This document shows, piece by piece, positions 1-64,000 of a stretch of DNA of 64,000 nucleotides. The position numbers and the translations under genes are program-made. Source of the DNA: Methyloversatilis sp. RAC08 (GTDB taxonomy: Bacteria > Pseudomonadota > Gammaproteobacteria > Burkholderiales > Rhodocyclaceae); contig NZ_CP016448.1 in NCBI RefSeq assembly GCF_001713355.1, forward strand, positions 1,550,001-1,614,000, written 5' to 3'. Position 1 is the stretch's first letter, and each line of letters starts with the position of its first letter. The notes beneath the pieces were generated by a model. That model did no database searches. It saw only the letters and a list, made by a program, of their open reading frames with translations, and had not been told where the DNA came from.

Positions 1-332
1 TTCGGAAGCATGCCCTTGACGGCCTTCTCAAGAACACGCTCCGGGAAGCGTTGCTGCAGCTTCGTGAAATTCGTTTCGTAGATACCGCCGGGGTAACCCG
101 AATGGCGGTAGTACTTCTTGTCTTCTGCCTTGTTGCCGGTGACGCGCAGCTTCTCGACGTTCACAACAACAATGTAATCGCCCGTATCGACGTGGGGCGT
201 GAATACAGGCTTGTGCTTGCCGCGCAGACGGCGTGCGATTTCGCTGGCCAGGCGCCCGAGCACCTTGTCAGAGGCATCGACGACATACCAGTCGCGCTCG
301 ACTTCGTGCGGCTTGGCTGAAAAGGTTTTCAT
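1..332 (-). CDS. rplM: 50S ribosomal protein L13 (partial, C-terminus outside window)
   Basis: Ribosomal protein L13 binds 23S rRNA early in assembly of the large subunit. Translating leftward from the ATG at 332 gives [15 protein letters not shown] and then the L13 signatures [18 protein letters not shown], the GDYIVVVN strand and [12 protein letters not shown]. About 110 of the usual ~142 residues are present before the window edge; rpsI normally follows outside the window. A strong sigma70-type promoter lies at 379-407 and the small-RNA terminator at 422-452 insulates it from upstream transcription. The identity is certain; only the C-terminus is missing. Confidence 0.97.
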
Positions 333-378
333 CTCGAACGTCCCAATGATTTCGGGCCAGATCGCCCAAAAGCCGGCG

Positions 379-407
379 AATATAGCCCGCGTAGTCAGGC
401 GTGTCAA
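379..407 (-). promoter_or_regulatory. sigma70-type promoter for rplM
   Basis: On the minus strand a perfect -35 TTGACA (402-407) and a -10 TATATT (379-384) are separated by 17 bp. The hexamers are near consensus and sit 47 bp upstream of the rplM start, as expected for a highly expressed ribosomal operon. Confidence 0.8.
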
Positions 408-420
408 TGCTCGACACCTG

Positions 421-549
421 AATAAAAAAAGCGCGACTCATTGAGTCGCGCTAAATCCACACCAAAGGAGGAGGGTGGAGGAGACACCTGCGGAGAAACG
501 ATCGCGAAGCCGGCAACTGGGGCCAGGTGAACGACCGTTCTCGAAACTT
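421..549 (-). ncRNA. candidate small RNA with repeated anti-Shine-Dalgarno CUCCUCC motifs
   Basis: A leftward transcription unit of about 125 nt with no plausible reading frame. A promoter at 556-584 would start transcription near 549, and a strong terminator closes it at 422-452. On the RNA strand the segment at about 462-488 reads as an unpaired pyrimidine tract holding CUCCUCC and CCUCCUCC, complementary to GGAGG ribosome binding sites. A small GAACG/CGTTC hairpin lies near the 5' end. This organisation (promoter, C-rich single-stranded motif, terminator) is typical of bacterial trans-acting sRNAs that block translation initiation. I do not recognise a named family. The function is inferred from the motif only. 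Confidence 0.55.
422..452 (-). terminator. rho-independent terminator of the candidate sRNA
   Basis: A perfect 11-bp inverted repeat (430-440 with 442-452, one-base loop as drawn) is followed on the minus strand by a run of seven T and then ATT (422-430). No protein gene lies upstream on this strand, so it most likely ends the small RNA. Confidence 0.8.
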
Positions 550-555
550 GCATTG

Positions 556-584
556 ATTATTGTCCAGCCGACCCGCGTAAGCAA
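556..584 (-). promoter_or_regulatory. sigma70-type promoter for the candidate sRNA
   Basis: On the minus strand -35 TTGCTT (579-584) and -10 AATAAT (556-561) are spaced by exactly 17 bp, predicting a start near 549. The only transcription unit downstream before the terminator is the candidate small RNA. Confidence 0.55.
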
Positions 585-832
585 GAATTTTTTGCATCGC
601 ACAAGTGGCACAGCACATCCGGCGTGAGGACCAGCACTGACCGAAGGTCTCAAAAAACTCTATTATTCATGAAGTTGCAAACTGATCACTCGACGACCAA
701 AGAATCACCCCTGCGAAAATGTGGATTACTTCGCATTGCCACCCAGCTCGTGACGCGTTGCACCAATTCCCGCGCTCGCGGATTCATCGCGCCTGAGCAT
801 TACAATCACGCGCTCTAACAGGAGATGGCGCA
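585..832. other. intergenic region, leader of the OsmC-like gene
   Basis: No gene is visible here. The short frames in this region lack family signatures. Apart from the rightward promoter-like element at 637-666 and a TACAAT hexamer at 801-806 close to the OsmC-like gene, I see nothing further. Confidence 0.5.
637..666 (+). promoter_or_regulatory. promoter-like element upstream of the OsmC-like gene
   Basis: CTGACC (637-642) and TATTAT (661-666) are separated by 18 bp in an AT-rich patch that stands out from the surroundings. It would give the OsmC-like gene a leader of about 160 nt. The -35 match is only four of six. Confidence 0.35.
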
Positions 833-1255
833 ATGGAATGTGTCGTGAAGTGGCTGGACGGCGTGAGCTTCGTGGCCGAGACGGGCTCCGGCCACATGCT
901 GAACATGGACGGCGCGCCCGAAGCCGGCGGTCGCAATATGGCACCGCGCCCCATGGAACTGCTGCTCGCCGGCACCGGAGGCTGCACAGCCTTCGACGTC
1001 ATGCTGATTTTGAAGAAAGGTCGTCAGGCGGTCACTGGCTGTGAAGTCGAGCTCAAGGCCGACCGCGCACTCGAAGACCCCAAGGTGTTCACCCGCATCG
1101 GGTTCCACTTCAAGATCAGTGGGCGGCAACTGAAACCGGAAATGATCGAGCGCGCAATCCATCTGTCTGCCGAGAAGTACTGCTCGGCTTCCATCATGCT
1201 CGGCCAGACCGCACGCATCGAACACACTTGGGAAATCATCGAAACGCCTGCCTGA
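833..1255 (+). CDS. OsmC family protein (YhfA-like)
   Basis: OsmC/Ohr-fold proteins are small cytoplasmic dimers that often detoxify peroxides with two cysteines; for the YhfA branch the substrate is not well defined. The protein has 140 residues, the normal length. It carries the two family cysteines, C51 in GGCTAFDV on the long helix and C117 in KYCSAS, so a redox role is plausible. A good ribosome binding site (AGGAG) precedes the ATG. It stands alone, convergent with coq7, and a short GC hairpin without a T-run spans its stop codon. Confidence 0.85.
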   Translation: MECVVKWLDGVSFVAETGSGHMLNMDGAPEAGGRNMAPRPMELLLAGTGGCTAFDVMLILKKGRQAVTGCEVELKADRALEDPKVFTRIGFHFKISGRQLKPEMIERAIHLSAEKYCSASIMLGQTARIEHTWEIIETPA

Positions 1256-1267
1256 TCGCAGGCGCCT

Positions 1268-1891
1268 TCATACGTGGTAAGCGAGTCTGGTCATCACCGA
1301 CGACGACGCACGCATCGCAGCCCGGACGGGTGCCGGCAAGTCTGCGGCGCCCAGCCTTTGCGCAACGCGCGCATGCTGCCGTTCGTCCTGCCGCATCTGT
1401 TCGAGCAGCCTCCAGGATTTCTGGTCAGCGGCCGGCAGGCGGTCCAGATGCCCCTGCAGGTGCGCCTCGACCTGCCTTTCTGTTTCCATCAGGAAACCCA
1501 GATTCCACTTGTCGCCAACCAGTCCGGCGGTAACGCCTGCCAGCAAGGCACCGCCATACCAGAGCGGATTCAGCAGACTGGTCCGGGCACCGAGCTCGCC
1601 GATGCGTGACGCAGTCCAGCACAGGTGTTCGGTCTCCTCGATGGCCGCCTGACGCAACGCATCGCGGACCGATGGATCACGACACGTCAGCGCCTGCCCC
1701 TGATACAGCGCCTGGGCACAGATCTCGCCCACGTGGTTAATGCGCATCAGGGCGCCTACGTGACGACGCTGGCCGTCGTCGAGATCCGGCTCTGGCAGTT
1801 CGGAACCCGGAATCGGGCGCGCGGTTCGTGCGGGCGCCGCCAACGTGCGCAGCGCGCGATCAAGCTCGATGATCAGACGATCCGGAAACAT
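1268..1891 (-). CDS. coq7: 2-polyprenyl-3-methyl-6-methoxy-1,4-benzoquinone monooxygenase (Coq7)
   Basis: Coq7 is the diiron hydroxylase that adds the C-6 hydroxyl in ubiquinone synthesis at the inner membrane face. The 207-residue protein shows all carboxylate-bridged diiron ligands expected of the ferritin-like fold: E56 in NHVGE, E86-x2-H89, E138, and E170-x2-H173. The hydrophobic segment around 110-125 fits the membrane-binding helix. Its ATG immediately follows the TGA of the CNP1-like gene (no gap), suggesting translational coupling in one leftward unit. The presence of coq7 implies aerobic ubiquinone synthesis. Confidence 0.95.
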   Translation of the reverse strand: MFPDRLIIELDRALRTLAAPARTARPIPGSELPEPDLDDGQRRHVGALMRINHVGEICAQALYQGQALTCRDPSVRDALRQAAIEETEHLCWTASRIGELGARTSLLNPLWYGGALLAGVTAGLVGDKWNLGFLMETERQVEAHLQGHLDRLPAADQKSWRLLEQMRQDERQHARVAQRLGAADLPAPVRAAMRASSSVMTRLAYHV

Positions 1892-2473
1892 TCAGCGATA
1901 GCCCGTAAGTGGTGTGCCGACGCGCGACTTGAAGCTGGCCGCCATCAACTCGATCGCCTGAGATGGTTTCTGCGGGCGATCGCCCGCGCAAATCAAACCA
2001 TCGAACAGGGCGTAGTGATAGGCGTTGAAACGATTGCCCGTGTAGACCGGTGACCAGCGCACACCACGCGGAGTCACCCAGCCCGCCCCTGCCCTGAGGT
2101 AGGCATAAAGCCGACGTTCCGCTGTGGCGCAGCGGATCCCCTCGACCGAAACGGTCTCTGCGCCCCCCGCCGTCAGCACACGCGAAATGAAGCGCGTCAC
2201 TTCGTCCTTGCCCACGCTGATGCTTGCGCGCGCGACGAAATAGCGATTTCGCGTCTCGGAACCGACATGGAATTCGACCCAGTCCGTCGCCTGTGCAACA
2301 TCGGGCAACGCGTAGTCGTCTTCCTTCAGTTCGCCAGGCTCGCCGGCTTCCTCCCCGCGATAGGGATCCGGCTTCTGCCAGTCGGTGATCTGCGCACCTG
2401 CGCGGGTCGTCAAGAGGCACAGCAACAAAGCCACAGCGCAACGTCCCGGGGCTAGAGAGTGGTTGGTTGACAT
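1892..2473 (-). CDS. CNP1-like family protein, exported
   Basis: The 193-residue protein begins with a clear Sec signal peptide (hydrophobic core about residues 11-25, AGA-type cleavage near 27). A mature domain follows with the pattern DWVEFHVGSETRNRYFV and a conserved-looking cysteine in EGIRCATAERRLYAYL, resembling the CNP1-like family (PF08750) of beta- and gammaproteobacteria. The biochemical role of that family is unknown to me. It is likely periplasmic. It abuts coq7 downstream and is preceded by a long hairpin at 2501-2530. Confidence 0.7.
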   Translation of the reverse strand: MSTNHSLAPGRCAVALLLCLLTTRAGAQITDWQKPDPYRGEEAGEPGELKEDDYALPDVAQATDWVEFHVGSETRNRYFVARASISVGKDEVTRFISRVLTAGGAETVSVEGIRCATAERRLYAYLRAGAGWVTPRGVRWSPVYTGNRFNAYHYALFDGLICAGDRPQKPSQAIELMAASFKSRVGTPLTGYR

Positions 2474-2500
2474 ATGAACCGTTGAGGGTCCGTGACTGGC

Positions 2501-2530
2501 GCAGGTTCCGCAGCTTGCTGCAGAACCTGC
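2501..2530. repeat. long inverted repeat between rppH and the CNP1-like gene
   Basis: GCAGGTTC at 2501-2508 pairs with GAACCTGC at 2523-2530, and inside it GCAGC (2510-2514) pairs with GCTGC (2517-2521). The result is a nearly continuous 13-bp stem with one mismatch and a two-base loop. No T-run follows on either strand. It sits in the 87-bp gap, in the leader of the CNP1-like gene. It could be a processing or stability hairpin or an operator. Confidence 0.55.
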
Positions 2531-2560
2531 TCGGCCCGGACTAGACTAAATTCGAAGCGC

Positions 2561-3136
2561 TCAAGGCGCTGGGGAAACGGAATCCGGTCGCGAATCGTCC
2601 GGAACCGGCGAAACCTTCTGCTCCTCGTCATCGCCATGGCTTGCGCAGCCTTTGGCACGGCCGCTTCGGAAGGCCAGCCGTGCCAGTTCGGTCAGCGCCT
2701 GCTGATAGACCTGTCGCTTGAACTCGATGACCGAATCCAGTGGAATCCAGTAGTCGTGCCATCGCCATGCGTCAAATTCGGGATGGTCGGTGGCGCGCAG
2801 GCAAACGTCGCAGTCGCGGCCTACCATGCGCAAAAGGTACCAGATCTGCTTCTGGCCGCGGTACGCACTGCGCCACTCGCGCCGCACCCAGTTGCGCGGC
2901 ACGTCATAGCGCAACCAGTCGCGGGTGCGCCCGACGATACGCACATGCTGCGGACGTAGCCCCAACTCTTCCCAGAGCTCGCGGTACATCGCCTGCTCGG
3001 GCGATTCACCGTGGTTGATGCCTCCTTGTGGAAACTGCCAGGCGTGTTCGCCTATGCGCTTTCCCCAGAAAACCTCATTGCGCCCGTTGATGAGGATGAT
3101 GCCGACGTTCGGGCGATACCCTTCCCGGTCGAGCAT
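2561..3136 (-). CDS. rppH: RNA pyrophosphohydrolase RppH (Nudix)
   Basis: RppH removes pyrophosphate from 5'-triphosphorylated mRNA and so starts 5'-end-dependent decay by RNase E. The start at 3136 gives the family-typical N-terminus [15 protein letters not shown]; a longer in-frame ATG exists upstream but lacks conservation logic. An AGGCAGG ribosome binding site precedes the chosen start. The Nudix box GX5EX7REUXEEXGU is intact at residues 38-60 (GGINHGE...RELWEELGL). Length is 191 residues with a charged, low-complexity tail of about 30 residues. It is divergent from proS, the usual betaproteobacterial arrangement. Confidence 0.95.
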
Positions 3137-3160
3137 GACTGAACCTGCCTGATGAAATTT

Positions 3161-3178
3161 TTGTGGATTCTTCCACAA
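3161..3178. repeat. short dyad in the rppH-proS divergent region
   Basis: TTGTGGA (3161-3167) and TCCACAA (3172-3178) form a 7-bp inverted repeat with a four-base spacer, 25 bp upstream of the rppH start. It may be an operator or a small hairpin in the rppH leader. No known consensus was recognised. Confidence 0.35.
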
Positions 3179-3280
3179 TTCGTCACCGAATTGAAGCAAA
3201 GGTCGCCGCTTCAGCCTATCGGTGCCAAGCGGCTAGAATCGCAGGTTGGCCACTTCACCATTCCCGGGTTCGCGAACTTC

Positions 3281-5008
3281 ATGCACGCTAGCAAATTCTT
3301 CATTTCCACACTCAAGGAAGCCCCCTCGGACGCCGAGGTCGTTTCGCACAAGCTGATGACCCGCGCCGGCATGATCCGCAAGCTCGCTGGCGGCATCTAC
3401 AACTACATGCCGATGGGGCTGCGGGTCATCCGGAAGATCGAAGGCATCATCCGCGACGAAATGAACAAGGCGGGCGCGATCGAGTTGCTGATGCCGCTGA
3501 TCCAGCCAGCCGAGCTGTGGCAGGAGACCGGGCGCTGGGACAAGATGGGGCCGGAAATGCTGCGCGTGAAGGACCGGCACGACCGCGACTTCATCATCCA
3601 GCCGACATCGGAAGAGGTCGTCACCGATATTGCGCGGGCGGAAATCCACAGCTGGCGCCAGCTGCCGAAGAATTTCTATCATATCCAGACCAAATTCCGC
3701 GACGAGCGCCGGCCGCGCTTCGGCGTCATGCGCGGACGCGAATTCACGATGAAGGACGCCTACTCGTTCGATCGTGACGACGACGCTGCCGGCCGCAGCT
3801 ACGACATCATGTTCGATGCCTATCTGCGCATCTTCAACCGGCTCGGCCTGCAGTTTCGCGCCGTTGCCGCGGACACCGGCGCCATTGGCGGCTCTCGCAG
3901 CCACGAATTCCAGGTGATCGCCGACACCGGCGAAGACCTGATCGCCTGGTGCCCTGAGTCCGACTACGCCGCCAATATAGAACTGGCGCAGGCAGTGTCG
4001 CTGATTCCGCAACGTGGTGCGGCGACGCAGGCGATGGCCGTCACACCGACGCCCGACACGACGCGGTGCGAGGATGTGGCGGCGCTGCTCGGCATTCCGC
4101 TGGCATCGACCGTCAAGTCCATCGTGCTTGCGGCCGAAAAGGAAGGCAGGACCGAACTGTGGCTGCTCATGTTGCGCGGGGATCACGAACTGAATGAAGT
4201 GAAGGCATCGAAGCTGGCAGGGCTCAAGGACGGCTTCCGCTTCGCGTCCGAAGCGGAGATCATCGAGCACTTCGGTTGCGTGCCGGGCTATCTCGGGCCG
4301 ATCGGCCTGAAGAAGCCCGTGCGTATCGTGGCCGACCTGACGGTCGTCAACATGAACGACTTCGTCACCGGTGCCAATCAGCCGGACGCCCATCTGACCG
4401 GTGTGAACTGGGGCCGCGACCTGCCGGAACCCGAAGCGGTCGCCGATCTGCGCAATGTCGTCGAAGGCGATCCGTCACCGGACGGCAAGGGCGTGCTGGC
4501 CATCCAGCGCGGCATTGAGGTCGGCCACGTGTTCTTCCTCGGCACGAAGTATTCGGAAGCGATGAACTGCACCTATCTCGATGAAACCGGCAAGCCCCGC
4601 ACCATGGTGATGGGCTGCTACGGCATCGGCGTGACCCGGCTGGTCGGCGCCGCCATCGAACAGAACCACGACGAGCGCGGCATCATCTGGCCGCAGACGA
4701 TCGCCCCGTTCGAAGTCGTGATCTGTCCGGTTGGCTGGAGCAAGTCGGACGCCGTGCGCGACGCGGCGCAATCGCTTTACGGCGCGCTGGTGGCAAAGGG
4801 CTTCGACGTCATCCTCGACGATCGCGACGAGCGCCCGGGCGTGATGTTTGCCGATTGGGAGCTGATCGGCGTACCGCACCGCATCACGGTCGGCGAGCGC
4901 GGCCTGAAAGAGGGCGTGATCGAATATCAGCACCGACGCGAGGGTGTGGTGCACAAGGTGGCGCCGGACGACGTGAGCGGACTTCTGGGCGCCCCGGCGG
5001 GACACTGA
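3281..5008 (+). CDS. proS: prolyl-tRNA synthetase
   Basis: Class IIa synthetase that charges tRNA-Pro. The start at 3281 gives [20 protein letters not shown], matching the conserved N-terminus; the frame is open further upstream, but that extension is not family-like. Seen motifs are PTSEE (108-112), motif 2 around [12 protein letters not shown] (144-155) and motif 3 GCYGIGVTR (about 445-453). The stretch at roughly 225-400 between motifs 2 and 3 corresponds to the editing (INS) domain of the long bacterial form. Length of 575 residues is normal. Its stop overlaps the start of the transglycosylase gene by one base. Confidence 0.97.
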
Positions 5009-5619
5009 TGAGACGCGCGCCGCTCGCCTGCATCGCCCTGTTGCTCGCTTTCCTGGCGGGCGGCGCGGCCGCGTCGCAGCAGTACGAGCCGCTGGCCGAC
5101 AGCGTGCGAGCAGCGCTGCACCGGGCGATCAGTGACCGGCCGGCACCGGAATCAGCAGGCGGCGCATCGCCGGAACGTCAGCTCTGGTTGAACACGATGT
5201 CTGAGCGGCTCACCAAACGCATGCCGGACGAAGCCGGTCGCATGGAGTTCCTGAAGGCCGTGCACTACGAGGCAACTCGGGCCGGACTCGACCCGCAGCT
5301 CGTACTCGGTTTGATCCAGGTGGAAAGCGGCTTTCGCAAGTACGCGGTGTCGACCGCCGGCGCGCGCGGCTATATGCAGGTCATGCCGTTCTGGGTAAAG
5401 CTGATCGGCAACGAGGAGAGCAATCTCTTCCACCTGCGCACCAACCTGCGCTTTGGCTGCACGATCCTGCGCCACTATCTAGACATCGAAAAGGGCAACC
5501 TTTTCCGGGCACTCGGGCGCTACAACGGCAGTCTGGGCAAAGCCGAATACCCGAATCTGGTGCGCGGTGCCTGGGAGCGTCACTGGTCCTGGTCCGGCCT
5601 GAGCGCCAGCAACCCCTGA
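5008..5619 (+). CDS. lytic transglycosylase domain protein
   Basis: A periplasmic SLT-type transglycosylase that cleaves the glycan strand of peptidoglycan. The start overlaps the proS stop (TGATG), giving a signal peptide with hydrophobic core at about residues 5-20 and no lipobox cysteine. The catalytic glutamate is E106 in IQVESGFRKYAVS, followed by the GARGYMQVMP motif and the RYNGS segment typical of goose-lysozyme-like SLT domains. At 203 residues it is a minimal single-domain enzyme. Translational coupling to proS is seen in other betaproteobacteria and does not imply a related function. Confidence 0.88.
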   Translation: MRRAPLACIALLLAFLAGGAAASQQYEPLADSVRAALHRAISDRPAPESAGGASPERQLWLNTMSERLTKRMPDEAGRMEFLKAVHYEATRAGLDPQLVLGLIQVESGFRKYAVSTAGARGYMQVMPFWVKLIGNEESNLFHLRTNLRFGCTILRHYLDIEKGNLFRALGRYNGSLGKAEYPNLVRGAWERHWSWSGLSASNP

Positions 5620-5625
5620 CCCCGG

Positions 5626-6252
5626 TCAGCGCAATGGCTCCGAGAGCAATCGCCATTCGGTGACCTGAACCACCAGTTCGGCCAGCGAATCGGCCTTCAT
5701 CTTGGCCATCATGCGCGCGCGGTGCTGTTCCACGGTCTTCGTGCTGATGCCGAGATCGACCGCGATCTCCGCGTTCTGACGTCCATCCATGACGCGTTCG
5801 AGCACTTCACGCTCGCGAGTGGTCAGCGTTCCCAGGTGTTGGCCGACCGCATGAAGGCGACTGCGCCGACCCCGCTGCGCAATGTGGATGCCGATCGCTT
5901 CGTCGACCCGTTCGCGCAGTTGCACCGGATCGACCGGCTTCAGCATGAAATCCAGCGCGCCGCCGCGCACCGCCTGAACCGCCTGGTTCACCTCGCAGGG
6001 GCCGGACACGAACACGATCAGGGCGCGGCTGCCGATGGCGCGCAGACTGGACTGCAACTCGACGCCGCCGATGTCCCGCAGCGTCGCGCTGACCACCAGG
6101 CAGGCCGCGCGCGCGATGGCGCTGCGGTTCTGCAACAGCGATCCGGCGCCCGCAAAAATCAGCACATCGATTTCCGGTCCCTCGAGCGCTGCTGCCAGCG
6201 CCCGACGAGCGCGCTCGTCTTCATCGACGACGCATACCAGCTCGCGGGCCAC
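5626..6252 (-). CDS. FixJ/NarL-like response regulator with atypical receiver
   Basis: A two-domain transcription regulator: receiver (residues 1-120) and LuxR-type HTH (about 143-200, LTTREREVLERVMDG...STKTVEQHRARMM). The acidic pocket D10-E11-D12 and K105 are kept, but the position of the phosphorylated aspartate in CLVVSATL is Ser55, so canonical phosphorylation should be impossible. No histidine kinase gene lies nearby. It follows ffh by 19 bp in the same direction. Its targets are unknown. The HTH is well preserved, so it is probably a functional DNA-binding protein controlled in some other way. Confidence 0.85.
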   Translation of the reverse strand: MARELVCVVDEDERARRALAAALEGPEIDVLIFAGAGSLLQNRSAIARAACLVVSATLRDIGGVELQSSLRAIGSRALIVFVSGPCEVNQAVQAVRGGALDFMLKPVDPVQLRERVDEAIGIHIAQRGRRSRLHAVGQHLGTLTTREREVLERVMDGRQNAEIAVDLGISTKTVEQHRARMMAKMKADSLAELVVQVTEWRLLSEPLR

Positions 6253-6271
6253 GGCGACCGGCTCCGCGCGC

Positions 6272-7627
6272 TCAGCGCATGCCCGGCAGCATGCCCTTCA
6301 TGCTGCGCATCATCTTCTGCATGCCGCCCTTGGAGAATTGCTTCATCATCTTCTGCGTCTGTTCGAACTGGTTCAGCAAGCGGTTTACTTCCTGCACCGA
6401 GGTGCCCGAGCCAGCGGCAATGCGCCGCTTGCGGCTCGCCTTGATCAGTTCGGGCTTGGTACGTTCGGTCGGCGTCATCGAGTTGATGATGCCTTCGATG
6501 CGCCGGATGGCCTTGTCGTCCTGGCCACCCTGCATATGCTGAGCGGCGCCGGCGAATTGCGCCGGCAACTTGTCCATCAGCGCCGACAGGCCGCCCATCT
6601 TTCGCATCTGCGCAATCTGCTGCTTGAAGTCATTGAGATCGAAGCCCTTGCCGCTCTTGAGCTTCTGCGCCAGATCGCGCGCCTGATCCTCGTCGACCTG
6701 ACGGCGTGCGTCTTCGACCAGACCGAGGATGTCGCCCATGCCGAGAATGCGTGACGCCATGCGCTGGGGGTGGAATTCCTCCAGCCCGGTCAGCTTTTCG
6801 CCGACGCCTGCGAACTTAAGCGGCGCACCGGTCACGTGGCGCACCGACAGCGCCGCACCACCGCGCGCATCGCCATCGAGCTTGGTCAGCACGACGCCGG
6901 TCAGCGGCAATGCATCCTTGAATGCCTTGGCGGTATTGACTGCGTCCTGGCCCAGCATGGCGTCGACGACGAACAGCGTTTCGATCGGTTTGATCGCCTC
7001 GTGCAGCGCACGGATTTCGTCCATCATCGGCTGGTCGACCGCCAGCCGGCCAGCGGTGTCGACAAGTAGCACATCGAAGTATCGGGTTTTCGCGAACTCG
7101 ACGGCGGCGCGCGCGATGTCGACCGGTTTCTGGTCCGGCGTCGACGGGAAGAAATCGGCGCCGGCCTGGCCGGTGACGGTGCGCAGCTGCTCGATGGCAG
7201 CGGGGCGATAGACGTCGCAGGACACCGTCAGCACCTTCTTCTTCTGCGTCTCCTTCAGCCACTTGGCCAGCTTGCCGACCGTGGTTGTCTTGCCTGCGCC
7301 CTGCAGGCCGGCCATCAGCACGATGGCGGGCGGCTGAGTTGCGAAGTTCAGGCCGACCGAGGCGCCACCCATCAGCGCAGTGAGCTCGTCATGCACGACT
7401 CCGATCAGCGCCTGGCCCGGCGTGAGCGAACCGACCACTTCCTGGCCGACCGCCTTTTCGCGGATATTCGCGACCAGGTCTTTGACCACGGGCAGCGCGA
7501 CGTCGGCTTCAAGCAGGGCCATGCGCACCTCGCGCAGCATGTCTGCAATGTTCTCGTCGGTCAGGCGAGCCTGACCGCGCAGTGTCTTGACGACCTTGGC
7601 GAGCCGTTGGGTAAGGTTGTCTAGCAT
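6272..7627 (-). CDS. ffh: signal recognition particle protein Ffh
   Basis: The GTPase subunit of the SRP, which with 4.5S RNA targets membrane proteins co-translationally to FtsY. The start at 7627 gives MLDNLTQRLAKVVKTLRG, the canonical N domain. The G domain has P-loop GLQGAGKTT (107-115), DTAGR (189-193) and TKLDGD. The C-terminal M domain is methionine-rich and ends MKGMLPGMR. Length is 451 residues. Only 37 bp separate its start from the divergent ccsA-like gene, so the two promoters must overlap the coding starts. Confidence 0.97.
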   Translation of the reverse strand: MLDNLTQRLAKVVKTLRGQARLTDENIADMLREVRMALLEADVALPVVKDLVANIREKAVGQEVVGSLTPGQALIGVVHDELTALMGGASVGLNFATQPPAIVLMAGLQGAGKTTTVGKLAKWLKETQKKKVLTVSCDVYRPAAIEQLRTVTGQAGADFFPSTPDQKPVDIARAAVEFAKTRYFDVLLVDTAGRLAVDQPMMDEIRALHEAIKPIETLFVVDAMLGQDAVNTAKAFKDALPLTGVVLTKLDGDARGGAALSVRHVTGAPLKFAGVGEKLTGLEEFHPQRMASRILGMGDILGLVEDARRQVDEDQARDLAQKLKSGKGFDLNDFKQQIAQMRKMGGLSALMDKLPAQFAGAAQHMQGGQDDKAIRRIEGIINSMTPTERTKPELIKASRKRRIAAGSGTSVQEVNRLLNQFEQTQKMMKQFSKGGMQKMMRSMKGMLPGMR

Positions 7628-7664
7628 GTCGGGGCGGCCTGCGCCTTGGGTTAAACTGGGAGCA

Positions 7665-8477
7665 ATGATTCTAATCGAACTGCTCCCCTCCGCCCTGTAT
7701 GCCGCACTGGCGCTCTGGCTCACCCGCCCCGCCATGCTGGCCCAGGCACTGCCGGCACCGGGCAGCAGTACTCGCACCGCGGCGCTGGCTTTCGCACTGG
7801 TGATACACGGCATGGTGCTGTCGCATCAGCTTTTCCCGGACGGCCAGATGCGTTTCGGTGCGGCCGACGCGCTGGCCGTCATGACCTGGCTGGCGCTGGT
7901 GTTCTACTGGGTGGAAAGCCTTTCGTCGCGACTGGACGGCCTGCACACACTGGCGCTGCCGGTGGCTGCGGTGTGCGCCGCGATTCCCGTCATCTGGCCG
8001 GACCGTCACGCAATCGGCAATGCAGACAACCTGCTGTTTCGCACCCATTTCGTCATGGCGATGACGGCCTACAGCCTGTTTACGCTGGCTGCGCTGCACG
8101 CGATGCTGATGTCGGCGGTCGAGCGCAGCCTGCACAAGGGCCGCCTGACCCGATTGCTCGACAACATGCCGCCGCTGCTGGTGATGGAAGGTCTGCTGTT
8201 CAGGCTCATCACGGTCGCCTTCTTGTTGCTCAGTGCAACGCTGATCAGCGGCATCGTGTTTTCGGAACAGGTGTTCGGCAAGCCGCTCACCTTCAACCAC
8301 AAGACTTTCTTTGCCATCCTGTCCTGGGTGCTGTTCGGCATCCTGCTGGCCGGGCGGCACTTCCGCGGCTGGCGCGGCCGGCTCGCCCTGCGCTGGACGC
8401 TGGGCGGTTTCTTCGTGCTGCTGCTTGCCTATATCGGTACGCGCTTCGTGCTCGAGGTCGTGCTCGGCCGTACCTGA
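7665..8477 (+). CDS. CcsA/HemX-type cytochrome c biogenesis membrane protein
   Basis: An integral membrane protein of 270 residues with about eight hydrophobic segments. It resembles the cytochrome c assembly (CcsA/ResC/HemX) family, which handles heme on the periplasmic side. Histidines that could ligate heme occur in FRTHFVMAMTAY and FNHKTFFAILSW, and the second is followed by LLAGRH near the end, as usual. The ATG at 7665 is preferred because the upstream frame runs back into ffh. It divides from ffh and is followed after 3 bp by the corC-like gene, a syntenic trio in betaproteobacteria. Confidence 0.85.
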   Translation: MILIELLPSALYAALALWLTRPAMLAQALPAPGSSTRTAALAFALVIHGMVLSHQLFPDGQMRFGAADALAVMTWLALVFYWVESLSSRLDGLHTLALPVAAVCAAIPVIWPDRHAIGNADNLLFRTHFVMAMTAYSLFTLAALHAMLMSAVERSLHKGRLTRLLDNMPPLLVMEGLLFRLITVAFLLLSATLISGIVFSEQVFGKPLTFNHKTFFAILSWVLFGILLAGRHFRGWRGRLALRWTLGGFFVLLLAYIGTRFVLEVVLGRT

Positions 8478-8480
8478 GCG

Positions 8481-9758
8481 ATGGATTCGATTCCCCTGTC
8501 CACGCAGTTCGTGGCGCTGGCCGTGCTGCTGGTGCTGTCGGGCTTCTTCTCGATGGCCGAGACCGCGATGATGGCGTCCAACCGCTACCGGCTGAAGGCG
8601 GCGGCCCAGAGCGGCTCGCGCGGCGCACAGCACGCGCTCGACCTGCTGGCGCAGACCGACAAGCTGCTCGGCGTCATCCTGCTGTTCAACAATCTGGTCA
8701 ATGCTGCCGCCGCCACGCTGACCGGGGTGATCGTGATAGGGCTGTTTGGCGAAGGCGAACTGACACTCGCGTTCGGCACGCTGCTGATCACCTTCCTCAT
8801 CCTGGTGTTTTCGGAGATCACACCCAAGGTGGTCGGCGCGGGTTACGCCAACGCGATCGCGCCGGTGGTCGCCTTCGTGCTCAAGCCGTTGCTGAAGGTG
8901 TTCTATCCGGTCATCTGGTCGGTCAATCTGCTCGTCTCGGGCATCCTTCGCATCACCCGTCTGAACCCGGGTAACCAGGAAGAAGGTCATGCTCTGTCGG
9001 CGGATGAACTGCGCGCGCTGATGACCGAATCAGGGCATTTCATCCCTGCTGCTCACCGGCGCATCCTGATCAACCTGTTCGAGCTTGAAGACGTGACGGT
9101 CGAGGACGTGATGACCCCGCGCAACCAGATCGAGGCGATCGACCTCGAACAGCCGCTGCCGGATATCCAGCACCAGATTGCCACCAGCCATCACGGCCGG
9201 GTACCGGTCTATGTCGGCGAGCTGGACCGGGTGCTCGGCGTGTTGCCGCAGCGGCGCGTGGTCAGCGCACTGTCGGCGGGCGAGCTAGACAAGGACGAAA
9301 TCCGTGCGCTGCTGACCAAGCCCTACTTCGTGCCGTCGGCGACGCCGCTGTACAGCCAGCTGCAGTTCTTCCAGGAGAACCGGCAGCGCCTGGCGCTGGT
9401 GGTGAACGAATACGGCGAGGTCGAAGGGCTGGTGACCCTGGAGGACATCATCGAGGAGATCGTCGGCAAATTCACCACCGGCCAGCCGGGAAGTGCACTG
9501 TCGCTGGCATGGGCAGACGGCAGCGTCATCGTCGATGGCAGCCGCAGCCTGCGCGAACTGAATGGCAAGCTCGGGCTCAACCTCCCGCTTCAGGGGCCGA
9601 AAACACTGAACGGGCTGTTGCTCGATCACCTGCAGGACATCCCCGAATCCGGTCTTTCGGTAAGGATCGACAATGTGACGATGGAAATACTGCATACCGA
9701 GGACCGAATGGTGCGCAGCGTGCGCCTGTTCAAACCGGTCGACGAAGCGAAGCGTTGA
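8481..9758 (+). CDS. HlyC/CorC family transporter-associated protein (CNNM + CBS + CorC domains)
   Basis: The 425-residue protein has an N-terminal DUF21/CNNM membrane domain (about residues 1-190, four hydrophobic segments, including the FSMAETAMMASNRYRL motif). A pair of CBS domains follows (about 205-330, with VEDVMTPRNQ and EYGEVEGLVTLEDI), then a C-terminal CorC_HlyC domain. Family members influence Mg2+ or Co2+ efflux or tolerance in the inner membrane. It is likely co-transcribed with the ccsA-like gene, 3 bp upstream. A GGCGCT/AGCGCC hairpin follows the stop codon. Confidence 0.92.
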   Translation: MDSIPLSTQFVALAVLLVLSGFFSMAETAMMASNRYRLKAAAQSGSRGAQHALDLLAQTDKLLGVILLFNNLVNAAAATLTGVIVIGLFGEGELTLAFGTLLITFLILVFSEITPKVVGAGYANAIAPVVAFVLKPLLKVFYPVIWSVNLLVSGILRITRLNPGNQEEGHALSADELRALMTESGHFIPAAHRRILINLFELEDVTVEDVMTPRNQIEAIDLEQPLPDIQHQIATSHHGRVPVYVGELDRVLGVLPQRRVVSALSAGELDKDEIRALLTKPYFVPSATPLYSQLQFFQENRQRLALVVNEYGEVEGLVTLEDIIEEIVGKFTTGQPGSALSLAWADGSVIVDGSRSLRELNGKLGLNLPLQGPKTLNGLLLDHLQDIPESGLSVRIDNVTMEILHTEDRMVRSVRLFKPVDEAKR

Positions 9759-9783
9759 AACGGCGCTGAAGCGCCAGAAACCG

Positions 9784-9812
9784 TTTACAGATCAAGCCTG
9801 AATCGTCATCAT
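9784..9812 (+). promoter_or_regulatory. promoter-like element upstream of pilB
   Basis: TTTACA (9784-9789) and CATCAT (9807-9812) have a 17-bp spacer in the AT-richer 100-bp gap between corC and pilB. The -10 match is four of six, so this is tentative. Confidence 0.35.
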
Positions 9813-9859
9813 CAAAGGCGACTTATCAACTTCCGAAGAACACGTCTCCGACTCCGATC

Positions 9860-11575
9860 ATGGCCGCTACAGCAAAAAGCTCCCTGTCAGGTCTGGCGCG
9901 CGCGCTGGCTCAGCACGGGCGCCTGACCGAGACGGAAGCCAGCACACTGACCCGTGAAGGAGATCAGTCGGGAGCGGGCTTCGTCGCACAGCTTGTGTCG
10001 AGCGGCAAGATGAGTGCGCGTGACGCCGCAGTGTTCGCATCGGAAACCTTCGGCTATCCGCTGCTTGACCTGACGCAGTACGACTCCGAGCAGTTCGCGA
10101 CCGACGCGATCGACAAGAAGCTGATGCGCACGCATCGCGTGCTGGCGCTCAAGAAGCGCGCCAACCGGCTGGCCGTGGCGATCGCTGACCCCTCCAATCT
10201 GCGCGCCATCGATGAAGTCCGCTTCCAGACCGGCCTGGCCGTCGATCCGGTTGTCGTGGAAACGGACAAGCTGTTTGCGCTGGTCGACAAGTTGTCGGAA
10301 TCGGTTGAGAAGACGCTCGAATCACTGTCGTCGGCCGACTTCGACTTCGACGGCGAAATGGCGCCCGACGAAGACGCCGCCAGCAACGACACCGGCACGG
10401 TCGAGATCGACGACGCGCCGGTGGTGCGTTTCATCCAGAAAATCCTGCTTGACGCGATCAATGAAGGTGCGTCTGACGTCCACTTCGAGCCATACGAAAA
10501 GTACTACCGCATCCGCTACCGCACCGACGGCGTACTGCGCGAAATCACCCAGCCGCCGCTGGTGCTGCGGGAAAAGATCGCGTCACGCATCAAGGTCATT
10601 TCCCGGCTCGACATTTCGGAAAAGCGGGTGCCGCAGGACGGCCGGATGAAATTCGTGCTGTCCAAGACGCGCGCCATCGACTTCCGGGTCAGCACGCTGC
10701 CGACGTTGCACGGCGAGAAGATCGTCATGCGGATTCTCGATCCCAGCTCGGCCATGCTGGGCATCGACGCGCTCGGTTACGAGCCCCCGCAGCGCGCGGC
10801 GCTGATGCATGCGATCGGGCGTCCGTACGGCATGATTCTGGTCACCGGCCCGACCGGTTCGGGCAAGACCGTGTCGCTCTACACCTGTCTGAACATACTG
10901 AATCAGGCCGGCGTGAACATTTCGACCGCGGAAGATCCGGCCGAAATCAACCTGCCGGGCGTCAATCAGGTCAATGTGAATGACAAGGCCGGCCTGACTT
11001 TCGCTGCGGCGCTCAAATCCTTCCTGCGGCAGGATCCGGACGTGATCATGGTCGGTGAAATCCGCGACCTCGAAACGGCCGAAATTTCGATCAAGGCCGC
11101 CCAGACCGGTCACCTCGTGCTGTCGACGCTGCACACCAACGATGCACCGACCACGCTCGACCGCATGCGCAATATGGGCATTGCAGCGTTCAATATTGCA
11201 TCGAGCGTCATATTGATCACTGCACAGCGCCTTGCACGACGCCTATGCTCCTGCAAGCAACCGATGGATATTCCGGTCGAAGCCCTGCTGGAAGCCGGCT
11301 TCACCGAGGAAGAACTCGACGGCAGCTGGCAACCCTACGGCCCGGTTGGCTGCGAGCGCTGCAAGGGCAGCGGCTACAAGGGCCGGGTCGGCATCTACCA
11401 GGTGATGCCGATCTCGGACGAGATTGCGCATATCATCATGACCAATGGCAACTCGATCGACATCGCGCAGCAGGCCCGGCGCGACGGAGTGAGGGATTTG
11501 CGACAGTCGGGTCTGCTGAAGGTCAAGCAGGGTGTGACCTCGCTGGCGGAAGTGCTTGCCTGCACCAATGAATGA
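9860..11575 (+). CDS. pilB: type IV pilus assembly ATPase PilB
   Basis: PilB is the cytoplasmic hexameric ATPase that powers pilus extension. Residues 1-150 form the GspE N-terminal domain. The ATPase core carries Walker A GPTGSGKT (about 330-337), an Asp box, a Walker B segment in QDPDVIMVGEIRD and a His box in STLHTNDAPTTLDR. The zinc site uses CSC (around 463) and CERC (around 497), the tetracysteine pattern of extension ATPases rather than PilT. Length is 571 residues. It heads the pilBCD cluster. Confidence 0.96.
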   Translation: MAATAKSSLSGLARALAQHGRLTETEASTLTREGDQSGAGFVAQLVSSGKMSARDAAVFASETFGYPLLDLTQYDSEQFATDAIDKKLMRTHRVLALKKRANRLAVAIADPSNLRAIDEVRFQTGLAVDPVVVETDKLFALVDKLSESVEKTLESLSSADFDFDGEMAPDEDAASNDTGTVEIDDAPVVRFIQKILLDAINEGASDVHFEPYEKYYRIRYRTDGVLREITQPPLVLREKIASRIKVISRLDISEKRVPQDGRMKFVLSKTRAIDFRVSTLPTLHGEKIVMRILDPSSAMLGIDALGYEPPQRAALMHAIGRPYGMILVTGPTGSGKTVSLYTCLNILNQAGVNISTAEDPAEINLPGVNQVNVNDKAGLTFAAALKSFLRQDPDVIMVGEIRDLETAEISIKAAQTGHLVLSTLHTNDAPTTLDRMRNMGIAAFNIASSVILITAQRLARRLCSCKQPMDIPVEALLEAGFTEEELDGSWQPYGPVGCERCKGSGYKGRVGIYQVMPISDEIAHIIMTNGNSIDIAQQARRDGVRDLRQSGLLKVKQGVTSLAEVLACTNE

Positions 11576-11634
11576 ACGGTCGCGGCACCCCCGCCGCGCC
11601 AGCATGAGCGGACATACCGCGCTAGGAGCTTGAT

Positions 11635-12867
11635 TTGGCCACCGCAACCCGACCCGTACGCAAGGACAGCGGTTCCAAGGACCAGGTATTCAACTGGGAA
11701 GGCAAGGACAAGAGTGGCAAGCAGGTGCGCGGAGAGATGCGCGCCGGCGGCGAAGCCATGGTCCAGGCCACACTCCGCCGTCAGGGCATTCTGGTCACCA
11801 AGGTCAAGAAGCGCAGCTTTGGTCGTGGCGGCAAGGTGACCGAGAAGGACATCACGCTGTTTACCCGCCAGCTCGCCACGATGATGAAAGCAGGCGTTCC
11901 GCTGCTGCAGGCTTTCGACATCGTCGGCAAGGGCGCCGCGAATGGCGCCGTATCGCGCCTGCTGGGCGACATCAAGCTCGAAGTGGAATCCGGTTCCAGC
12001 CTGAATCAGGCCTTCCGCAAATACCCGCAGCACTTCGATCCGCTGTTCTGCAATCTCGTGTCTGCCGGTGAGCAGGCCGGTATTCTGGACAGTCTGCTCG
12101 ACCGGCTCGCGACCTATCGTGAAAAGATCCTGGCCATCAAGGGCAAGATCAAGTCGGCCATGTTCTATCCGGCATCGGTGCTGGGCATCGCGATCATCAT
12201 CACCGCGGTGATCATGATTTTCGTCATTCCGGAGTTCAAGAAGGTGTTTTCGAGCTTCGGTGCCGACCTGCCGGCACCAACGCTCGTCGTCATCGCGATC
12301 TCGGATGCCTTCGTCGCCTACTCGTGGCTCATTGCGCTCGTTGCCACCGGCGCCTTCATCAGCTTCGCATACATGCTCAAGCGATCACTGCCGCTGCAGA
12401 TTGCCGTCGACCGGTTGCTGCTCCGCTTGCCGGTGATGGGCGACATCGTGCGCAAGGCCACCATCGCGCGCTGGGCGCGCACGCTGTCGACGATGTTCGC
12501 GGCTGGCGTACCGCTGGTCGAAGCGCTCGATTCAGTCGGCGGCGCCGCCGGCAATCACATCTACCGCATGGCAACCAAGCAGATCCAGTCCGAGGTCAGT
12601 ACCGGTACCAGTCTCACGGTGGCGATGCAGAACACGAATGTGTTCCCGGTGATGGTGATCCAGATGGCGTCGATCGGCGAGGAATCCGGGCAGCTCGACG
12701 CCATGCTGTCCAAGGTGGCCGACTTCTTCGAGCAGGAAGTGGATGACTCGGTGGAGGCGCTGTCCAGCCTGCTGGAGCCGATCATCATGGTGGTGCTCGG
12801 CACGCTGATCGGCGGCCTGGTGGTGGCCATGTATCTGCCGATCTTCAAGGTCGCGCAGTCGGTCTGA
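11635..12867 (+). CDS. pilC: type IV pilus inner-membrane platform protein PilC
   Basis: PilC is the polytopic platform that couples PilB/PilT motion to pilin. The start is TTG at 11635, supported by an AGGAG ribosome binding site at 11624-11628 with six-base spacing and by the N-terminus ATRPVRKD. Two T2SSF domains are visible (about 80-205 and 285-405), with the repeated motif pattern FTRQLATMMKAGVPLLQAF and ARTLSTMFAAGVPLVEAL. Three hydrophobic segments occur near 177, 225 and 380. Length is 410 residues. It lies between pilB and pilD. Confidence 0.95.
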   Translation: MATATRPVRKDSGSKDQVFNWEGKDKSGKQVRGEMRAGGEAMVQATLRRQGILVTKVKKRSFGRGGKVTEKDITLFTRQLATMMKAGVPLLQAFDIVGKGAANGAVSRLLGDIKLEVESGSSLNQAFRKYPQHFDPLFCNLVSAGEQAGILDSLLDRLATYREKILAIKGKIKSAMFYPASVLGIAIIITAVIMIFVIPEFKKVFSSFGADLPAPTLVVIAISDAFVAYSWLIALVATGAFISFAYMLKRSLPLQIAVDRLLLRLPVMGDIVRKATIARWARTLSTMFAAGVPLVEALDSVGGAAGNHIYRMATKQIQSEVSTGTSLTVAMQNTNVFPVMVIQMASIGEESGQLDAMLSKVADFFEQEVDDSVEALSSLLEPIIMVVLGTLIGGLVVAMYLPIFKVAQSV

Positions 12868-12885
12868 GCACAGGCAGGTCACATC

Positions 12886-13740
12886 ATGAACATCGACCTG
12901 CTGGCTCAGTCCGGGCCGCTGGCGCTGCTGTGCGGCCTGATCGGTCTGGCCGTCGGCAGCTTCCTCAACGTGGTGATCCATCGCCTGCCGCTGATGATGG
13001 AACGCGAGTGGGCGACCCAGTGCGCGGAACTCGCCGGCCAGACGCCTGCGCCGGCTGATCCACTGACGCTCGCCGTTCCGCGCTCCCGCTGCCCGTCCTG
13101 CGGTCACGCGATCACTGCGCTGCAGAACATCCCGCTGCTGTCGTGGGCGCTGCTGCGCGGTCGCTGCAGCGCCTGCCGCACCCCTATCAGCATGCGCTAT
13201 CCGCTGGTCGAACTGTTGACCGGCCTGCTCAGCGCCGCCTGCGCCCTCAGCTTTGGCCCGACGCTGCTGCTGGCAGGTGCACTGGTGTTCGTGTGGGCGC
13301 TGATCGCTCTGACCTTCATCGATCTCGACACACAGCTCCTGCCCGACAGCATTACCCTCCCTCTGGTCTGGGCCGGACTTGCGCTCAATCTGGTGGGCGG
13401 TTTCACCGATCTGCCGTCCGCGGTGGCGGGGGCGATCGTCGGCTACCTGGTGTTGTGGTCGGTTTACTGGGCCTTCAGACTGGTTACCGGCAAGGAAGGC
13501 ATGGGTTACGGCGACTTCAAGCTGCTCGCTGCGATCGGCGCCTTCCTCGGCTGGCAGATGCTGCCGGTGGTCATCCTGCTGTCGTCGCTGGTCGGTGCGA
13601 GTGTCGGCGTCGCGATGATTGTCTTTCGCTCGCACGGCCGCAACGTGCCCATTCCGTTCGGCCCCTATCTGGCTGCAGCCGGTGTGCTGGCGCTGTTTTT
13701 CGGACAGACGATCAACCAGACCTACCTCGGTGCTTTCTGA
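12886..13740 (+). CDS. pilD: prepilin leader peptidase/N-methyltransferase PilD
   Basis: PilD cleaves and N-methylates type IV prepilins and type II secretion pseudopilins in the inner membrane. The 284-residue protein has the zinc-binding cytoplasmic loop with two CxxC pairs (C69/C72 and C94/C97). The two catalytic aspartates are in FIDLDTQLLPD (D146/D148) and GMGYGDFK (D210). About eight membrane segments are present. It starts 18 bp after pilC. In many relatives coaE and zapD follow pilD; here an FmdB-type gene follows instead. No pilin gene is in the window. Confidence 0.95.
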   Translation: MNIDLLAQSGPLALLCGLIGLAVGSFLNVVIHRLPLMMEREWATQCAELAGQTPAPADPLTLAVPRSRCPSCGHAITALQNIPLLSWALLRGRCSACRTPISMRYPLVELLTGLLSAACALSFGPTLLLAGALVFVWALIALTFIDLDTQLLPDSITLPLVWAGLALNLVGGFTDLPSAVAGAIVGYLVLWSVYWAFRLVTGKEGMGYGDFKLLAAIGAFLGWQMLPVVILLSSLVGASVGVAMIVFRSHGRNVPIPFGPYLAAAGVLALFFGQTINQTYLGAF

Positions 13741-13861
13741 AGCGCGCGCCCGGACTTGATTCCTGCGCGCCAACCCTCATCTCGACAGGGCCGCACATGG
13801 ACTGAAATGTGCATGTGCAACAATGCCTTAATCTATACTTCTGCGTTTTCCGGAGCCTGAC

Positions 13862-14182
13862 ATGCCGATTTACGGTTACCGCTGTTCGTCCTGCGGTCAT
13901 GAAAAAGATGTAATGCAGAAAATCAGCGAAGCGAAGCTGACGGTCTGCCCGGCCTGCGGCGCATCGACCTTCGTCAAACAGCTTTCCGCGGCCGGCTTCC
14001 AGCTCAAGGGCAGTGGCTGGTATGCGACCGATTTCAAGGGCGGCGGCGCAAAGCCGGCCAGTCCTGCAGTCGGCGCCGATGCCCCGAAGGAGGCGTCGTC
14101 CGGATCCTCTGCCGAGCCCGCGTCGACCGACAGCAGTCCGGCCGCGCCGAAGGCGTGCGGCGGCCCGTGCGCCTGCCATTGA
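13862..14182 (+). CDS. FmdB-family zinc ribbon protein
   Basis: A 106-residue protein with an N-terminal FmdB/CxxC zinc ribbon: MPIYGYRCSSCG with C8/C11 and CPACG with C29/C32. A low-complexity Ala/Ser/Pro linker follows, and the tail ends in a second cysteine cluster, CGGPCACH. FmdB was named as a putative regulator of formamidase, but the general function of these proteins is unknown. A GGAG ribosome binding site precedes the ATG, and a TATACT hexamer lies at 13834-13839. The stop overlaps the DUF502 start (TGATG). Confidence 0.85.
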   Translation: MPIYGYRCSSCGHEKDVMQKISEAKLTVCPACGASTFVKQLSAAGFQLKGSGWYATDFKGGGAKPASPAVGADAPKEASSGSSAEPASTDSSPAAPKACGGPCACH

Positions 14183-14811
14183 TGAAACGCTATTTCATCA
14201 CCGGCCTGCTGATGTGGATTCCGCTCGCAATCACCCTCTGGGTGCTCGCGTGGATCCTCGGCACGCTCGATTCAACCATGCTGCTGGTGCCCTACCAGTG
14301 GCGGCCGGAACAGCTTTTCGGGTTCGACATCCCCGGTCTGGGCGTCATCCTGACCGTGCTGATCATCCTGACCAGTGGCGTTGTCGGTCACAACATCATC
14401 GGCCAGCGCCTGCTTCGCTACTGGGAAGGCCTGCTGTCGCGCATTCCTGTGGTGAAGTCGATCTACAACGGCGTCAAGCAGGTGTCGGACACGCTGTTTT
14501 CCAGCTCGGGCGAGGCCTTCCGCAAGGCGATGCTGATCCAGTATCCGCGCCAGGGCAGCTGGACCATTGCTTTCATGACCGGCCAGCCGGGCGGCGACGT
14601 GGCCAATCATCTGACCGACCACATCAGCGTCTATGTGCCGACCACGCCGAATCCGACCTCGGGCTTCTTCCTGATGGTGCCGCGCAGCGAGGCGATCGAG
14701 CTCGACATGACGGTGGACGAAGCGCTGAAATACATCGTGTCGATGGGCGTTGTGCCGCCCCCCCGCAAACCCAGGGTACAGAAAGCGGTCGTACCCGCAC
14801 TCGATAACTGA
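14182..14811 (+). CDS. DUF502 family membrane protein
   Basis: The ATG at 14182 overlaps the stop of the FmdB-type gene and gives [19 protein letters not shown] longer frame exists but would start inside the upstream gene. Two membrane helices are seen at about 5-27 and 50-75, followed by the conserved [15 protein letters not shown] segment and a soluble domain ending in a basic tail. This is the DUF502 (PF04367) pattern, whose function is not established. Length is 209 residues. It is probably co-transcribed with aspS, 44 bp downstream. Confidence 0.85.
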
Positions 14812-14855
14812 AACCGGGGCGCGGCCGCGCCCCTTCTCTCTTCCGGAAACACACC

Positions 14856-16649
14856 ATGCGTACGCAATACTGCGGCCTGCTAGATGCGGGCTATCTTGAT
14901 CAGACCGTCACACTGTTCGGCTGGGCGCACCGCCGGCGTGATCACGGCGGCGTCATCTTCATCGACCTGCGCGACCGCGAAGGACTGGTGCAGATCGTGT
15001 GCGACCCCGACCGCGCGCAAACCTTCGCCGTCGCCGAATCGGTCCGCAACGAGTTCTGCCTGAAGGTGACCGGCCGCGTGCGCCGCCGCCCGGAAGGCAC
15101 GACCAACGCCAATCTGGTGTCCGGTCAGATCGAAGTGCTGGCGCATGAAGTCGAGGTGCTGAACCCGTCCGTCACGCCGCCCTTCCCGCTCGACGACGAG
15201 AACCTGTCGGAAACGGTGCGCCTGACGCACCGCGTGATCGACCTGCGTCGCCCGGCGATGCAGAAGAACATGATGCTGCGCTACAAGACCGCAATGGCCT
15301 TCCGCCGCTTCCTCGACGAAAAGGGCTTCATCGACATCGAAACGCCGATGCTGACCAAGAGCACGCCGGAAGGCGCGCGCGACTACCTGGTGCCCAGCCG
15401 CGTGCACGATGGTCATTTCTTCGCGCTGCCGCAGTCGCCGCAACTGTTCAAGCAGCTGCTGATGGTGGCCGGCTACGACCGCTATTACCAACTGACCAAG
15501 TGCTTCCGCGACGAAGACCTGCGCGCCGACCGTCAGCCGGAATTCACCCAGGTCGATATCGAAACCAGCTTCCTCGACGAGCACGAGATCACCGCGCTGA
15601 TGGAGGAAATGATCCGCTATGTGTTCAGGGAGGCGCTCGCGGTCGAACTGCCGTCGCCTTTCCCGCGCATGACCTACGCCGAAGCGATGGACCGCTTCGG
15701 TTCCGACAAGCCTGATCTGCGCGTCACGCTCGAACTGGTCGATGTCGCCGATGCGGTCAAGGACGTTGCGTTCAAGGTGTTTTCGGGCCCGGCCAACGAT
15801 CCGGCCTGCCGCGTCACCGCGCTGCGCGTGCCGGGCGGCGCATCGCTGTCGCGCGGCGAGATCGACAGCTACACCGAATTCGTCAAGATCTACGGCGCGC
15901 GCGGCCTCGCCTACATCAAGGTCAATGACGTCACGAAACTGAACGAGGAAGGGCTGCAGTCGCCCATCGTCAAGAATCTGAGCCCTGAATCTCTGGCCGC
16001 CATCATGGCGCGCACCGGCGCACAAAGTGGCGATGTGATCTTCTTCGGTGCCGACAGGAGCAAGGTGGTGTCGGACGCGCTCGGCGCGCTGCGCCTGAAG
16101 ATCGGCCATGAAAAGAAGTACGTCACCGGCGACGCGTGGCGCCCGCTGTGGGTGATCGACTTCCCGATGTTCGAGTACGACGAGGACGAAAAACGCTGGA
16201 ACGCCTGCCACCATCCCTTCACCAGCCCGAAGGACGACCACATCGGCTTGCTGAAGACCGATCCGGGCAAGTGTCTGGCCAAGGCCTACGATCTGGCGCT
16301 GAACGGCTGGGAAATCGGCGGCGGCTCGGTGCGTATTCACCAGTCTGCGGTGCAGGAAACCGTATTCGAGGCGCTGAACATCGGCCCGGAAGAACAACAG
16401 CTCAAGTTCGGCTTCCTGCTCGACGCGTTGAAGTACGGCGCGCCGCCGCATGGTGGCCTGGCTTTCGGTCTGGACCGCATCGTCACGATGATGACCGGTG
16501 CCGAGTCGATCCGCGACGTGATCGCCTTCCCGAAGACCCAGCGCGCACAGTGTCTGCTGACGCAGGCGCCGAGCCCGGTGGATGAGCGTCAGCTGCGCGA
16601 CCTGCACATCCGCCTGCGCAATACCGCGAAGGCGGACGCGGCGCAGTAG
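14856..16649 (+). CDS. aspS: aspartyl-tRNA synthetase
   Basis: Class IIb synthetase of 597 residues, the bacterial long form. The N-terminal OB-fold (about 1-110, [20 protein letters not shown]) recognises the anticodon. Motif 1 is near [19 protein letters not shown], motif 2 is [18 protein letters not shown], the GAD insertion occupies about 290-420, and motif 3 is [13 protein letters not shown]. Many betaproteobacteria use a non-discriminating AspRS with GatCAB to make Asn-tRNA. The sequence alone does not let me decide that here. It precedes the RNase/barstar pair. Confidence 0.97.
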
Positions 16650-16658
16650 GCACGCTTG

Positions 16659-17048
16659 ATGACCTCGGGACTGTGTCGCCAGGCCAGCCGCAGTGCGATG
16701 CTTGCACTGCTCTGGCTGCTGCTCAGCGGCTTTGCGCCGCCCGGCAGCCTGCCCGAGGTCGAGCTCGACCGACTGCCGCCGGAAGCCGCGCGCACGCTGA
16801 TGCTGATCAAGCAGGGCGGGCCGTTTCCGTACCCGCGTGACGGCATCGTTTTCCAGAACCGCGAACGTCTGCTGCCGGCGCGCCAGCGCGGCTATTACCG
16901 TGAGTACACGGTTCGCACCCCGGGTCTGAACCACCGCGGTGCGCGGCGCATCGTCGCGGGCGAGGGCGCCGAACGCGACGTGCGCAGTTCGGGCGAGTAT
17001 TACTACACTGGCGATCACTACCGAAGTTTCCGCCGCATCAAGGAGTAA
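16659..17048 (+). CDS. secreted guanyl-specific ribonuclease (RNase Sa/barnase superfamily)
   Basis: The 129-residue protein has a signal peptide (hydrophobic core about 13-25) and a mature domain closely resembling Streptomyces RNase Sa: PYPRDGIVFQNRE, YYREYTV, RGARRIVAGE and EYYYTGDHYRSF. Predicted catalytic residues E82, R93, R97 and H120 match E54, R65, R69 and H85 of RNase Sa. It should cleave RNA after guanosine. It lacks the RNase Sa disulfide cysteines. The start at 16659 is preferred over a TTG one codon upstream. A barstar gene follows after 2 bp, as expected for protection of the producer. Confidence 0.93.
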   Translation: MTSGLCRQASRSAMLALLWLLLSGFAPPGSLPEVELDRLPPEAARTLMLIKQGGPFPYPRDGIVFQNRERLLPARQRGYYREYTVRTPGLNHRGARRIVAGEGAERDVRSSGEYYYTGDHYRSFRRIKE

Positions 17049-17050
17049 CC

Positions 17051-17506
17051 ATGTCTTCCCTGCCGCCACCGACATCGATGGAGGCCCGATTGCGCGACGC
17101 CTCGCGCAGCGGCGTTTTTTTCGCGCAGCCCACTGCGGCTGCCCGCGCAGCGCGCGTGGCTGATCAGGCCGGATTGCTGCTGATCGGTCTCGATCTCAAG
17201 GACGCGCGCGACCGCGCTTCGCTGTTCCAGGCCTTTGCCGACACCTTCGGCTTTCCCGCCACCTTCGGCCACAACCTCGACGCGCTCGGCGACTGCCTCG
17301 GTGACCTGTCATGGATACCGGCCGGCGGATATCTGGTGCATCTGAGTGGCTGCGCGAAGCCGGTCGAACATTGCAAGGACGACTTCAACGCCATCGTCGC
17401 CGTGCTCGACGAGGCCGCCGCCGAATGGCGCGCGCGCGGCACGCCGTTCTGGGTGCTGATCGACCAGCCGAATACGCTGGCACGCCCCTTCATGGCCAGC
17501 GCATGA
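17051..17506 (+). CDS. barstar family ribonuclease inhibitor
   Basis: Barstar proteins bind guanyl-specific RNases in the cytoplasm and block the active site. The 151-residue protein shows the barstar core: a hydrophobic strand LLLIGLDL, a helix and the motif FGFPATFGHNLDALGDCLGDLSW, whose aspartates normally enter the RNase active site. The family is about 90 residues, so the ~35-residue N-terminal extension is additional. It begins 2 bp after the RNase gene and its stop overlaps the nudB start (ATGA), indicating co-translation. Confidence 0.92.
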   Translation: MSSLPPPTSMEARLRDASRSGVFFAQPTAAARAARVADQAGLLLIGLDLKDARDRASLFQAFADTFGFPATFGHNLDALGDCLGDLSWIPAGGYLVHLSGCAKPVEHCKDDFNAIVAVLDEAAAEWRARGTPFWVLIDQPNTLARPFMASA

Positions 17507-17952
17507 AGCGACCGCAGTCGGTCCTGGTGCTGATCCACAGTGCCTGTGGCGACATCCTGCTGATCGAACGGGCGAAGCACCCGGGCTTCTGGCAATCGGT
17601 CACCGGCAGCGTCGAAGCCGGCGAATCGCTGGCCGAGGCTGCGCAGCGGGAAGTGGCGGAAGAAACCGGCATCGTCGCCCCGGCTGCACGGTTCGAGCGC
17701 TGGCACCACAGCAGTCGTTTCGAAATATTCCCGATGTGGCGCCACCGCTATCCGCCCGGCGTCACCCACAACACCGAACATCTGTTCAGCCTGTGCGTGC
17801 CGCGCGACACACCGATCACCCTGGCTCCCGACGAACACCGCGACTGGCGCTGGCTGCCGTGGCGCGATGCGCTCGACGCCGTGTTTTCCTGGACAAATCG
17901 CGATGCGATAAGGATGTTGATCCAGCGCAAGCCCTTGCAGCGGCGGTCTTGA
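17503..17952 (+). CDS. nudB: dihydroneopterin triphosphate diphosphatase (Nudix)
   Basis: NudB removes pyrophosphate from dihydroneopterin triphosphate in folate synthesis. The ATG at 17503 overlaps the barstar stop and gives MKRPQSVLVLIH. The Nudix box is intact at residues 35-57 (GSVEAGE...REVAEETGI). Length of 149 residues and the WHHSSRFEIFPMWRHRYPPG region match NudB. Placement after aspS is also the E. coli arrangement. The RNase/barstar pair is inserted between aspS and nudB here. Confidence 0.93.
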   Translation: MKRPQSVLVLIHSACGDILLIERAKHPGFWQSVTGSVEAGESLAEAAQREVAEETGIVAPAARFERWHHSSRFEIFPMWRHRYPPGVTHNTEHLFSLCVPRDTPITLAPDEHRDWRWLPWRDALDAVFSWTNRDAIRMLIQRKPLQRRS

Positions 17953-17977
17953 AATCATTTTTCCCCGACCCTAGTTT
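17949..17977 (+). promoter_or_regulatory. promoter-like element for hsp20
   Basis: TTGAAA (17949-17954) and TAGTTT (17972-17977) are spaced by 17 bp and lie 47 bp before the hsp20 start. The CTTGAAA at the -35 position would also suit sigma32, but the CCCC run that follows is too close for a sigma32 -10 element. Confidence 0.5.
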
Positions 17978-18023
17978 GGAAACACGCGGGCGCTCCCCCG
18001 CACCAGACATGAAAGGGAAAGCC

Positions 18024-21243
<3,220 letters not shown>

Positions 21244-21249
21244 TCAGAG

Positions 21250-21356
21250 CAAGCGACGGTGCAAGCCGTCACCCGCTTCACCTCCCTGAGCGGGTGCTTC
21301 TTCAAGAGGCGTTTCGAGCCCACGGCTTCCATCCCCTTTGGCCGTGGGCTTTTTTC
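21250..21356 (+). ncRNA. candidate small RNA with C-rich loops and orphan terminator
   Basis: Rightward structured segment in the 287-bp gap between hemB and engB, both of which are on the minus strand. Three hairpins follow one another: GACGG/CCGTC (21255-21259/21266-21270); ACCCGCT/AGCGGGT (21271-21277/21289-21295) exposing the loop tCACCUCCCug; and a terminator AGCCCACGGC/GCCGTGGGCT (21317-21326/21341-21350) with a C-rich loop and a T6 run. No rightward protein gene lies within 1.1 kb upstream, so the terminator must belong to a short transcript. I could not find a convincing promoter, so the 5' end is uncertain. Confidence 0.5.
21317..21355 (+). terminator. rho-independent terminator without an upstream protein gene
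   Basis: A perfect 10-bp stem (21317-21326 with 21341-21350) is followed by TTTTTTC. On the minus strand the hairpin lacks a T-run, so it is oriented rightward, against both neighbouring genes. Confidence 0.8.
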
Positions 21357-21407
21357 TTTCCGGCTCCGGCGTTCTGTGCGCCGTGGGCCGTTTCAGTGCA
21401 GCAGGCC

Positions 21408-22037
21408 TCAGACGGGTGTCGACGACGCCTGATCGGGCAGATGCGCGGCCAGCCAGGGCGAAACGGCCGCTTCGGCTTCCTCGACACCGGTCTTCTTCAG
21501 GCTGGAGAACAGTTGCACGCTGACCTGGTCTCCCATGCCGGACAGCTGTCTGCGCACGTCGGCCAGCGTTGCCGCCTGAGCGCTGCGGGTCAGCTTGTCG
21601 GCCTTGGTCAGCAAAACATGCATCGGCTTGCCGCTTACCGAGAACCATTCGATCATGTTCCAGTCCAGAGGCGTGAGCGGGTGGCGCGCATCCATGATGA
21701 GCACAAGGCCGGCCAGGCTTTCGCGCTCCTTCAGATAGCGCTCGATCAGCCCGGCCCAGGCCTTGCGGACTTCGATCGGTACCTGGGCATAGCCGTAGCC
21801 GGGCAGGTCGACCAGGAAGCCGCCACGCACCAGCGTGAAGTAGTTGATCAGCTGGGTACGCCCCGGCGTTTTGCTGACGAAGGCCAGGCGCGTGTGGCCG
21901 ACCAGGGTATTGATGGCACTCGATTTACCTGCATTGGAACGCCCTGCAAAGGCGATTTCCGGCCCGGCAGGCGCCGGCAGGCCCGATGGCTTGGCGACGG
22001 ACAGATGAAATGCAGCACCGCGGAACAGAGAGGACAA
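21408..22037 (-). CDS. engB: ribosome biogenesis GTP-binding protein YihA/EngB
   Basis: EngB is an essential small GTPase needed for 50S subunit assembly and cell division. The 209-residue protein has G1 GRSNAGKSS (32-40), G2 TPGRTQ, G3 DLPGYGYA, G4 TKAD and a G5-like SSLKKTG. The N-terminus [14 protein letters not shown] is the usual short lead-in. It is divergent from the cytochrome c4 gene, across a gap that contains a CGGTAAA/TTTACCG dyad. Confidence 0.96.
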
Positions 22038-22070
22038 ATCGATTACGCGCCACGCGCGCCCAGGAAAACA

Positions 22071-22092
22071 CGGTAAAATGAGGAGTTTACCG
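22071..22092. promoter_or_regulatory. dyad in the engB-cytochrome c4 divergent region
   Basis: CGGTAAA (22071-22077) and TTTACCG (22086-22092) form a perfect 7-bp inverted repeat with an 8-bp spacer, a typical size for a dimeric regulator site. It is 34 bp from the engB start and 91 bp from the cytochrome start. No specific regulator consensus was recognised. Confidence 0.4.
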
Positions 22093-22182
22093 TATCACCC
22101 TATTCAACCGGCCACAGATACATCCGGCACCGACCCGGCCATCGACCGGGCCACAGACCGGATTCATCGTTCAAGGATAGTC

Positions 22183-22833
22183 ATGCGTATGCTCAAGTCT
22201 TTCGGTTTTGCCCTGTCTCTGACCCTGGTTTCCGCCAGCGCGCTGGCGTCTGAAGAAAAAGCCGCCCCGAAAGCGGACATTGCAGCCGGCAAGACCGTCG
22301 CGACGCAGGTGTGCGCGGCCTGTCATGGTGCAGACGGCAACAGCGTCATCGCGGTCAACCCGAAGCTGGCCGGCCAGCATCCGGAGTATCTGTACAAGCA
22401 GCTGATGAATTTCCGCAGCAAGGACGGCCAGCCGCCGGAGCGCGCCAACGCCATCATGGGCGCACTGGCGTCCGGCCTGTCGGAAGCCGACATGCGCAAT
22501 GTTTCGGCCTACTACGCGAGCCAGACCCAGACGCCGGAGAAGGCCAAGGGCAATCGCGAAAGCATCGAACTGGGCCAGCGCCTGTGGCGCGGCGGCGACC
22601 TCGAAAAGGGTCTGCCCGCCTGTGCCGGCTGCCACGGCCCGGCCGGTGCCGGCATGCCGGCTCAGTATCCGCGCATCGCTGGCCAGCACGCCGAATACAC
22701 TGAAACGCAGCTGAAGTATTTCCGCGTTGCTGAACGCGCGAATGATCCGGCCAAGATGATGCGCATGATTGCGGTCAAAATGACCGATGCGGAAATCAAG
22801 GCAGTTTCGGACTACGCGGCCGGCCTGCGCTGA
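22183..22833 (+). CDS. cytochrome c4, diheme
   Basis: A periplasmic diheme cytochrome that passes electrons between the bc1 complex and terminal oxidases. The start at 22183 gives a signal peptide MRMLKSFGFALSLTLVSASALAS. Two heme sites are visible, C44-A-A-C47-H48 and C147-A-G-C150-H151, in two homologous halves that each contain a P(K/R)(L/I)AGQH segment, the cytochrome c4 hallmark. Length is 216 residues. Its 3' end overlaps the convergent DUF455 gene by 22 bp, and its terminator lies inside that gene. Confidence 0.93.
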   Translation: MRMLKSFGFALSLTLVSASALASEEKAAPKADIAAGKTVATQVCAACHGADGNSVIAVNPKLAGQHPEYLYKQLMNFRSKDGQPPERANAIMGALASGLSEADMRNVSAYYASQTQTPEKAKGNRESIELGQRLWRGGDLEKGLPACAGCHGPAGAGMPAQYPRIAGQHAEYTETQLKYFRVAERANDPAKMMRMIAVKMTDAEIKAVSDYAAGLR

Positions 22834-23624
22834 GCGCTCAGGCTGTCGATTTCGGTTGCAGAAAAGCCCGCCGCCAGGCGGGCTTTTTCGTTGACCGGTG
22901 GCTGCAGGCGCGGTGCATTGAAGGTATTGAACAGTTGGAGGAAGGTGGCTTCGGGCGCCAGTCCGCGCTGCGCGCAAAGATGACGGAACCAGCGGTCGCC
23001 GATCGCGACGTGGGTGATTTCGTCACTCAGGATGAGGTCGAGAATGGCCAGCGCCGGCGCGTCGCCGATGGTGCGCAGCTTGTCCATGATGGGAGGCGTT
23101 GCGTCCAGCCCGCGCGCCTCGAGCACGCGCGGCACCAGCGCCATTCGGGTCAGCGCGTCATCGGCAGTGCGCCGCGCCATGTCCCACAGGCCGGCGTGTG
23201 CCGGAAAGTCGCCATAGTCGAAGCCCAGCGTCTGCAGGTGGGCGCGCAGCAGACCGAAGTGGCGCGCTTCGTCGGCCGCCACGCACAGCCAGTCGGCCAG
23301 GTAGGCGTCAGGCAGATCCCGGAAGCGCCAGGCGGCGTCGAGTGCAAGGTTGATGGCGGTGAATTCGATGTGGCAGATCGCATGGATCATTGCCGCATGA
23401 CCTTCGCGCGTGCCCACGCGGCGCGAACGCAGCGCAGAGGGCTCGACCAGTTCAGGTCGCACCGGACGGCCGGGTTCGTCGATGGCATGCGGCAGCGCTG
23501 CCGCGCGATCGAACACCACGCCCGCCTGCCAGTCTGCCCACAGTGAAGCCACTGCAGCGCACTTGGCCTGCGGCACCTCGCACATCAGCAGTTCGAGCAG
23601 TTCGGGAAAAATCTTTCGGTTCAT
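22812..23624 (-). CDS. DUF455 family ferritin-like protein
   Basis: A ferritin-like four-helix protein of 270 residues. Candidate diiron ligands are in CHIEFTAINLALD, the AADEARHFGLL ExxH motif and the LSDEITHVAIGDRWF ExxH motif. The family resembles MiaE-type hydroxylases, but its substrate is not known. The last ~30 codons contain a bidirectional terminator hairpin (22862-22888), and the reading frame ends only after it. The C-terminal residues encoded there (NEKARLAAGF) may therefore often be missing. Confidence 0.85.
   Translation of the reverse strand: MNRKIFPELLELLMCEVPQAKCAAVASLWADWQAGVVFDRAAALPHAIDEPGRPVRPELVEPSALRSRRVGTREGHAAMIHAICHIEFTAINLALDAAWRFRDLPDAYLADWLCVAADEARHFGLLRAHLQTLGFDYGDFPAHAGLWDMARRTADDALTRMALVPRVLEARGLDATPPIMDKLRTIGDAPALAILDLILSDEITHVAIGDRWFRHLCAQRGLAPEATFLQLFNTFNAPRLQPPVNEKARLAAGFSATEIDSLSAQRRPAA
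22862..22888 (+). terminator. bidirectional terminator embedded in the DUF455 gene
   Basis: AAAAGCCCGCC (22862-22872), loop GCCA, GGCGGGCTTTTT (22877-22888). It ends cytochrome c4 transcripts 29 bp after their stop. On the minus strand the same hairpin is followed by TTTTC, while the DUF455 frame is still open for about 50 more bases. Confidence 0.85.
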
Positions 23625-23708
23625 CTGCAGTCATACGGGTAAGGTCGCGCCGATGCGGCCGGTCAGCACTGGTCTGACACCCTGCAGCGTACAACGAGGA
23701 GCTTCACC

Positions 23709-24662
23709 ATGCTTATCAGACGCCCGGCCGACATCGCGCCGTCCGACATCACGCCACGCGCGCTGTTCGATACTCGCCGCGACTTCATCCGTGCGGCCGG
23801 ACTGGGCGCCGGTGCGGCGCTGCTCGGCGGCCTGCCGGAGATCGCCGGCGCGCAGGGCAAGCGTGGCGAAAAACTCGGGCCACTGGTGAAGAGCCCTTTC
23901 TCGACCGACGAAAAACTGAACGACTACGAAGACATCACCAGCTACTGCAATTTCTACGAATTCGGTACCGACAAGGGCGATCCCTCGAAGAACGCCCACC
24001 GCATGTCCACCCGGCCGTGGACGGTCAGCATCGAGGGCCTGGTGCAGAAGCCGAAGACGCTGGGCATCGAGGAGGTGCTGAAACTGGCACCGCTCGAGGA
24101 GCGCATCTACCGGCTGCGCTGCGTCGAAGCGTGGTCGATGGTCGTGCCCTGGGTCGGCCTTCCGCTGTCAGCGCTGCTCAGGCAGGTCGAACCGCTGGGC
24201 AGTGCAAAATACGTTGAATTCACCACGCTGGCCGATCCGAAAACCATGCCCGGGGTGCGCAGCGCCGTGCTCGAGTGGCCGTATGTCGAAGGCCTGCGGC
24301 TTGACGAAGCCCTGCATCCGCTCACCCTGATGGCGGTAGGCCTGTACGGCGAAGTGCTGCCGAACCAGAACGGCGCGCCGATGCGACTGGTGGTGCCATG
24401 GAAGTACGGCTTCAAGAGCGCGAAATCGATCGTGAAGATCCGCTTCACCGACAAGGAACCGCTCAGCGCCTGGTCGCGCGCCGCCGGGCGTGAGTACGGC
24501 TTCTATTCGAATGTGAATCCGGACGTCGACCACCCGCGCTGGAGCCAGGGACGCGAACGGCGCATCGGCGAGTTTTCGAAGCGCAAGACGCTGATGTTCA
24601 ATGGTTACGGCGATCAGGTTGCGTCGCTCTACACCGGCATGGACCTGAGGAAGTATTACTGA
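23709..24662 (+). CDS. msrP: protein-methionine-sulfoxide reductase catalytic subunit MsrP
   Basis: MsrP (YedY) is a periplasmic molybdopterin enzyme that reduces oxidised methionines in proteins, receiving electrons from MsrQ. The twin-arginine signal [17 protein letters not shown] (RR at 23-24) indicates folded export by Tat. The molybdenum-ligating cysteine is C138 in [14 protein letters not shown]. The [10 protein letters not shown] and RKTLMFNGY-like C-terminal motifs also match. Length is 317 residues, with an AGGAG ribosome binding site. msrQ follows after 1 bp. Confidence 0.96.
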
Positions 24663-24663
24663 G

Positions 24664-25335
24664 GTGCAGGCGCGCGCCTCGACCGCACAGCCCGCCAGCC
24701 GCAACGCGCGCGCCTGGACACCGGGGCGCACCACGTTCGGCTGGCTGTGGCGCGTCGTCTGGGTCGCGTGCCTGATGCCGCTTCTATGGCTGGCATTCGG
24801 CGCCTACGCCGACCGGCTGGGCGCCAACCCGATCGAATACATCACGCGCGCCACCGGTGACTGGACGCTGCGCCTGCTGCTGGTGACGCTGGCCGTGACG
24901 CCGCTGCGCCAGATCACCGGCTGGCACTGGCTGGTACGCCTGCGCCGCATGCTCGGGCTTTACGCATTCTTCTACGCCAGCCTGCACCTGCTCATCTATC
25001 TGTGGCTGGACCAGTTCTTCGACATCGAAGACATCGTGAAGGACATCATCAAGCGGCCCTTCATCACGATCGGGTTCGGTGCGTTCCTGCTGCTGCTGCC
25101 GCTCGTCGTGACCTCAACCAACGGCATGGTGCGTCGGCTCGGCGGCCGGACCTGGCAGCGGCTGCACAAGCTGGTGTACGTGGTCGGCGTGCTCGGTGTG
25201 GCGCACTACTGGTGGCTGGTGAAGAAGGACCTGACCGAACCCATCCTGTACGCCTGCATCCTCGCCACGCTGTTTGCCGTGCGCCTGTGGCATGCCCGCC
25301 GTCTGCGCGCGCTCGTGGCGGCGCAGACGGCGTAA
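24664..25335 (+). CDS. msrQ: protein-methionine-sulfoxide reductase heme-binding subunit MsrQ
   Basis: MsrQ (YedZ) is the inner-membrane b-type heme protein that feeds electrons from the quinone pool or flavin to MsrP. The start is GTG at 24664, directly after the msrP stop. The 223-residue protein has about six membrane helices. Heme-ligating histidines fit ASLHLLIYLWLD and LHKLVYVVGVLGVAHYWW. The ~25-residue basic N-terminus is cytoplasmic. Confidence 0.95.
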   Translation: MQARASTAQPASRNARAWTPGRTTFGWLWRVVWVACLMPLLWLAFGAYADRLGANPIEYITRATGDWTLRLLLVTLAVTPLRQITGWHWLVRLRRMLGLYAFFYASLHLLIYLWLDQFFDIEDIVKDIIKRPFITIGFGAFLLLLPLVVTSTNGMVRRLGGRTWQRLHKLVYVVGVLGVAHYWWLVKKDLTEPILYACILATLFAVRLWHARRLRALVAAQTA

Positions 25336-25344
25336 GGGTGTCGC

Positions 25345-26073
25345 TCAGCGACGCGCGCGACGGGCGGCGCCCGCCACACCGATCAGGCCCGCCAACATCA
25401 GCGCCCAGCTTTCCGGTTCCGGCACCGCGGTGATGCTCACGTTGTCGATCGCCAGCGCGGTCGTCACGCCGAAGTCGCCCACATCGACGACGCCGAACGC
25501 CAGCTGCACTGCACCGCCGCGCGTGAACACGTATTCGAAGCTGCGGATGCCGGTGTCGGCCACAAAGTCGAGAATCGGCGCCGACGTGGCGTCAGCGACC
25601 GAAGCGATGCGCGTGATGTCGCCGTCGACCGACAGGAAGGCGAAGTCCGGCCGCGCTTCGGCGCCGACTTCGTTGGTCGCCAGCAGCCAGTCGAAGCGCA
25701 GGATGTCACCGACATTCACGTTCACGGTGCGCCAGATGGCCGAGCCTTCGTAAGCAAACTCATCTCCGCGGTCGAATGCGCCCGGCGCTGCGCCGATCAG
25801 CGTTTCCAGTGCAAGACCTGCTTCGACCGGTGCCACCCCGGTCAGATTGAACACGCCGGCCGGCAGCGGAAAGTCGTCCTGAAACTGTGGCGACGCTGTG
25901 GTCAGTGCGACGTAAAGGTCGCCCGAGTTGTCCTGTTCGGATACATCGCCTGCAGTCTGCCAGTTGGCGGCGTATCCGCTGTTGAAGTTTTCGCTGAAGC
26001 TCACGTCGGCGTGCGCAGCGGTGGCGAACAGCGAAGCGAACAACGCTGCAGCGGCAAGGGGTTTGAAGGTCAT
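25345..26073 (-). CDS. PEP-CTERM sorting domain protein
   Basis: The 242-residue secreted protein has a signal peptide (cleavage after AAHA, residue about 22), a beta-rich middle and a C-terminal PEP-CTERM tag: VPEPESWALMLAGLIGV followed by the basic RRARR. Such tags are recognised by exosortase EpsH/XrtA, which is not in this window. The middle (NFNSGYAANW..., AIDNVSITAVPEP) resembles other family members with a jelly-roll-like region. It is the last gene of the leftward cluster with the nuclease and the 5'-nucleotidase. Confidence 0.88.
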   Translation of the reverse strand: MTFKPLAAAALFASLFATAAHADVSFSENFNSGYAANWQTAGDVSEQDNSGDLYVALTTASPQFQDDFPLPAGVFNLTGVAPVEAGLALETLIGAAPGAFDRGDEFAYEGSAIWRTVNVNVGDILRFDWLLATNEVGAEARPDFAFLSVDGDITRIASVADATSAPILDFVADTGIRSFEYVFTRGGAVQLAFGVVDVGDFGVTTALAIDNVSITAVPEPESWALMLAGLIGVAGAARRARR

Positions 26074-26098
26074 GTTCGTATCTCCGGAACGTCAGGGT

Positions 26099-29000
26099 TC
26101 AATAACGGAAGGACGCGCTGCCCAGCTGGGCCGGCAGCACATTGCGCAGGGTCACCAGAGGACGGGCAGCAGCGCGACCGGCCGAGCCGTCAGCGTCGAA
26201 CAGCACCATCGTGTTCGGGCCGGTCTGGCGAAGACTGATATGGCCGCTGGTCAGCGGGTCGCTGCCGGTCGTGACGCCTGCCAGCAGCTGGCGCACATCC
26301 AGCCGATCCTGCTGCGGATCGAAGTCGGTGATGGTGTCGAGCGCATCGCGCACGCTTCGATAGACGAAGGTGTCCGCACCGTCGCCGCCGGTCAGCAGGT
26401 CTGCCCCCTCGCCGCCGGTGATGACGTCATCGCCCGGCGTGCCGGTCAGCGTGTCGCGACCCGCACCGCCGTTGATCGTGCGCAGCAGGTTCAGCCCGAT
26501 GAGCACCGGATCGTGGTCCGACGAGCGGAAGGCGGTCGGCGCATAAAGGTCCTGCGGCTTGAACTCGGTGTTGTAGTCGATCACGAAGGGCTCGTCGGTG
26601 TTGATGTGCCACTGCGTGATGCCACTCACCTTGCCGGCCAGCGCGGCACTGGCCAGCGCATGGTCGAGCGCACCGCTTTCGCCGTCGAAGGTGTAGGTGT
26701 AGTTGAGCTCGATGCCTGCGGCCAGATCGCTCAGCCCGCCCGAGGTGAGCGCGAGGACGGGATCTTCCTTCGCATAGGCGTTCAGGTCGCCGATGACCAG
26801 CACGTCAGCCGCACCACCCAGGCCCGGCAGTTGCTGGATGAAGGTCTGCAGCGCCGCCGCCTGCTGCACGCGCAGCGGATTCCAGCAGCCCTGACCATCG
26901 CCCTGATCGGCCTCGATACCGGCGGCATCGCCGCAGGACTTCGACTTGAAGTGATTCACGATGACGGTGAAGCGCTCGCCGTTGGCCGCGGCGAAGGTCT
27001 GCGCCAGCGGCGGACGGTTATGGACCGCCGCGGTGTCGCTGATCGCGCTGCCGACCGGAACGACCTTCGAGGGCTTGTAGATCATGGCCTGACGGATGGC
27101 GTCGGTGCCGGTACCGCCGACCGGCAGCCCGACTGCCGCATACACCGTGCCGCCGTAGGACGCGTTCAGCGCAGCGACCAGATTGTTCACCGCGGCCTGG
27201 CCGTTGTTTTCGATCTCGATCAGGCCGACCACGTCGGCATCCATCGCCTGCAGCGCGGCGACGATCTTGTCGCGCTGACGGGTGAATTCGAGTGCGCTGT
27301 CGGCGCCGCGACAGTCGCTGCGCGTGCTGGTCGGGAAGCACGATGCACCCGCCTGGTCGATCGTGCTGAAGTAGTTCAGCACGTTGAAGCTGGCCACCCG
27401 CACATTGCCGCCAACCGCGGTCGGCGTGGCGGTGCGCGGATTGTCGCGGCTGAATTCCGGCGTCACCACCGGATGCAGCTTGTAGTCGCGCGGTCCGGTG
27501 CTCGACGCGGTGATCAGACCATGGTCGATGACGCCGGTCAGACCATTCACCGTGTCGCCGGCACGCAGCGTGTTGTCGGCGCCGATGAACGGAATCGGGT
27601 TCGGGTTCTGTGCGGTCGAACCGTCGTCGAGCACGATGCGGCGACGCGCGTTCTCGTCGCGCAGCGCAAGTGCTTCGGCGCTGCCCGCCGGATGGCGGTT
27701 GGTCGGGATTTCCATGCGCCCTTCGGCCGATAGCGTGACCTGACCGTAGCGCCCCTGGAAGTAGTTCTGCGACACGGTGAGCGGCGAGGTGATACGCACC
27801 AGCATGCCTTCGTAGCGCTCCAATTCGCCCTCGACTGCCTCCGGCAGCACGATGTCGGTCGGCGTGATCGTCACGCCGCTGCCCAGCACCTGCACGGCGC
27901 TCGGCGACGTGAGCTGGGTCACCGTGTTGAACTCGGTGACATTCGCGGTCAGACGCAGCCGCTGGCCGACCACGGCCGTATTGCCCGGGGCGAACACGAA
28001 AATGCCATCCGATGTGCTCACGTCGCCATCGCCGGCGTCGTCCTGCAGGGTGTAGCCGTTCAGACCGGGGAATACGGCGCTGACCACGCCTTCGGTGCTG
28101 ACGACCTGACCGATCAGCGGGCTGGCGTCACCGCTGCCCTGGATCGCCGGGATGGGCACGATGGCCGCCGGCGCCGCGACCGTGATGTCGACACTGCACG
28201 TTCCTTCCTGCGCCTCGTTGTTCGTGAATCGCAGACCGATGCTGTACTGACCGGTCGCAGTGCCTGCCGCGACGCTGACCTGAGCCGATGCGCTGCCGCC
28301 GTCGGCGGTCGCCGGGGCAAAACCGTCGACCGTCACGCCATCCGGCAGGGTGCCGGTCAGCGAGAAGCCCTCGACCACGCTGTCGGCATCGCTGGCCGCC
28401 ACCGTCACGCTGCCCGCTTCGCCGGCCTGCAGCGCAAGCGCCGGGCAGGTGGTCACGATGGGTTGATTCACCGCACCGCTGCCGCCGCCCTGCACCGATA
28501 TGTTGTCGATGCCGACCCACTCGTCGTTGCCCGGCGCGTTGCTCGTGATCACCCGCAGCTGCAGCAGCGGCTGGTTGTCGGCGTCGGCCGGCAGCGTGAC
28601 CTGCACCGGCGTCACCTTGCCAGCCAGCGACGGGCCTTCGGTCGCGTCGGCCACGTAGGCGTCCGGCACATTGATGAAGCTGCCGCTGGCGCCGACGCGG
28701 TACTGCAGCGCAACCTGCTGCTGCGCGTTGTCCGCCGAGCCGTCGAGGTCGCGCAGGTCGTAGCGCACGACGATGCCGCTGTGGCCGGTGGTGTTCAGCG
28801 ACAGCAGGATGAACGGCGCATCGGCGGTGCCGGAGCCGGTCAGTGCGACGACCGGGTCGGTCAGGTGGAATTCGGTGACGCCACCGGTGCTGAAGGTGTT
28901 CGGATTGGTCTGGTTGGCGTTCACGTCGACCGGCGACGAGGTGCCGTCGGCCGTGATGGTCTGCGGATCGACGCCGGTCGCGCTGGTCAGGTCATCGCCG

Positions 29001-29188
29001 CGATAGCCGGTGATGCCGGGTACGCCACTCCAGTCGTCATTGGTCGTGATCAGGCCGATGTTCGTCCAGTCCTGCGCAAAAGGCAGGGTTTGCGGCGTGC
29101 TGTCGGCGTGCGCGGCCGAAGCGAACAGACCGACGATGGCAAGCGTCAGGGCGAGGCGGGGCGAAACGATGCGATCGTTTGATGACAT
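26099..29188 (-). CDS. ExeM/NucH-type extracellular endonuclease with RTX repeats
   Basis: A giant secreted nuclease of 1029 residues. The start at 29188 gives a signal peptide ending in FASAAHAD. An N-terminal beta-rich region is followed by an OB-like segment near [19 protein letters not shown] (about 360-480). The endonuclease/exonuclease/phosphatase domain runs from about 593 to 893 ([55 protein letters not shown]). RTX calcium-binding repeats ([30 protein letters not shown]) are at about 905-955. Unlike its two neighbours it lacks a PEP-CTERM tag. Confidence 0.9.
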
Positions 29189-29218
29189 TTGGATTTCCAG
29201 AGGGGCAGGATAATCGAA

Positions 29219-29248
29219 GCGGCCCATCCGCGATACGGGACGGGCCGC
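29219..29248 (-). repeat. hairpin between the 5'-nucleotidase and nuclease genes
   Basis: GCGGCCC (29219-29225) pairs with GGGCCGC (29242-29248). It lies in the 85-bp gap of the leftward cluster and has no T-run, so it could be a partial attenuator or a processing or stability hairpin separating expression of the two genes. Confidence 0.4.
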
Positions 29249-29273
29249 GAGACAAGGTGAAGCAGCAGCCCGA

Positions 29274-31223
29274 TCAGACAGCCGCGGCGTAAGCGCGACG
29301 GCGGGCAAACGCGCCGATCATGCCCAGACCGGCAAGAAGCATGGCCCAGGTATCGGCTTCCGGCACCGGAGAAATCGCCAGATCGACCAGACGACCGGCC
29401 GGGTCGAGCGGGTCTGCAACACCGTAGCGGCTGGCGCTGATGACACCGCCCAGACCCCCTTCCGAGGTCGCGTCGGTGATGTATTCCTGCAGCGCCTGCT
29501 GGTAGGTGATCGAACTGACGGCATTCTCGAATTCGATGCCGGCGGCGGCGAACGGGTAGCCGTCACCACCGTTGGCGGTGAAATCGATCGTGGTCAGCGA
29601 GAAGCTGCGTGCGCCATCCACCACTTCGCCGTCTTGCACCAGCACGGTGCCGTCATCGAGCACGATGCTGACGATCCGGTCGCCCGACGCCCGCGTCGTG
29701 TCATACACGACACGCATGCCGGACACCTGGGCGAAGCGGCCGTCTGCGTTGCCGCTGGCCGATGCAGTGGCAACCGAATGTTCCATGATGGTCTTCAGCT
29801 GTTCCGCATTGACACTCGGTGCGACATCGACCAGATTGGTGAAGGGCAGCACGTCAAACGTGTTGCCCACACTGACGTCGCCGACGTTGATCGAAGTACG
29901 GATGCCGCCGCCGTTCTGGATCGCGATATCGGTGCCGCCGGCATGACGCATGGCATCTGCAACCAGATTGCCCAGATTGGTTTCCGCGTTGCGCACCCCC
30001 GCCTGGAAGCTGCCCGGGGCACCGGCGGCGCCGCGGTTGCCATTCAGGAAGACCTCCGACTGACCGATCACGGTCGCATTCAGTACATCGATATAGCCCT
30101 TGACCGGATCGACCACCGCCGTCTTCAGGAAGCTGTCACCGACCACCGCGTCGGCGTCGGCCAGTGCGCCCGACACACGGTACAGATTGGCGCCGTTGAT
30201 CGCGGTCACGACACCCGTCGTGTCGTGCAGCGTGAGGTTCAGTTCCCCGACGTAACGGTTGCCGAAGTTCGAGGTCACCATGGCCACGCTTTTGCCGTCG
30301 GCATCCGCAATCATCTGCGGCAGGCCGGTGATGGCGCGCACATCGTTCGGAATCAGCACATCGTCGGCATCGGCCATCAATTCGTGGCCGCCGCCGGACA
30401 GCACGACATCGACGCCGCGCAGACCGGGGATCAGCACGTCGCGCTCGTTGGCGGCGTTCTGCAGGTGGCTGATCACGATGACGCTGCCCGCACCTTCTGC
30501 GCGCGCGGCGTCGATCTGCTGCTGCACGAAAGGCACCAGCGCCTGCAGGTTCTGCGTCTCGGTATTGCCTGCACTCCAGCCCGCCGTCAGATTCACCGCA
30601 CCCGGCGAACTGATGTTCGGCAGCCGCGGTGTCGTGACACCGACCACCGCCACCTTGTTGCCGCCATTCGTGCTCAGCAGCGTGTAGGGCGCGACCGTGC
30701 CGGTCGCCGCCAGCGACGCGAAGGCGGGTGTGGCACTGAAGTTCAGGTTGGACGACAGGTAGGTGGTGCCTGAAACCTCGGCGAAGCGCGCCGCGACATC
30801 CGGGCCAAGGTCGAATTCATGATTGCCGAACACCGCAGCATCGAAACCGATGTGACGCATCGCGATCGCGTCATAGAAATCCTGCCCGCCGTCGATGTAC
30901 GACGTACCCAGATTGACGAAACTCGCGTTCAGGCGCGGTCCGGGCAGGAAGGCGTCACCCGCGTTGAGCTTGAACACCGTGTTGCCAGCCAGTGCGGCAG
31001 CCGATTCGGCGGCGAACATGACGCTGGCGAGGCGATCGACTCCGCCGTAGAACGACACTGCCTGCGATGCGTTGTCACGCAGGTTGCCCTGCGCCGACAG
31101 CAGCCACGACTCCTGGTCACCAACGTGCAGAAGTGTGAGACCTTCGGCCAGCGCCGGCCCGGCGAACAGCGACGAAATCAGGATGGCAAGCGTGTGCCTG
31201 CGCACGACGAGGGTGGCTTTCAT
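29274..31223 (-). CDS. 5'-nucleotidase/UshA-family protein with PEP-CTERM tag
   Basis: The 649-residue exported enzyme has a signal peptide (SLFAGPALAEG), an N-terminal calcineurin-like metallophosphatase domain (LLHVGDQES, GNHEFDLG, ISHLQNAANE, SGGGHELM) and a C-terminal 5'-nucleotidase domain (RNAETNLGNLVADAMR, NGGGIR, YPFAA). It ends with VPEADTWAMLLAGLGM and basic RRR, a PEP-CTERM sorting signal. It probably dephosphorylates extracellular nucleotides at the cell surface. It heads the leftward cluster whose second gene is a secreted nuclease. I saw no convincing Pho box upstream. Confidence 0.92.
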   Translation of the reverse strand: MKATLVVRRHTLAILISSLFAGPALAEGLTLLHVGDQESWLLSAQGNLRDNASQAVSFYGGVDRLASVMFAAESAAALAGNTVFKLNAGDAFLPGPRLNASFVNLGTSYIDGGQDFYDAIAMRHIGFDAAVFGNHEFDLGPDVAARFAEVSGTTYLSSNLNFSATPAFASLAATGTVAPYTLLSTNGGNKVAVVGVTTPRLPNISSPGAVNLTAGWSAGNTETQNLQALVPFVQQQIDAARAEGAGSVIVISHLQNAANERDVLIPGLRGVDVVLSGGGHELMADADDVLIPNDVRAITGLPQMIADADGKSVAMVTSNFGNRYVGELNLTLHDTTGVVTAINGANLYRVSGALADADAVVGDSFLKTAVVDPVKGYIDVLNATVIGQSEVFLNGNRGAAGAPGSFQAGVRNAETNLGNLVADAMRHAGGTDIAIQNGGGIRTSINVGDVSVGNTFDVLPFTNLVDVAPSVNAEQLKTIMEHSVATASASGNADGRFAQVSGMRVVYDTTRASGDRIVSIVLDDGTVLVQDGEVVDGARSFSLTTIDFTANGGDGYPFAAAGIEFENAVSSITYQQALQEYITDATSEGGLGGVISASRYGVADPLDPAGRLVDLAISPVPEADTWAMLLAGLGMIGAFARRRAYAAAV

Positions 31224-31349
31224 GTGTCATCTCCGGAACCGTTGTCGGACGTCGGGTGCGCAGAGGCACCCGGCGATGTGAGCCGAAGGTTAGGGCGCGA
31301 AGATGACCGGACTGTGGCCGAGAAAGCCTTGCGGCATGATCTGAACGGA

Positions 31350-32814
31350 CTATGCGGCGCTCGCCGGACGACGCAGTGCGACCAGCGCCCACAGCAGGCA
31401 ACCGATGCCCAGCGTGCCGCAGGCGAAGGTCCATGCCACAGGGGAGGTGATGCCCCCGGTCATGTCGAGCACGCCGCCGAACACCAGCGGTGCGATGAAA
31501 CCGGCCCCGAAGCCGCCGAGCGAATACAGCGCCATCGCCGCTCCGCGCTGTGCGGCCGGCGCAGCATGCACGAGGCCGGCGGTCAGCGAGGCCGAATCGG
31601 CCATCACGGCGATGTTGTACAGCGCCAGCACGCACAGCATGAGCCACCAGGGCAGCACCGCCGAAGCGCCGGCCAGCCAGCACAGCAGGCCCGAGGCGAT
31701 CATCATGGCGACGATCCAGCGCCGTCGCCCGACACGCCCGGCCATTTCGTTGCCCAGAATGCCAGGGTCTATTGAACTTGAATCGCGGCCGCGTTTGCAG
31801 CGCGCACGCCACGGACAAGGCGCACGACGAAGTCGAGACTGGCCGTCTCGACCAGGAGCGCAACGCAGTCCGTGGCGTGCACGCTGCAAACCCGAAGGGC
31901 GCGGGTCCTGTTGCGCCCAGCTCCGCGTTGGGCCTCCTGGCCTGACGGCCAGTCAGCCTGCGTCGGTCCGCCTTGATCTGGGCGCAACAGGATTCGCGCG
32001 CGGACACGATTCAAGCTCAACAGACCCTGATCGGCAGTCCGAGCAGATTGATCAGCGCAGCCGCTTCGGTCGGCGACAGCGCGGCCTGCGCCGACGACAG
32101 ACCGTAGGCGAACGCGATGAAGGCCACCATCCACGACCGCAGGCCGAACAGCTCCCAGCAGTGCACCGCATACCCGGTCACCAGCTGGCGCACCCGCGGA
32201 TGCGCCAGCACCGGTCCGAAGCGCGGCAGCCAGCGCGCGAGGGCGGCACCGGGTGGCGCATGCGGAGCGGTGGCCGCGAACACGATGACGGCCGCCAGCA
32301 GCGGGCCGACCGCCATCAGTGCGATCGCGATGCGCCAGTCCATCAGGCTGCCGAGGCCGCCGGCCAGCAGCAGCGACAGGCTGGTGCCGATGCCGAAACT
32401 CGCGGTGTAGAACGCGATCGGTCGATTGCTTGCGGCCGTAGACACGCGATCGGTCAGCACGCGCAAGCCGGGCATGTAGCAGCCGGCCAGCCCGGCGCCG
32501 CACAGCGCCTGGAAGAATGCGCCGCTCCATACGCCCCGGGCGAGCAGCGCGAAGCCCAGCGTGCCGGCTGCCATCAGCACGCAGGACGCGACATAGACGA
32601 GGCGCGCATCAATGCGGTCGGTGGCACCGGACAGAAAGGGCACGGCCAACATGTAGCCGAAGAAGAGGGCGCCGCCGATCAGTCCTGCTTCGGCGCCGCT
32701 GAGCCGCCATACCCCCGTCAGCAACGGCAGGAAGGACGGATACGCGGCAAAGCCGGTCATGCCCAGCGTCTCGGCGGCGCACATCAGCAGCGTGAGCCGG
32801 GCTGGCGGCGACAT
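31350..32814 (-). pseudogene. MFS transporter gene interrupted by a 267-bp element
   Basis: A major facilitator superfamily efflux-type transporter. The first part starts at 32814 (MSPPARLTLLMCAAETLGM) and covers about eight membrane segments up to ALINLLGLPI. It then runs into the inserted element and stops after RVC at 32017. The reading frame resumes beyond the element with ILGNEMAGRVGRR and continues to the normal end ALRRPASAA at 31350, covering the last four segments. The intact protein would be about 400 residues. A truncated 265-residue product could still be made but should be inactive. Confidence 0.9.
31763..32029. mobile_element. 267-bp MITE-like element with 31-bp terminal inverted repeats and internal hairpins
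   Basis: The terminal repeats 31763-31793 and 31999-32029 match at 27 of 31 positions and begin CAGGGTCT. Inside are two further long inverted repeats. Arm pair A is 31793-31816/31868-31891 (23 of 24 matching) with an inner hairpin GTCGAGAC/GTCTCGAC (31832-31852). Arm pair B is 31906-31920/31978-31992 (15 of 15) with an inner hairpin CTGGCC/GGCCAG (31937-31952). The whole thus folds like a two-armed cloverleaf. There is no open frame long enough for a transposase. No clear target duplication is visible. Confidence 0.88.
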
Positions 32815-32816
32815 CG

Positions 32817-32990
32817 TCAGTCGCCGTCCGTCGTTTTCAGCAGTTCGGCCTTGAAGCGTGCGCGGCTGGCCTTCCTGTCCTGCCGGGCGTGTGCGCCGCC
32901 TTTCTTCATCAGCGCGGCGGTGGCCAGTGGATTGCGCGGCTTCAGGCGGCGTCCCTTGGCGCTGACCCGCACGGCGTCCTTGCGTTTCAT
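32817..32990 (-). CDS. small basic protein of unknown function
   Basis: A 57-residue, strongly basic protein starting MKRKDAVRVSAKGRRL and containing NPLATAALMKKGGAHARQDR. Its ATG overlaps the bioC stop (ATGA) and its stop lies 2 bp before the MFS start, so it is translated as part of a tight unit. The NPL...KKG...R pattern is loosely reminiscent of ArfA-type ribosome rescue factors, but the match is too short to claim. It could also be another RNA- or ribosome-binding peptide. Confidence 0.6.
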   Translation of the reverse strand: MKRKDAVRVSAKGRRLKPRNPLATAALMKKGGAHARQDRKASRARFKAELLKTTDGD

Positions 32991-33844
32991 CGCCGCCGGC
33001 CGCGTTCGAACTGGATGATGGCGCGGCCGTCTTCGGTCTGGCGCGGCTCGCCGCGCCAGGCGTGACCATAGATGATTTCCATCGTCGCCGGCAGGCGGCC
33101 GTCGTCGCGCAGCCGCAGCAGCGCGTCATCGAGCCGCGCGCGGGCACGCGGCGTCAACAGTCCGCGCGGCCGTGCGGCCAGCGCGCAGTGACCGCCGGTA
33201 TCGGCCAGATCGCGGTACAGCGCGGCCGGCGTGTCGAAGGTCAGCGTGATGTGTTCCATGTCCATCACCGGTTCGGCGAAGCCGGCTTCGACCAGCATGT
33301 CGCCGACATCGTGCATGTCGATGAAGCGATGCGCACGCAAAGGCAACCCGGCTTCAGCCAGCGCGCCACGCAACTCGCGCAGCGTGTCAGGGCCAAGCAT
33401 GGAAAACATGAACAGTCCGCCGACGCGCACGCAGCGCTGCACTTCGCGCAGTGTCGCCGGCAGGTCCGCCTGCCAGTGCAGCGCCATGTTCGACCATGCC
33501 ATGTCGATGCTGCGCGGCGCAATGGGCAGCCGCGCGATATCTGCACGCACCAGCGCGGTCTGTCGGCCGCCCAGCACACCGGGCAGCCAGCGCCGCCAGC
33601 GCGGCGTGCGGGCCGCTGCCTGCGCGAGCATGGCGGCCGATCGGTCTATGCCTATCATCTGCATATCGGGGTAACGGGCGCGCAGCGGCTGCAGATCGGC
33701 GCCGCTGCCGCACCCCAGATCGAGCAGGCGCGCCGGCTTCAGCATGACCATGTCAAGCCGCTCGGCCATGCGCCGGGCCACTTCACGATGCAGCACCGCC
33801 GCGTCGTCGAAGCGCGCTGCGGCACGCTCGAAGCCTCGCGCCAC
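32987..33844 (-). CDS. bioC: malonyl-ACP O-methyltransferase BioC-like SAM methyltransferase
   Basis: BioC methylates malonyl-ACP to let fatty acid synthesis build pimeloyl for biotin. The 285-residue protein has the SAM-binding motif LLDLGCGSGADL (about 40-51) and the post-motif segments MIGIDRSAAML and DMAWSNMALHW seen in BioC. The GTG at 33844 is the first usable start, but homologous-looking residues (LDARAVARGFERAAARFD) extend upstream in frame. A start nearer bioB with an unusual codon is therefore possible. Adjacency to bioB supports the assignment. Confidence 0.85.
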   Translation of the reverse strand: MARGFERAAARFDDAAVLHREVARRMAERLDMVMLKPARLLDLGCGSGADLQPLRARYPDMQMIGIDRSAAMLAQAAARTPRWRRWLPGVLGGRQTALVRADIARLPIAPRSIDMAWSNMALHWQADLPATLREVQRCVRVGGLFMFSMLGPDTLRELRGALAEAGLPLRAHRFIDMHDVGDMLVEAGFAEPVMDMEHITLTFDTPAALYRDLADTGGHCALAARPRGLLTPRARARLDDALLRLRDDGRLPATMEIIYGHAWRGEPRQTEDGRAIIQFERGRRR

Positions 33845-33906
33845 TGCGCGTGCATCGAGTGCGAGATCGGGCGGAACCGCAGCGACGATGGTCGGGCGCT
33901 CCGCGC

Positions 33907-34887
33907 TCAGACCGACCGGATGCCCAGTCGCTCCAGCAATCGCCGATCGTTGTCGGCCTGCGGATTACCGGTGGTCAGCAACTTGTCGCCGTAGAAGATG
34001 GAATTGGCGCCGGCAAGAAAGCACAGCGCCTGCATCTGGTCGTTCATCGCTTCGCGCCCGGCCGACAGACGCACATGGCTCTTCGGCATCGTGATGCGGG
34101 CGCAGGCGATGGTGCGCACGAATTCGAACGGATCAAGATCCGGCGTATCGGCCAGCGGCGTGCCTTCCACCTTGACCAGATTGTTGATCGGCACCGATTC
34201 CGGCGGCGTGTCCATGCTGGCCAGCGTGGCGATCAGGCCGGCGCGGCCGCGACGCGATTCGCCCATGCCGACGATGCCGCCGCAGCACACGTTCATGCCG
34301 GCTTCGCGCACCGCTTCCAGCGTGTCGAAGCGGTCTTCCTGCGTGCGCGTGCCGATGACCTCGCCGTAAAATTCCGGGGCGGTATCGATGTTGTGATTGT
34401 AGTAATCCAGCCCCGCCTTCTTCAGCGTTTCGGCCTGACCTTCGCGCAGCATGCCCAGCGTGGCACAGGTTTCAAGACCCAGGCCCTTCACCGCCGAAAT
34501 CATTTCGGCGACCGCTTCGACGTCGCGATCCTTCGGGCCGCGCCAGGCCGCACCCATGCAGAAACGCGTCGCACCGGCATCGCGCGCGGCGCGCGCGGCG
34601 GCCAGTACGTCTTCAACCGGCAGCAGGTCCTGGCTGGTGACGCCGGTGTCATGGCGCACCGACTGCGGGCAATAGCCGCAGTCTTCCGGGCAGCCGCCGG
34701 TCTTGATCGACAGCAGGGTGGATCTCTGTATGGCATTGGGATCAAAATGCTCGCGGTGCACCTGCTGGGCGCGGAACATCAGATCGGAAAACGGGAGCGC
34801 GAACAGTGCCTCGACCTGTTCTGTGGTCCAGCGCTGGGGCACTTGCGAACGGGAGGACGGCGGAAGATGGATGACCTGGGTATGCAT
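33907..34887 (-). CDS. bioB: biotin synthase
   Basis: BioB is the radical-SAM enzyme that inserts sulfur into dethiobiotin. The [4Fe-4S] cysteines are C66, C70 and C73 in [12 protein letters not shown]. Other signatures are [24 protein letters not shown] and [14 protein letters not shown]. The start at 34887 gives [15 protein letters not shown], of normal length (326 residues); the longer frame would run into the divergent comF gene. bioC follows downstream. The remaining bio genes are not in the window. Confidence 0.97.
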
Positions 34888-34958
34888 GATGTGAAATCTG
34901 GCGGGCGCATCGGCGCCGAAACGGCGAAGCCGACATTTTCCGCGAAAACGGCCTGCCC

Positions 34959-35666
34959 ATGTTGCACCGCGTGATCGCCGCCGCGCGGGCCGTTCGCCGG
35001 CGATTGCTGCCGCAGGAGTGCCGGCTGTGCGGCCTGCCATCGGGCGATGCGCTGCTGTGCACCGGATGCCATGACGAGTTGCCACGCCTGCCCGCGGCGC
35101 ATTGCCCGGTCTGCGCGCTGCCGGTTCCGACCGCCGACGTGTGCGGCCGCTGCCTGAAACATCCGCCGGCCTTCGATGCGACGCTGGCTGTGTGGGCTTA
35201 CGCGGAACCTGCCGACCAGTTGATCCACGCGCTGAAGTTCCGCGCCCGCCTGCCGCTGGCCGGCTGGTTCGCGCACGAACTGCATGCGCTCGGCCTGCCG
35301 CCCTGCGACCTGCTGCTCGCCATGCCGCTGCATCCCGACCGGCTGCGCGAACGCGGCTTCAACCAGTCGGTTGAGATCGGCCGCGCCCTCGGCAAGCTCG
35401 GTCGGCTGAACTTCGATGCCTTCGGTCTGGTACGCCTGTACGACACGCCGCCGCAGCGCGACCTCGCGTGGTCGCAGCGACGGCGCAATGTACGCGGTGC
35501 CTTTGCGGTGCGCGCCGAGGTCGCGGGCCGGCATGTCGCCGTGGTGGACGACGTGCTGACGACCGGTGCCAGCCTGCATGAGGTCGCGCGCACGCTCAAG
35601 TCGGCCGGCGCGCTGACGGTGACCAATCTGGTGCTGGCGCGCACGCCGCGGCTGCGCGGGAAGTAG
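34959..35666 (+). CDS. comF: ComF family amidophosphoribosyltransferase-like protein
   Basis: ComF proteins support DNA uptake by natural competence through interaction with the ComFA/PriA-type machinery; E. coli GntX is a relative. The 235-residue protein has an N-terminal double zinc finger with four CxxC pairs (C21/C24, C34/C37, C49/C52, C62/C65). A PRTase fold with the PRPP-binding loop [11 protein letters not shown] follows near residues 190-202. It is divergent from bioB with a 71-bp gap, as in other Rhodocyclales-type genomes. Together with pilBCD it hints at natural transformation, which is inference. Confidence 0.93.
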
Positions 35667-35718
35667 CTTCACCGCTCGCGCCACGGCACAATCGCGCTCC
35701 CCGACCCGGCGCACGCCC

Positions 35719-36201
35719 ATGTTCCACATCGTCCTGTATCAGCCAGAGATTCCGCCCAACACCGGCAATGTGATGCGGCTGTGCGCCAATGGCGGCTTCC
35801 GGCTGCATCTGGTGAAGCCGCTCGGCTTCGAAATCACCGACAAGCACCTCGCGCGCGCCGGCATGGACTACCGCGACCTGGTGAATGTGACGCTGCATGA
35901 GGACTGGGCGGCGCTGGCGGCCGCACTGGCGCTGCAGCCCGACGATCCGCGGCTGTACGCCCTGAGCACGCGCGGGCGCACCGCACACACGGCACCGCGG
36001 TACCGCGCCGGCGACATTTTACTGTTCGGTCAGGAAACCGCCGGACTGCCGGGTGCGCTGCTCGACTCGGTGCCGGTGGCACAGCGCCTGCGCATTCCGA
36101 TGCAGCCGGACAGCCGCAGCCTGAATCTGAGCAATTCGGTGGCCATCGTCGCCTATGAAGCGTGGCGCCAATGCGGATTCAACGGCGCGGCAACGCCCTG
36201 A
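35719..36201 (+). CDS. trmL: tRNA (cytidine(34)-2'-O)-methyltransferase TrmL
   Basis: A SPOUT-class enzyme that 2'-O-methylates the wobble base of tRNA-Leu isoacceptors. The N-terminus MFHIVLYQPEIPPNTGNVMRLC and the trefoil-knot motifs LFGQETAGLP and IPMQPDSRSLNLSNSVAIV are diagnostic. Length is 160 residues, a minimal catalytic knot without an added RNA-binding domain, as in E. coli YibK. It lies after comF and is convergent with gpsA, 6 bp away. Confidence 0.96.
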   Translation: MFHIVLYQPEIPPNTGNVMRLCANGGFRLHLVKPLGFEITDKHLARAGMDYRDLVNVTLHEDWAALAAALALQPDDPRLYALSTRGRTAHTAPRYRAGDILLFGQETAGLPGALLDSVPVAQRLRIPMQPDSRSLNLSNSVAIVAYEAWRQCGFNGAATP

Positions 36202-36207
36202 AACCGA

Positions 36208-37200
36208 CTACGGCGGCGGCGTTTCCGCCTTCGGGTCACGCGACAGCAGACGCTCGACCGCGTCGGCTGCAGCCAGTCGCCCGTCGAGCACCGCCGCTAC
36301 CGCCTGCGTGATAGGCATGTCGACCTGCAGGCGCTCGGCCAGCGCAGCGGCTTCGCGCGCGGTCGGCACACCTTCGGCCACATGGCCCAGCGTGGTCAGC
36401 ACCTCATCCAGCGAGCGCCCTTCCGCCAGCAGCAGGCCGACGCGCCGGTTGCGCGACAGGTCGCCAGTGCAGGTCAGGATGAGGTCGCCCATGCCGGCCA
36501 GTCCCATGAAGGTCTGGCTGCGGCCGCCCAGGGCCACGCCCAGGCGGGCGATTTCGGCCAGACCGCGGGTGATCAGCGCGGCCCGGGCGTTCATGCCGAA
36601 GCCGAGCCCGTCACACACGCCGGTGGCGATCGCCATGACATTCTTGACGGCGCCACCGACCTCGACGCCGATCAGATCGTCATTGGCATAGAGGCGCAGC
36701 CGGGGACTGTGCAGTGACGCGACCAGCGCACTGACGAATTCGATGTCATCGCTCGCCACGGTGATGGCGGTGGGCAGGCCGCGTGCCACCTCGATCGCGA
36801 AACTGGGCCCGCTGAAGGCACCGCGCGAAACCTGTGCCGGCAAAACATCCAGCGCCACCTGGTGCGGCAGCAGACCGCTGCCGCTCTCGAAACCCTTGCA
36901 GGCCCACAATACGGCGGGTGCCCCGCTGCGCGCGACCGATTCGAGCGCAGCGCGCAGGCCGGCGATCGGCGTCGCGACCAGTGCCAGATCGCAGCCCTTC
37001 AGCGCAGACGCGGCGTCAGACGACACCGCAATGCCCGGCGGCAGCGCAATGCCGGGCAGATAGCGTTCATTGCAATGTGTGCTGCGCAGCGACAACGCAT
37101 GGTCGGCATCTCGCGACCACAGCGTCACGTCGTGATCCTGCGAATAGGCCACGGCAAGCGCCGTACCCCAGGCGCCGGCACCCATGATGCACAGCTTCAT
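36208..37200 (-). CDS. gpsA: glycerol-3-phosphate dehydrogenase [NAD(P)+]
   Basis: GpsA reduces dihydroxyacetone phosphate to sn-glycerol 3-phosphate for phospholipid synthesis. The Rossmann motif GAGAWGTA is at residues 7-14. The catalytic lysine lies in [14 protein letters not shown] (about 184), and [10 protein letters not shown] and [12 protein letters not shown] are also conserved. Length is 330 residues. It belongs to the leftward run rhodanese-grxC-secB-SH3-gpsA; secB-gpsA linkage is also found in E. coli. Confidence 0.97.
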
Positions 37201-37216
37201 TTCGGCAAGACCCGGC

Positions 37217-37663
37217 TCACAGCCCCCAGACCTGGGAGATGCGCACGAAACCGCTCTGGCCGTCTCGATGCTTCACCTTGGCCCAGCCTGCGGGTGCGGC
37301 CTCGGTGAGCGGTTCGAGCAGCACTCGGCGTTCCGCTTCGAAAACCAGTGGTGCATCGTCTTCTGCACGGACCAGAACGCGCGCCCGCTCCGCGGTGACG
37401 ATCACCATGCGTACGGGCGCGAGCGAGGACGCCTCGACCCACGCAAGCATGCCGCCCGGCTCGCGCACCTTGACCCATCCGGTCTGGCTGCGCACCACCT
37501 CGACCGGCGTGTGGCGCGCGATGACGAACTGCTGGCGCGCCTGCCGGGACGGCGCGTCGTACATGACCGCAACGTCCGACAGCGACCGATACTCGACGCC
37601 CGCCGCCTGTGCGGCAAGCGGACAGACGAGGGCGACCAGTGCCGCACACGCGGCCTGCTTCAT
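37217..37663 (-). CDS. exported SH3 domain protein
   Basis: A 148-residue protein with a signal peptide (cleavage near AAQAAG) followed by two bacterial SH3 modules (about 24-80 and 85-148; [18 protein letters not shown] and [18 protein letters not shown]). Such modules often bind peptidoglycan or other envelope partners. The start overlaps the secB stop (TGATG); a GTG one codon upstream is the alternative. Its position between secB and gpsA is common in betaproteobacteria, but its role is unknown. Confidence 0.82.
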
Positions 37664-38142
37664 CACTGCACCGTGGCGCCGTTCTGGCCTTCGGGCGGCT
37701 GCTGCGTGCGTTGCTGGTAGATCGATTCGAAATTGACCGGTGCCAGCACGACCGGCGGGAAGCCGGCGCGATTGACCGCGTCCGACACGCTTTCGCGGGC
37801 GTACGGGAACAGGATGGTCGGGCAGGCGATGCCGAGGATGGGCTGGATGTCTTCGGCCGGCACGTTGCGGATCTGGAAGATGCCGGCCTGACGGACTTCA
37901 ACCAGGAACATCGTCTTCTCTTCGAGCTTGGCGGTGACGGTGACGGTAAGCGTCACGTTGAACACGCCTTCCTGCACGGCCTTGCCTTCGGTCTGCAGCT
38001 GGATCTGCACGGTCGGATTTTCGCGGGTGAGGAAAATTTCCGGTGCGTTCGGGACTTCGAGCGACAGGTCCTTGACGTAGATCTTCTCGATGGAAAACAC
38101 CGGGCCCGTGGGCTGTTGGGGTTGCACTGCTTCTTCGGCCAT
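37663..38142 (-). CDS. secB: protein-export chaperone SecB
   Basis: SecB is a tetrameric cytosolic chaperone that holds preproteins unfolded and hands them to SecA. The 159-residue acidic protein contains [21 protein letters not shown] and the C-terminal segment [32 protein letters not shown], the family hallmark, then the flexible Gln-rich tail. It sits after grxC (42 bp), an arrangement shared with E. coli (grxC-secB-gpsA). Confidence 0.97.
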
Positions 38143-38183
38143 TTTTCGCTTCTCGGTTGGGGGTTAAGGCTGCAAAAACCGGC

Positions 38184-38441
38184 TCACGCCTGCAGCAGGG
38201 GGTCTAACTTGCCTTCGCGGTCGAGCGCATGAAGATCATCGCACCCGCCCACGTGGTAATCGCCAATGTAGATCTGTGGCACCGTGCGACGGCCGGTTCG
38301 CTCCATCATTTCGGAGCGACGATCCGGATCGATGTCGATGCGCACCTTCTCGATGTCGGTCACACCCTTGCTCGTCAGCAGGCGTTCGGCCTGCGAGCAA
38401 TACGGACAAAAGCCGCTTGTATACATCAGCACGCGTGCCAT
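38184..38441 (-). CDS. grxC: glutaredoxin 3
   Basis: GrxC reduces disulfides with glutathione. The 85-residue protein has the CPYC active site (C12-P-Y-C15) in YTSGFCPYCSQAE, then the TVPQIYIGDYHVGGCDDL segment holding the cis-proline and the glutathione-binding glycines. It lies between the rhodanese (4 bp upstream) and secB genes in one leftward run. Confidence 0.96.
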   Translation of the reverse strand: MARVLMYTSGFCPYCSQAERLLTSKGVTDIEKVRIDIDPDRRSEMMERTGRRTVPQIYIGDYHVGGCDDLHALDREGKLDPLLQA

Positions 38442-38445
38442 GGCA

Positions 38446-38856
38446 TCACTTCTTTGTCAGCGGCAGGCCGGCCTGTTCCCAGGCACCGATCCCGCCGTCC
38501 AGCGCAAAAACCTTCTCGAAACCCGCCTTGCGCAGCGCCGAGCAGGCACTCGCCGAGCGCTGGCCGCTGGCGCAGACGACGATAAGCGCTCGCTGCTTGA
38601 ACTTTTCCAGTTCGCCGAGTCGTTGGGCGACTTCGCCCGCCGGAATGTGCCGTGCGCCATTGATGTGACCCTTTGACCATTCCGCCTGATCACGCACGTC
38701 GATCACCTGCGCGTCTTCGCGGTTGATCAGCTGGGTGGCCTGGGCCGGTGACAGGCGCGGCCCGGACACCTTCTGGCGAATGGTCAGGATGATGAGCCCG
38801 GCACCGCTCATGAAAGCGGTGATGGCCCAGATGTAATTGGTCGTTACGAAGTCCAT
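38446..38856 (-). CDS. membrane-anchored rhodanese-like protein (YibN type)
   Basis: The start at 38856 gives MDFVTTNYIWAITAFMSGAG, one N-terminal membrane helix (about 8-26), followed by a rhodanese domain with active-site cysteine C95 in VVCASGQRSASA. Length is 136 residues. Rhodaneses transfer sulfane sulfur; for YibN-like proteins a link to protein export or lipid movement has been proposed, so I leave the role open. It is first in the grxC-secB run and divergent from gpmA. Confidence 0.88.
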   Translation of the reverse strand: MDFVTTNYIWAITAFMSGAGLIILTIRQKVSGPRLSPAQATQLINREDAQVIDVRDQAEWSKGHINGARHIPAGEVAQRLGELEKFKQRALIVVCASGQRSASACSALRKAGFEKVFALDGGIGAWEQAGLPLTKK

Positions 38857-38966
38857 GGAGTCTGAGGGCAGCCAGTGTAAGAGTCGGAATGAAGTCGCGT
38901 GCCCGGGTGAGCGGGTCGTCGTGCGGAAGCATCCGACCATTCGGTACGCGTCGAAACGCGCAGGTA

Positions 38967-39019
38967 TGTCGATTTTTTACCGGACCGCGAAATGCTTTTT
39001 CTGGGAAAATGTCGATTTT
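38967..39019. promoter_or_regulatory. pair of 10-bp direct repeats upstream of gpmA
   Basis: TGTCGATTTT occurs at 38967-38976 and again at 39010-39019, 43 bp apart (about four helical turns), in the AT-richest part of the 266-bp gap between the rhodanese and gpmA genes. This could be a regulator pair or promoter elements. No consensus was recognised. Confidence 0.35.
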
Positions 39020-39122
39020 AGCCCAAGCGCGCGCGGCTCACCTACCGACCACGAATCAGTAGCGCAACGTTCCGCCGCAGGATGCCGCGCCCGACCCGAT
39101 CCCACCCTACAGATCCCACCTC

Positions 39123-39941
39123 ATGTACAAGCTCGTTCTGTTGCGCCATGGCGAATCCGTCTGGAACAAGGAAAACCGTTTCACCGGCTGGACCGACGTC
39201 GGTCTGACCGAAAAGGGCGAAATCGAGGCGCGCGAAGCCGGCCGCCTGCTCGCCCGCGAGTCCTACCGCTTCGATGTGGCCTTCACGTCGGTGCTCAAGC
39301 GTGCCAACAAGACGCTGTATGTTGCGCTCGAACAGATGAATCTGATGTGGATTCCGATCCGCCCGACCTGGCGCCTGAACGAGCGTCACTACGGCGCCCT
39401 GCAGGGTCTGGACAAGGCGCAGACGGCGCAGCGCTTCGGCGAGGAACAGGTGCTGGCATGGCGCCGCTCCTACGACACGCCGCCGCCAGCGCTGGAAGAG
39501 GACGACCCGCGCCTCGACCGCAAGAACCCGCGCTACGCCGAAGTTCCGAACGAATGCTTTCCGCGCACCGAATGCCTGAAGGACACCGTGGCCCGCGTGC
39601 TGCCATTCTGGAGCGCGGAAATCGTGCCGCAGATCAAGTCCGGCAAGAACGTGCTCATCGTTGCTCACGGCAACAGCCTGCGTGCGCTGATCAAGTATCT
39701 CGACAACGTGTCCGAGCAGGACATCCTCGGCCTGAACATCCCGACCGCACAGCCGCTGGTCTATGAGCTGGACGATGACCTGAAGCCGATCCGCCACTAC
39801 TACCTGGGCGACCAGGAGGCGATCAGGGCCGCCATCGACGCCGTTGCCAACCAGAGCCGCGCCGTTCCGCAGCGCCAGCGACCACCGATTCCGGATACGG
39901 AGGAGACGCAGACCGAGCAACGCCCGCCGTGGATGGAGTGA
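39123..39941 (+). CDS. gpmA: 2,3-bisphosphoglycerate-dependent phosphoglycerate mutase
   Basis: GpmA interconverts 3- and 2-phosphoglycerate in glycolysis and gluconeogenesis. The phosphohistidine is in LRHGES (H9), and the second catalytic histidine is in [36 protein letters not shown] and [18 protein letters not shown] also match. At 272 residues it is about 22 longer than usual: after the normal end an extra Pro/Gln/Glu-rich tail ([13 protein letters not shown]) was added. The stop overlaps the envC start (GTGA). Confidence 0.96.
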
Positions 39942-41164
39942 AGCTCCGGTTCCTCCTTGCCCTGCTGTGCGCGCTGCCACTGACCGCGCAGGCTGAACGC
40001 GCGGTCCAGTCCAGTCCGGAGCAGCTCAAGGCACTGCAGCAGCGCATGGAAGCGCTGCGGGACGAGCTGAACCAGTCCGAAAGCGCTCACCGCGAGGCGC
40101 GCGATGAACTGCGCGGTTCCGAAAAGGCCATCTCGGACGCCACCCGCGCGCTGCGCGACATCAGCCGGCAGCGCAAGGAGGTCGAGACGGCACTTGCCCG
40201 CACGCGCACCGACATCGCCACCGGCGAAGCAACGCTGCAGCGCCAGCAGACACAGCTCGCCCAACTGCTGCGCGGCCACCAGCGCGCCGGCGAAGCCGAT
40301 GCGCTGCGCCATCTGCTGTCGGGCACCGACCCGAACCAGAGCGCGCGCGACCTGCACTACCTGCGCAGCCTGTCGCGCAGCCAGCTCGCGCTGATGGACA
40401 CCCATCGCGCCGCGCTGGCGAAGCAGCGCGATCTGCTGGCGCAGCAGGACAGCCAGCTCGAACAGGTTCGCACGCTGGAGGCGGAACGCGAACGCGAACG
40501 CGAACGACTGGCCGCCGAAAACACTGTGCGCCGCAAGGTGCTCGACCGGCTGGCCACCCAGTTGCGCACCGAACGGCGCGAACTGGCCACGCTGAAGCGC
40601 GACGAGGCGAGACTCAGCCGGCTGATCGAAGCCCTGTCAAAGAAAAGTGCGCGCACCGTGCCGCGTCCGGCGCCCGGTGCAGCCCCACCCGCAGACGACC
40701 CGGAACCCGCCCGCAACAAGGCAGACACCGGTCCGGTCGTGCAGTCGCTGCCGGTCGATCACGGCGGCCAGCCCTTCGTGAAGTTGCGCGGCAAACTGCC
40801 GTGGCCGGCCAGCGGCGAACTTGCGCGCCGCTTTGGTGCCCAAAGCGCCGATGGCGGCACACCGCTGCGCGGCATTTTCATCCGTGCCGGTGCCGGCGAC
40901 GTGAAAGCCGTGGCAGCGGGCACCGTGGTGTTCGCCGACTGGCTGCGCGGCTTCGGCAACCTGATCATCGTCGACCACGGTGACCATTACCTGAGCATCT
41001 ACGGCAACAATGAAGCCCTGCTCAAAGGGGTGGGCGCACGCGTCGGCAGCGGCGAGAACATCGCCTCGATCGGCAGCAGCGGTGGGGCTCTGGAATCGGG
41101 TTTATACTTTGAATTGCGGCATCAGGGACAGGCGCTGGATCCCTTGAAATGGGTTTCCCGCTAG
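39938..41164 (+). CDS. envC: murein hydrolase activator EnvC-like
   Basis: EnvC activates the amidases AmiA/AmiB at the division septum. The start chosen is GTG at 39938, overlapping the gpmA stop and giving a clean signal peptide [24 protein letters not shown] three codons upstream is the alternative. A long coiled coil spans about 25-250 ([14 protein letters not shown]), then a C-terminal LytM/M23 domain (about 295-408, [37 protein letters not shown]). The metal-binding His/Asp of active M23 peptidases are missing, as in EnvC. It precedes ctpA. Confidence 0.92.
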
Positions 41165-41197
41165 ATTTCCGGCCGATACACACGCGGAGTGCTTTCG

Positions 41198-42586
41198 ATG
41201 CAAAAGAAGCTGCAGCAAACCGGCCTGATCATGATCGGGCTTTGTGCAGGCGTGCTGCTCAGTCTCAATTTCTCCGCCAATGCAAACAAGACGCCGGGCA
41301 GCAGTCTGCCGGTGGAAGAGCTCCGCCAGTTCGCCGACGTCCTCAATGCGGTCAAGGCCAGCTACGTCGAGCCGGTCGATGACAAGAAGCTGATCACCCA
41401 GGCCATCAGCGGCATGCTGTCCGGGCTCGACCCGCATTCCGCCTACCTCGACCAGGATGCGTTCAAGGATCTGCAGGCCGGGACCCAGGGCGAATTCGGC
41501 GGTCTCGGCATCGAAGTGGGCATGGAAGACGGTTTCGTCAAGGTGGTGTCACCGATCGAGGACACACCCGCGTTTCGCGCCGGCATCAAGTCCGGCGACC
41601 TGATCATCAAGCTCGATGACACCTCGACCAAGGGGCTGAACCTCAGCGATGCGGTCAAGCGCATGCGCGGCAAGCCGAACACCAGCATCCGCCTGACCAT
41701 CGCGCGCAAGGGCGAAACCAAGCCGATCGAAGTGACGCTGATGCGCGAAGTGATCAAGGTGCAGAGCGTGAAGTCCAAGCTGGTCGAGCCGGGGTACGGC
41801 TACCTGCGGCTGACCCAGTTCCAGGAACAGAGCGCGGAAGATCTGGCCAAGCACATCGGCAAGCTTTACAAGGATGGTGAGCTGAAAGGTCTGGTGCTCG
41901 ACCTGCGCAACGATCCGGGCGGCCTGCTGCACGGTGCGGTCGGCGTGTCTGCGGCTTTCCTGCAGCCGAAGGCGCTGGTGGTATCGACCGACGGTCGTAC
42001 CGATGACGCAAAGCGCCGCTTCATCGCATCGCCGGAAGACTACCTGCGCGGCAGTCGCGACGACTTCCTGCAGACCCTGCCGGCGGGTGCCAAGTCGGTG
42101 CCGCTGGTGGTGCTGGTGAATTCGGGTTCCGCTTCGGCTTCGGAGATCGTTGCCGGCGCGCTGCAGGACCACAAGCGCGCCGTCATCATGGGCACCCAGA
42201 CCTTCGGCAAAGGTTCGGTGCAGACCATCATGCCGCTGACCAACAACACGGCGATCAAGCTGACCACGGCGCGCTACTACACGCCGAACGGCCGCTCGAT
42301 CCAGGCCAAGGGCATCGTGCCGGACATCGTCGTCGAGGAAAGCGCCAACGGCAGCAGCGGAATGCGCCTGCGAGAGGCCGATCTCGACCGCCACCTGAAC
42401 AACGACAAGGACGTGGAAATCCCTGCAATGCCGGCCGATCCGGGCGCCAAGGGCAAACCGGCTCCGGCGAAGGAGGACGAGGACGACAAGCAGGCTGCGC
42501 CGTTCGAATTCGCGACCAAGACCGATTACCAGTTCACACAGGCGCTGAATCTGCTGAAGGGCCTGCAGATCATGCAGAAGAACTGA
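41198..42586 (+). CDS. ctpA: carboxyl-terminal processing protease (S41 family)
   Basis: A periplasmic serine protease that trims C-termini, often of peptidoglycan hydrolases. The start at 41198 has GGAG eight bases upstream; the GTG at 41189 is less likely. A signal peptide or anchor (TGLIMIGLCAGVLLSLNF) is followed by a PDZ domain (about 90-170, GGLGIEVGMEDGFVKVVSP) and the peptidase core. The core has a catalytic Ser in NSGSASASE (about 311) and a Lys in TFGKGSVQT. Length is 463 residues, ending in a charged linker and a hydrophobic tail. Pairing with envC suggests envelope remodelling. Confidence 0.95.
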   Translation: MQKKLQQTGLIMIGLCAGVLLSLNFSANANKTPGSSLPVEELRQFADVLNAVKASYVEPVDDKKLITQAISGMLSGLDPHSAYLDQDAFKDLQAGTQGEFGGLGIEVGMEDGFVKVVSPIEDTPAFRAGIKSGDLIIKLDDTSTKGLNLSDAVKRMRGKPNTSIRLTIARKGETKPIEVTLMREVIKVQSVKSKLVEPGYGYLRLTQFQEQSAEDLAKHIGKLYKDGELKGLVLDLRNDPGGLLHGAVGVSAAFLQPKALVVSTDGRTDDAKRRFIASPEDYLRGSRDDFLQTLPAGAKSVPLVVLVNSGSASASEIVAGALQDHKRAVIMGTQTFGKGSVQTIMPLTNNTAIKLTTARYYTPNGRSIQAKGIVPDIVVEESANGSSGMRLREADLDRHLNNDKDVEIPAMPADPGAKGKPAPAKEDEDDKQAAPFEFATKTDYQFTQALNLLKGLQIMQKN

Positions 42587-42668
42587 GCTGCGACCGCGCC
42601 TGCGCGGTCCGGCCAGCATGTCCGGCGTCCGCCTGCGGGCCGTCGGACCTACCGGATTGAGGAGCTGA

Positions 42669-43133
42669 ATGATGGCCGCGCATGCAAGCCAGCGTCGTTT
42701 CGGTCGCGAGCACCGCGCCCCGCGCAAGCCGGGTTACGGCCCACAGGCCGGCCTGATGAAGCACCGGGAACTGCGCTTCAGCCTGCGCAGCTACGAGCGT
42801 ATCGATGAAGCCAGCCGGTTCCTGACCGCGCAGGGCAACATCACCGTCACCGGTCGCCGCGGTCGCGCATTGGCCATCGAATACAGTCTGGCCGAGCACA
42901 GTTTCCGCAGCATCGAACGGATGCTGGATCAGCACGGCTTCCACACCGACACCGGACTGGTGATGCGCATCGTGCGCGCACTGCTGTATTTCTGCGAAGA
43001 CACCCAGCTGCGCAATCTGCGGCAACCGGAACGGCTGATCAAGAAATCGAACGAAATCTATGTCAAGGCCTGGCAGCACCATCCGCACGGCGACCATGAC
43101 GACACGCCGACCGAACTGCGCGACTACCGCTGA
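42669..43133 (+). CDS. hypothetical protein with His/Asp-rich tail
   Basis: I do not recognise this 154-residue protein. It has a basic N-terminus (RRFGREHRAPRKPG) and a compact middle (about 34-90, LRFSLRSYERIDEASRFL) that looks like an alpha/beta fold of heavy-metal-domain size but lacks the CxxC motif. A helical part follows, then a tail HHPHGDHDD that could bind metal. A GGAG ribosome binding site precedes the ATG-ATG start. It lies between ctpA and the moeB-like gene, all in the same direction. Confidence 0.7.
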   Translation: MMAAHASQRRFGREHRAPRKPGYGPQAGLMKHRELRFSLRSYERIDEASRFLTAQGNITVTGRRGRALAIEYSLAEHSFRSIERMLDQHGFHTDTGLVMRIVRALLYFCEDTQLRNLRQPERLIKKSNEIYVKAWQHHPHGDHDDTPTELRDYR

Positions 43134-43159
43134 CACCGCACGGCGGCAACCTATCTTCA

Positions 43160-43912
43160 ATGAACGACGAACAACTGCTGCGCTATAGCCGGCACATCCT
43201 GCTGGACCCGATAGGCATAGAAGGTCAGGACAGACTGCTCGCCTCGCGGGCCCTGATCGTCGGCGCCGGTGGCCTGGGCTGCCCGGCCGCGCTCTACATG
43301 GCGGCTGCTGGTGTCGGCACGCTGGTGATCGCCGACGATGACGAGGTCGACCTGACCAATCTGCAGCGGCAGGTGCTGCACCGGCAGCATTCGGTCGGGC
43401 GGGCCAAGGTCGAGTCGGCGCGAGAAACACTGCACGACATCAACCCGGGCATCGAGGTGATCGCACTCAAGACCCGGCTGGCTGGCGACGCTTTACGCGA
43501 ACAGGTCGAGGCGGCCGACGTCGTGCTCGACTGCAGCGACAATTTCGCCACCCGCCATGCCATCAACCGCGCCTGCGTGGCCGCGCGCACGCCGCTGGTG
43601 TCGGGCGCAGCGATCCGCTTCGACGGTCAGGTGTCGGTGTTCGACAGCCGCGATGCCGAAGCACCCTGCTACCACTGCCTGTTTCCGGAAGGCGGCGACG
43701 CCGACGAGGTGCGCTGCGCGGTGATGGGCGTGTTCGCACCACTGACCGGCATCATTGGCACGATGCAGGCTGCCGAAGCGCTGAAGTTGTTGGCGCAAAC
43801 CGGCCGGTCGCTGGCTGGCCGCCTGCTGCTGCTCGACGCCCTGGGCATGGAGTGGCGCAGCATCACGCTGCCGCGCGACCCCGCGTGCGAAGTCTGCGGC
43901 CCCCGGACCTGA
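43160..43912 (+). CDS. moeB: MoeB/ThiF family adenylyltransferase
   Basis: This E1-like enzyme adenylates the C-terminus of a ubiquitin-like sulfur carrier (MoaD for molybdopterin or ThiS for thiamine). The nucleotide motif is VGAGGLGCPAA (34-44), followed by DDDEVDLTNLQRQ. The zinc is held by CYHC and the terminal CEVC (243-246). Length of 250 residues fits MoeB or ThiF, and the sequence alone does not separate them well. The molybdoenzyme MsrP and Mog elsewhere in the window favour MoeB. Confidence 0.88.
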   Translation: MNDEQLLRYSRHILLDPIGIEGQDRLLASRALIVGAGGLGCPAALYMAAAGVGTLVIADDDEVDLTNLQRQVLHRQHSVGRAKVESARETLHDINPGIEVIALKTRLAGDALREQVEAADVVLDCSDNFATRHAINRACVAARTPLVSGAAIRFDGQVSVFDSRDAEAPCYHCLFPEGGDADEVRCAVMGVFAPLTGIIGTMQAAEALKLLAQTGRSLAGRLLLLDALGMEWRSITLPRDPACEVCGPRT

Positions 43913-43936
43913 CCCTCCTTCCCCCTTGCACCGGCT

Positions 43937-45259
43937 TCAATGCAGCTTGACGTGCGGCTCCGTGCTGCGCTTGATGATGCGCGCCAGCGCGTCGATCGAA
44001 CTTTTGATCCAGCCGTGCAGCGCAATCTGGTGCATCTGGTACAGCGAGCGGTACATCGCGCGTGCCACCAGACCTTCGATGAACATGCTGCCGCCGATGA
44101 TGCCGCCCATCAGGTTGCCGGTTGCACCGGTCTTGCCCAGTGACACCAGAGAACCGAAGTCCTTGTATTTGAACGGGCCGGGATCGCCCTTGCCGAACAG
44201 GCGCATGTCGAAAATCTTCACCAGATAGCTGGCCTGCTGGTGTGCCGCCTGGGCACGCGGCGGAATCGTGCCTTCGCCGTCCAGCCAGACGCAGGCAGCG
44301 CAGTCACCGAAGGCGAACACGTCCGGGTCGCGCGTGCTCGTCAGGTGATCATCCACGACCAGCTGGTTGATGCGGTTCGATTCCAGACCGCCAAAACCGG
44401 CAAGCATGTTCGGCGCCTTGATGCCGGCCGCCCACACCATCAGGTCAGCACGGATGAACTGACCGCTGGCCGTGGCGAGACCATCCTTGCTCACTTCGCT
44501 GACCCGTTCGGACTTCAGCACATCGATGCCCATCTTCCTGAGCAGGCCCTCGACTGAAGCGGAAATTCTCATCGGCAGAGCCGGCAGCACGCGATCGGCC
44601 GCCTCGATCAACGTGATCCGGACATCCTGCCGCGGGTCCATGCTGTGCACCCCGAAAGCCCGCAACACCTTGCTGGTATGCCGCAGCTCGGCCGACAGTT
44701 CGACACCCGTTGCGCCGGCACCGATGATGGCGATCGACACCTGGTGCGGCTCGCCGCGCTCGGCGCGCGCGTCGGCGCGCATGCAGGCGGCCACCAGCTT
44801 CTGCCGGAAGCGTTCGGCGTCGTGGGTCGAGTCGAGTGCCATCGTGAATGCGTCGGCGCCCGGAATGCCGAAGGTATTCACCGTGCTGCCGATGGCGATC
44901 ACCAGATAGTCGTAATGCAGCTCGCGCTCCGGCAGCATGGGGTCACCGTCGAAGTCCGGTACCGCCTCGATGTGGATGGTCTTGTTCTCACGATCGAGCG
45001 CCGTCATGCGGCCAAGCTGGAACTCGAAGCTGTGCCAGCGCGCCTGGGCAACGTATTCGAGCCGGTGCATGTGCATATCCATGCGTCCGGCCGCGACTTC
45101 GTGCAGGTGCGGCTTCCAGATGTGGATCGGCGACGCATCGACCAGCACCACGTCGGCCAGACCCTTTTCGCCGTAGCGGTCTCCGAGGCTGGTCGCGAGC
45201 TCAAGTCCGCCTGCGCCGCCGCCCACCACCACGATGACGGGTTTTTTCTGATGGTTCAT
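43937..45259 (-). CDS. ndh: type II NADH:quinone oxidoreductase
   Basis: A single-subunit, non-proton-pumping NADH dehydrogenase at the inner membrane. The start at 45259 gives MNHQKKPVIVVVGGGAGGLE, with the FAD motif at 13-20. The second dinucleotide motif IIGAGATGVELSAEL binds NADH. FAFGDCAAC and AQAAHQQASYLV, then a membrane-binding C-terminus (MGGIIGGSMFIEGLVARAMYRSLYQMHQIALHGW), complete the family pattern. Length is 440 residues. It is convergent with the moeB-like gene. Confidence 0.95.
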   Translation of the reverse strand: MNHQKKPVIVVVGGGAGGLELATSLGDRYGEKGLADVVLVDASPIHIWKPHLHEVAAGRMDMHMHRLEYVAQARWHSFEFQLGRMTALDRENKTIHIEAVPDFDGDPMLPERELHYDYLVIAIGSTVNTFGIPGADAFTMALDSTHDAERFRQKLVAACMRADARAERGEPHQVSIAIIGAGATGVELSAELRHTSKVLRAFGVHSMDPRQDVRITLIEAADRVLPALPMRISASVEGLLRKMGIDVLKSERVSEVSKDGLATASGQFIRADLMVWAAGIKAPNMLAGFGGLESNRINQLVVDDHLTSTRDPDVFAFGDCAACVWLDGEGTIPPRAQAAHQQASYLVKIFDMRLFGKGDPGPFKYKDFGSLVSLGKTGATGNLMGGIIGGSMFIEGLVARAMYRSLYQMHQIALHGWIKSSIDALARIIKRSTEPHVKLH

Positions 45260-45368
45260 AGTGTCCGGAAGCAGAAAGGTTGATGCACGCGGATTGTGCA
45301 TCAGCAACCGTTGCTTGTGCTCGGCGCCCGTCCGGATGCTGCACAAACGGAACAGCGGGTACCGCGGC

Positions 45369-45848
45369 TCAGTGCCGGCGCCACGAAAGCAGCACGGCGA
45401 TCAGCGTCAGGGCCACCAGCCAGGCGAGCGACCACTCCGGAATGTCGAGCCCGAAGATCGGCGGCAGTTTGGCACCGCAGGCGCCGTCGGCGAAGAACAG
45501 CTGGGGCAGCCACTGTGCGGGCGGCAGGCTGTTGACGAAGTCCTCGACCGGATCGAGGCCGCAGCTGACCGAAGGGTTGTACAGCACATAGACGTGGCGA
45601 GCGGCAATCGCCGCACCCGAGCCGGCGACCAGCGCCGTCAGCCACAGCCCGCTGCGCGACAGCGCACCGCCGAACAATGCGCTCAGCAACAGGAACAGGC
45701 CGGCTCCGGCGAAGGCGTAGCGCTGCAGGATGCACAGCGGGCACGGCGCCAGTCGTTCGACATGCTGCAGGTAGAGCGCATAGGCGACGAGGCCGAAACA
45801 GAGGTAGGACAGCAAGAACAGCAGGCGGGTACGGGCGATCGGGGTCAT
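45369..45848 (-). CDS. dsbB: disulfide bond formation protein DsbB
   Basis: DsbB re-oxidises DsbA and passes electrons to quinone. The 159-residue membrane protein has four helices and the two periplasmic cysteine pairs: C36-P-L-C39 after the first helix, and C96/C124 in the second loop. The quinone-contacting arginine is in CILQRYAF. It sits between ndh and hslU, on the minus strand like both. Confidence 0.95.
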   Translation of the reverse strand: MTPIARTRLLFLLSYLCFGLVAYALYLQHVERLAPCPLCILQRYAFAGAGLFLLLSALFGGALSRSGLWLTALVAGSGAAIAARHVYVLYNPSVSCGLDPVEDFVNSLPPAQWLPQLFFADGACGAKLPPIFGLDIPEWSLAWLVALTLIAVLLSWRRH

Positions 45849-45929
45849 CGGACGCTCATGAGGACGGACAGGCGGACGCTGCGGCGAAAACTCGGATAGC
45901 GGGACAGAGCGATGCGCAACGGAGTGCGC

Positions 45930-47252
45930 TCAAAGTACATAGCGGGCAAGGTCTTCGCTCTGCGACAGTTCGCCCAGACGGACGTCGACATAGGCGGCAT
46001 CCACAGTCAGTGCGCTGTCGTGTCGGCCGGCGTCGAAGGACACGTCTTCCAGCAGCTTTTCCATCACCGTGTGCAGGCGGCGCGCGCCGATGTTCTCGGT
46101 GCGCTCGTTCACCGACCAGGCGACTTCGGCGAGCCGGCGGATACCGTCGGCGGTGAAATCCAGCGTGACGCCATCGGTGCCCAGCAGTGCAATGTACTGG
46201 CGCGTCAGGCAGGCGTCGGTGGCGGTCAGGATGCGTTCGAAATCGTCAACCGACAAGGATTCGAGTTCGACCCGGATCGGGAAGCGGCCCTGCATTTCCG
46301 GAATCAGGTCGCTCGGGCGCGACAGGTGGAAAGCGCCGCTGGCGATGAACAGAATGTGATCCGTCTTCACCATGCCGTACTTGGTGCTGATGGTTGTGCC
46401 TTCGACCAGTGGCAGCAGGTCGCGCTGTACGCCCTGGCGCGACACGTCGGCACCGCCATGTTCGGAGCGGGTGGCGATCTTGTCGATCTCATCGAGGAAC
46501 ACGATGCCATGCTGCTCGACCGCAACGCGCGCCTGCTGCTTCACCTCGTCCTCGTTCACCAACAGCGCGGCCTCTTCGTCGGTCAGCACGCGCATCGCTT
46601 CCGCGATGGTCATGCGGCGCCGGCTGCGGCGCGGGTTGCCCATGTTCTGGAACATCGACTGCAGCTGACCGGACAACTCCTCCATGCCGGGCGGCGTCAG
46701 GATTTCCATCGATTGCGCCGACTGCGCGACCTCGATGTCGATCTCCTTGTCGTCCAGTTCGCCCTCGCGCAGCTTCTTGCGGAATTTCTGTCGCGTGCCG
46801 GATTCTTCCGCCGGTGGGGCGTCGGTGCCGAAACCCGTCGGGCGGGCCGGCGGCAGCAGCACGTCAAGAATGCGGTCTTCCGCGGCGTCCTCGGCACGCG
46901 TGCGCGACGCCTTCATCGCGCGCTCGCGCAGGTCCTTGATCGCGATTTCCATCAGATCGCGGATGATGCTGTCGACATCGCGCCCGACATAGCCCACTTC
47001 GGTGAACTTGGTCGCCTCGACCTTGATGAAGGGCGCGTTGGCCAGTCGGGCCAGCCGGCGCGCGATCTCGGTCTTGCCGACACCGGTCGGCCCGATCATC
47101 AGAATGTTCTTCGGCGTGATTTCGGTACGCAGCGGCTCGGCCACCTGGGCGCGGCGCCAGCGGTTGCGCAGCGCTACGGCAACAGCGCGCTTGGCGCGCG
47201 TCTGCCCGACGATGTGCTTGTCCAGTTCGGACACGATTTCGGATGGCGTCAT
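45930..47252 (-). CDS. hslU: HslU ATPase subunit of the HslVU protease
   Basis: HslU is the AAA+ unfoldase that feeds substrates to HslV. Walker A is GPTGVGKT (54-61), Walker B VFLDEIDK, sensor/arginine region [15 protein letters not shown], and the C-terminus ends DLARYVL, the tail that docks into HslV. The I domain (about 110-245) holds a long charged stretch. I chose [17 protein letters not shown] (440 residues) as in other HslU proteins; an ATG at 47285 that overlaps the hslV stop would add 11 residues. It follows hslV. Confidence 0.96.
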
Positions 47253-47278
47253 GGTGTGACTGGAAGCGGCAGTATTCG

Positions 47279-47818
47279 TCACCATTCGATCACTTCGATG
47301 GTGTGGCTCTGATTGGTGTAGATGCACAGGTCACCGGCGATACCGAGCGATTTCGAAATCACGTCGCTGGCGGACAGTTCGGTGTTTTCGATCAGTGCGC
47401 GGGCGGCAGCCTGGGCGTATGCACCGCCCGACCCTATGGCAACGATGCCGCCTTCCGGTTCAAGCACATCGCCGTTTCCGGTGATGATCAGCGACGATTC
47501 GCGATCGGCCACGGCGAGCATGGCTTCGAGCCGGCGCAGCATGCGATCGGTGCGCCAGTCCTTGGCCAGTTCGACCGCGCTGCGCAGCAAATGCCCCTGA
47601 TGCTTCTCCAGCTTGGTTTCGAAACGCTCGAACAGCGTGAAGGCGTCGGCCGTACCGCCGGCGAAACCGGCCAGGATGCGGCCCTGATAAAGACGACGCA
47701 CCTTGCGTGCCGTGGACTTGACGACGATGTTGCCGAGCGTGACCTGGCCGTCGCCGCCGAGCGCAACTTGGCCCGGACGGCGCACCGAAAGGATGGTCGT
47801 GCCGTGAAACTGTTCCAT
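47279..47818 (-). CDS. hslV: HslV peptidase subunit of the HslVU protease
   Basis: The dodecameric threonine protease of the HslVU complex. The first residues MEQFHG form a short propeptide before TTILSVRR; after self-cleavage the N-terminal threonine is the nucleophile. [32 protein letters not shown] and [15 protein letters not shown] are conserved. Length is 179 residues. It is first in the hslVU unit, preceded by a 66-bp gap with a small CGACCC/GGGTCG hairpin and no clear sigma32 promoter. Confidence 0.97.
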
Positions 47819-47884
47819 GCCTGATCCTGATGAAGCAGAGAGGTCGCGTACTTTACCCTTGCCGGCGCGACCCAGTGGGTCGAT

Positions 47885-49105
47885 TCAGAAATGCCGCTGC
47901 TGGATTTCTGCCACGGCAGCCACGCCGATCAGCACGAACAGCGCTGCAATCATCGGGCGCACCTCGACGAATCTCGGTTGGCGACCAGTGGCCTGTACGG
48001 CCGTGATCACGTTGAACAGCAGACCGGCACTGATGAAATCCATGCGCTTCAGATCGCAGCATTCGACCTTAAGCACACCCGGCGGATGATCGCCGGCCGT
48101 CAGTACGGCAAAGGCGTCCTGCCTGGCGCCGGTGATTTCGCCCTGCAATGCCACCGCCGGCTTGCCGACCGGCTTGACCGGTTCAGGCGTCGACGGCAGC
48201 AGCGTGGCCGACACCCAGCGCGCATCCCATGATGGCGGCGACTGTTCGAAGGTCACTGCGTACTGGATGGCAAATTCCTCGAAGGCTGCTTCGTCGCCCA
48301 GCTGCTGCAGCGCTTCCAGATAGAGCAGCCATTGTTCCGGCTGCGCTGCCGTGCCCGGAACGACGCGCGGTGCCAGCAGATCGCGCAGGTGCGCGGCGTT
48401 GATCATCGCCACCCGGTGGCCGCTGCGCCTGATTTTCACCAACGCCTCGGTCAACATTTTCGCGCCGTCCTCGTCCACGTCCTGCACGCGTGCGGTATCC
48501 AGCCTGAGCAGCGGGGTCTTGCAGGCGAGGCGGTCGAACTGGTCGATCATCGCGCGGCTGGCTTCGCACAGCTTCCCCGACAGCGTCAGCGTCGGCGGGC
48601 CGTTCGCCGCGCCTCTGGACGGGCTGGCTGGCCAGGTCGGCGCCGAGCGCTCGAAACGTTCGGCGTAGGCCAGCGCGTGCGCCTCGAAGGCGTCGCAGCG
48701 GCCGAGCGCGTGGCACAGGTCGAACAGCATCGCCCACACCTGCTCGGCGGAACTGCCCAGATCGTCGAAGGTGGCGCGCTCGAGCGCATTCAGCGCGGCT
48801 TCATCCTCACCGTTGGCAAACAGCATCGCCGCTTCTTCGACTACCGGGTGCAGTCCGCTGGAAACGTCCTGCACTTCCAGCTCGCCCTTGCCCATGCGGC
48901 GCGCGCCCTCGAGCGGATCGCGCGAGATGAAGTCGAGTGAAATCAGCCCGCCCGATGGCGAGACGCTGAGCGGCCCGCTGGGTGGGGCGCTCTGGGGCGG
49001 CGCACTCTGAGGCGGACGCGACGCCGTGCCGCCGCGGGCGGGCTGCACGGGTTTGCGCGTCTCGACCTGCGGCGCAGGTGATTTCTTGAAGAATGAAAAG
49101 GCCAC
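47885..49105 (-). CDS. STAS domain protein of unknown function
   Basis: A 406-residue soluble protein. A disordered Pro/Gln/Ser N-terminus (about 15-50) is followed by a helical, TPR-like segment (residues 85-150). A STAS-like domain comes next (about 170-235, LTLSGKLCEASRAMIDQFDRLACKTPLLRLDTARVQDVD shortened). After another helical part there is a second STAS-like domain (about 320-395, KVECCDLKRMDFISAGLLFNVITAV). STAS domains usually act as phospho-switches, but the serine or threonine target is not obvious. It lies upstream of hslV on the same strand. Confidence 0.72.
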   Translation of the reverse strand: MAFSFFKKSPAPQVETRKPVQPARGGTASRPPQSAPPQSAPPSGPLSVSPSGGLISLDFISRDPLEGARRMGKGELEVQDVSSGLHPVVEEAAMLFANGEDEAALNALERATFDDLGSSAEQVWAMLFDLCHALGRCDAFEAHALAYAERFERSAPTWPASPSRGAANGPPTLTLSGKLCEASRAMIDQFDRLACKTPLLRLDTARVQDVDEDGAKMLTEALVKIRRSGHRVAMINAAHLRDLLAPRVVPGTAAQPEQWLLYLEALQQLGDEAAFEEFAIQYAVTFEQSPPSWDARWVSATLLPSTPEPVKPVGKPAVALQGEITGARQDAFAVLTAGDHPPGVLKVECCDLKRMDFISAGLLFNVITAVQATGRQPRFVEVRPMIAALFVLIGVAAVAEIQQRHF

Positions 49106-49255
49106 GGGAGGAAATATATCGGGTCAACCCGAAGGGTTAACGGCACTGCGAGCACAAAATCGATACAGATCTTCACTTTACCCCGCAAACCCTCTGCGCA
49201 GCGCGCCGATCCGGTAAGCAGACGTGACAGGCGTCCGCCCACCGGGTCACTGCGC

Positions 49256-51271
49256 TCAGAAATTCATCCGCAGACCCGCCATCACGCTGCGTCCGGGCAG
49301 CGGCGCAATGGTCTTCAGGAAGGACACGTGATTGCGCGCTTCGGTATCGAACAGGTTGTTGCCGCGCAGCCAGGCTTCCCATCCCATGCCACCCGCGGAG
49401 AAGCCGTAGCTGGCAAATGCATTGACCAGCGTATAGCCGGCGGTCGGTGTACCACCATCGTCAACCCTGTCCTGCCGGCGCACGCCCTGCGCCTCGAGCC
49501 GCAACTGCAGCCGGTCGCGATGCCAGTTCAGCGCGGCCAGCGCACGCATCGGCGCAATGCGCGGCAGCGGCTCACCGGTGTCGCGGTTGCTGGCACGCAC
49601 CATGTCGGCCTGCAGGTCGAGGTGCAGTTCGCCGGCGCAGCGGCACAGCAGCAGGTGCGCCTGCGCCTCGACACCGGTGAATTTGGCCGGCACCGCGTTG
49701 TAGGTGAATTCAGGCAATTCACCTGCCGGGTCGATCAGACCGTCTTCTTCGCGGTTGCGACCGCTACCCGACAGCGCGATGTAGTTGTTGAAGCGGCTGT
49801 GGAATACGCCGACGCTGCCGCTGTGATCACCGCGTTTGACCCGAAGCTGCAGGTCGATCGAGTTCGATTTTTCGGTATCGAGCGTGGTGTTGCCCAGTTC
49901 GTAATTGCCGGTGGCGGCATGCGGGCCATTGGCAAACAACTCGTAAAAGGTCGGTGCGCGCTCCGTGTGGGCCAGCTGGCTGGCCACCGAAAACATGTCG
50001 TTCAACGGATAGATGGCACCGAAGGCCGCGCTGCGCGCGGTGAAGCGCCGCTCCTGCGAGGGGTCGAAGCGCGGCGTACCGGGATTGTTCGCGTCATCCG
50101 GCCCGCCGCCATCGGTACCCACCTTCACGCGTTCGAGACGCCCCCCGAAGGTGAGCTTGAGGTCGCCGACCTTCGTTTCCTCGAACACGAACAGTGCGCG
50201 CGTATCGGTGCTGGTCGAGGGCACGAAGGCCTCCGCGCCGAGCGCCGAAAAGTCGCTGCTGTCCAGCTGCACGCCGAATACGCCGCGGAAGGCACCGATC
50301 GGCGCGTGACTGGCTTCGACCCGGAAATCAGTCCCCTTGTTGAAGAAACGCGTCTCTGGCGCGCCGTCATCCAGTTCGACGTGCTTGTAGTCGGTGTGAC
50401 CGGCGCGGAATTTAAGGCCGGTGATGAAACCGCCCAGATCGCGCGCCTCGCCGGCCAGATCCCAGCGTTCGCTGCGCATGTCGATGGTGATCGACGGCTC
50501 GGCGACCGTGCCATACAGCGTGTCGTACTGACCGTAGGACGCGCCGACATAACCCTTGTCGCCGGCCAGCGAAAAGCCGATGCCTCCGCCCTCGCTTTCG
50601 GCTGCCGAATTGCGCAGCCGCGATGCGCCGCTGCTGCGCGGAATGCGCAGGTCGCTGGTGCGGCGGCTGAAGCCATCCACATGCAGATTGAATCCATTGG
50701 CGCCGTATTCGGCCCGACCTGCGACCGCCCGCGTCGAGTCGGCGCCGCCGACAATTCCGTCAAGGCGGCCACTGGCACCGGACAGCGCGCCCTGCGGAAT
50801 GCGGTTGTCCAGCGTGTTGACCACGCCGCCGACCGCATTCCCGCCATACATCAGCGCCGCCGGGCCGCGCACCACCTCGACCCGTTCGATCACCAGCGGA
50901 TCGGTCGTCACCGCGTGGTCGAACGACAGTGACGACGCATCGACTGTCGCGCCGCCGTTGCTCAGGATGCGCACGCGGTCGCCGTCGAGGCCGCGGATGA
51001 CCGGACGGCTCGAATTCGGGCCGAACCAGGTGCTGCTGACGCCGGGCAGCGTGCCCACGGTTTCGCCCAGCGTACTGGCGCCGCGCAGCGTCAGATCGTT
51101 GCCGTCCATCACCGATACCGGGCTGACCAGATCGGACAGGTCGCTGCCGAGCGGATTGCCGGTCACGACGACGGTGGGCAGATCCTTGATGGTTTGCGCC
51201 GCGACCGGCGCGGCCATGGCGGCTATCGAAGCAGCCAGGATGGCGCTTCGCACTGAATGCGAGTGATGCAT
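49256..51271 (-). CDS. TonB-dependent outer membrane receptor, zinc-type (ZnuD-like)
   Basis: A 671-residue outer-membrane receptor. Signal peptide (ending MAAPVAAQT), then the plug domain with a TonB-box-like LPTVVVTG, RPVIRGLDGDRVRILSNGG and VERVEVVRGPAALMYGGNAVGG, then a beta-barrel ending in a terminal phenylalanine (MAGLRMNF). An extracellular loop has CRCAG cysteines and there are several His/Asp-rich loops, as in ZnuD-type receptors. Zinc specificity is inferred from overall resemblance and from the DUF2946 gene just upstream, which often accompanies such receptors. No Zur box was recognised. Confidence 0.85.
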   Translation of the reverse strand: MHHSHSVRSAILAASIAAMAAPVAAQTIKDLPTVVVTGNPLGSDLSDLVSPVSVMDGNDLTLRGASTLGETVGTLPGVSSTWFGPNSSRPVIRGLDGDRVRILSNGGATVDASSLSFDHAVTTDPLVIERVEVVRGPAALMYGGNAVGGVVNTLDNRIPQGALSGASGRLDGIVGGADSTRAVAGRAEYGANGFNLHVDGFSRRTSDLRIPRSSGASRLRNSAAESEGGGIGFSLAGDKGYVGASYGQYDTLYGTVAEPSITIDMRSERWDLAGEARDLGGFITGLKFRAGHTDYKHVELDDGAPETRFFNKGTDFRVEASHAPIGAFRGVFGVQLDSSDFSALGAEAFVPSTSTDTRALFVFEETKVGDLKLTFGGRLERVKVGTDGGGPDDANNPGTPRFDPSQERRFTARSAAFGAIYPLNDMFSVASQLAHTERAPTFYELFANGPHAATGNYELGNTTLDTEKSNSIDLQLRVKRGDHSGSVGVFHSRFNNYIALSGSGRNREEDGLIDPAGELPEFTYNAVPAKFTGVEAQAHLLLCRCAGELHLDLQADMVRASNRDTGEPLPRIAPMRALAALNWHRDRLQLRLEAQGVRRQDRVDDGGTPTAGYTLVNAFASYGFSAGGMGWEAWLRGNNLFDTEARNHVSFLKTIAPLPGRSVMAGLRMNF

Positions 51272-51362
51272 GGATGTTCCCCTGGCCCGAAAGGGCGTGG
51301 CCGCGCACGCGGCGCGGCCGGTCTGTCACTGGGTGGATCGCGCCTGAAGGCGGCGCGCTGCG

Positions 51363-51692
51363 TCAGATCAGGGTGTGTGAAGGCGGGCCGTGCGCGCGCT
51401 GCTCAGGCAGGCGGCAAGCCGTCGCAGGCAGCGACGAAGCGCTGCTGAACTCGTGATCGAGGCTGGCGTGGCGCAGCCCGGGCAGCGTGACCGGTAGCGC
51501 AGAATTCAGCGCCTGAACGGACAGGCAGTCTGCGCAAGACACCACGTGCAGACCCGAGCCGTGTTCCGATCCCGCGACCCGCTGCACACCGGGCACCGGA
51601 TGATGCTCGTACGCATGCGCCAGCGCCACATGCTGTGCGCCGAGCAGGCACAGCAGCAGCAGTACGCGGCGAAGCACGAACAGGAGATTCAT
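51363..51692 (-). CDS. DUF2946-like exported His/Cys protein
   Basis: A 109-residue protein with an N-terminal signal or membrane segment (FVLRRVLLLLCLLGAQHVALAH) followed by a histidine-rich stretch HAYEHH and a CADC motif (SCADCLSV). The C-terminal part is low in recognisable structure. The arrangement matches small DUF2946-type proteins found next to TonB-dependent metal receptors; a metal-related role is likely but unproven. It lies between dksA (15 bp upstream) and the receptor gene. Confidence 0.6.
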   Translation of the reverse strand: MNLLFVLRRVLLLLCLLGAQHVALAHAYEHHPVPGVQRVAGSEHGSGLHVVSCADCLSVQALNSALPVTLPGLRHASLDHEFSSASSLPATACRLPEQRAHGPPSHTLI

Positions 51693-51707
51693 GACGACAA
51701 CGCGGCT

Positions 51708-52145
51708 TCAGTCGCCGTAGAGCTTCTGCAGCCGCTCGCGCCGTTCCTGCGCTTCGATGGTCAGCGTTGCCGTCGGGCGTGCCAGCAGGCGTCCGATGCC
51801 GATCGGCTCGCCTGTTTCGTCGCAATAGCCATACTCGCCTGCGTCGATGCGGTCGATCGCCTGTTCGATCTTCTTCAGCAGCTTTCGCTCACGGTCGCGG
51901 GCGCGCAGTTCCAGCGTGTGTTCCTCTTCGACCGTCGCGCGGTCGGCCGGGTCGGACACGTTATCGACTTCCCGCATGTGCTCGACCGTTTCATCGGCCT
52001 TGCGCAGGATGTCGTCACGCATGCGCGCGAGCAGGCCGCGGAAAAACGCGAGCTGCGCCTCGTTCATGTAGTCCTTTTCCGGCATTTTCAGCATGTCGGC
52101 TTCGGTCAGCGGCTTGTCTGCCTTGCCGGCGTTCTTGGTGGCCAT
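51708..52145 (-). CDS. dksA: RNA polymerase-binding transcription factor DksA (one-cysteine form)
   Basis: DksA binds the secondary channel of RNA polymerase and with ppGpp controls rRNA and amino acid promoters. The coiled coil carries the tip acids in VSDPADRATVEEE. The globular domain has only one of the four zinc-finger cysteines: YGYCDETGEPIGIGRL has C then T, and the second pair is T/A in TLTIEA. It is therefore probably a zinc-independent type. Length is 145 residues. It lies upstream of the DUF2946 and zinc-type receptor genes. Confidence 0.94.
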   Translation of the reverse strand: MATKNAGKADKPLTEADMLKMPEKDYMNEAQLAFFRGLLARMRDDILRKADETVEHMREVDNVSDPADRATVEEEHTLELRARDRERKLLKKIEQAIDRIDAGEYGYCDETGEPIGIGRLLARPTATLTIEAQERRERLQKLYGD

Positions 52146-52214
52146 CCGCGGGGACTCCCAAGTTGGAAAGAGCGGGAGGATACCAATGTTTGCAGTAAAA
52201 CAAGAGCCGTGTTG

Positions 52215-53441
52215 TCACGCCACGCGGATGAGCAGCCCTTTCAGGTACTCGCCTTCCGGAAAAGCCAGCCCGACCGGGTGATCGACCCCGGCCGAAAGCC
52301 GGCGCAAAACGCGTGCGCCGATGCCGGCATCGGCCGCCGCATCGGCGACGATACCCTGGAACATCGCCGGGTCGATGCCGGCCGAACACGAATAGGTCAT
52401 CAGCAGGCCGCCCGGCGCCAGCAGGCGCAATCCGAGCAGGTTGATGTCCTTGTAGGCACGCGCGGCCGACTTCGCATGCGACGCCGACGGCGCGAACTTC
52501 GGCGGGTCGAGCACGACCAGATCGAATTTGCGGCCTTCTGCGCGCAGCGTGCGCAGGTGCTGGAACACATCCGCTTCGAGCCAGGTCGCGCGGGCGGCTT
52601 CCAGGCCCGGGTTGTGCGCCAGATTGGCGCGTGCCAGATCAAGCGCCGGACCGGACGAATCGATCGACAGCACCTCGGTCGCCCCGCCCGCCAGCGCGTG
52701 CAGCGAAAAGCCGCCGGTGTAGCAGAAGCAGTTCAGCACCCGCCGCCCCTGCGCCAGTTCGCCGCACAGCCGACGGCTATCGCGCTGGTCGAGGTAGAAA
52801 CCGGTCTTGTGGCCGCCGGCCACGTCCACTTCTATATTGACGCGGCCGCTCGCGGCGCGCTCGGCAATGAGTGGGCGCGGTGCCTCGCCCTCGCTCCCTG
52901 CGGCGCCGGTCAGCCAGCCGGTGCGCGCGACCAGACCTTCGAGCGCGCGTACGTCCGGGTCGGACCGTTCGTAAATGCGGGCAATGCCGGTGACCCGGGT
53001 CAGCGCGTCGGCGATGGCATCGCGCCACTTCTCGCCACCGGCGCTGGTGATCTGCAGCACGATCACATCGCTGTAGCGGTCGGCCACCACGCCGGGCAGG
53101 CCGTCGGATTCGCCGTGCAGCAGCCGCACGCCGCCAGACGCCTCGAATTCGGGCGCCAGTTCCGGCAGATCGCGCCGCTGTTCGACTGCGCGCGCAACGG
53201 TGCGGCGGAAGAAGGCGTCGTCGATGCTTTCATCGACGAAGGTCCACATGCGGGCGCGTATCTGGGACTCGGGCGACAGCGCTGCACGCCCCAGCGCACG
53301 GCCGTTGCTGGCCTGCACCACGACGGTATCGCCCGGCCGGGCGCGACCGTCGATGCGATCGACCGCACCGGCGAATATCCACGGATGGCGCCGCAGCACC
53401 GAGCGTTCCCGGCCCGGCGCGAGGATCAGGGTGGCGGTCAC
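52215..53441 (-). CDS. rlmI: 23S rRNA (cytosine(1962)-C(5))-methyltransferase RlmI-like
   Basis: A SAM-dependent methyltransferase of 408 residues with an N-terminal PUA-like RNA-binding domain (about 1-75, RHPWIFAGAVDRID) and a C-terminal Rossmann domain. The latter has GFYLDQRDSRRL, CFCYTGGFSLHA, FDLVVLDPPKFA and MTYSCSAGI, typical of the RlmI/YccW group. The start is GTG at 53441. The region before it holds a strong hairpin (53458-53481) and then the 78-bp repeats, so its leader is unusual. Confidence 0.92.
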   Translation of the reverse strand: MTATLILAPGRERSVLRRHPWIFAGAVDRIDGRARPGDTVVVQASNGRALGRAALSPESQIRARMWTFVDESIDDAFFRRTVARAVEQRRDLPELAPEFEASGGVRLLHGESDGLPGVVADRYSDVIVLQITSAGGEKWRDAIADALTRVTGIARIYERSDPDVRALEGLVARTGWLTGAAGSEGEAPRPLIAERAASGRVNIEVDVAGGHKTGFYLDQRDSRRLCGELAQGRRVLNCFCYTGGFSLHALAGGATEVLSIDSSGPALDLARANLAHNPGLEAARATWLEADVFQHLRTLRAEGRKFDLVVLDPPKFAPSASHAKSAARAYKDINLLGLRLLAPGGLLMTYSCSAGIDPAMFQGIVADAAADAGIGARVLRRLSAGVDHPVGLAFPEGEYLKGLLIRVA

Positions 53442-53457
53442 ACCGCGCCGCCCGAAC

Positions 53458-53481
53458 GGGTCGGCTGTGCAAAGCCGACCC
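53458..53481. repeat. hairpin in the rlmI leader
   Basis: GGGTCGGCT (53458-53466) pairs with AGCCGACCC (53473-53481) around a six-base loop, 17 bases upstream of the rlmI GTG on the minus strand. It could limit ribosome access or end transcription coming through the repeats. Confidence 0.5.
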
Positions 53482-53484
53482 CGT

Positions 53485-53662
53485 GCGAACGAAGTGAGCG
53501 TGGGGGCAGACGCGCCGCCCGCAGGGCCGCCCCGAGGGCGAGCGCAGCCCCCCTGGGGGGCAGCGAACGAAGTGAGCGTGGGGGCAGACGCGCCGCCCGC
53601 AGGGCCGCCCCGAGGGCGAGCGCAGCCCCCCTGGGGGGCAGCGAACGAAGTGAGCGTGGGGG
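53485..53662. repeat. 78-bp tandem repeat, 2.3 copies
   Basis: Copies start at 53485, 53563 and 53641 (the last partial, 22 bp). The two full copies appear identical over 78 bp apart from the base run at the join. Each contains GCCCCCCTGGGGGGC, a perfect palindrome, plus the segment GAACGAAGTGAGCGTGGGGG. It fills most of the gap between DUF484 and rlmI. All frames stay open through it, which gives an apparent 26-residue Arg/Ala/Ser peptide repeat in antisense that I do not regard as coding. Confidence 0.92.
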
Positions 53663-53671
53663 CCCCACCTC

Positions 53672-54322
53672 TCAGCCCAACTCGCGGATCAGCGACGCGC
53701 CGAGCAACTCGCCGATGCGTTCGAGATAGAGCGTGCCCATGTCGGACACGAAGCGCGCCGGGTCATCGGAGCCGAGTGCCAGCAGACCGACGATGCGGGA
53801 TTCGCGGCGCAGCGGGATCAGCGCAATCGACTGCACCGACGGCGCTGCGTCGCCGAACCAGGCCACCACGCCGAGATCGTTCACCGGGCCGCAATAGGGG
53901 TGCTTCGCATCGTTGGCGAACACGCGGATGCGCTCCTCGACCGGCGCGAACACGTCACTGTCGCGCGTCAGCACGCTGTTCCACAGGCGCAGTGCCAGCT
54001 GCGGCACGGCGAAGGCCTCGGCCAGCTGTTCGCGCAGCACGTTCATCAGCGCGTCGAAGCTGCCGGCGGTCAGCAGCGCGACCGACAGCGCATGCACGCG
54101 GGTCGAGATCAGGTCGTTGTCCTCGCCGAAACGCAGCAGTTCGGTCAACTTCAGTTCCAGCGCCTTGGCCTTTTCGCGCAGCGTCAGGATCTGCCGCTCG
54201 GTGATCGAAATGGTGCGGCCGCCATGCGGATGCGGGACGTACAACTGCGCCAGCAGGTCGTGGTAATCCTCGAAGAACTGCGGGTGGTCCTGCAGGTAAC
54301 GCGCGATGTCGTCGGCTCTCAT
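53672..54322 (-). CDS. DUF484 family protein
   Basis: A 216-residue protein with the DUF484 N-terminus MRADDIARYLQDHPQFFEDYHDLLAQLYVPHP shortened here, a coiled-coil linker (ERQILTLREKAKALELKL) and a GAF-like C-terminal domain. The start at 54322 is 8 bp after the dapF stop; a longer frame would begin inside dapF. DapF-DUF484-XerC is the common order, but xerC is not adjacent here: the repeat block and rlmI follow instead. Function is unknown. Confidence 0.85.
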   Translation of the reverse strand: MRADDIARYLQDHPQFFEDYHDLLAQLYVPHPHGGRTISITERQILTLREKAKALELKLTELLRFGEDNDLISTRVHALSVALLTAGSFDALMNVLREQLAEAFAVPQLALRLWNSVLTRDSDVFAPVEERIRVFANDAKHPYCGPVNDLGVVAWFGDAAPSVQSIALIPLRRESRIVGLLALGSDDPARFVSDMGTLYLERIGELLGASLIRELG

Positions 54323-54329
54323 GCCTCGG

Positions 54330-55163
54330 TCACTCCAGATGAATGTCTGCTTCAAAAACGGTCACGGCCGGGCCGGTCATGTAGACCGGCTCACCTTCGC
54401 CAGCCCAGCGTATGTTCAGTTCGCCGCCGCGCGTCGTCACGCGCACCGGGCTTTCGAGCAGATTCCTGACCACGCCGGCCACCACGGCGGCGCAGGCACC
54501 GGTGCCGCAAGCCAGCGTTTCGCCGGCACCGCGCTCGTACACGCGCAACCGGATGTGATGCGCATCGACCACCTGCACGAAACCGGCGTTCACGCGCGCC
54601 GGAAAGCGCGCGTGCGATTCGATCAGCGGCCCCTGCTGCGCGACTGGCGCGGCATCGACGTCGGCCACCACCTGCACCGCATGCGGGTTGCCCATCGACA
54701 CGGCAGTGATCGGCACCGCCGTACCCGCCACGTCGAGCGGCTGCACGAAGGCATCGGAGGCGGAATCGAACGGGATGCGCGCCGGTTCGAACACCGGCAC
54801 CCCCATGTTTACGGTGATTTCACCGTCGTCTTCCGCGGTCAGCGTGATGACGCCGGACATCGTTTCGACGCGGATCTGCCGCTTGTCGGTCAGTCCCTGA
54901 TCGAGCACGAAGCGCACGAAGCAACGCGCGCCATTGCCGCACTGTTCGACCTCGCCGCCGTCGGCATTGAAGATGCGGTAGCGGAAATCGACGCCCGGTT
55001 GCTGTGCGCGCTCGACCAGCAGCAACTGGTCGCAGCCGACACCGAAGTGGCGATCGGCCAGAAAGCGCACGCGCGCGGGCGTCAGGTCGACCTGCTGGCG
55101 GATGGCATCGATCACGACGAAATCGTTGCCGAGGCCGTGCATCTTGGAAAAACGCAGCTTCAT
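54330..55163 (-). CDS. dapF: diaminopimelate epimerase
   Basis: DapF converts LL- to meso-diaminopimelate for lysine and peptidoglycan synthesis without a cofactor. The two catalytic cysteines are C75 in EQCGNGARC and C219 in [21 protein letters not shown] and the SMGNPHAV motif are also present. Length is 277 residues. The order dapF-DUF484 is conserved among proteobacteria. Confidence 0.97.
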
Positions 55164-55173
55164 GCAGATCCGA

Positions 55174-55602
55174 TCATTCAGTTGCCAGCGGCACCCAGTC
55201 GCGCCACACGCAGCGATTCATCACCACGGTGAGCCCGGCCTCCCTGGCACGCTGGGCGGCGACTTCGTCGATCACGCCGTCCTGCAGCCAGATGGCCGGC
55301 AGACCGAGCGCGATGGCGCGATCGACCACCGGGCCGACGCGTTCCGATGCCAGAAAGACATCAACCAGATCGATTTCACGCCGCAGTGCTTCGGGAATGT
55401 CATCGAGCGAGGCGTAGGCGGGCTCGCCGAGCACTTCGGACACGGCCGGGCGCACCGGCACGATGCGCCAGCCGAAGCCCTGCATGGCGCGCGCGACGCG
55501 ATGACTCGGGCGGTTTTCATTCGGGGACAGGCCGACGACGGCCACGGTGCGCGCGCGCCGCAACAGCGCGCCGATGGCCTGCGGCGAAGGATTTTCGAAC
55601 AT
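55174..55602 (-). CDS. CoA-binding protein (YccU-like)
   Basis: A 142-residue protein with a Rossmann-like CoA-binding fold: [26 protein letters not shown] and [28 protein letters not shown]. These are the conserved segments of the YccU/CoA-binding family related to succinyl-CoA synthetase. Its substrate is unknown. It lies 10 bp upstream of dapF in the same direction and follows the acyltransferase gene by 9 bp. Confidence 0.88.
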
Positions 55603-55611
55603 GCGCGCATT

Positions 55612-56493
55612 CTACAGCGCGGGCCGCTGCACGCCGGGCGGGCACTTGTAGCGCTTGTAACCCCAGATGTACTGGTCGGGATAGCGGCGCACCAGCGCCT
55701 CGACGCTGCGGTTGATCGCCTCGACGCGCGCCCGCGTGTCGCCGGTGACCGGCACCTCGGGCGGCAGGAAGTGCAGGTGGAAGCCCTGCCCGTCCGGCAA
55801 TCGCTCGGCGAACACCATCAGCGGGCCTTCGGCATGTTCGGTCAGGCGCGCCGCCAGCGTCATCGTGTAGGCCGGACGGCCGAAGAAATCCGCCCACACA
55901 CCTTCGCCATTGGCCGGCACCTGATCGGGCAGGATGCCGACCAGTCCGCCGTCACGCAGCGTACGCAGCAGCCGGCGAACGCCGCCGCCGTCGGCCGCGG
56001 CCAGCGACACGCCACCGCCGTCTCGCCCGCGTGCCATCAGCGGGCCCAGCCAGGCCTGGCGTGGCTCGCGATAAAGCACGGTGATCGGCAGGCGCGAGCC
56101 GATCAGTTGCGCCGCCACCTCGAAAGCGCCCATGTGCGGCGTCAGCAGCACCACGCCGCGTCCTTTCGCGTGCAGCGCCTCGACATTTTCCCAGCCGGTG
56201 ACGGCTGTCACCCGCGCCAGCACCTCCTCGCGCGGCCGCATCCACACCCACGGCAACTCGAACACGACGCGCCCGGCGCTTGCGGCTGCAGCATCGATCA
56301 GTGCGGCATCGGCATCGGGCACTGCGCGCTTCAGGTTGGCATCGAACTCGCGGCGGAACTTGCCCGACCACGCGTGCATCCGACGCCCGGCGAACGCACC
56401 TGCCCGCTGCAGGACGCGCAGCGAACAGCGCGACAACAGGCCGAAGACAGCGCCGGCGAGCCGGCTTGCCGGGGTGTGAGCAACTGCAGACAT
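55612..56493 (-). CDS. lipid A biosynthesis lauroyl/myristoyl acyltransferase family protein
   Basis: An inner-membrane acyltransferase of the HtrB/LpxL-LpxM family, which adds secondary acyl chains to Kdo2-lipid IVA. The start at 56493 gives MSAVAHTPASRLAGAVFGLL, an N-terminal membrane anchor. The catalytic HX4E motif is H120...E125 in LLTPHMGAFE. GILPDQVP and FGRPAYT also match. Length is 292 residues. Whether it is the LpxL or LpxM type cannot be told. It is divergent from metK. Confidence 0.9.
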   Translation of the reverse strand: MSAVAHTPASRLAGAVFGLLSRCSLRVLQRAGAFAGRRMHAWSGKFRREFDANLKRAVPDADAALIDAAAASAGRVVFELPWVWMRPREEVLARVTAVTGWENVEALHAKGRGVVLLTPHMGAFEVAAQLIGSRLPITVLYREPRQAWLGPLMARGRDGGGVSLAAADGGGVRRLLRTLRDGGLVGILPDQVPANGEGVWADFFGRPAYTMTLAARLTEHAEGPLMVFAERLPDGQGFHLHFLPPEVPVTGDTRARVEAINRSVEALVRRYPDQYIWGYKRYKCPPGVQRPAL

Positions 56494-56530
56494 CGAGAAA
56501 TGCGTGGCGCACGGAAACAACGGGACGCGG

Positions 56531-56536
56531 TAGACT
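56531..56536 (+). promoter_or_regulatory. -10-like element for metK
   Basis: TAGACT at 56531-56536 would place the transcription start near 56543, exactly at the first stem of the candidate riboswitch. No convincing -35 is seen at 16-18 bp. Confidence 0.35.
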
Positions 56537-56542
56537 AAAGCT

Positions 56543-56663
56543 TCCGCCGAGTTAAACGAGACAACTTGCAGGGCGGATTAAAAATACTGCTAAAGCGTCG
56601 CCTGCTCGCTTCCCGGGGCTGGTTCGACGAACCAGCACAGGGATGATTCAAAGGAGCAGACGC
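56543..56663 (+). promoter_or_regulatory. candidate SAM-II-like riboswitch and Shine-Dalgarno switch in the metK leader
   Basis: The leader starts with stem TCCGCC/GGCGGA (56543-56548/56572-56577) around a 23-base loop containing GTTAAAC and TTGCAG. An A-rich stretch and TGCTAAAGCG follow. GCAG (56568-56571) can pair with CTGC (56587-56590) and ACG (56556-56558) with CGT (56596-56598), an H-type pseudoknot like SAM-II, which shares the UUUAAC, UUGCA and GCUAAA elements. Further on, GCGT (56595-56598) plus CTGCTC (56602-56607) can pair with GAGCAGACGC (56654-56663), covering the ribosome binding site and enclosing a GCTGGTT/AACCAGC hairpin. Family assignment is by eye only. Confidence 0.5.
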
Positions 56664-57827
56664 ATGTCAGATTACCTCTTCACGTCGGAATCGGTTTCAG
56701 AAGGTCACCCGGACAAGGTGTCCGACCAGGTGTCCGACGCCATCCTCGACGCCATCCTCGCGCAGGACCCGACCGCCCGTGTGGCCGCGGAAACGCTGTG
56801 CAACACCGGGCTCGTCGTGCTCGCGGGCGAAATCACCACCACGGCCAACGTAGATTACATCCACGTCACGCGCGATACGCTCAAGCGCATCGGCTACGAC
56901 AACACCGAATACGGCATCGACTACAAGGGCTGCGCCGTGCTGGTGGCCTACGACAAGCAAAGCCCCGATATCGCGCAGGGCGTCGATCGCGCCAGCGATG
57001 ACTACCTGAACCAGGGCGCCGGCGACCAGGGTCTGATGTTCGGCTACGCCTGCGACGAAACGTCGGTGCTGATGCCGATGGCCATCCACCTGTCGCACCG
57101 TCTGGTCGAGCGCCAGGCCCACCTGCGCAAGGACGGCCGCCTGCCCTGGCTGCGCCCGGACGCCAAGAGCCAGGTCACCCTCCGCTACGTCGACGGCAAG
57201 CCCGAGCGCATCGATACGGTCGTGCTGTCCACCCAGCACGCGCCCGACATGTCGCTCGAAGCCATCCGCGAGGCGGTGATCGAAGACGTGATCAAGCCGG
57301 TGCTGCCGCCGGAGCTGGTCAAGGGTGAAATCAAGTATCTGGTGAATCCGACCGGCCGCTTCGTCGTCGGCGGCCCGCAGGGTGACTGCGGTCTGACCGG
57401 CCGCAAGATCATCGTCGACACCTACGGCGGTGCCGCACCGCACGGCGGAGGAGCATTCTCCGGCAAGGACCCGTCCAAGGTCGATCGCTCAGCCGCCTAC
57501 GCCGCTCGCTACGTGGCGAAGAACATCGTTGCCGCCGGCCTCGCTTCGAAGGCGTTGGTGCAGGTGAGCTACGCCATCGGCGTCGCCCAGCCGACTTCTA
57601 TCATGGTGGACACCTTCGGCACCGGCAAGATTTCGAACGAAAAGCTGACCGAACTCGTGAAGCGCCACTTCGATCTGCGCCCGAAGGGCATCGTGCAGAT
57701 GCTCGACCTGCTGCGTCCGATCTACCAGAAGACCGCCGCCTACGGCCACTTCGGCCGCGACGAGCCGGAATTCACGTGGGAAGCGATCGACAAGGCGGCC
57801 GCGCTGCGGGCTGACGCCGGTCTGTAA
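56664..57827 (+). CDS. metK: S-adenosylmethionine synthetase
   Basis: MetK makes S-adenosylmethionine from methionine and ATP. The start at 56664 has an AAGGAG ribosome binding site and gives [19 protein letters not shown]. Signatures [33 protein letters not shown] and [19 protein letters not shown] are intact. Length is 387 residues. The structured leader suggests feedback control by its product. A 12-bp hairpin follows the gene at 57851-57878. Confidence 0.97.
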
Positions 57828-57850
57828 GCATTCCAGGCTGACCGACGGAA

Positions 57851-57878
57851 GACGAGGGCCGCGCATGCGGCCCTCGTC
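57851..57878. terminator. hairpin between metK and the convergent SGNH gene
   Basis: GACGAGGGCCGC (57851-57862) pairs perfectly with GCGGCCCTCGTC (57867-57878) around GCAT. No T-run follows on either strand. Its convergent location suggests a bidirectional terminator or 3'-end stabiliser. Confidence 0.55.
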
Positions 57879-57902
57879 ACGTCCGGCGTCCGCAGGTCCG
57901 CA

Positions 57903-58976
57903 TCAGGGTGCTGCACCTTCCGGCCGGATCAGACCAGAGGACAGCAGATACTCATAGAGCGCGTCGGCGGCGATACGGTGCCCGGTTTCGCCCCAGTGCG
58001 AGTCGTTGGGAAGGTACGCGTCACGGCTGCCGGACGCGATCGCCTGCATCAGGCGTTCGCGCACCGGCGGCGCCGCAATGCCGCTTCGTTCGATCAGCGC
58101 GGGAATGAAGCCGGCAAAGCTCGGCCGGGTGCCGGCGACGTACCCGGAATAGGCGGACAGCTTGCCCGGCGCGTACAGCACGACGAAGGGCGCGCCCAGT
58201 TCCCGCTCGACGAAGGTCTTCAGGTTGCGCAGCCCGCATGCCATCTTCTCGATCTCAAGCGAACGCCAGTCGTCGGCTGGCACGTCGTAGCCGTAGACCA
58301 GCAGCGTCTGGTCACGGCTGCTGAACAGATCACCCCTTGTCAGCGGCAGCAGGCGGATGCGCGCCGGGTTCGTGTTCCAGAAACCGTTCAGCTTGATCAC
58401 GTGCATCGCCTGGTCGATGCGCGGCTTCATGTCGCCGCCCCAGGTCGTGCGCCGCTCGTACACTTTCGAGCGATACGGCACGGGATGAACGGGCAGCGGT
58501 GCCCAGCGCCTCTCCTGCGGCAGCGCGCAGTCTCCCGCATAGCGCGGCAGATGATCCGGCAGGCTCAGTTCGGCGCTCTGGTAGATCACCAGCTTCGGTG
58601 GATCGCGGCGGATTGCCGGATCGGACAGCAACTTGTCGGCCGGCTGTCCGCGCAGGTGATAAACGAGCAGATCCAGGCCGGTGCGTGCAATGAAGTGGTT
58701 CTGCCAGCCGAAGCCATGCCCGGACTGATGCGAAAACGAGTCACCGATGACCAACACCTGGGCGCTCACGACCGGCTGGCCCGGCTTGCGGTAGCGCACC
58801 AGTTCCGGATCGAAGCGAGCCTTCTGCCCCCGCCAGCCGAAATCGTGCTCGGCCAGCCCGCCGACCCGCGTCAGGTCGCCGCTCACCGGTTCCTGCGTCA
58901 CGACGAGATGGATGACCACGGCGAGAAAGCAGGCGAGCAGCCCGAGCAGCACGATGTTGTAGGTGCGCGCGCTCAT
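57903..58976 (-). CDS. AlgX/AlgJ-like SGNH acetyltransferase
   Basis: A 357-residue protein with an N-terminal membrane anchor or signal (IVLLGLLACFLAVVIHLVV) and an SGNH hydrolase fold: GDS motif with S80 in LVIGDSFSHQ and the D325-x-H327 pair in PNDSHWGETGH. This matches AlgJ/AlgX-type enzymes, which transfer acetyl groups to extracellular polysaccharide in the periplasm. The MBOAT gene 7 bp upstream would supply acetyl across the membrane. The polysaccharide acceptor is unknown and no alginate genes are present. Confidence 0.8.
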   Translation of the reverse strand: MSARTYNIVLLGLLACFLAVVIHLVVTQEPVSGDLTRVGGLAEHDFGWRGQKARFDPELVRYRKPGQPVVSAQVLVIGDSFSHQSGHGFGWQNHFIARTGLDLLVYHLRGQPADKLLSDPAIRRDPPKLVIYQSAELSLPDHLPRYAGDCALPQERRWAPLPVHPVPYRSKVYERRTTWGGDMKPRIDQAMHVIKLNGFWNTNPARIRLLPLTRGDLFSSRDQTLLVYGYDVPADDWRSLEIEKMACGLRNLKTFVERELGAPFVVLYAPGKLSAYSGYVAGTRPSFAGFIPALIERSGIAAPPVRERLMQAIASGSRDAYLPNDSHWGETGHRIAADALYEYLLSSGLIRPEGAAP

Positions 58977-58983
58977 CGCCCGG

Positions 58984-60561
58984 TCAGAACTGGAAGTACA
59001 GGAATTCGCTGACCCGGGTCATCCAGGTCAGGCTCCACACCAGTGCGATCGCCGTAACCAGCACGCTCGCCGGCCCCGGCGCCCAGACCGGAAAACGCGG
59101 AGCGCCGCGCTCCGGCGAAAGGTGGTCGGGCAACAGCACCGCAGAATGGCGGCGCAACAGCTGGTTGCTGTTGGGCGCGGCGAACACGATGACCAGCAGC
59201 ACACCCATCCACGGCAATCCGTCGGCCCAGAAAACCAGATTGTTCGGAAAGCCGCCGTCGAAGTTCAGCCCGAACTTCTGCGTCGCCCACGGCGCGAGCG
59301 ACCTGACCGGCGCGGCGAGCCCGGACGGCAGTCCGATGCCGTTCAGCCCTGCCATCGATGACAGTACGGACCGCGCGGTGTCGATATTCGCCGCGCGGAA
59401 AGGCACCCAGGCCACGACCACCGCGACGAAGGTGAGCAGACCGGCAGCGCATCGCGCGGCCCGGCCGCCGGCGCCGGGCGCGAACCCGCAGCGGCGCAGC
59501 AGCGCATGCCACAGGTGGTTGATGACCAGATAGGCGCCGTGCAGCGCACCCCACAGCACGAAGGTCCAGCCGGCACCGTGCCACAGACCGCCGAGCAGCA
59601 TGGTGATCATCAGATTGACATGGCGGCGCCACGGCCCGTGCCGGTTGCCGCCCAGCGGAATATAGAGGTAGTCGCGCAGGAAGCGCGACAGCGTCATGTG
59701 CCAGCGCCGCCAGAAATCGATGATGTTGACCGCCTTGTACGGGCTGTGGAAATTCGCCGGCAGCCGGATGCCGAACATGAGCGCGAGGCCGCACGCCATG
59801 TCCGAATAGCCGGAAAAGTCGAAATAGAGTTGCAGCGTGTAGGCCAGCGTGCCCAGCCAGGCCTCGAAGAAGCTCAGGGTCGTGCCGCTCGCCGCGGCTG
59901 CGAACGCGGGCGAGGCATAGACCGCCATACCGTCGCCCAGCACCACCTTCTTGAACAGTCCGATCGCGAACAGCGTCAGGCCCATGGCCAGTTTCAGGTG
60001 ATCGAGCCGGAACGCCCCGGGCCGGGCGAACTGCGGCAGCACCTCCCGGTGATGCACGATGGGACCGGCGATGAGTTGCGGAAAGAAGGTCACGAAAAGG
60101 CAGTAGTGGCTGAAGCTGTATTCGCGCGTGTCGCCGCGATAGGCATCGACCAGATAGGCGATCTGCTGAAAGGTGTAGAAGGAAATGGCCAGCGGCAGCA
60201 CGATGGCGCCGATCGACCCGTCGAACCCGGTCACCTTGCCGAGCGAATCGACGAAGAAGTTCGCGTACTTGTAATAGGCGAGCAATCCGAGGTTCAGCAG
60301 CAGGCCGGCGACGAGCCAGGCCTTGCGCCCGCCCGGCTGCGGCGCATCGGGCACCAGCTTTCGGCCGAGCCAGAAGTTTGCCGCCAGCGATGCGCACAGC
60401 AGACCCAGATAGAGCGGATTCCACCAGCCGTAGAAGAACAGCGATGCTGCCACCAGCCACACGATGGCCGCCTCGGTCCAGCCGCGCGACCCGAGCAGGT
60501 AGAACACGATCAGCACGACCGGCAGGAAGGCCAGGATGAATTCGTAAGAGTTGAACAGCAT
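58984..60561 (-). CDS. MBOAT family O-acyltransferase (AlgI-like)
   Basis: A 525-residue polytopic membrane protein. MBOAT signatures are FFPQLIAGPIVHH, FWRRWHMTLSRFLRDYLYIPLGGN and LLGGLWHGAGWTF, whose histidine (about 328) is the catalytic residue. It resembles AlgI, which moves acetyl groups from cytoplasmic donors to periplasmic acceptors. It is paired with the SGNH gene downstream in one leftward unit. It probably O-acetylates an exopolysaccharide or other envelope glycan. Confidence 0.92.
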   Translation of the reverse strand: MLFNSYEFILAFLPVVLIVFYLLGSRGWTEAAIVWLVAASLFFYGWWNPLYLGLLCASLAANFWLGRKLVPDAPQPGGRKAWLVAGLLLNLGLLAYYKYANFFVDSLGKVTGFDGSIGAIVLPLAISFYTFQQIAYLVDAYRGDTREYSFSHYCLFVTFFPQLIAGPIVHHREVLPQFARPGAFRLDHLKLAMGLTLFAIGLFKKVVLGDGMAVYASPAFAAAASGTTLSFFEAWLGTLAYTLQLYFDFSGYSDMACGLALMFGIRLPANFHSPYKAVNIIDFWRRWHMTLSRFLRDYLYIPLGGNRHGPWRRHVNLMITMLLGGLWHGAGWTFVLWGALHGAYLVINHLWHALLRRCGFAPGAGGRAARCAAGLLTFVAVVVAWVPFRAANIDTARSVLSSMAGLNGIGLPSGLAAPVRSLAPWATQKFGLNFDGGFPNNLVFWADGLPWMGVLLVIVFAAPNSNQLLRRHSAVLLPDHLSPERGAPRFPVWAPGPASVLVTAIALVWSLTWMTRVSEFLYFQF

Positions 60562-60604
60562 TGCGGTGCGCGCGGTCGTTCAGCTCGATGGAGTGTCCGG
60601 TGGC

Positions 60605-61702
60605 TCAGGGCGCTGCGGGCGAGTCGACCGGGTGCCGTCCGGCGAATGCATCGACGCTGTTCTCCGATATCCGCGTCCACAGGTGCTGTTCCGAGCGGAA
60701 GCGGTTCCAGGGCTCGAACACCTTGCGAAAACCCGCATTGGACGCGGCCAGTTCGCGGTACAGCGCGAACGACTCCTTCTGACAGGCGAGCAGGATGTCG
60801 CGCGAGAACATGCGCAGTTGCGCCCCGCCCGCGATCAGCTTCTTCATCGCCGCCGGATTGCGCGCGTCGTAGCGTGCCTGCATGCCGACATGCGCGGCCG
60901 CGCAGGCGGCTTCGAGAATGTGCCGATATTCTTCCGGCAAGGCTTCGTGTGCCTGCCGATTCACATAGATGCTCAACTGCGGCCCGGCTTCAGCCCAGCC
61001 GGGGTAGTAGTAATAGGGCGCGACCTTGTAGAAGCCGAGTTTCAGATCGTCGTACGGCCCGACCCATTCGGCGGCGTCGATCGCACCCTTTTCCAGCGCC
61101 GGATAGACGTCGGAGCCCGGAATCTGCTGCGGCACCACGCCCAGCCGGGTCACGACCTGACCGGCCAGCCCGCCGACCCGCATCTTCAAACCCTTCAGAT
61201 CGGCAACGGTGCGGATTTCGCGCCGGAACCAGCCGCCCATCTGCGCCCCGGTGTTGCCGCATGGGAAGTTGACGATGTTGTAGCCGGCGAACAGTTCGCG
61301 CATCAGCGCCATGCCGCCGCCGTCGAGCAGCCACGCGCTCTGCTGGCGACTGTTCAGGCCGAACGGCATCGCGCAGTCGAAGGCGAAGGTCGGGTCCTTG
61401 CCGATGTAGTAATAGGACGCGGAATGACCGCACTCGACCGTGCCTTCGCGCACCGCGTCGAGCACGCCGAACGGTGGCACCAGTTCGTTGGCGGCGAATA
61501 CCTGGATCTGGAAGCGGCCACCGGTCGCGGCACTGACCTGCTGCGCCACCTGCTCGGCGGCGGGAAACAGCGCATCGAGCCCCTTCGGAAAGCTCGACGC
61601 CAGCCGCCAGCGGATCGCCGGCTGCGCGCCGACCACGGCCGGCGCGGCCAACAGCGCGGCGGGCGCCGCCTGCAGGAAGGACCGCCGCCCGCGCGCGCTC
61701 AC
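60605..61702 (-). CDS. TRAP transporter solute-binding protein (DctP family)
   Basis: A periplasmic TRAP binding protein of 365 residues. The start GTG at 61702 overlaps the pmbA stop (GTGA) and gives MSARGRRSFLQAAPAALLAAP, a twin-arginine-like signal. An ATG at 61744 would lie inside pmbA. FPKGLDALFPAAEQVAQQV, LKGLKMRVGGLAGQVVTRLG, AIDAAEWVGPYDDLKLGFYKVAPYYYYPG (shortened) are typical of the subgroup that binds keto or organic acids. No DctQ/DctM membrane genes are adjacent, so it is an orphan. Confidence 0.9.
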   Translation of the reverse strand: MSARGRRSFLQAAPAALLAAPAVVGAQPAIRWRLASSFPKGLDALFPAAEQVAQQVSAATGGRFQIQVFAANELVPPFGVLDAVREGTVECGHSASYYYIGKDPTFAFDCAMPFGLNSRQQSAWLLDGGGMALMRELFAGYNIVNFPCGNTGAQMGGWFRREIRTVADLKGLKMRVGGLAGQVVTRLGVVPQQIPGSDVYPALEKGAIDAAEWVGPYDDLKLGFYKVAPYYYYPGWAEAGPQLSIYVNRQAHEALPEEYRHILEAACAAAHVGMQARYDARNPAAMKKLIAGGAQLRMFSRDILLACQKESFALYRELAASNAGFRKVFEPWNRFRSEQHLWTRISENSVDAFAGRHPVDSPAAP

Positions 61703-63039
61703 GCGCCGGCTATCCTCATGCGGTCGATCAGGATCGAGCCGCACTGTTTCGAGCCGCGCACCAGCGTGTCGGCCCCCACTTCCTTGATGCCCATGTACAT
61801 GTCGCGCAGATTGCCGGCGATGGTGATTTCCTGCACCGGATGGGCGATCTGGCCATTTTCGATCCAGTAGCCGGCGGCGCCCCGCGAATAGTCGCCGGTG
61901 ACGTAATTGACGCCGTGCCCCAGCAATTCGGTCACCAGCAGGCCGCGTTTGATCGAGCCGATCATGTCCGCCAGGCTGCGCGTGCCCGGCTTGACGATGA
62001 GGTTATGCGAGCCGCCGGCGTTGCCGGTGGTCTGCATGCCCAGCTTGCGCGCCGAATAGGTGCTGAGGAAGTATCCGTTGAGCACGCCGTCCTGCACGAT
62101 TTCGCGGTCATGTGTCGCCACGCCGTCGTCGTCGAACATGCCGGAGCCCATGGCGCGCGGCAGGTGCGGCCGTTCGGCGATGCTGATCAGCGGCGAGAAG
62201 ATCTGCTTGCCCAGGCTGTCGAGCAGGAAGGACGACTTGCGGTACAGCGAGCCGCCGCTGGCGGCCTGCACGAAATGGCCGATCAGGCCGATGGCCAGCG
62301 GCGCTTCGAACAGCACCGGCACCCGCGTGGTCCTGACGCGCCGTGCGCCCAGCCGCGCCAGCGCACGCTCTGCGGCATAGCGGCCGATGGCTTCAGGTGA
62401 CGGCAGATCGGCCGCCGACCGCTGGCTGGCGTACCAGTCCTCGCGCTGCATGGCGTCGCCCTCGCCGGCGATGACCGAACAGGTGATGTACTGACGCGAA
62501 CTCGAGTAACCCGCCATGAAGCCCAGACTGTTCGCTGAAATGAACTGAGACTGCTGGGCCGACACGGAACCGCCTTCCGAATTGCGGACATCCGGCGAGG
62601 TGGCGAACGCGGCATCCTCGCAGCGTTTGGCGATCTCGATCGCCTGTTCGACCGGCAGCTCCCACGGGTGGTACAGATCGAGGTCGCGGAATTCGGTCGC
62701 CAGCAGGGATTTGTCCGGCAGGCCGGCGCAGTCGTCTTCGGCGGTGAAGCGGGCGATCGACAGCGCCGCGTCGACCGAAGCTCGCAGTGCGTCGCGCGAA
62801 AAATCGCTCGAACTGGCGTAACCCTTGCGCTGGCCGACATAGACGGTGACGCCGATGCCCTTGTCGCGGTTGTATTCGATCGTTTCGACCTCGCCACGGC
62901 GCACCGTGACCGACTGGCCGAAGCCTTCGGACACATCGACCTCGGCCGCGGTGGCGCCGCCGGCACGTGCATGGTCCAGCAGATCCTGCGCAATGTCGCG
63001 CAGGCTGTCATCGGTATAGCTGAAACCCTGTCGGGACAT
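61699..63039 (-). CDS. pmbA: metalloprotease PmbA/TldE
   Basis: PmbA (TldE) with TldD forms a metalloprotease that processes peptides such as microcin B17 and degrades CcdA. The 446-residue protein shows the conserved VRRGEVETIEYNRDKGIGVTV, SGMFDDDGVATHDREIVQDG and YSRGAAGYWIENGQIAHPVQEITIAGNL (shortened) regions of the TldD/PmbA fold. TldE itself lacks the HExxH of TldD, as here. It is divergent from yjgA (darP), the usual arrangement in proteobacteria. Confidence 0.95.
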   Translation of the reverse strand: MSRQGFSYTDDSLRDIAQDLLDHARAGGATAAEVDVSEGFGQSVTVRRGEVETIEYNRDKGIGVTVYVGQRKGYASSSDFSRDALRASVDAALSIARFTAEDDCAGLPDKSLLATEFRDLDLYHPWELPVEQAIEIAKRCEDAAFATSPDVRNSEGGSVSAQQSQFISANSLGFMAGYSSSRQYITCSVIAGEGDAMQREDWYASQRSAADLPSPEAIGRYAAERALARLGARRVRTTRVPVLFEAPLAIGLIGHFVQAASGGSLYRKSSFLLDSLGKQIFSPLISIAERPHLPRAMGSGMFDDDGVATHDREIVQDGVLNGYFLSTYSARKLGMQTTGNAGGSHNLIVKPGTRSLADMIGSIKRGLLVTELLGHGVNYVTGDYSRGAAGYWIENGQIAHPVQEITIAGNLRDMYMGIKEVGADTLVRGSKQCGSILIDRMRIAGA

Positions 63040-63163
63040 GGGGGCCTATCTCGCAGTGAAATCGGGTGGGGAATCCGCAGCCGCCTCGCCTCGCCATGGC
63101 GTTGCACGAGCGGGTTGCGGCAAAGCTGCAATAATAGCCGCTTGCCACGCTTCGCCCCGCCCC

Positions 63164-63745
63164 ATGCGCCCGAAATCCATATCGACCCACGACATCCCCG
63201 ACGACGAGCCGCAGTACGACGGCCCGAGCAAGAGCCAGAAGAAGCGCGACTCGCATGCGCTGCAGGACATCGGCGAACAACTGGTCGCGCTGTCCGACAC
63301 GCAATTGAAGCGCATCGACCTGCCGGACAACCTGCGCCGCGCGATCGAGGAAACGCGCCGCACGCGCAGCCGCGAAGGGCTGCGCCGGCAGATGCAGTAT
63401 GTCGGAAAGGTGATGCGCAACATCGATACCGCACCGCTGATCGAGGCGCTCGATGCCATACGCGGCGTATCCGCCCGCGCGGTCGCACGCGAACAGATGC
63501 TGGAGCGCATGCGCGAGCGGCTGATCGCCGACGAACAGGTGCTGGGCGACATCGCCGCGCAGTGGCCGGACGCCGATCTGACCCAGCTGCGCACATTGCG
63601 CCGCAACGCGCTGCGCGAAACCGAACTGGACAAGCCGCCACGAGCGTTCCGCGAAATCTTCCGCGTGCTGCGCCAGCTCGACCGTGCCGGTACGCCGGAC
63701 ACCACCGAAACTGCAGAGGATGAACACGACGATGAGCAAGGATGA
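63164..63745 (+). CDS. ribosome-associated protein YjgA/DarP (DUF615)
   Basis: A 193-residue, highly charged helical protein. The ATG at 63164 gives MRPKSISTHDIPDDEP. DGPSKSQKKRDSHALQDIGEQLV and RRQMQYVGKVMRNID are DUF615 signatures. YjgA/DarP co-purifies with 50S precursors and is thought to promote late 50S assembly. The frame is open upstream but that part is not family-like. Its 3' end overlaps the mog start by 14 bases. Confidence 0.92.
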   Translation: MRPKSISTHDIPDDEPQYDGPSKSQKKRDSHALQDIGEQLVALSDTQLKRIDLPDNLRRAIEETRRTRSREGLRRQMQYVGKVMRNIDTAPLIEALDAIRGVSARAVAREQMLERMRERLIADEQVLGDIAAQWPDADLTQLRTLRRNALRETELDKPPRAFREIFRVLRQLDRAGTPDTTETAEDEHDDEQG

Positions 63746-64000
63746 TGATCTGCTGACCGTGGGCCTGGTGTCGGTGTCAGACCGCGCCTCGTCCGGCGTC
63801 TATCAGGACCAGGGCATTCCGGCGCTGCAGGACTGGCTGTCCGCAGCACTGAAGACGCCGGTCGCCTTCGAAACCCGGCTGATTCCGGACGAACAGCCGG
63901 TGATCGAGGCGACGCTGATCGAACTGTGCGACAGCGCCGGCTGCGATCTGGTGCTGACCACCGGCGGCACCGGCCCGGCGCCGCGCGACGTGACACCGGA
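63732..64000 (+). CDS. mog: molybdopterin adenylyltransferase Mog (partial, C-terminus outside window)
   Basis: Mog adenylates molybdopterin before molybdate insertion. From the ATG at 63732 the product reads MSKDDDLLTVGLVSVSDRAS, then LVLTTGGTGPAPRDVTP, the MoCF-domain signature with the GGTG nucleotide motif. About 89 of roughly 190 residues are present. It overlaps the yjgA end by 14 bases. With moeB and the molybdoenzyme MsrP it shows that this organism makes molybdenum cofactor. Confidence 0.93.
   Translation, partial: MSKDDDLLTVGLVSVSDRASSGVYQDQGIPALQDWLSAALKTPVAFETRLIPDEQPVIEATLIELCDSAGCDLVLTTGGTGPAPRDVTP

Follow-up and report, generated by a model that had tools for sequence, protein, structure and literature searches.

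An insert at 31763-32029 of the window (the whole 64,000-nt stretch analysed here) splits an MFS transporter gene of Methyloversatilis sp. RAC08, which raises the question of what this insert is, how it came to move and what its folded interior is for. The sequence-only reading that singled it out had proposed a transposase-less mobile element that had broken the gene. Both gene halves match MFS_1 (PF07690; 1.6e-20 and 1.2e-8), and eight Methyloversatilis relatives (G001, G002, G005, G006, G007, G009, G011 and G012, seven of them rechecked) have TG at the site and no insert. The reading frame runs uninterrupted across the site in all five loci examined, e.g. LLGLPASILGNEMAG, and the break in the gene is thus confirmed. 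In a further relative, G003, a bare hairpin lies at the same right-hand junction and most of the gene is gone. Coding genes are interrupted by the element at two sites.

Sequence inspection and an inverted-repeat search of the window delimit a non-coding element bounded by terminal inverted repeats (TIRs). The search recovered the 31-nt TIRs as first described (27/31 identical, 87 %), together with the two independent inner inverted repeats, now measured at 27 nt (93 %) and 25 nt (88 %). Each of these arms had been said to carry its own inner hairpin; that of arm 1 was found by search (8/8), and the folds show one in arm 2 as well. Compared with the empty site of the relatives (GAATGC-TG-GCCGGCAG) the net gain is 265 bp. 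Thus, the element proper is either 31764-32028 (AGGG..CCCT) or GGG..CCC (31765-32027) with a 2-bp target copy on each side. The putative target copies are CA on the left and TG on the right, no longer a direct repeat. The features are as follows.

31350-31762, minus strand: MFS gene, 3' part (ILGNEMAG...); open reading frame, PF07690 1.2e-8.
31763-31793, plus strand: left TIR, CAGGGTCTATTGAACTTGAATCG..., with CA at 31763-31764 where the left target copy is expected; inverted-repeat search, ends set by empty sites.
31790-31816, plus strand: arm 1, 5' stem side; 27 nt, 93 % complementary to 31868-31894.
31816-31831, plus strand: loop repeat R1, CAAGGCGCACGACGAA; loop-motif pattern, arm alignment and loop-conservation count.
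31832-31852, plus strand: arm 1 apical hairpin, GTCGAGAC-TGGCC-GTCTCGAC; inverted-repeat search (31832-31839 / 31845-31852, 8/8) and RNA fold.
31853-31868, plus strand: loop repeat R2, CAGGAGCGCAACGCAG, an imperfect direct repeat of R1; loop-motif pattern and loop-conservation count.
31868-31894, plus strand: arm 1, 3' stem side; inverted-repeat search.
31891-31899, plus strand: tiny inter-arm junction hairpin, CCC-GAA-GGG; 2 bp when folded as RNA and 3 bp as DNA.
31899-31923, plus strand: arm 2, 5' stem side; 25 nt, 88 % complementary to 31975-31999.
31925-31940, minus strand: R2-like repeat of arm 2; sequence and reverse-strand self-match.
31942-31956, plus strand: arm 2 apical hairpin, CTGAC-GGCCA-GTCAG; read from the sequence, minimum-energy folds pairing this stretch differently.
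31958-31975, minus strand: R1-like repeat of arm 2, CAAGGCGGACCGACGCAG on the minus strand; sequence and reverse-strand self-match.
31975-31999, plus strand: arm 2, 3' stem side; inverted-repeat search.
31999-32029, plus strand: right TIR, ...CAACAGACCCTG, in which TG at 32028-32029 is the TG of the relatives' empty site; inverted-repeat search and empty sites.
32030-32814, minus strand: MFS gene, 5' part (MSPPARL...LLGLPI); open reading frame, PF07690 1.6e-20.

The general anatomy of this element type is a pair of TIRs of about 20-30 bp around two oppositely oriented hairpin arms. Within its large internal loop an arm contains the imperfect direct repeats R1 (CAAGGCGCGCGACG) and R2 (AAGGAGCGCAACGC), which flank a small apical hairpin. 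Shorter forms of the family have one arm or are reduced to a bare terminal hairpin.

The insert is neither a single-copy sequence without relatives nor normal coding sequence of the transporter, the two outcomes that would have spoken against mobility. By DNA similarity, matches are present in 12 of 61 genomes (its own and 60 relatives), including 10 of the 13 Methyloversatilis genomes, and full-length copies are 85-90 % identical. Besides it, its own genome contains a single diverged copy (76 % identical) and, at C1:397102-397152, a bare terminal hairpin. A terminal-repeat scan of 13 genomes (at most three mismatches, paired by eye, unpaired matches excluded from the tally) gave 11 full-length elements (265-279 bp), a single one of 165 bp and, at 51-87 bp, 18 short hairpins. 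Separately, AGGGTCTGTTGGCTCAACATCG occurs once each in five genomes (G000:C1:3813968; G003, G007, G009 and G012) with no partner listed, and is perhaps orthologous non-element sequence.

A pattern built on the arm loop extends the family well beyond the reach of DNA similarity. It matches 17 of 395 genomes of the taxonomic family, where a reversed control pattern matches none of the 395 and at least one of the true matches (G005) looks coding. In named genomes it finds at least 118 stretches, 76 of them loci with a terminal repeat round the arm; the other 42 include contig ends, duplicates of known loci and coding-looking matches (e.g. under Streptomyces, Natrinema and Paenibacillus titles). 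Those 76 loci yield 77 rows, which by length alone divide into 52 of two-arm length, 18 of one-arm length (one of which, L169, is a contig-end artefact) and 7 odd ones. Among the matches listed, delineated members occur in Polaromonas, Herbaspirillum, Nitrosovibrio, Thiobacillus, Chitinolyticbacter, Variovorax, Burkholderia and Uliginosibacterium, and one-arm members in Arachnia propionica (Actinomycetota) and another Propionibacteriaceae genome. The same architecture is found, then, across Betaproteobacteria and, in its one-arm form, in Arachnia. For two members (L136 and L150) the contig titles read Rhizobium sp. (MAG) and Gammaproteobacteria bacterium (MAG), reflecting either a wider host range or mis-binned contigs. 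Sizes are mostly 155-280 bp; a 345-bp member (L320, G434:C54) has an extra hairpin nested within one arm, suggestive of arm insertion or growth.

The sharing of R1 and R2 among members is partly built in, and loop conservation has to be read with care, because the search pattern fixed most loop-repeat positions. Several pattern-free loop positions are nearly constant (37, 37 and 36 of 39 arms in R1; 35, 33 and 39 of 39 in R2 and just past it), and others are variable (30, 28, 27 and 22; 25, 22 and 14 of 39). In the stems the commonest letter occurs in 11-28 of the 39 arms per position, and once in 36. The R motif, allowing three substitutions, is also present in 19/19 locus rows of 240-300 bp, equal to 11 elements, that were found by terminal repeat alone in Herbaspirillum-type genomes, these genomes having themselves been reached via the loop pattern. 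A plasmid search with three copies (one each from the window, Herbaspirillum and Polaromonas) returned no match, nor did a phage search with the window copy. No name or description of the family was recognised in the literature searched, including those parts of the review PMC10969869 that were seen, with ISfinder outside its scope.

Which transposase could mobilize such elements is indicated by their ends. In Herbaspirillum sp. GW103 the cloverleaf terminal repeat also bounds one 855-bp unit with an IS5-family DDE transposase in two frames, the shared ends being identical at 19/20 and 18/19 positions. A 907-bp IS5-family unit of Methyloversatilis G009 resembles cloverleaf L002 of the window's genome at its ends (15/17 from GGG on at either end, with exact blocks of 14 and 12). 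Arachnia propionica has a unit of 961 bp, with a reading frame of 294 codons, that carries the 17-bp end of the one-arm elements (17 and 20 identical). All three insertion sequences (ISs) match NF033580 (transpos_IS5_3); two of them have TA on both sides, and the Arachnia unit has TAA/TAA. Since the outer ends match an NF033580 IS of the same genome in two cases (Herbaspirillum GW103 and Arachnia propionica) and of the same genus in one (Methyloversatilis L002 and the G009 IS), that transposase most likely acts in trans.

Beyond the ends, direct comparison of element and matching IS in the three pairs gave nothing at E<0.1, other matches being 9-10 bases long at E 0.17 or worse, and the loop repeat is present in the three ISs not beyond chance. 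In these three pairs, where the ends alone match, the element is thus not a deleted copy of the matching IS. The search for a parent IS had a divided outcome, with end-matching IS5-family ISs in only three genomes, each of a different genus, and, in the window's own genome, no NF033580 match above the cut-off (best 8.4e-8), from which it follows that the window copy is probably immobile now. NF033580 is above the cut-off in 1 of the 13 Methyloversatilis genomes. For ends of the GGRNCCTCTGATTAAGTC / GGRNCC kind, inspection by eye of the matches listed in 10 genomes, many of them fragmented assemblies and one matchless, gave no inward pair at 0.7-2.5 kb and no parent. A candidate autonomous element, G003:C43, with two arms 3.6 kb apart, was dropped after the open reading frames between the arms had been read.

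Terminal repeats differ between hosts and are of several kinds (e.g. GGGTCTGTTGACA, GGGCCTGTTAACGC, GGAACCTCTGATTAAGTC, GAACCCATTTCATAAATA and GAGGGTGCGCGGATAG); the arm module is found behind several unrelated ones. Several local arrangements of these repeats were also recorded. The left end of the Herbaspirillum IS (L314:540-1394) runs inward into GGGTCTGTTAAC, the terminal-repeat kind of other cloverleaf members, which may be the remnant of a former end. The same orthologous left flank (..GTGATGGCGCCCG) immediately precedes a cloverleaf, a decayed one and the 907-bp IS (L029, G003:C39; L023/L430, G007:C41; L334/L428, G009:C15); the right flanks of IS and cloverleaf differ there, which could mean exchange between IS and passenger via shared ends. 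Arachnia propionica (G435) has 174 matches to its 16-bp terminal repeat at up to two mismatches, and a bare 42-bp terminal hairpin in L427. The Sulfuricellaceae genome MAG_58 (G419) has 67 terminal-repeat matches listed, many within about 200 bases of contig ends, so near-identical copies seem to break the assembly. Three same-strand matches about 5.46 kb apart (G423:C6:23799, 29263 and 34725; L323), partnerless among the matches listed, look as if part of a large tandem unit.

Insertion sites are informative as to target choice. Relatives have TA at the empty-site junction of L002, L008, L011 and L020; where the window copy and L012 sit, they have TG. The L008 insertion matches its empty site exactly. 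The empty-site state of L006 and L018 is ambiguous, and the presumed empty site of L007 still carries terminal-repeat sequence. In scripted counts by end type, perfect 3-bp direct repeats flank 7 of 10 GAGGG-type members (inverted, 0), and perfect 4-bp direct repeats flank 7 of 20 GGA-type rows, three of them the non-palindromic CTAA/CTAA. TA/TA flanks 5 of 8 GAAC-type and 22 of 44 AGGG-type members, TA/TG being next among the latter (9) and the other half having no TA/TA. Some Methyloversatilis junctions agree with a model in which nothing is duplicated, X[AGGG..CCCT]Y; direct repeats at the remaining end types speak rather for a duplication that would have diverged later.

Two sites have flanks of another kind, in which the left is the reverse complement of the right, namely the window site (CA / TG) and the full L006 copy (TGA / TCA). 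The L006 site exists in three states, with a full element in G009, a perfect 51-bp terminal hairpin in the window's genome and nothing in G003 and G012. Flanks of the bare hairpin there (TG / CT) are reverse-complementary in part only, and the flanks at this site fit neither plain duplication nor plain insertion. The full, bare and empty states at L006, together with the bare hairpin of G003 at the MFS site, indicate that bare hairpins can arise in place by arm loss. Template switching is reported, in the sections of PMC8794818 seen, to create and repair stems, and the reverse-complementary flanks, few in number, may be read as inverted-repeat correction by that route.

Taken as a whole, the window element appears to be of the kind called a MITE: at 265-267 bp it is too small for a transposase, and it has TIRs, multiple copies and polymorphic empty sites. 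Target-site duplication is seen in relatives, the window copy having CA/TG. Mobility without a transposase of its own is supported by the empty sites, the multiple copies and the IS5-family ISs with matching ends. On sequence comparison, and with good confidence, the element appears to be a miniature transposon that is non-autonomous and for whose movement IS5-family transposases probably act in trans, built round a two-arm core with R repeats rather than from a deleted IS. The transposase would insert it at TA-containing targets, which would be duplicated in the process.

Why the interior should be folded is a separate question. Folded as RNA, the window element reaches -174.3 kcal/mol (z -12.1), and as DNA -101.8 kcal/mol (z -11.2), with 0 of 200 shuffles as good in either case. 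The predicted fold is a three-way junction with a tiny hairpin between the arms, and the same junction is predicted in 75 of 77 two-arm rows, a set that includes orthologous copies and in which both failing rows are of the L092 locus, one per direction. The loop of arm 2 had no role in finding these rows. Among 39 non-redundant arms, stem strands are on average 32 % identical. At one fixed offset, however, stems pair with their own partners by Watson-Crick rules at 72 % of positions (lowest member 20 %), against 33 % (SD 2 %) with shuffled partners and 21-34 % at other offsets. Rows L096, L107, L132, L099, L115, L169, L100 and L076 were left out as doubtful before this comparison and L098 and L019 were further dropped from the fold comparison; the 39-arm set still holds two L092 rows (one reversed) and L098. 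The covarying stems support the earlier suggestion of selection for folding, though template-switch homogenisation of inverted repeats can also yield covariation. G-T and A-C mismatches in the arm stems do not separate cruciform, single-stranded DNA and RNA as the folded form that matters.

Most likely the core aids the element's own mobility or persistence, an RNA role and palindrome homogenisation being the serious rivals. How it would do so is put forward speculatively: as a single strand at the replication fork, or once supercoiled DNA has extruded it, the cloverleaf might set both ends side by side, and the loop repeats might be offered to a putative factor common to the hosts, thereby aiding mobility or persistence. 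Complementarity of the stems would be maintained by selection, by template-switch correction between arms or by both, and arm deletion would leave the bare terminal hairpins. A more far-reaching reading, less likely than not, is that the folded core is a selfish non-coding module, present in two phyla, that swaps ends to ride the resident IS5-family transposase and whose loop repeats would be bound, as single-stranded DNA or as a cruciform, by a shared host factor.

A doubtful but substantial alternative is that the cloverleaf is kept for the sake of RNA. Co-transcribed with its neighbours, it would provide arms that act as stability, attenuation or processing signals and loop repeats that form a site for RNA-protein or RNA-RNA contact; such roles have been proposed for other repeats of bacteria. 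The very stable fold and the partly conserved loop positions are consistent with this, as are 14 G-U and 0 A-C mismatches at stem position 6 of arm 1, 11 and 8 at position 7, and 44 against 24 in the TIRs. Apart from those two positions, however, the arm stems have G-U and A-C mismatches in nearly equal number (26 and 25 in the remaining 18 positions of arm 1), so that there is no sign of one favoured RNA strand there; the comparison is a weak test because the element can be read from either side. Rfam gave no match at E≤1 in window 31500-32300 and none at the gathering score in 12 other loci, and the interruption of coding genes at two sites also counts against an RNA role.

An interior without function is unlikely, if still to be reckoned with. 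Template switching during replication would then homogenise the palindromes, the stems would covary without selection and the loops would merely be slower to change. The published capacity of that process to make and mend stems and the reverse-complementary flanks of the window and full L006 copies speak for such a course. However, several pattern-free loop positions stay conserved between genera and between the two phyla, at a stem identity of about 32 %, the three-way junction recurs in all but the two L092 rows, and the flanks of the bare L006 hairpin lack full reverse complementarity. Self-driven movement as folded single-stranded DNA, in the manner of IS200/IS605 and REP/RAYT elements and with an incidental likeness to IS5 ends, is very improbable: several AGGG-type junctions without a direct repeat and a fold that joins both ends would suit such a route, but ends identical to those of IS5-family ISs in three genera and the perfect 3-bp and 4-bp direct repeats of GAGGG-type and GGA-type members do not.

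The usual reading of a bacterial MITE is as an insertion sequence that has suffered deletion, with a single parent. In the present case, several genera from two phyla have a similar folded core, identified from its structure and loop motif and not from overall sequence, enclosed by the ends of IS5-family elements that differ. The new findings are that the IS5 family probably mobilises it, that its hosts are widely spread, that its ends are modular and that the loop repeats are shared. It becomes testable whether folding of passenger DNA or RNA affects mobility and whether passengers can switch transposase partners. Through the full, bare and empty states at one locus and the reverse-complementary flanks, template-switch correction of palindromes may be naturally recorded in this family. 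In practical terms, copies can account for pseudogenes, and probably for some assembly breaks, in these genomes.

Like IS5-family MITEs, the cloverleaf elements are short and non-coding, have TIRs in common with an IS of the same genome or genus, use a TA-containing target and occur in multiple copies. Unlike them, they have a cloverleaf interior without similarity to the IS, a recurrent two-arm junction and shared loop repeats, and in the various genera, from two phyla, the cloverleaf occurs behind several terminal repeats that are unrelated to one another. BOX, RUP and SPRITE elements resemble the cloverleafs in a partly modular build and also have a link to ISs; we know of no cloverleaf with R repeats among them, nor of an exchange of ends between IS partners. 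As small interspersed repeats that form stem-loops, those elements of Streptococcus pneumoniae are similar to the present family (PMC3049150, as far as its text was available). The cloverleaf family, however, lives in different hosts. REP/BIME sequences with RAYT are likewise hairpin-forming interspersed elements with units often oppositely oriented, REPs being described in the portions of PMC3733652 seen as 20-40 bp long, with GTAG or CGTC tags and tyrosine transposases. Cloverleafs, mostly 155-280 bp long and with IS5-type ends, differ from REPs in both length and tag sequence. In integron attC sites, structure is conserved and sequence varies; the present elements similarly keep a cloverleaf shape while their sequence changes, yet with an architecture different from that of attC.
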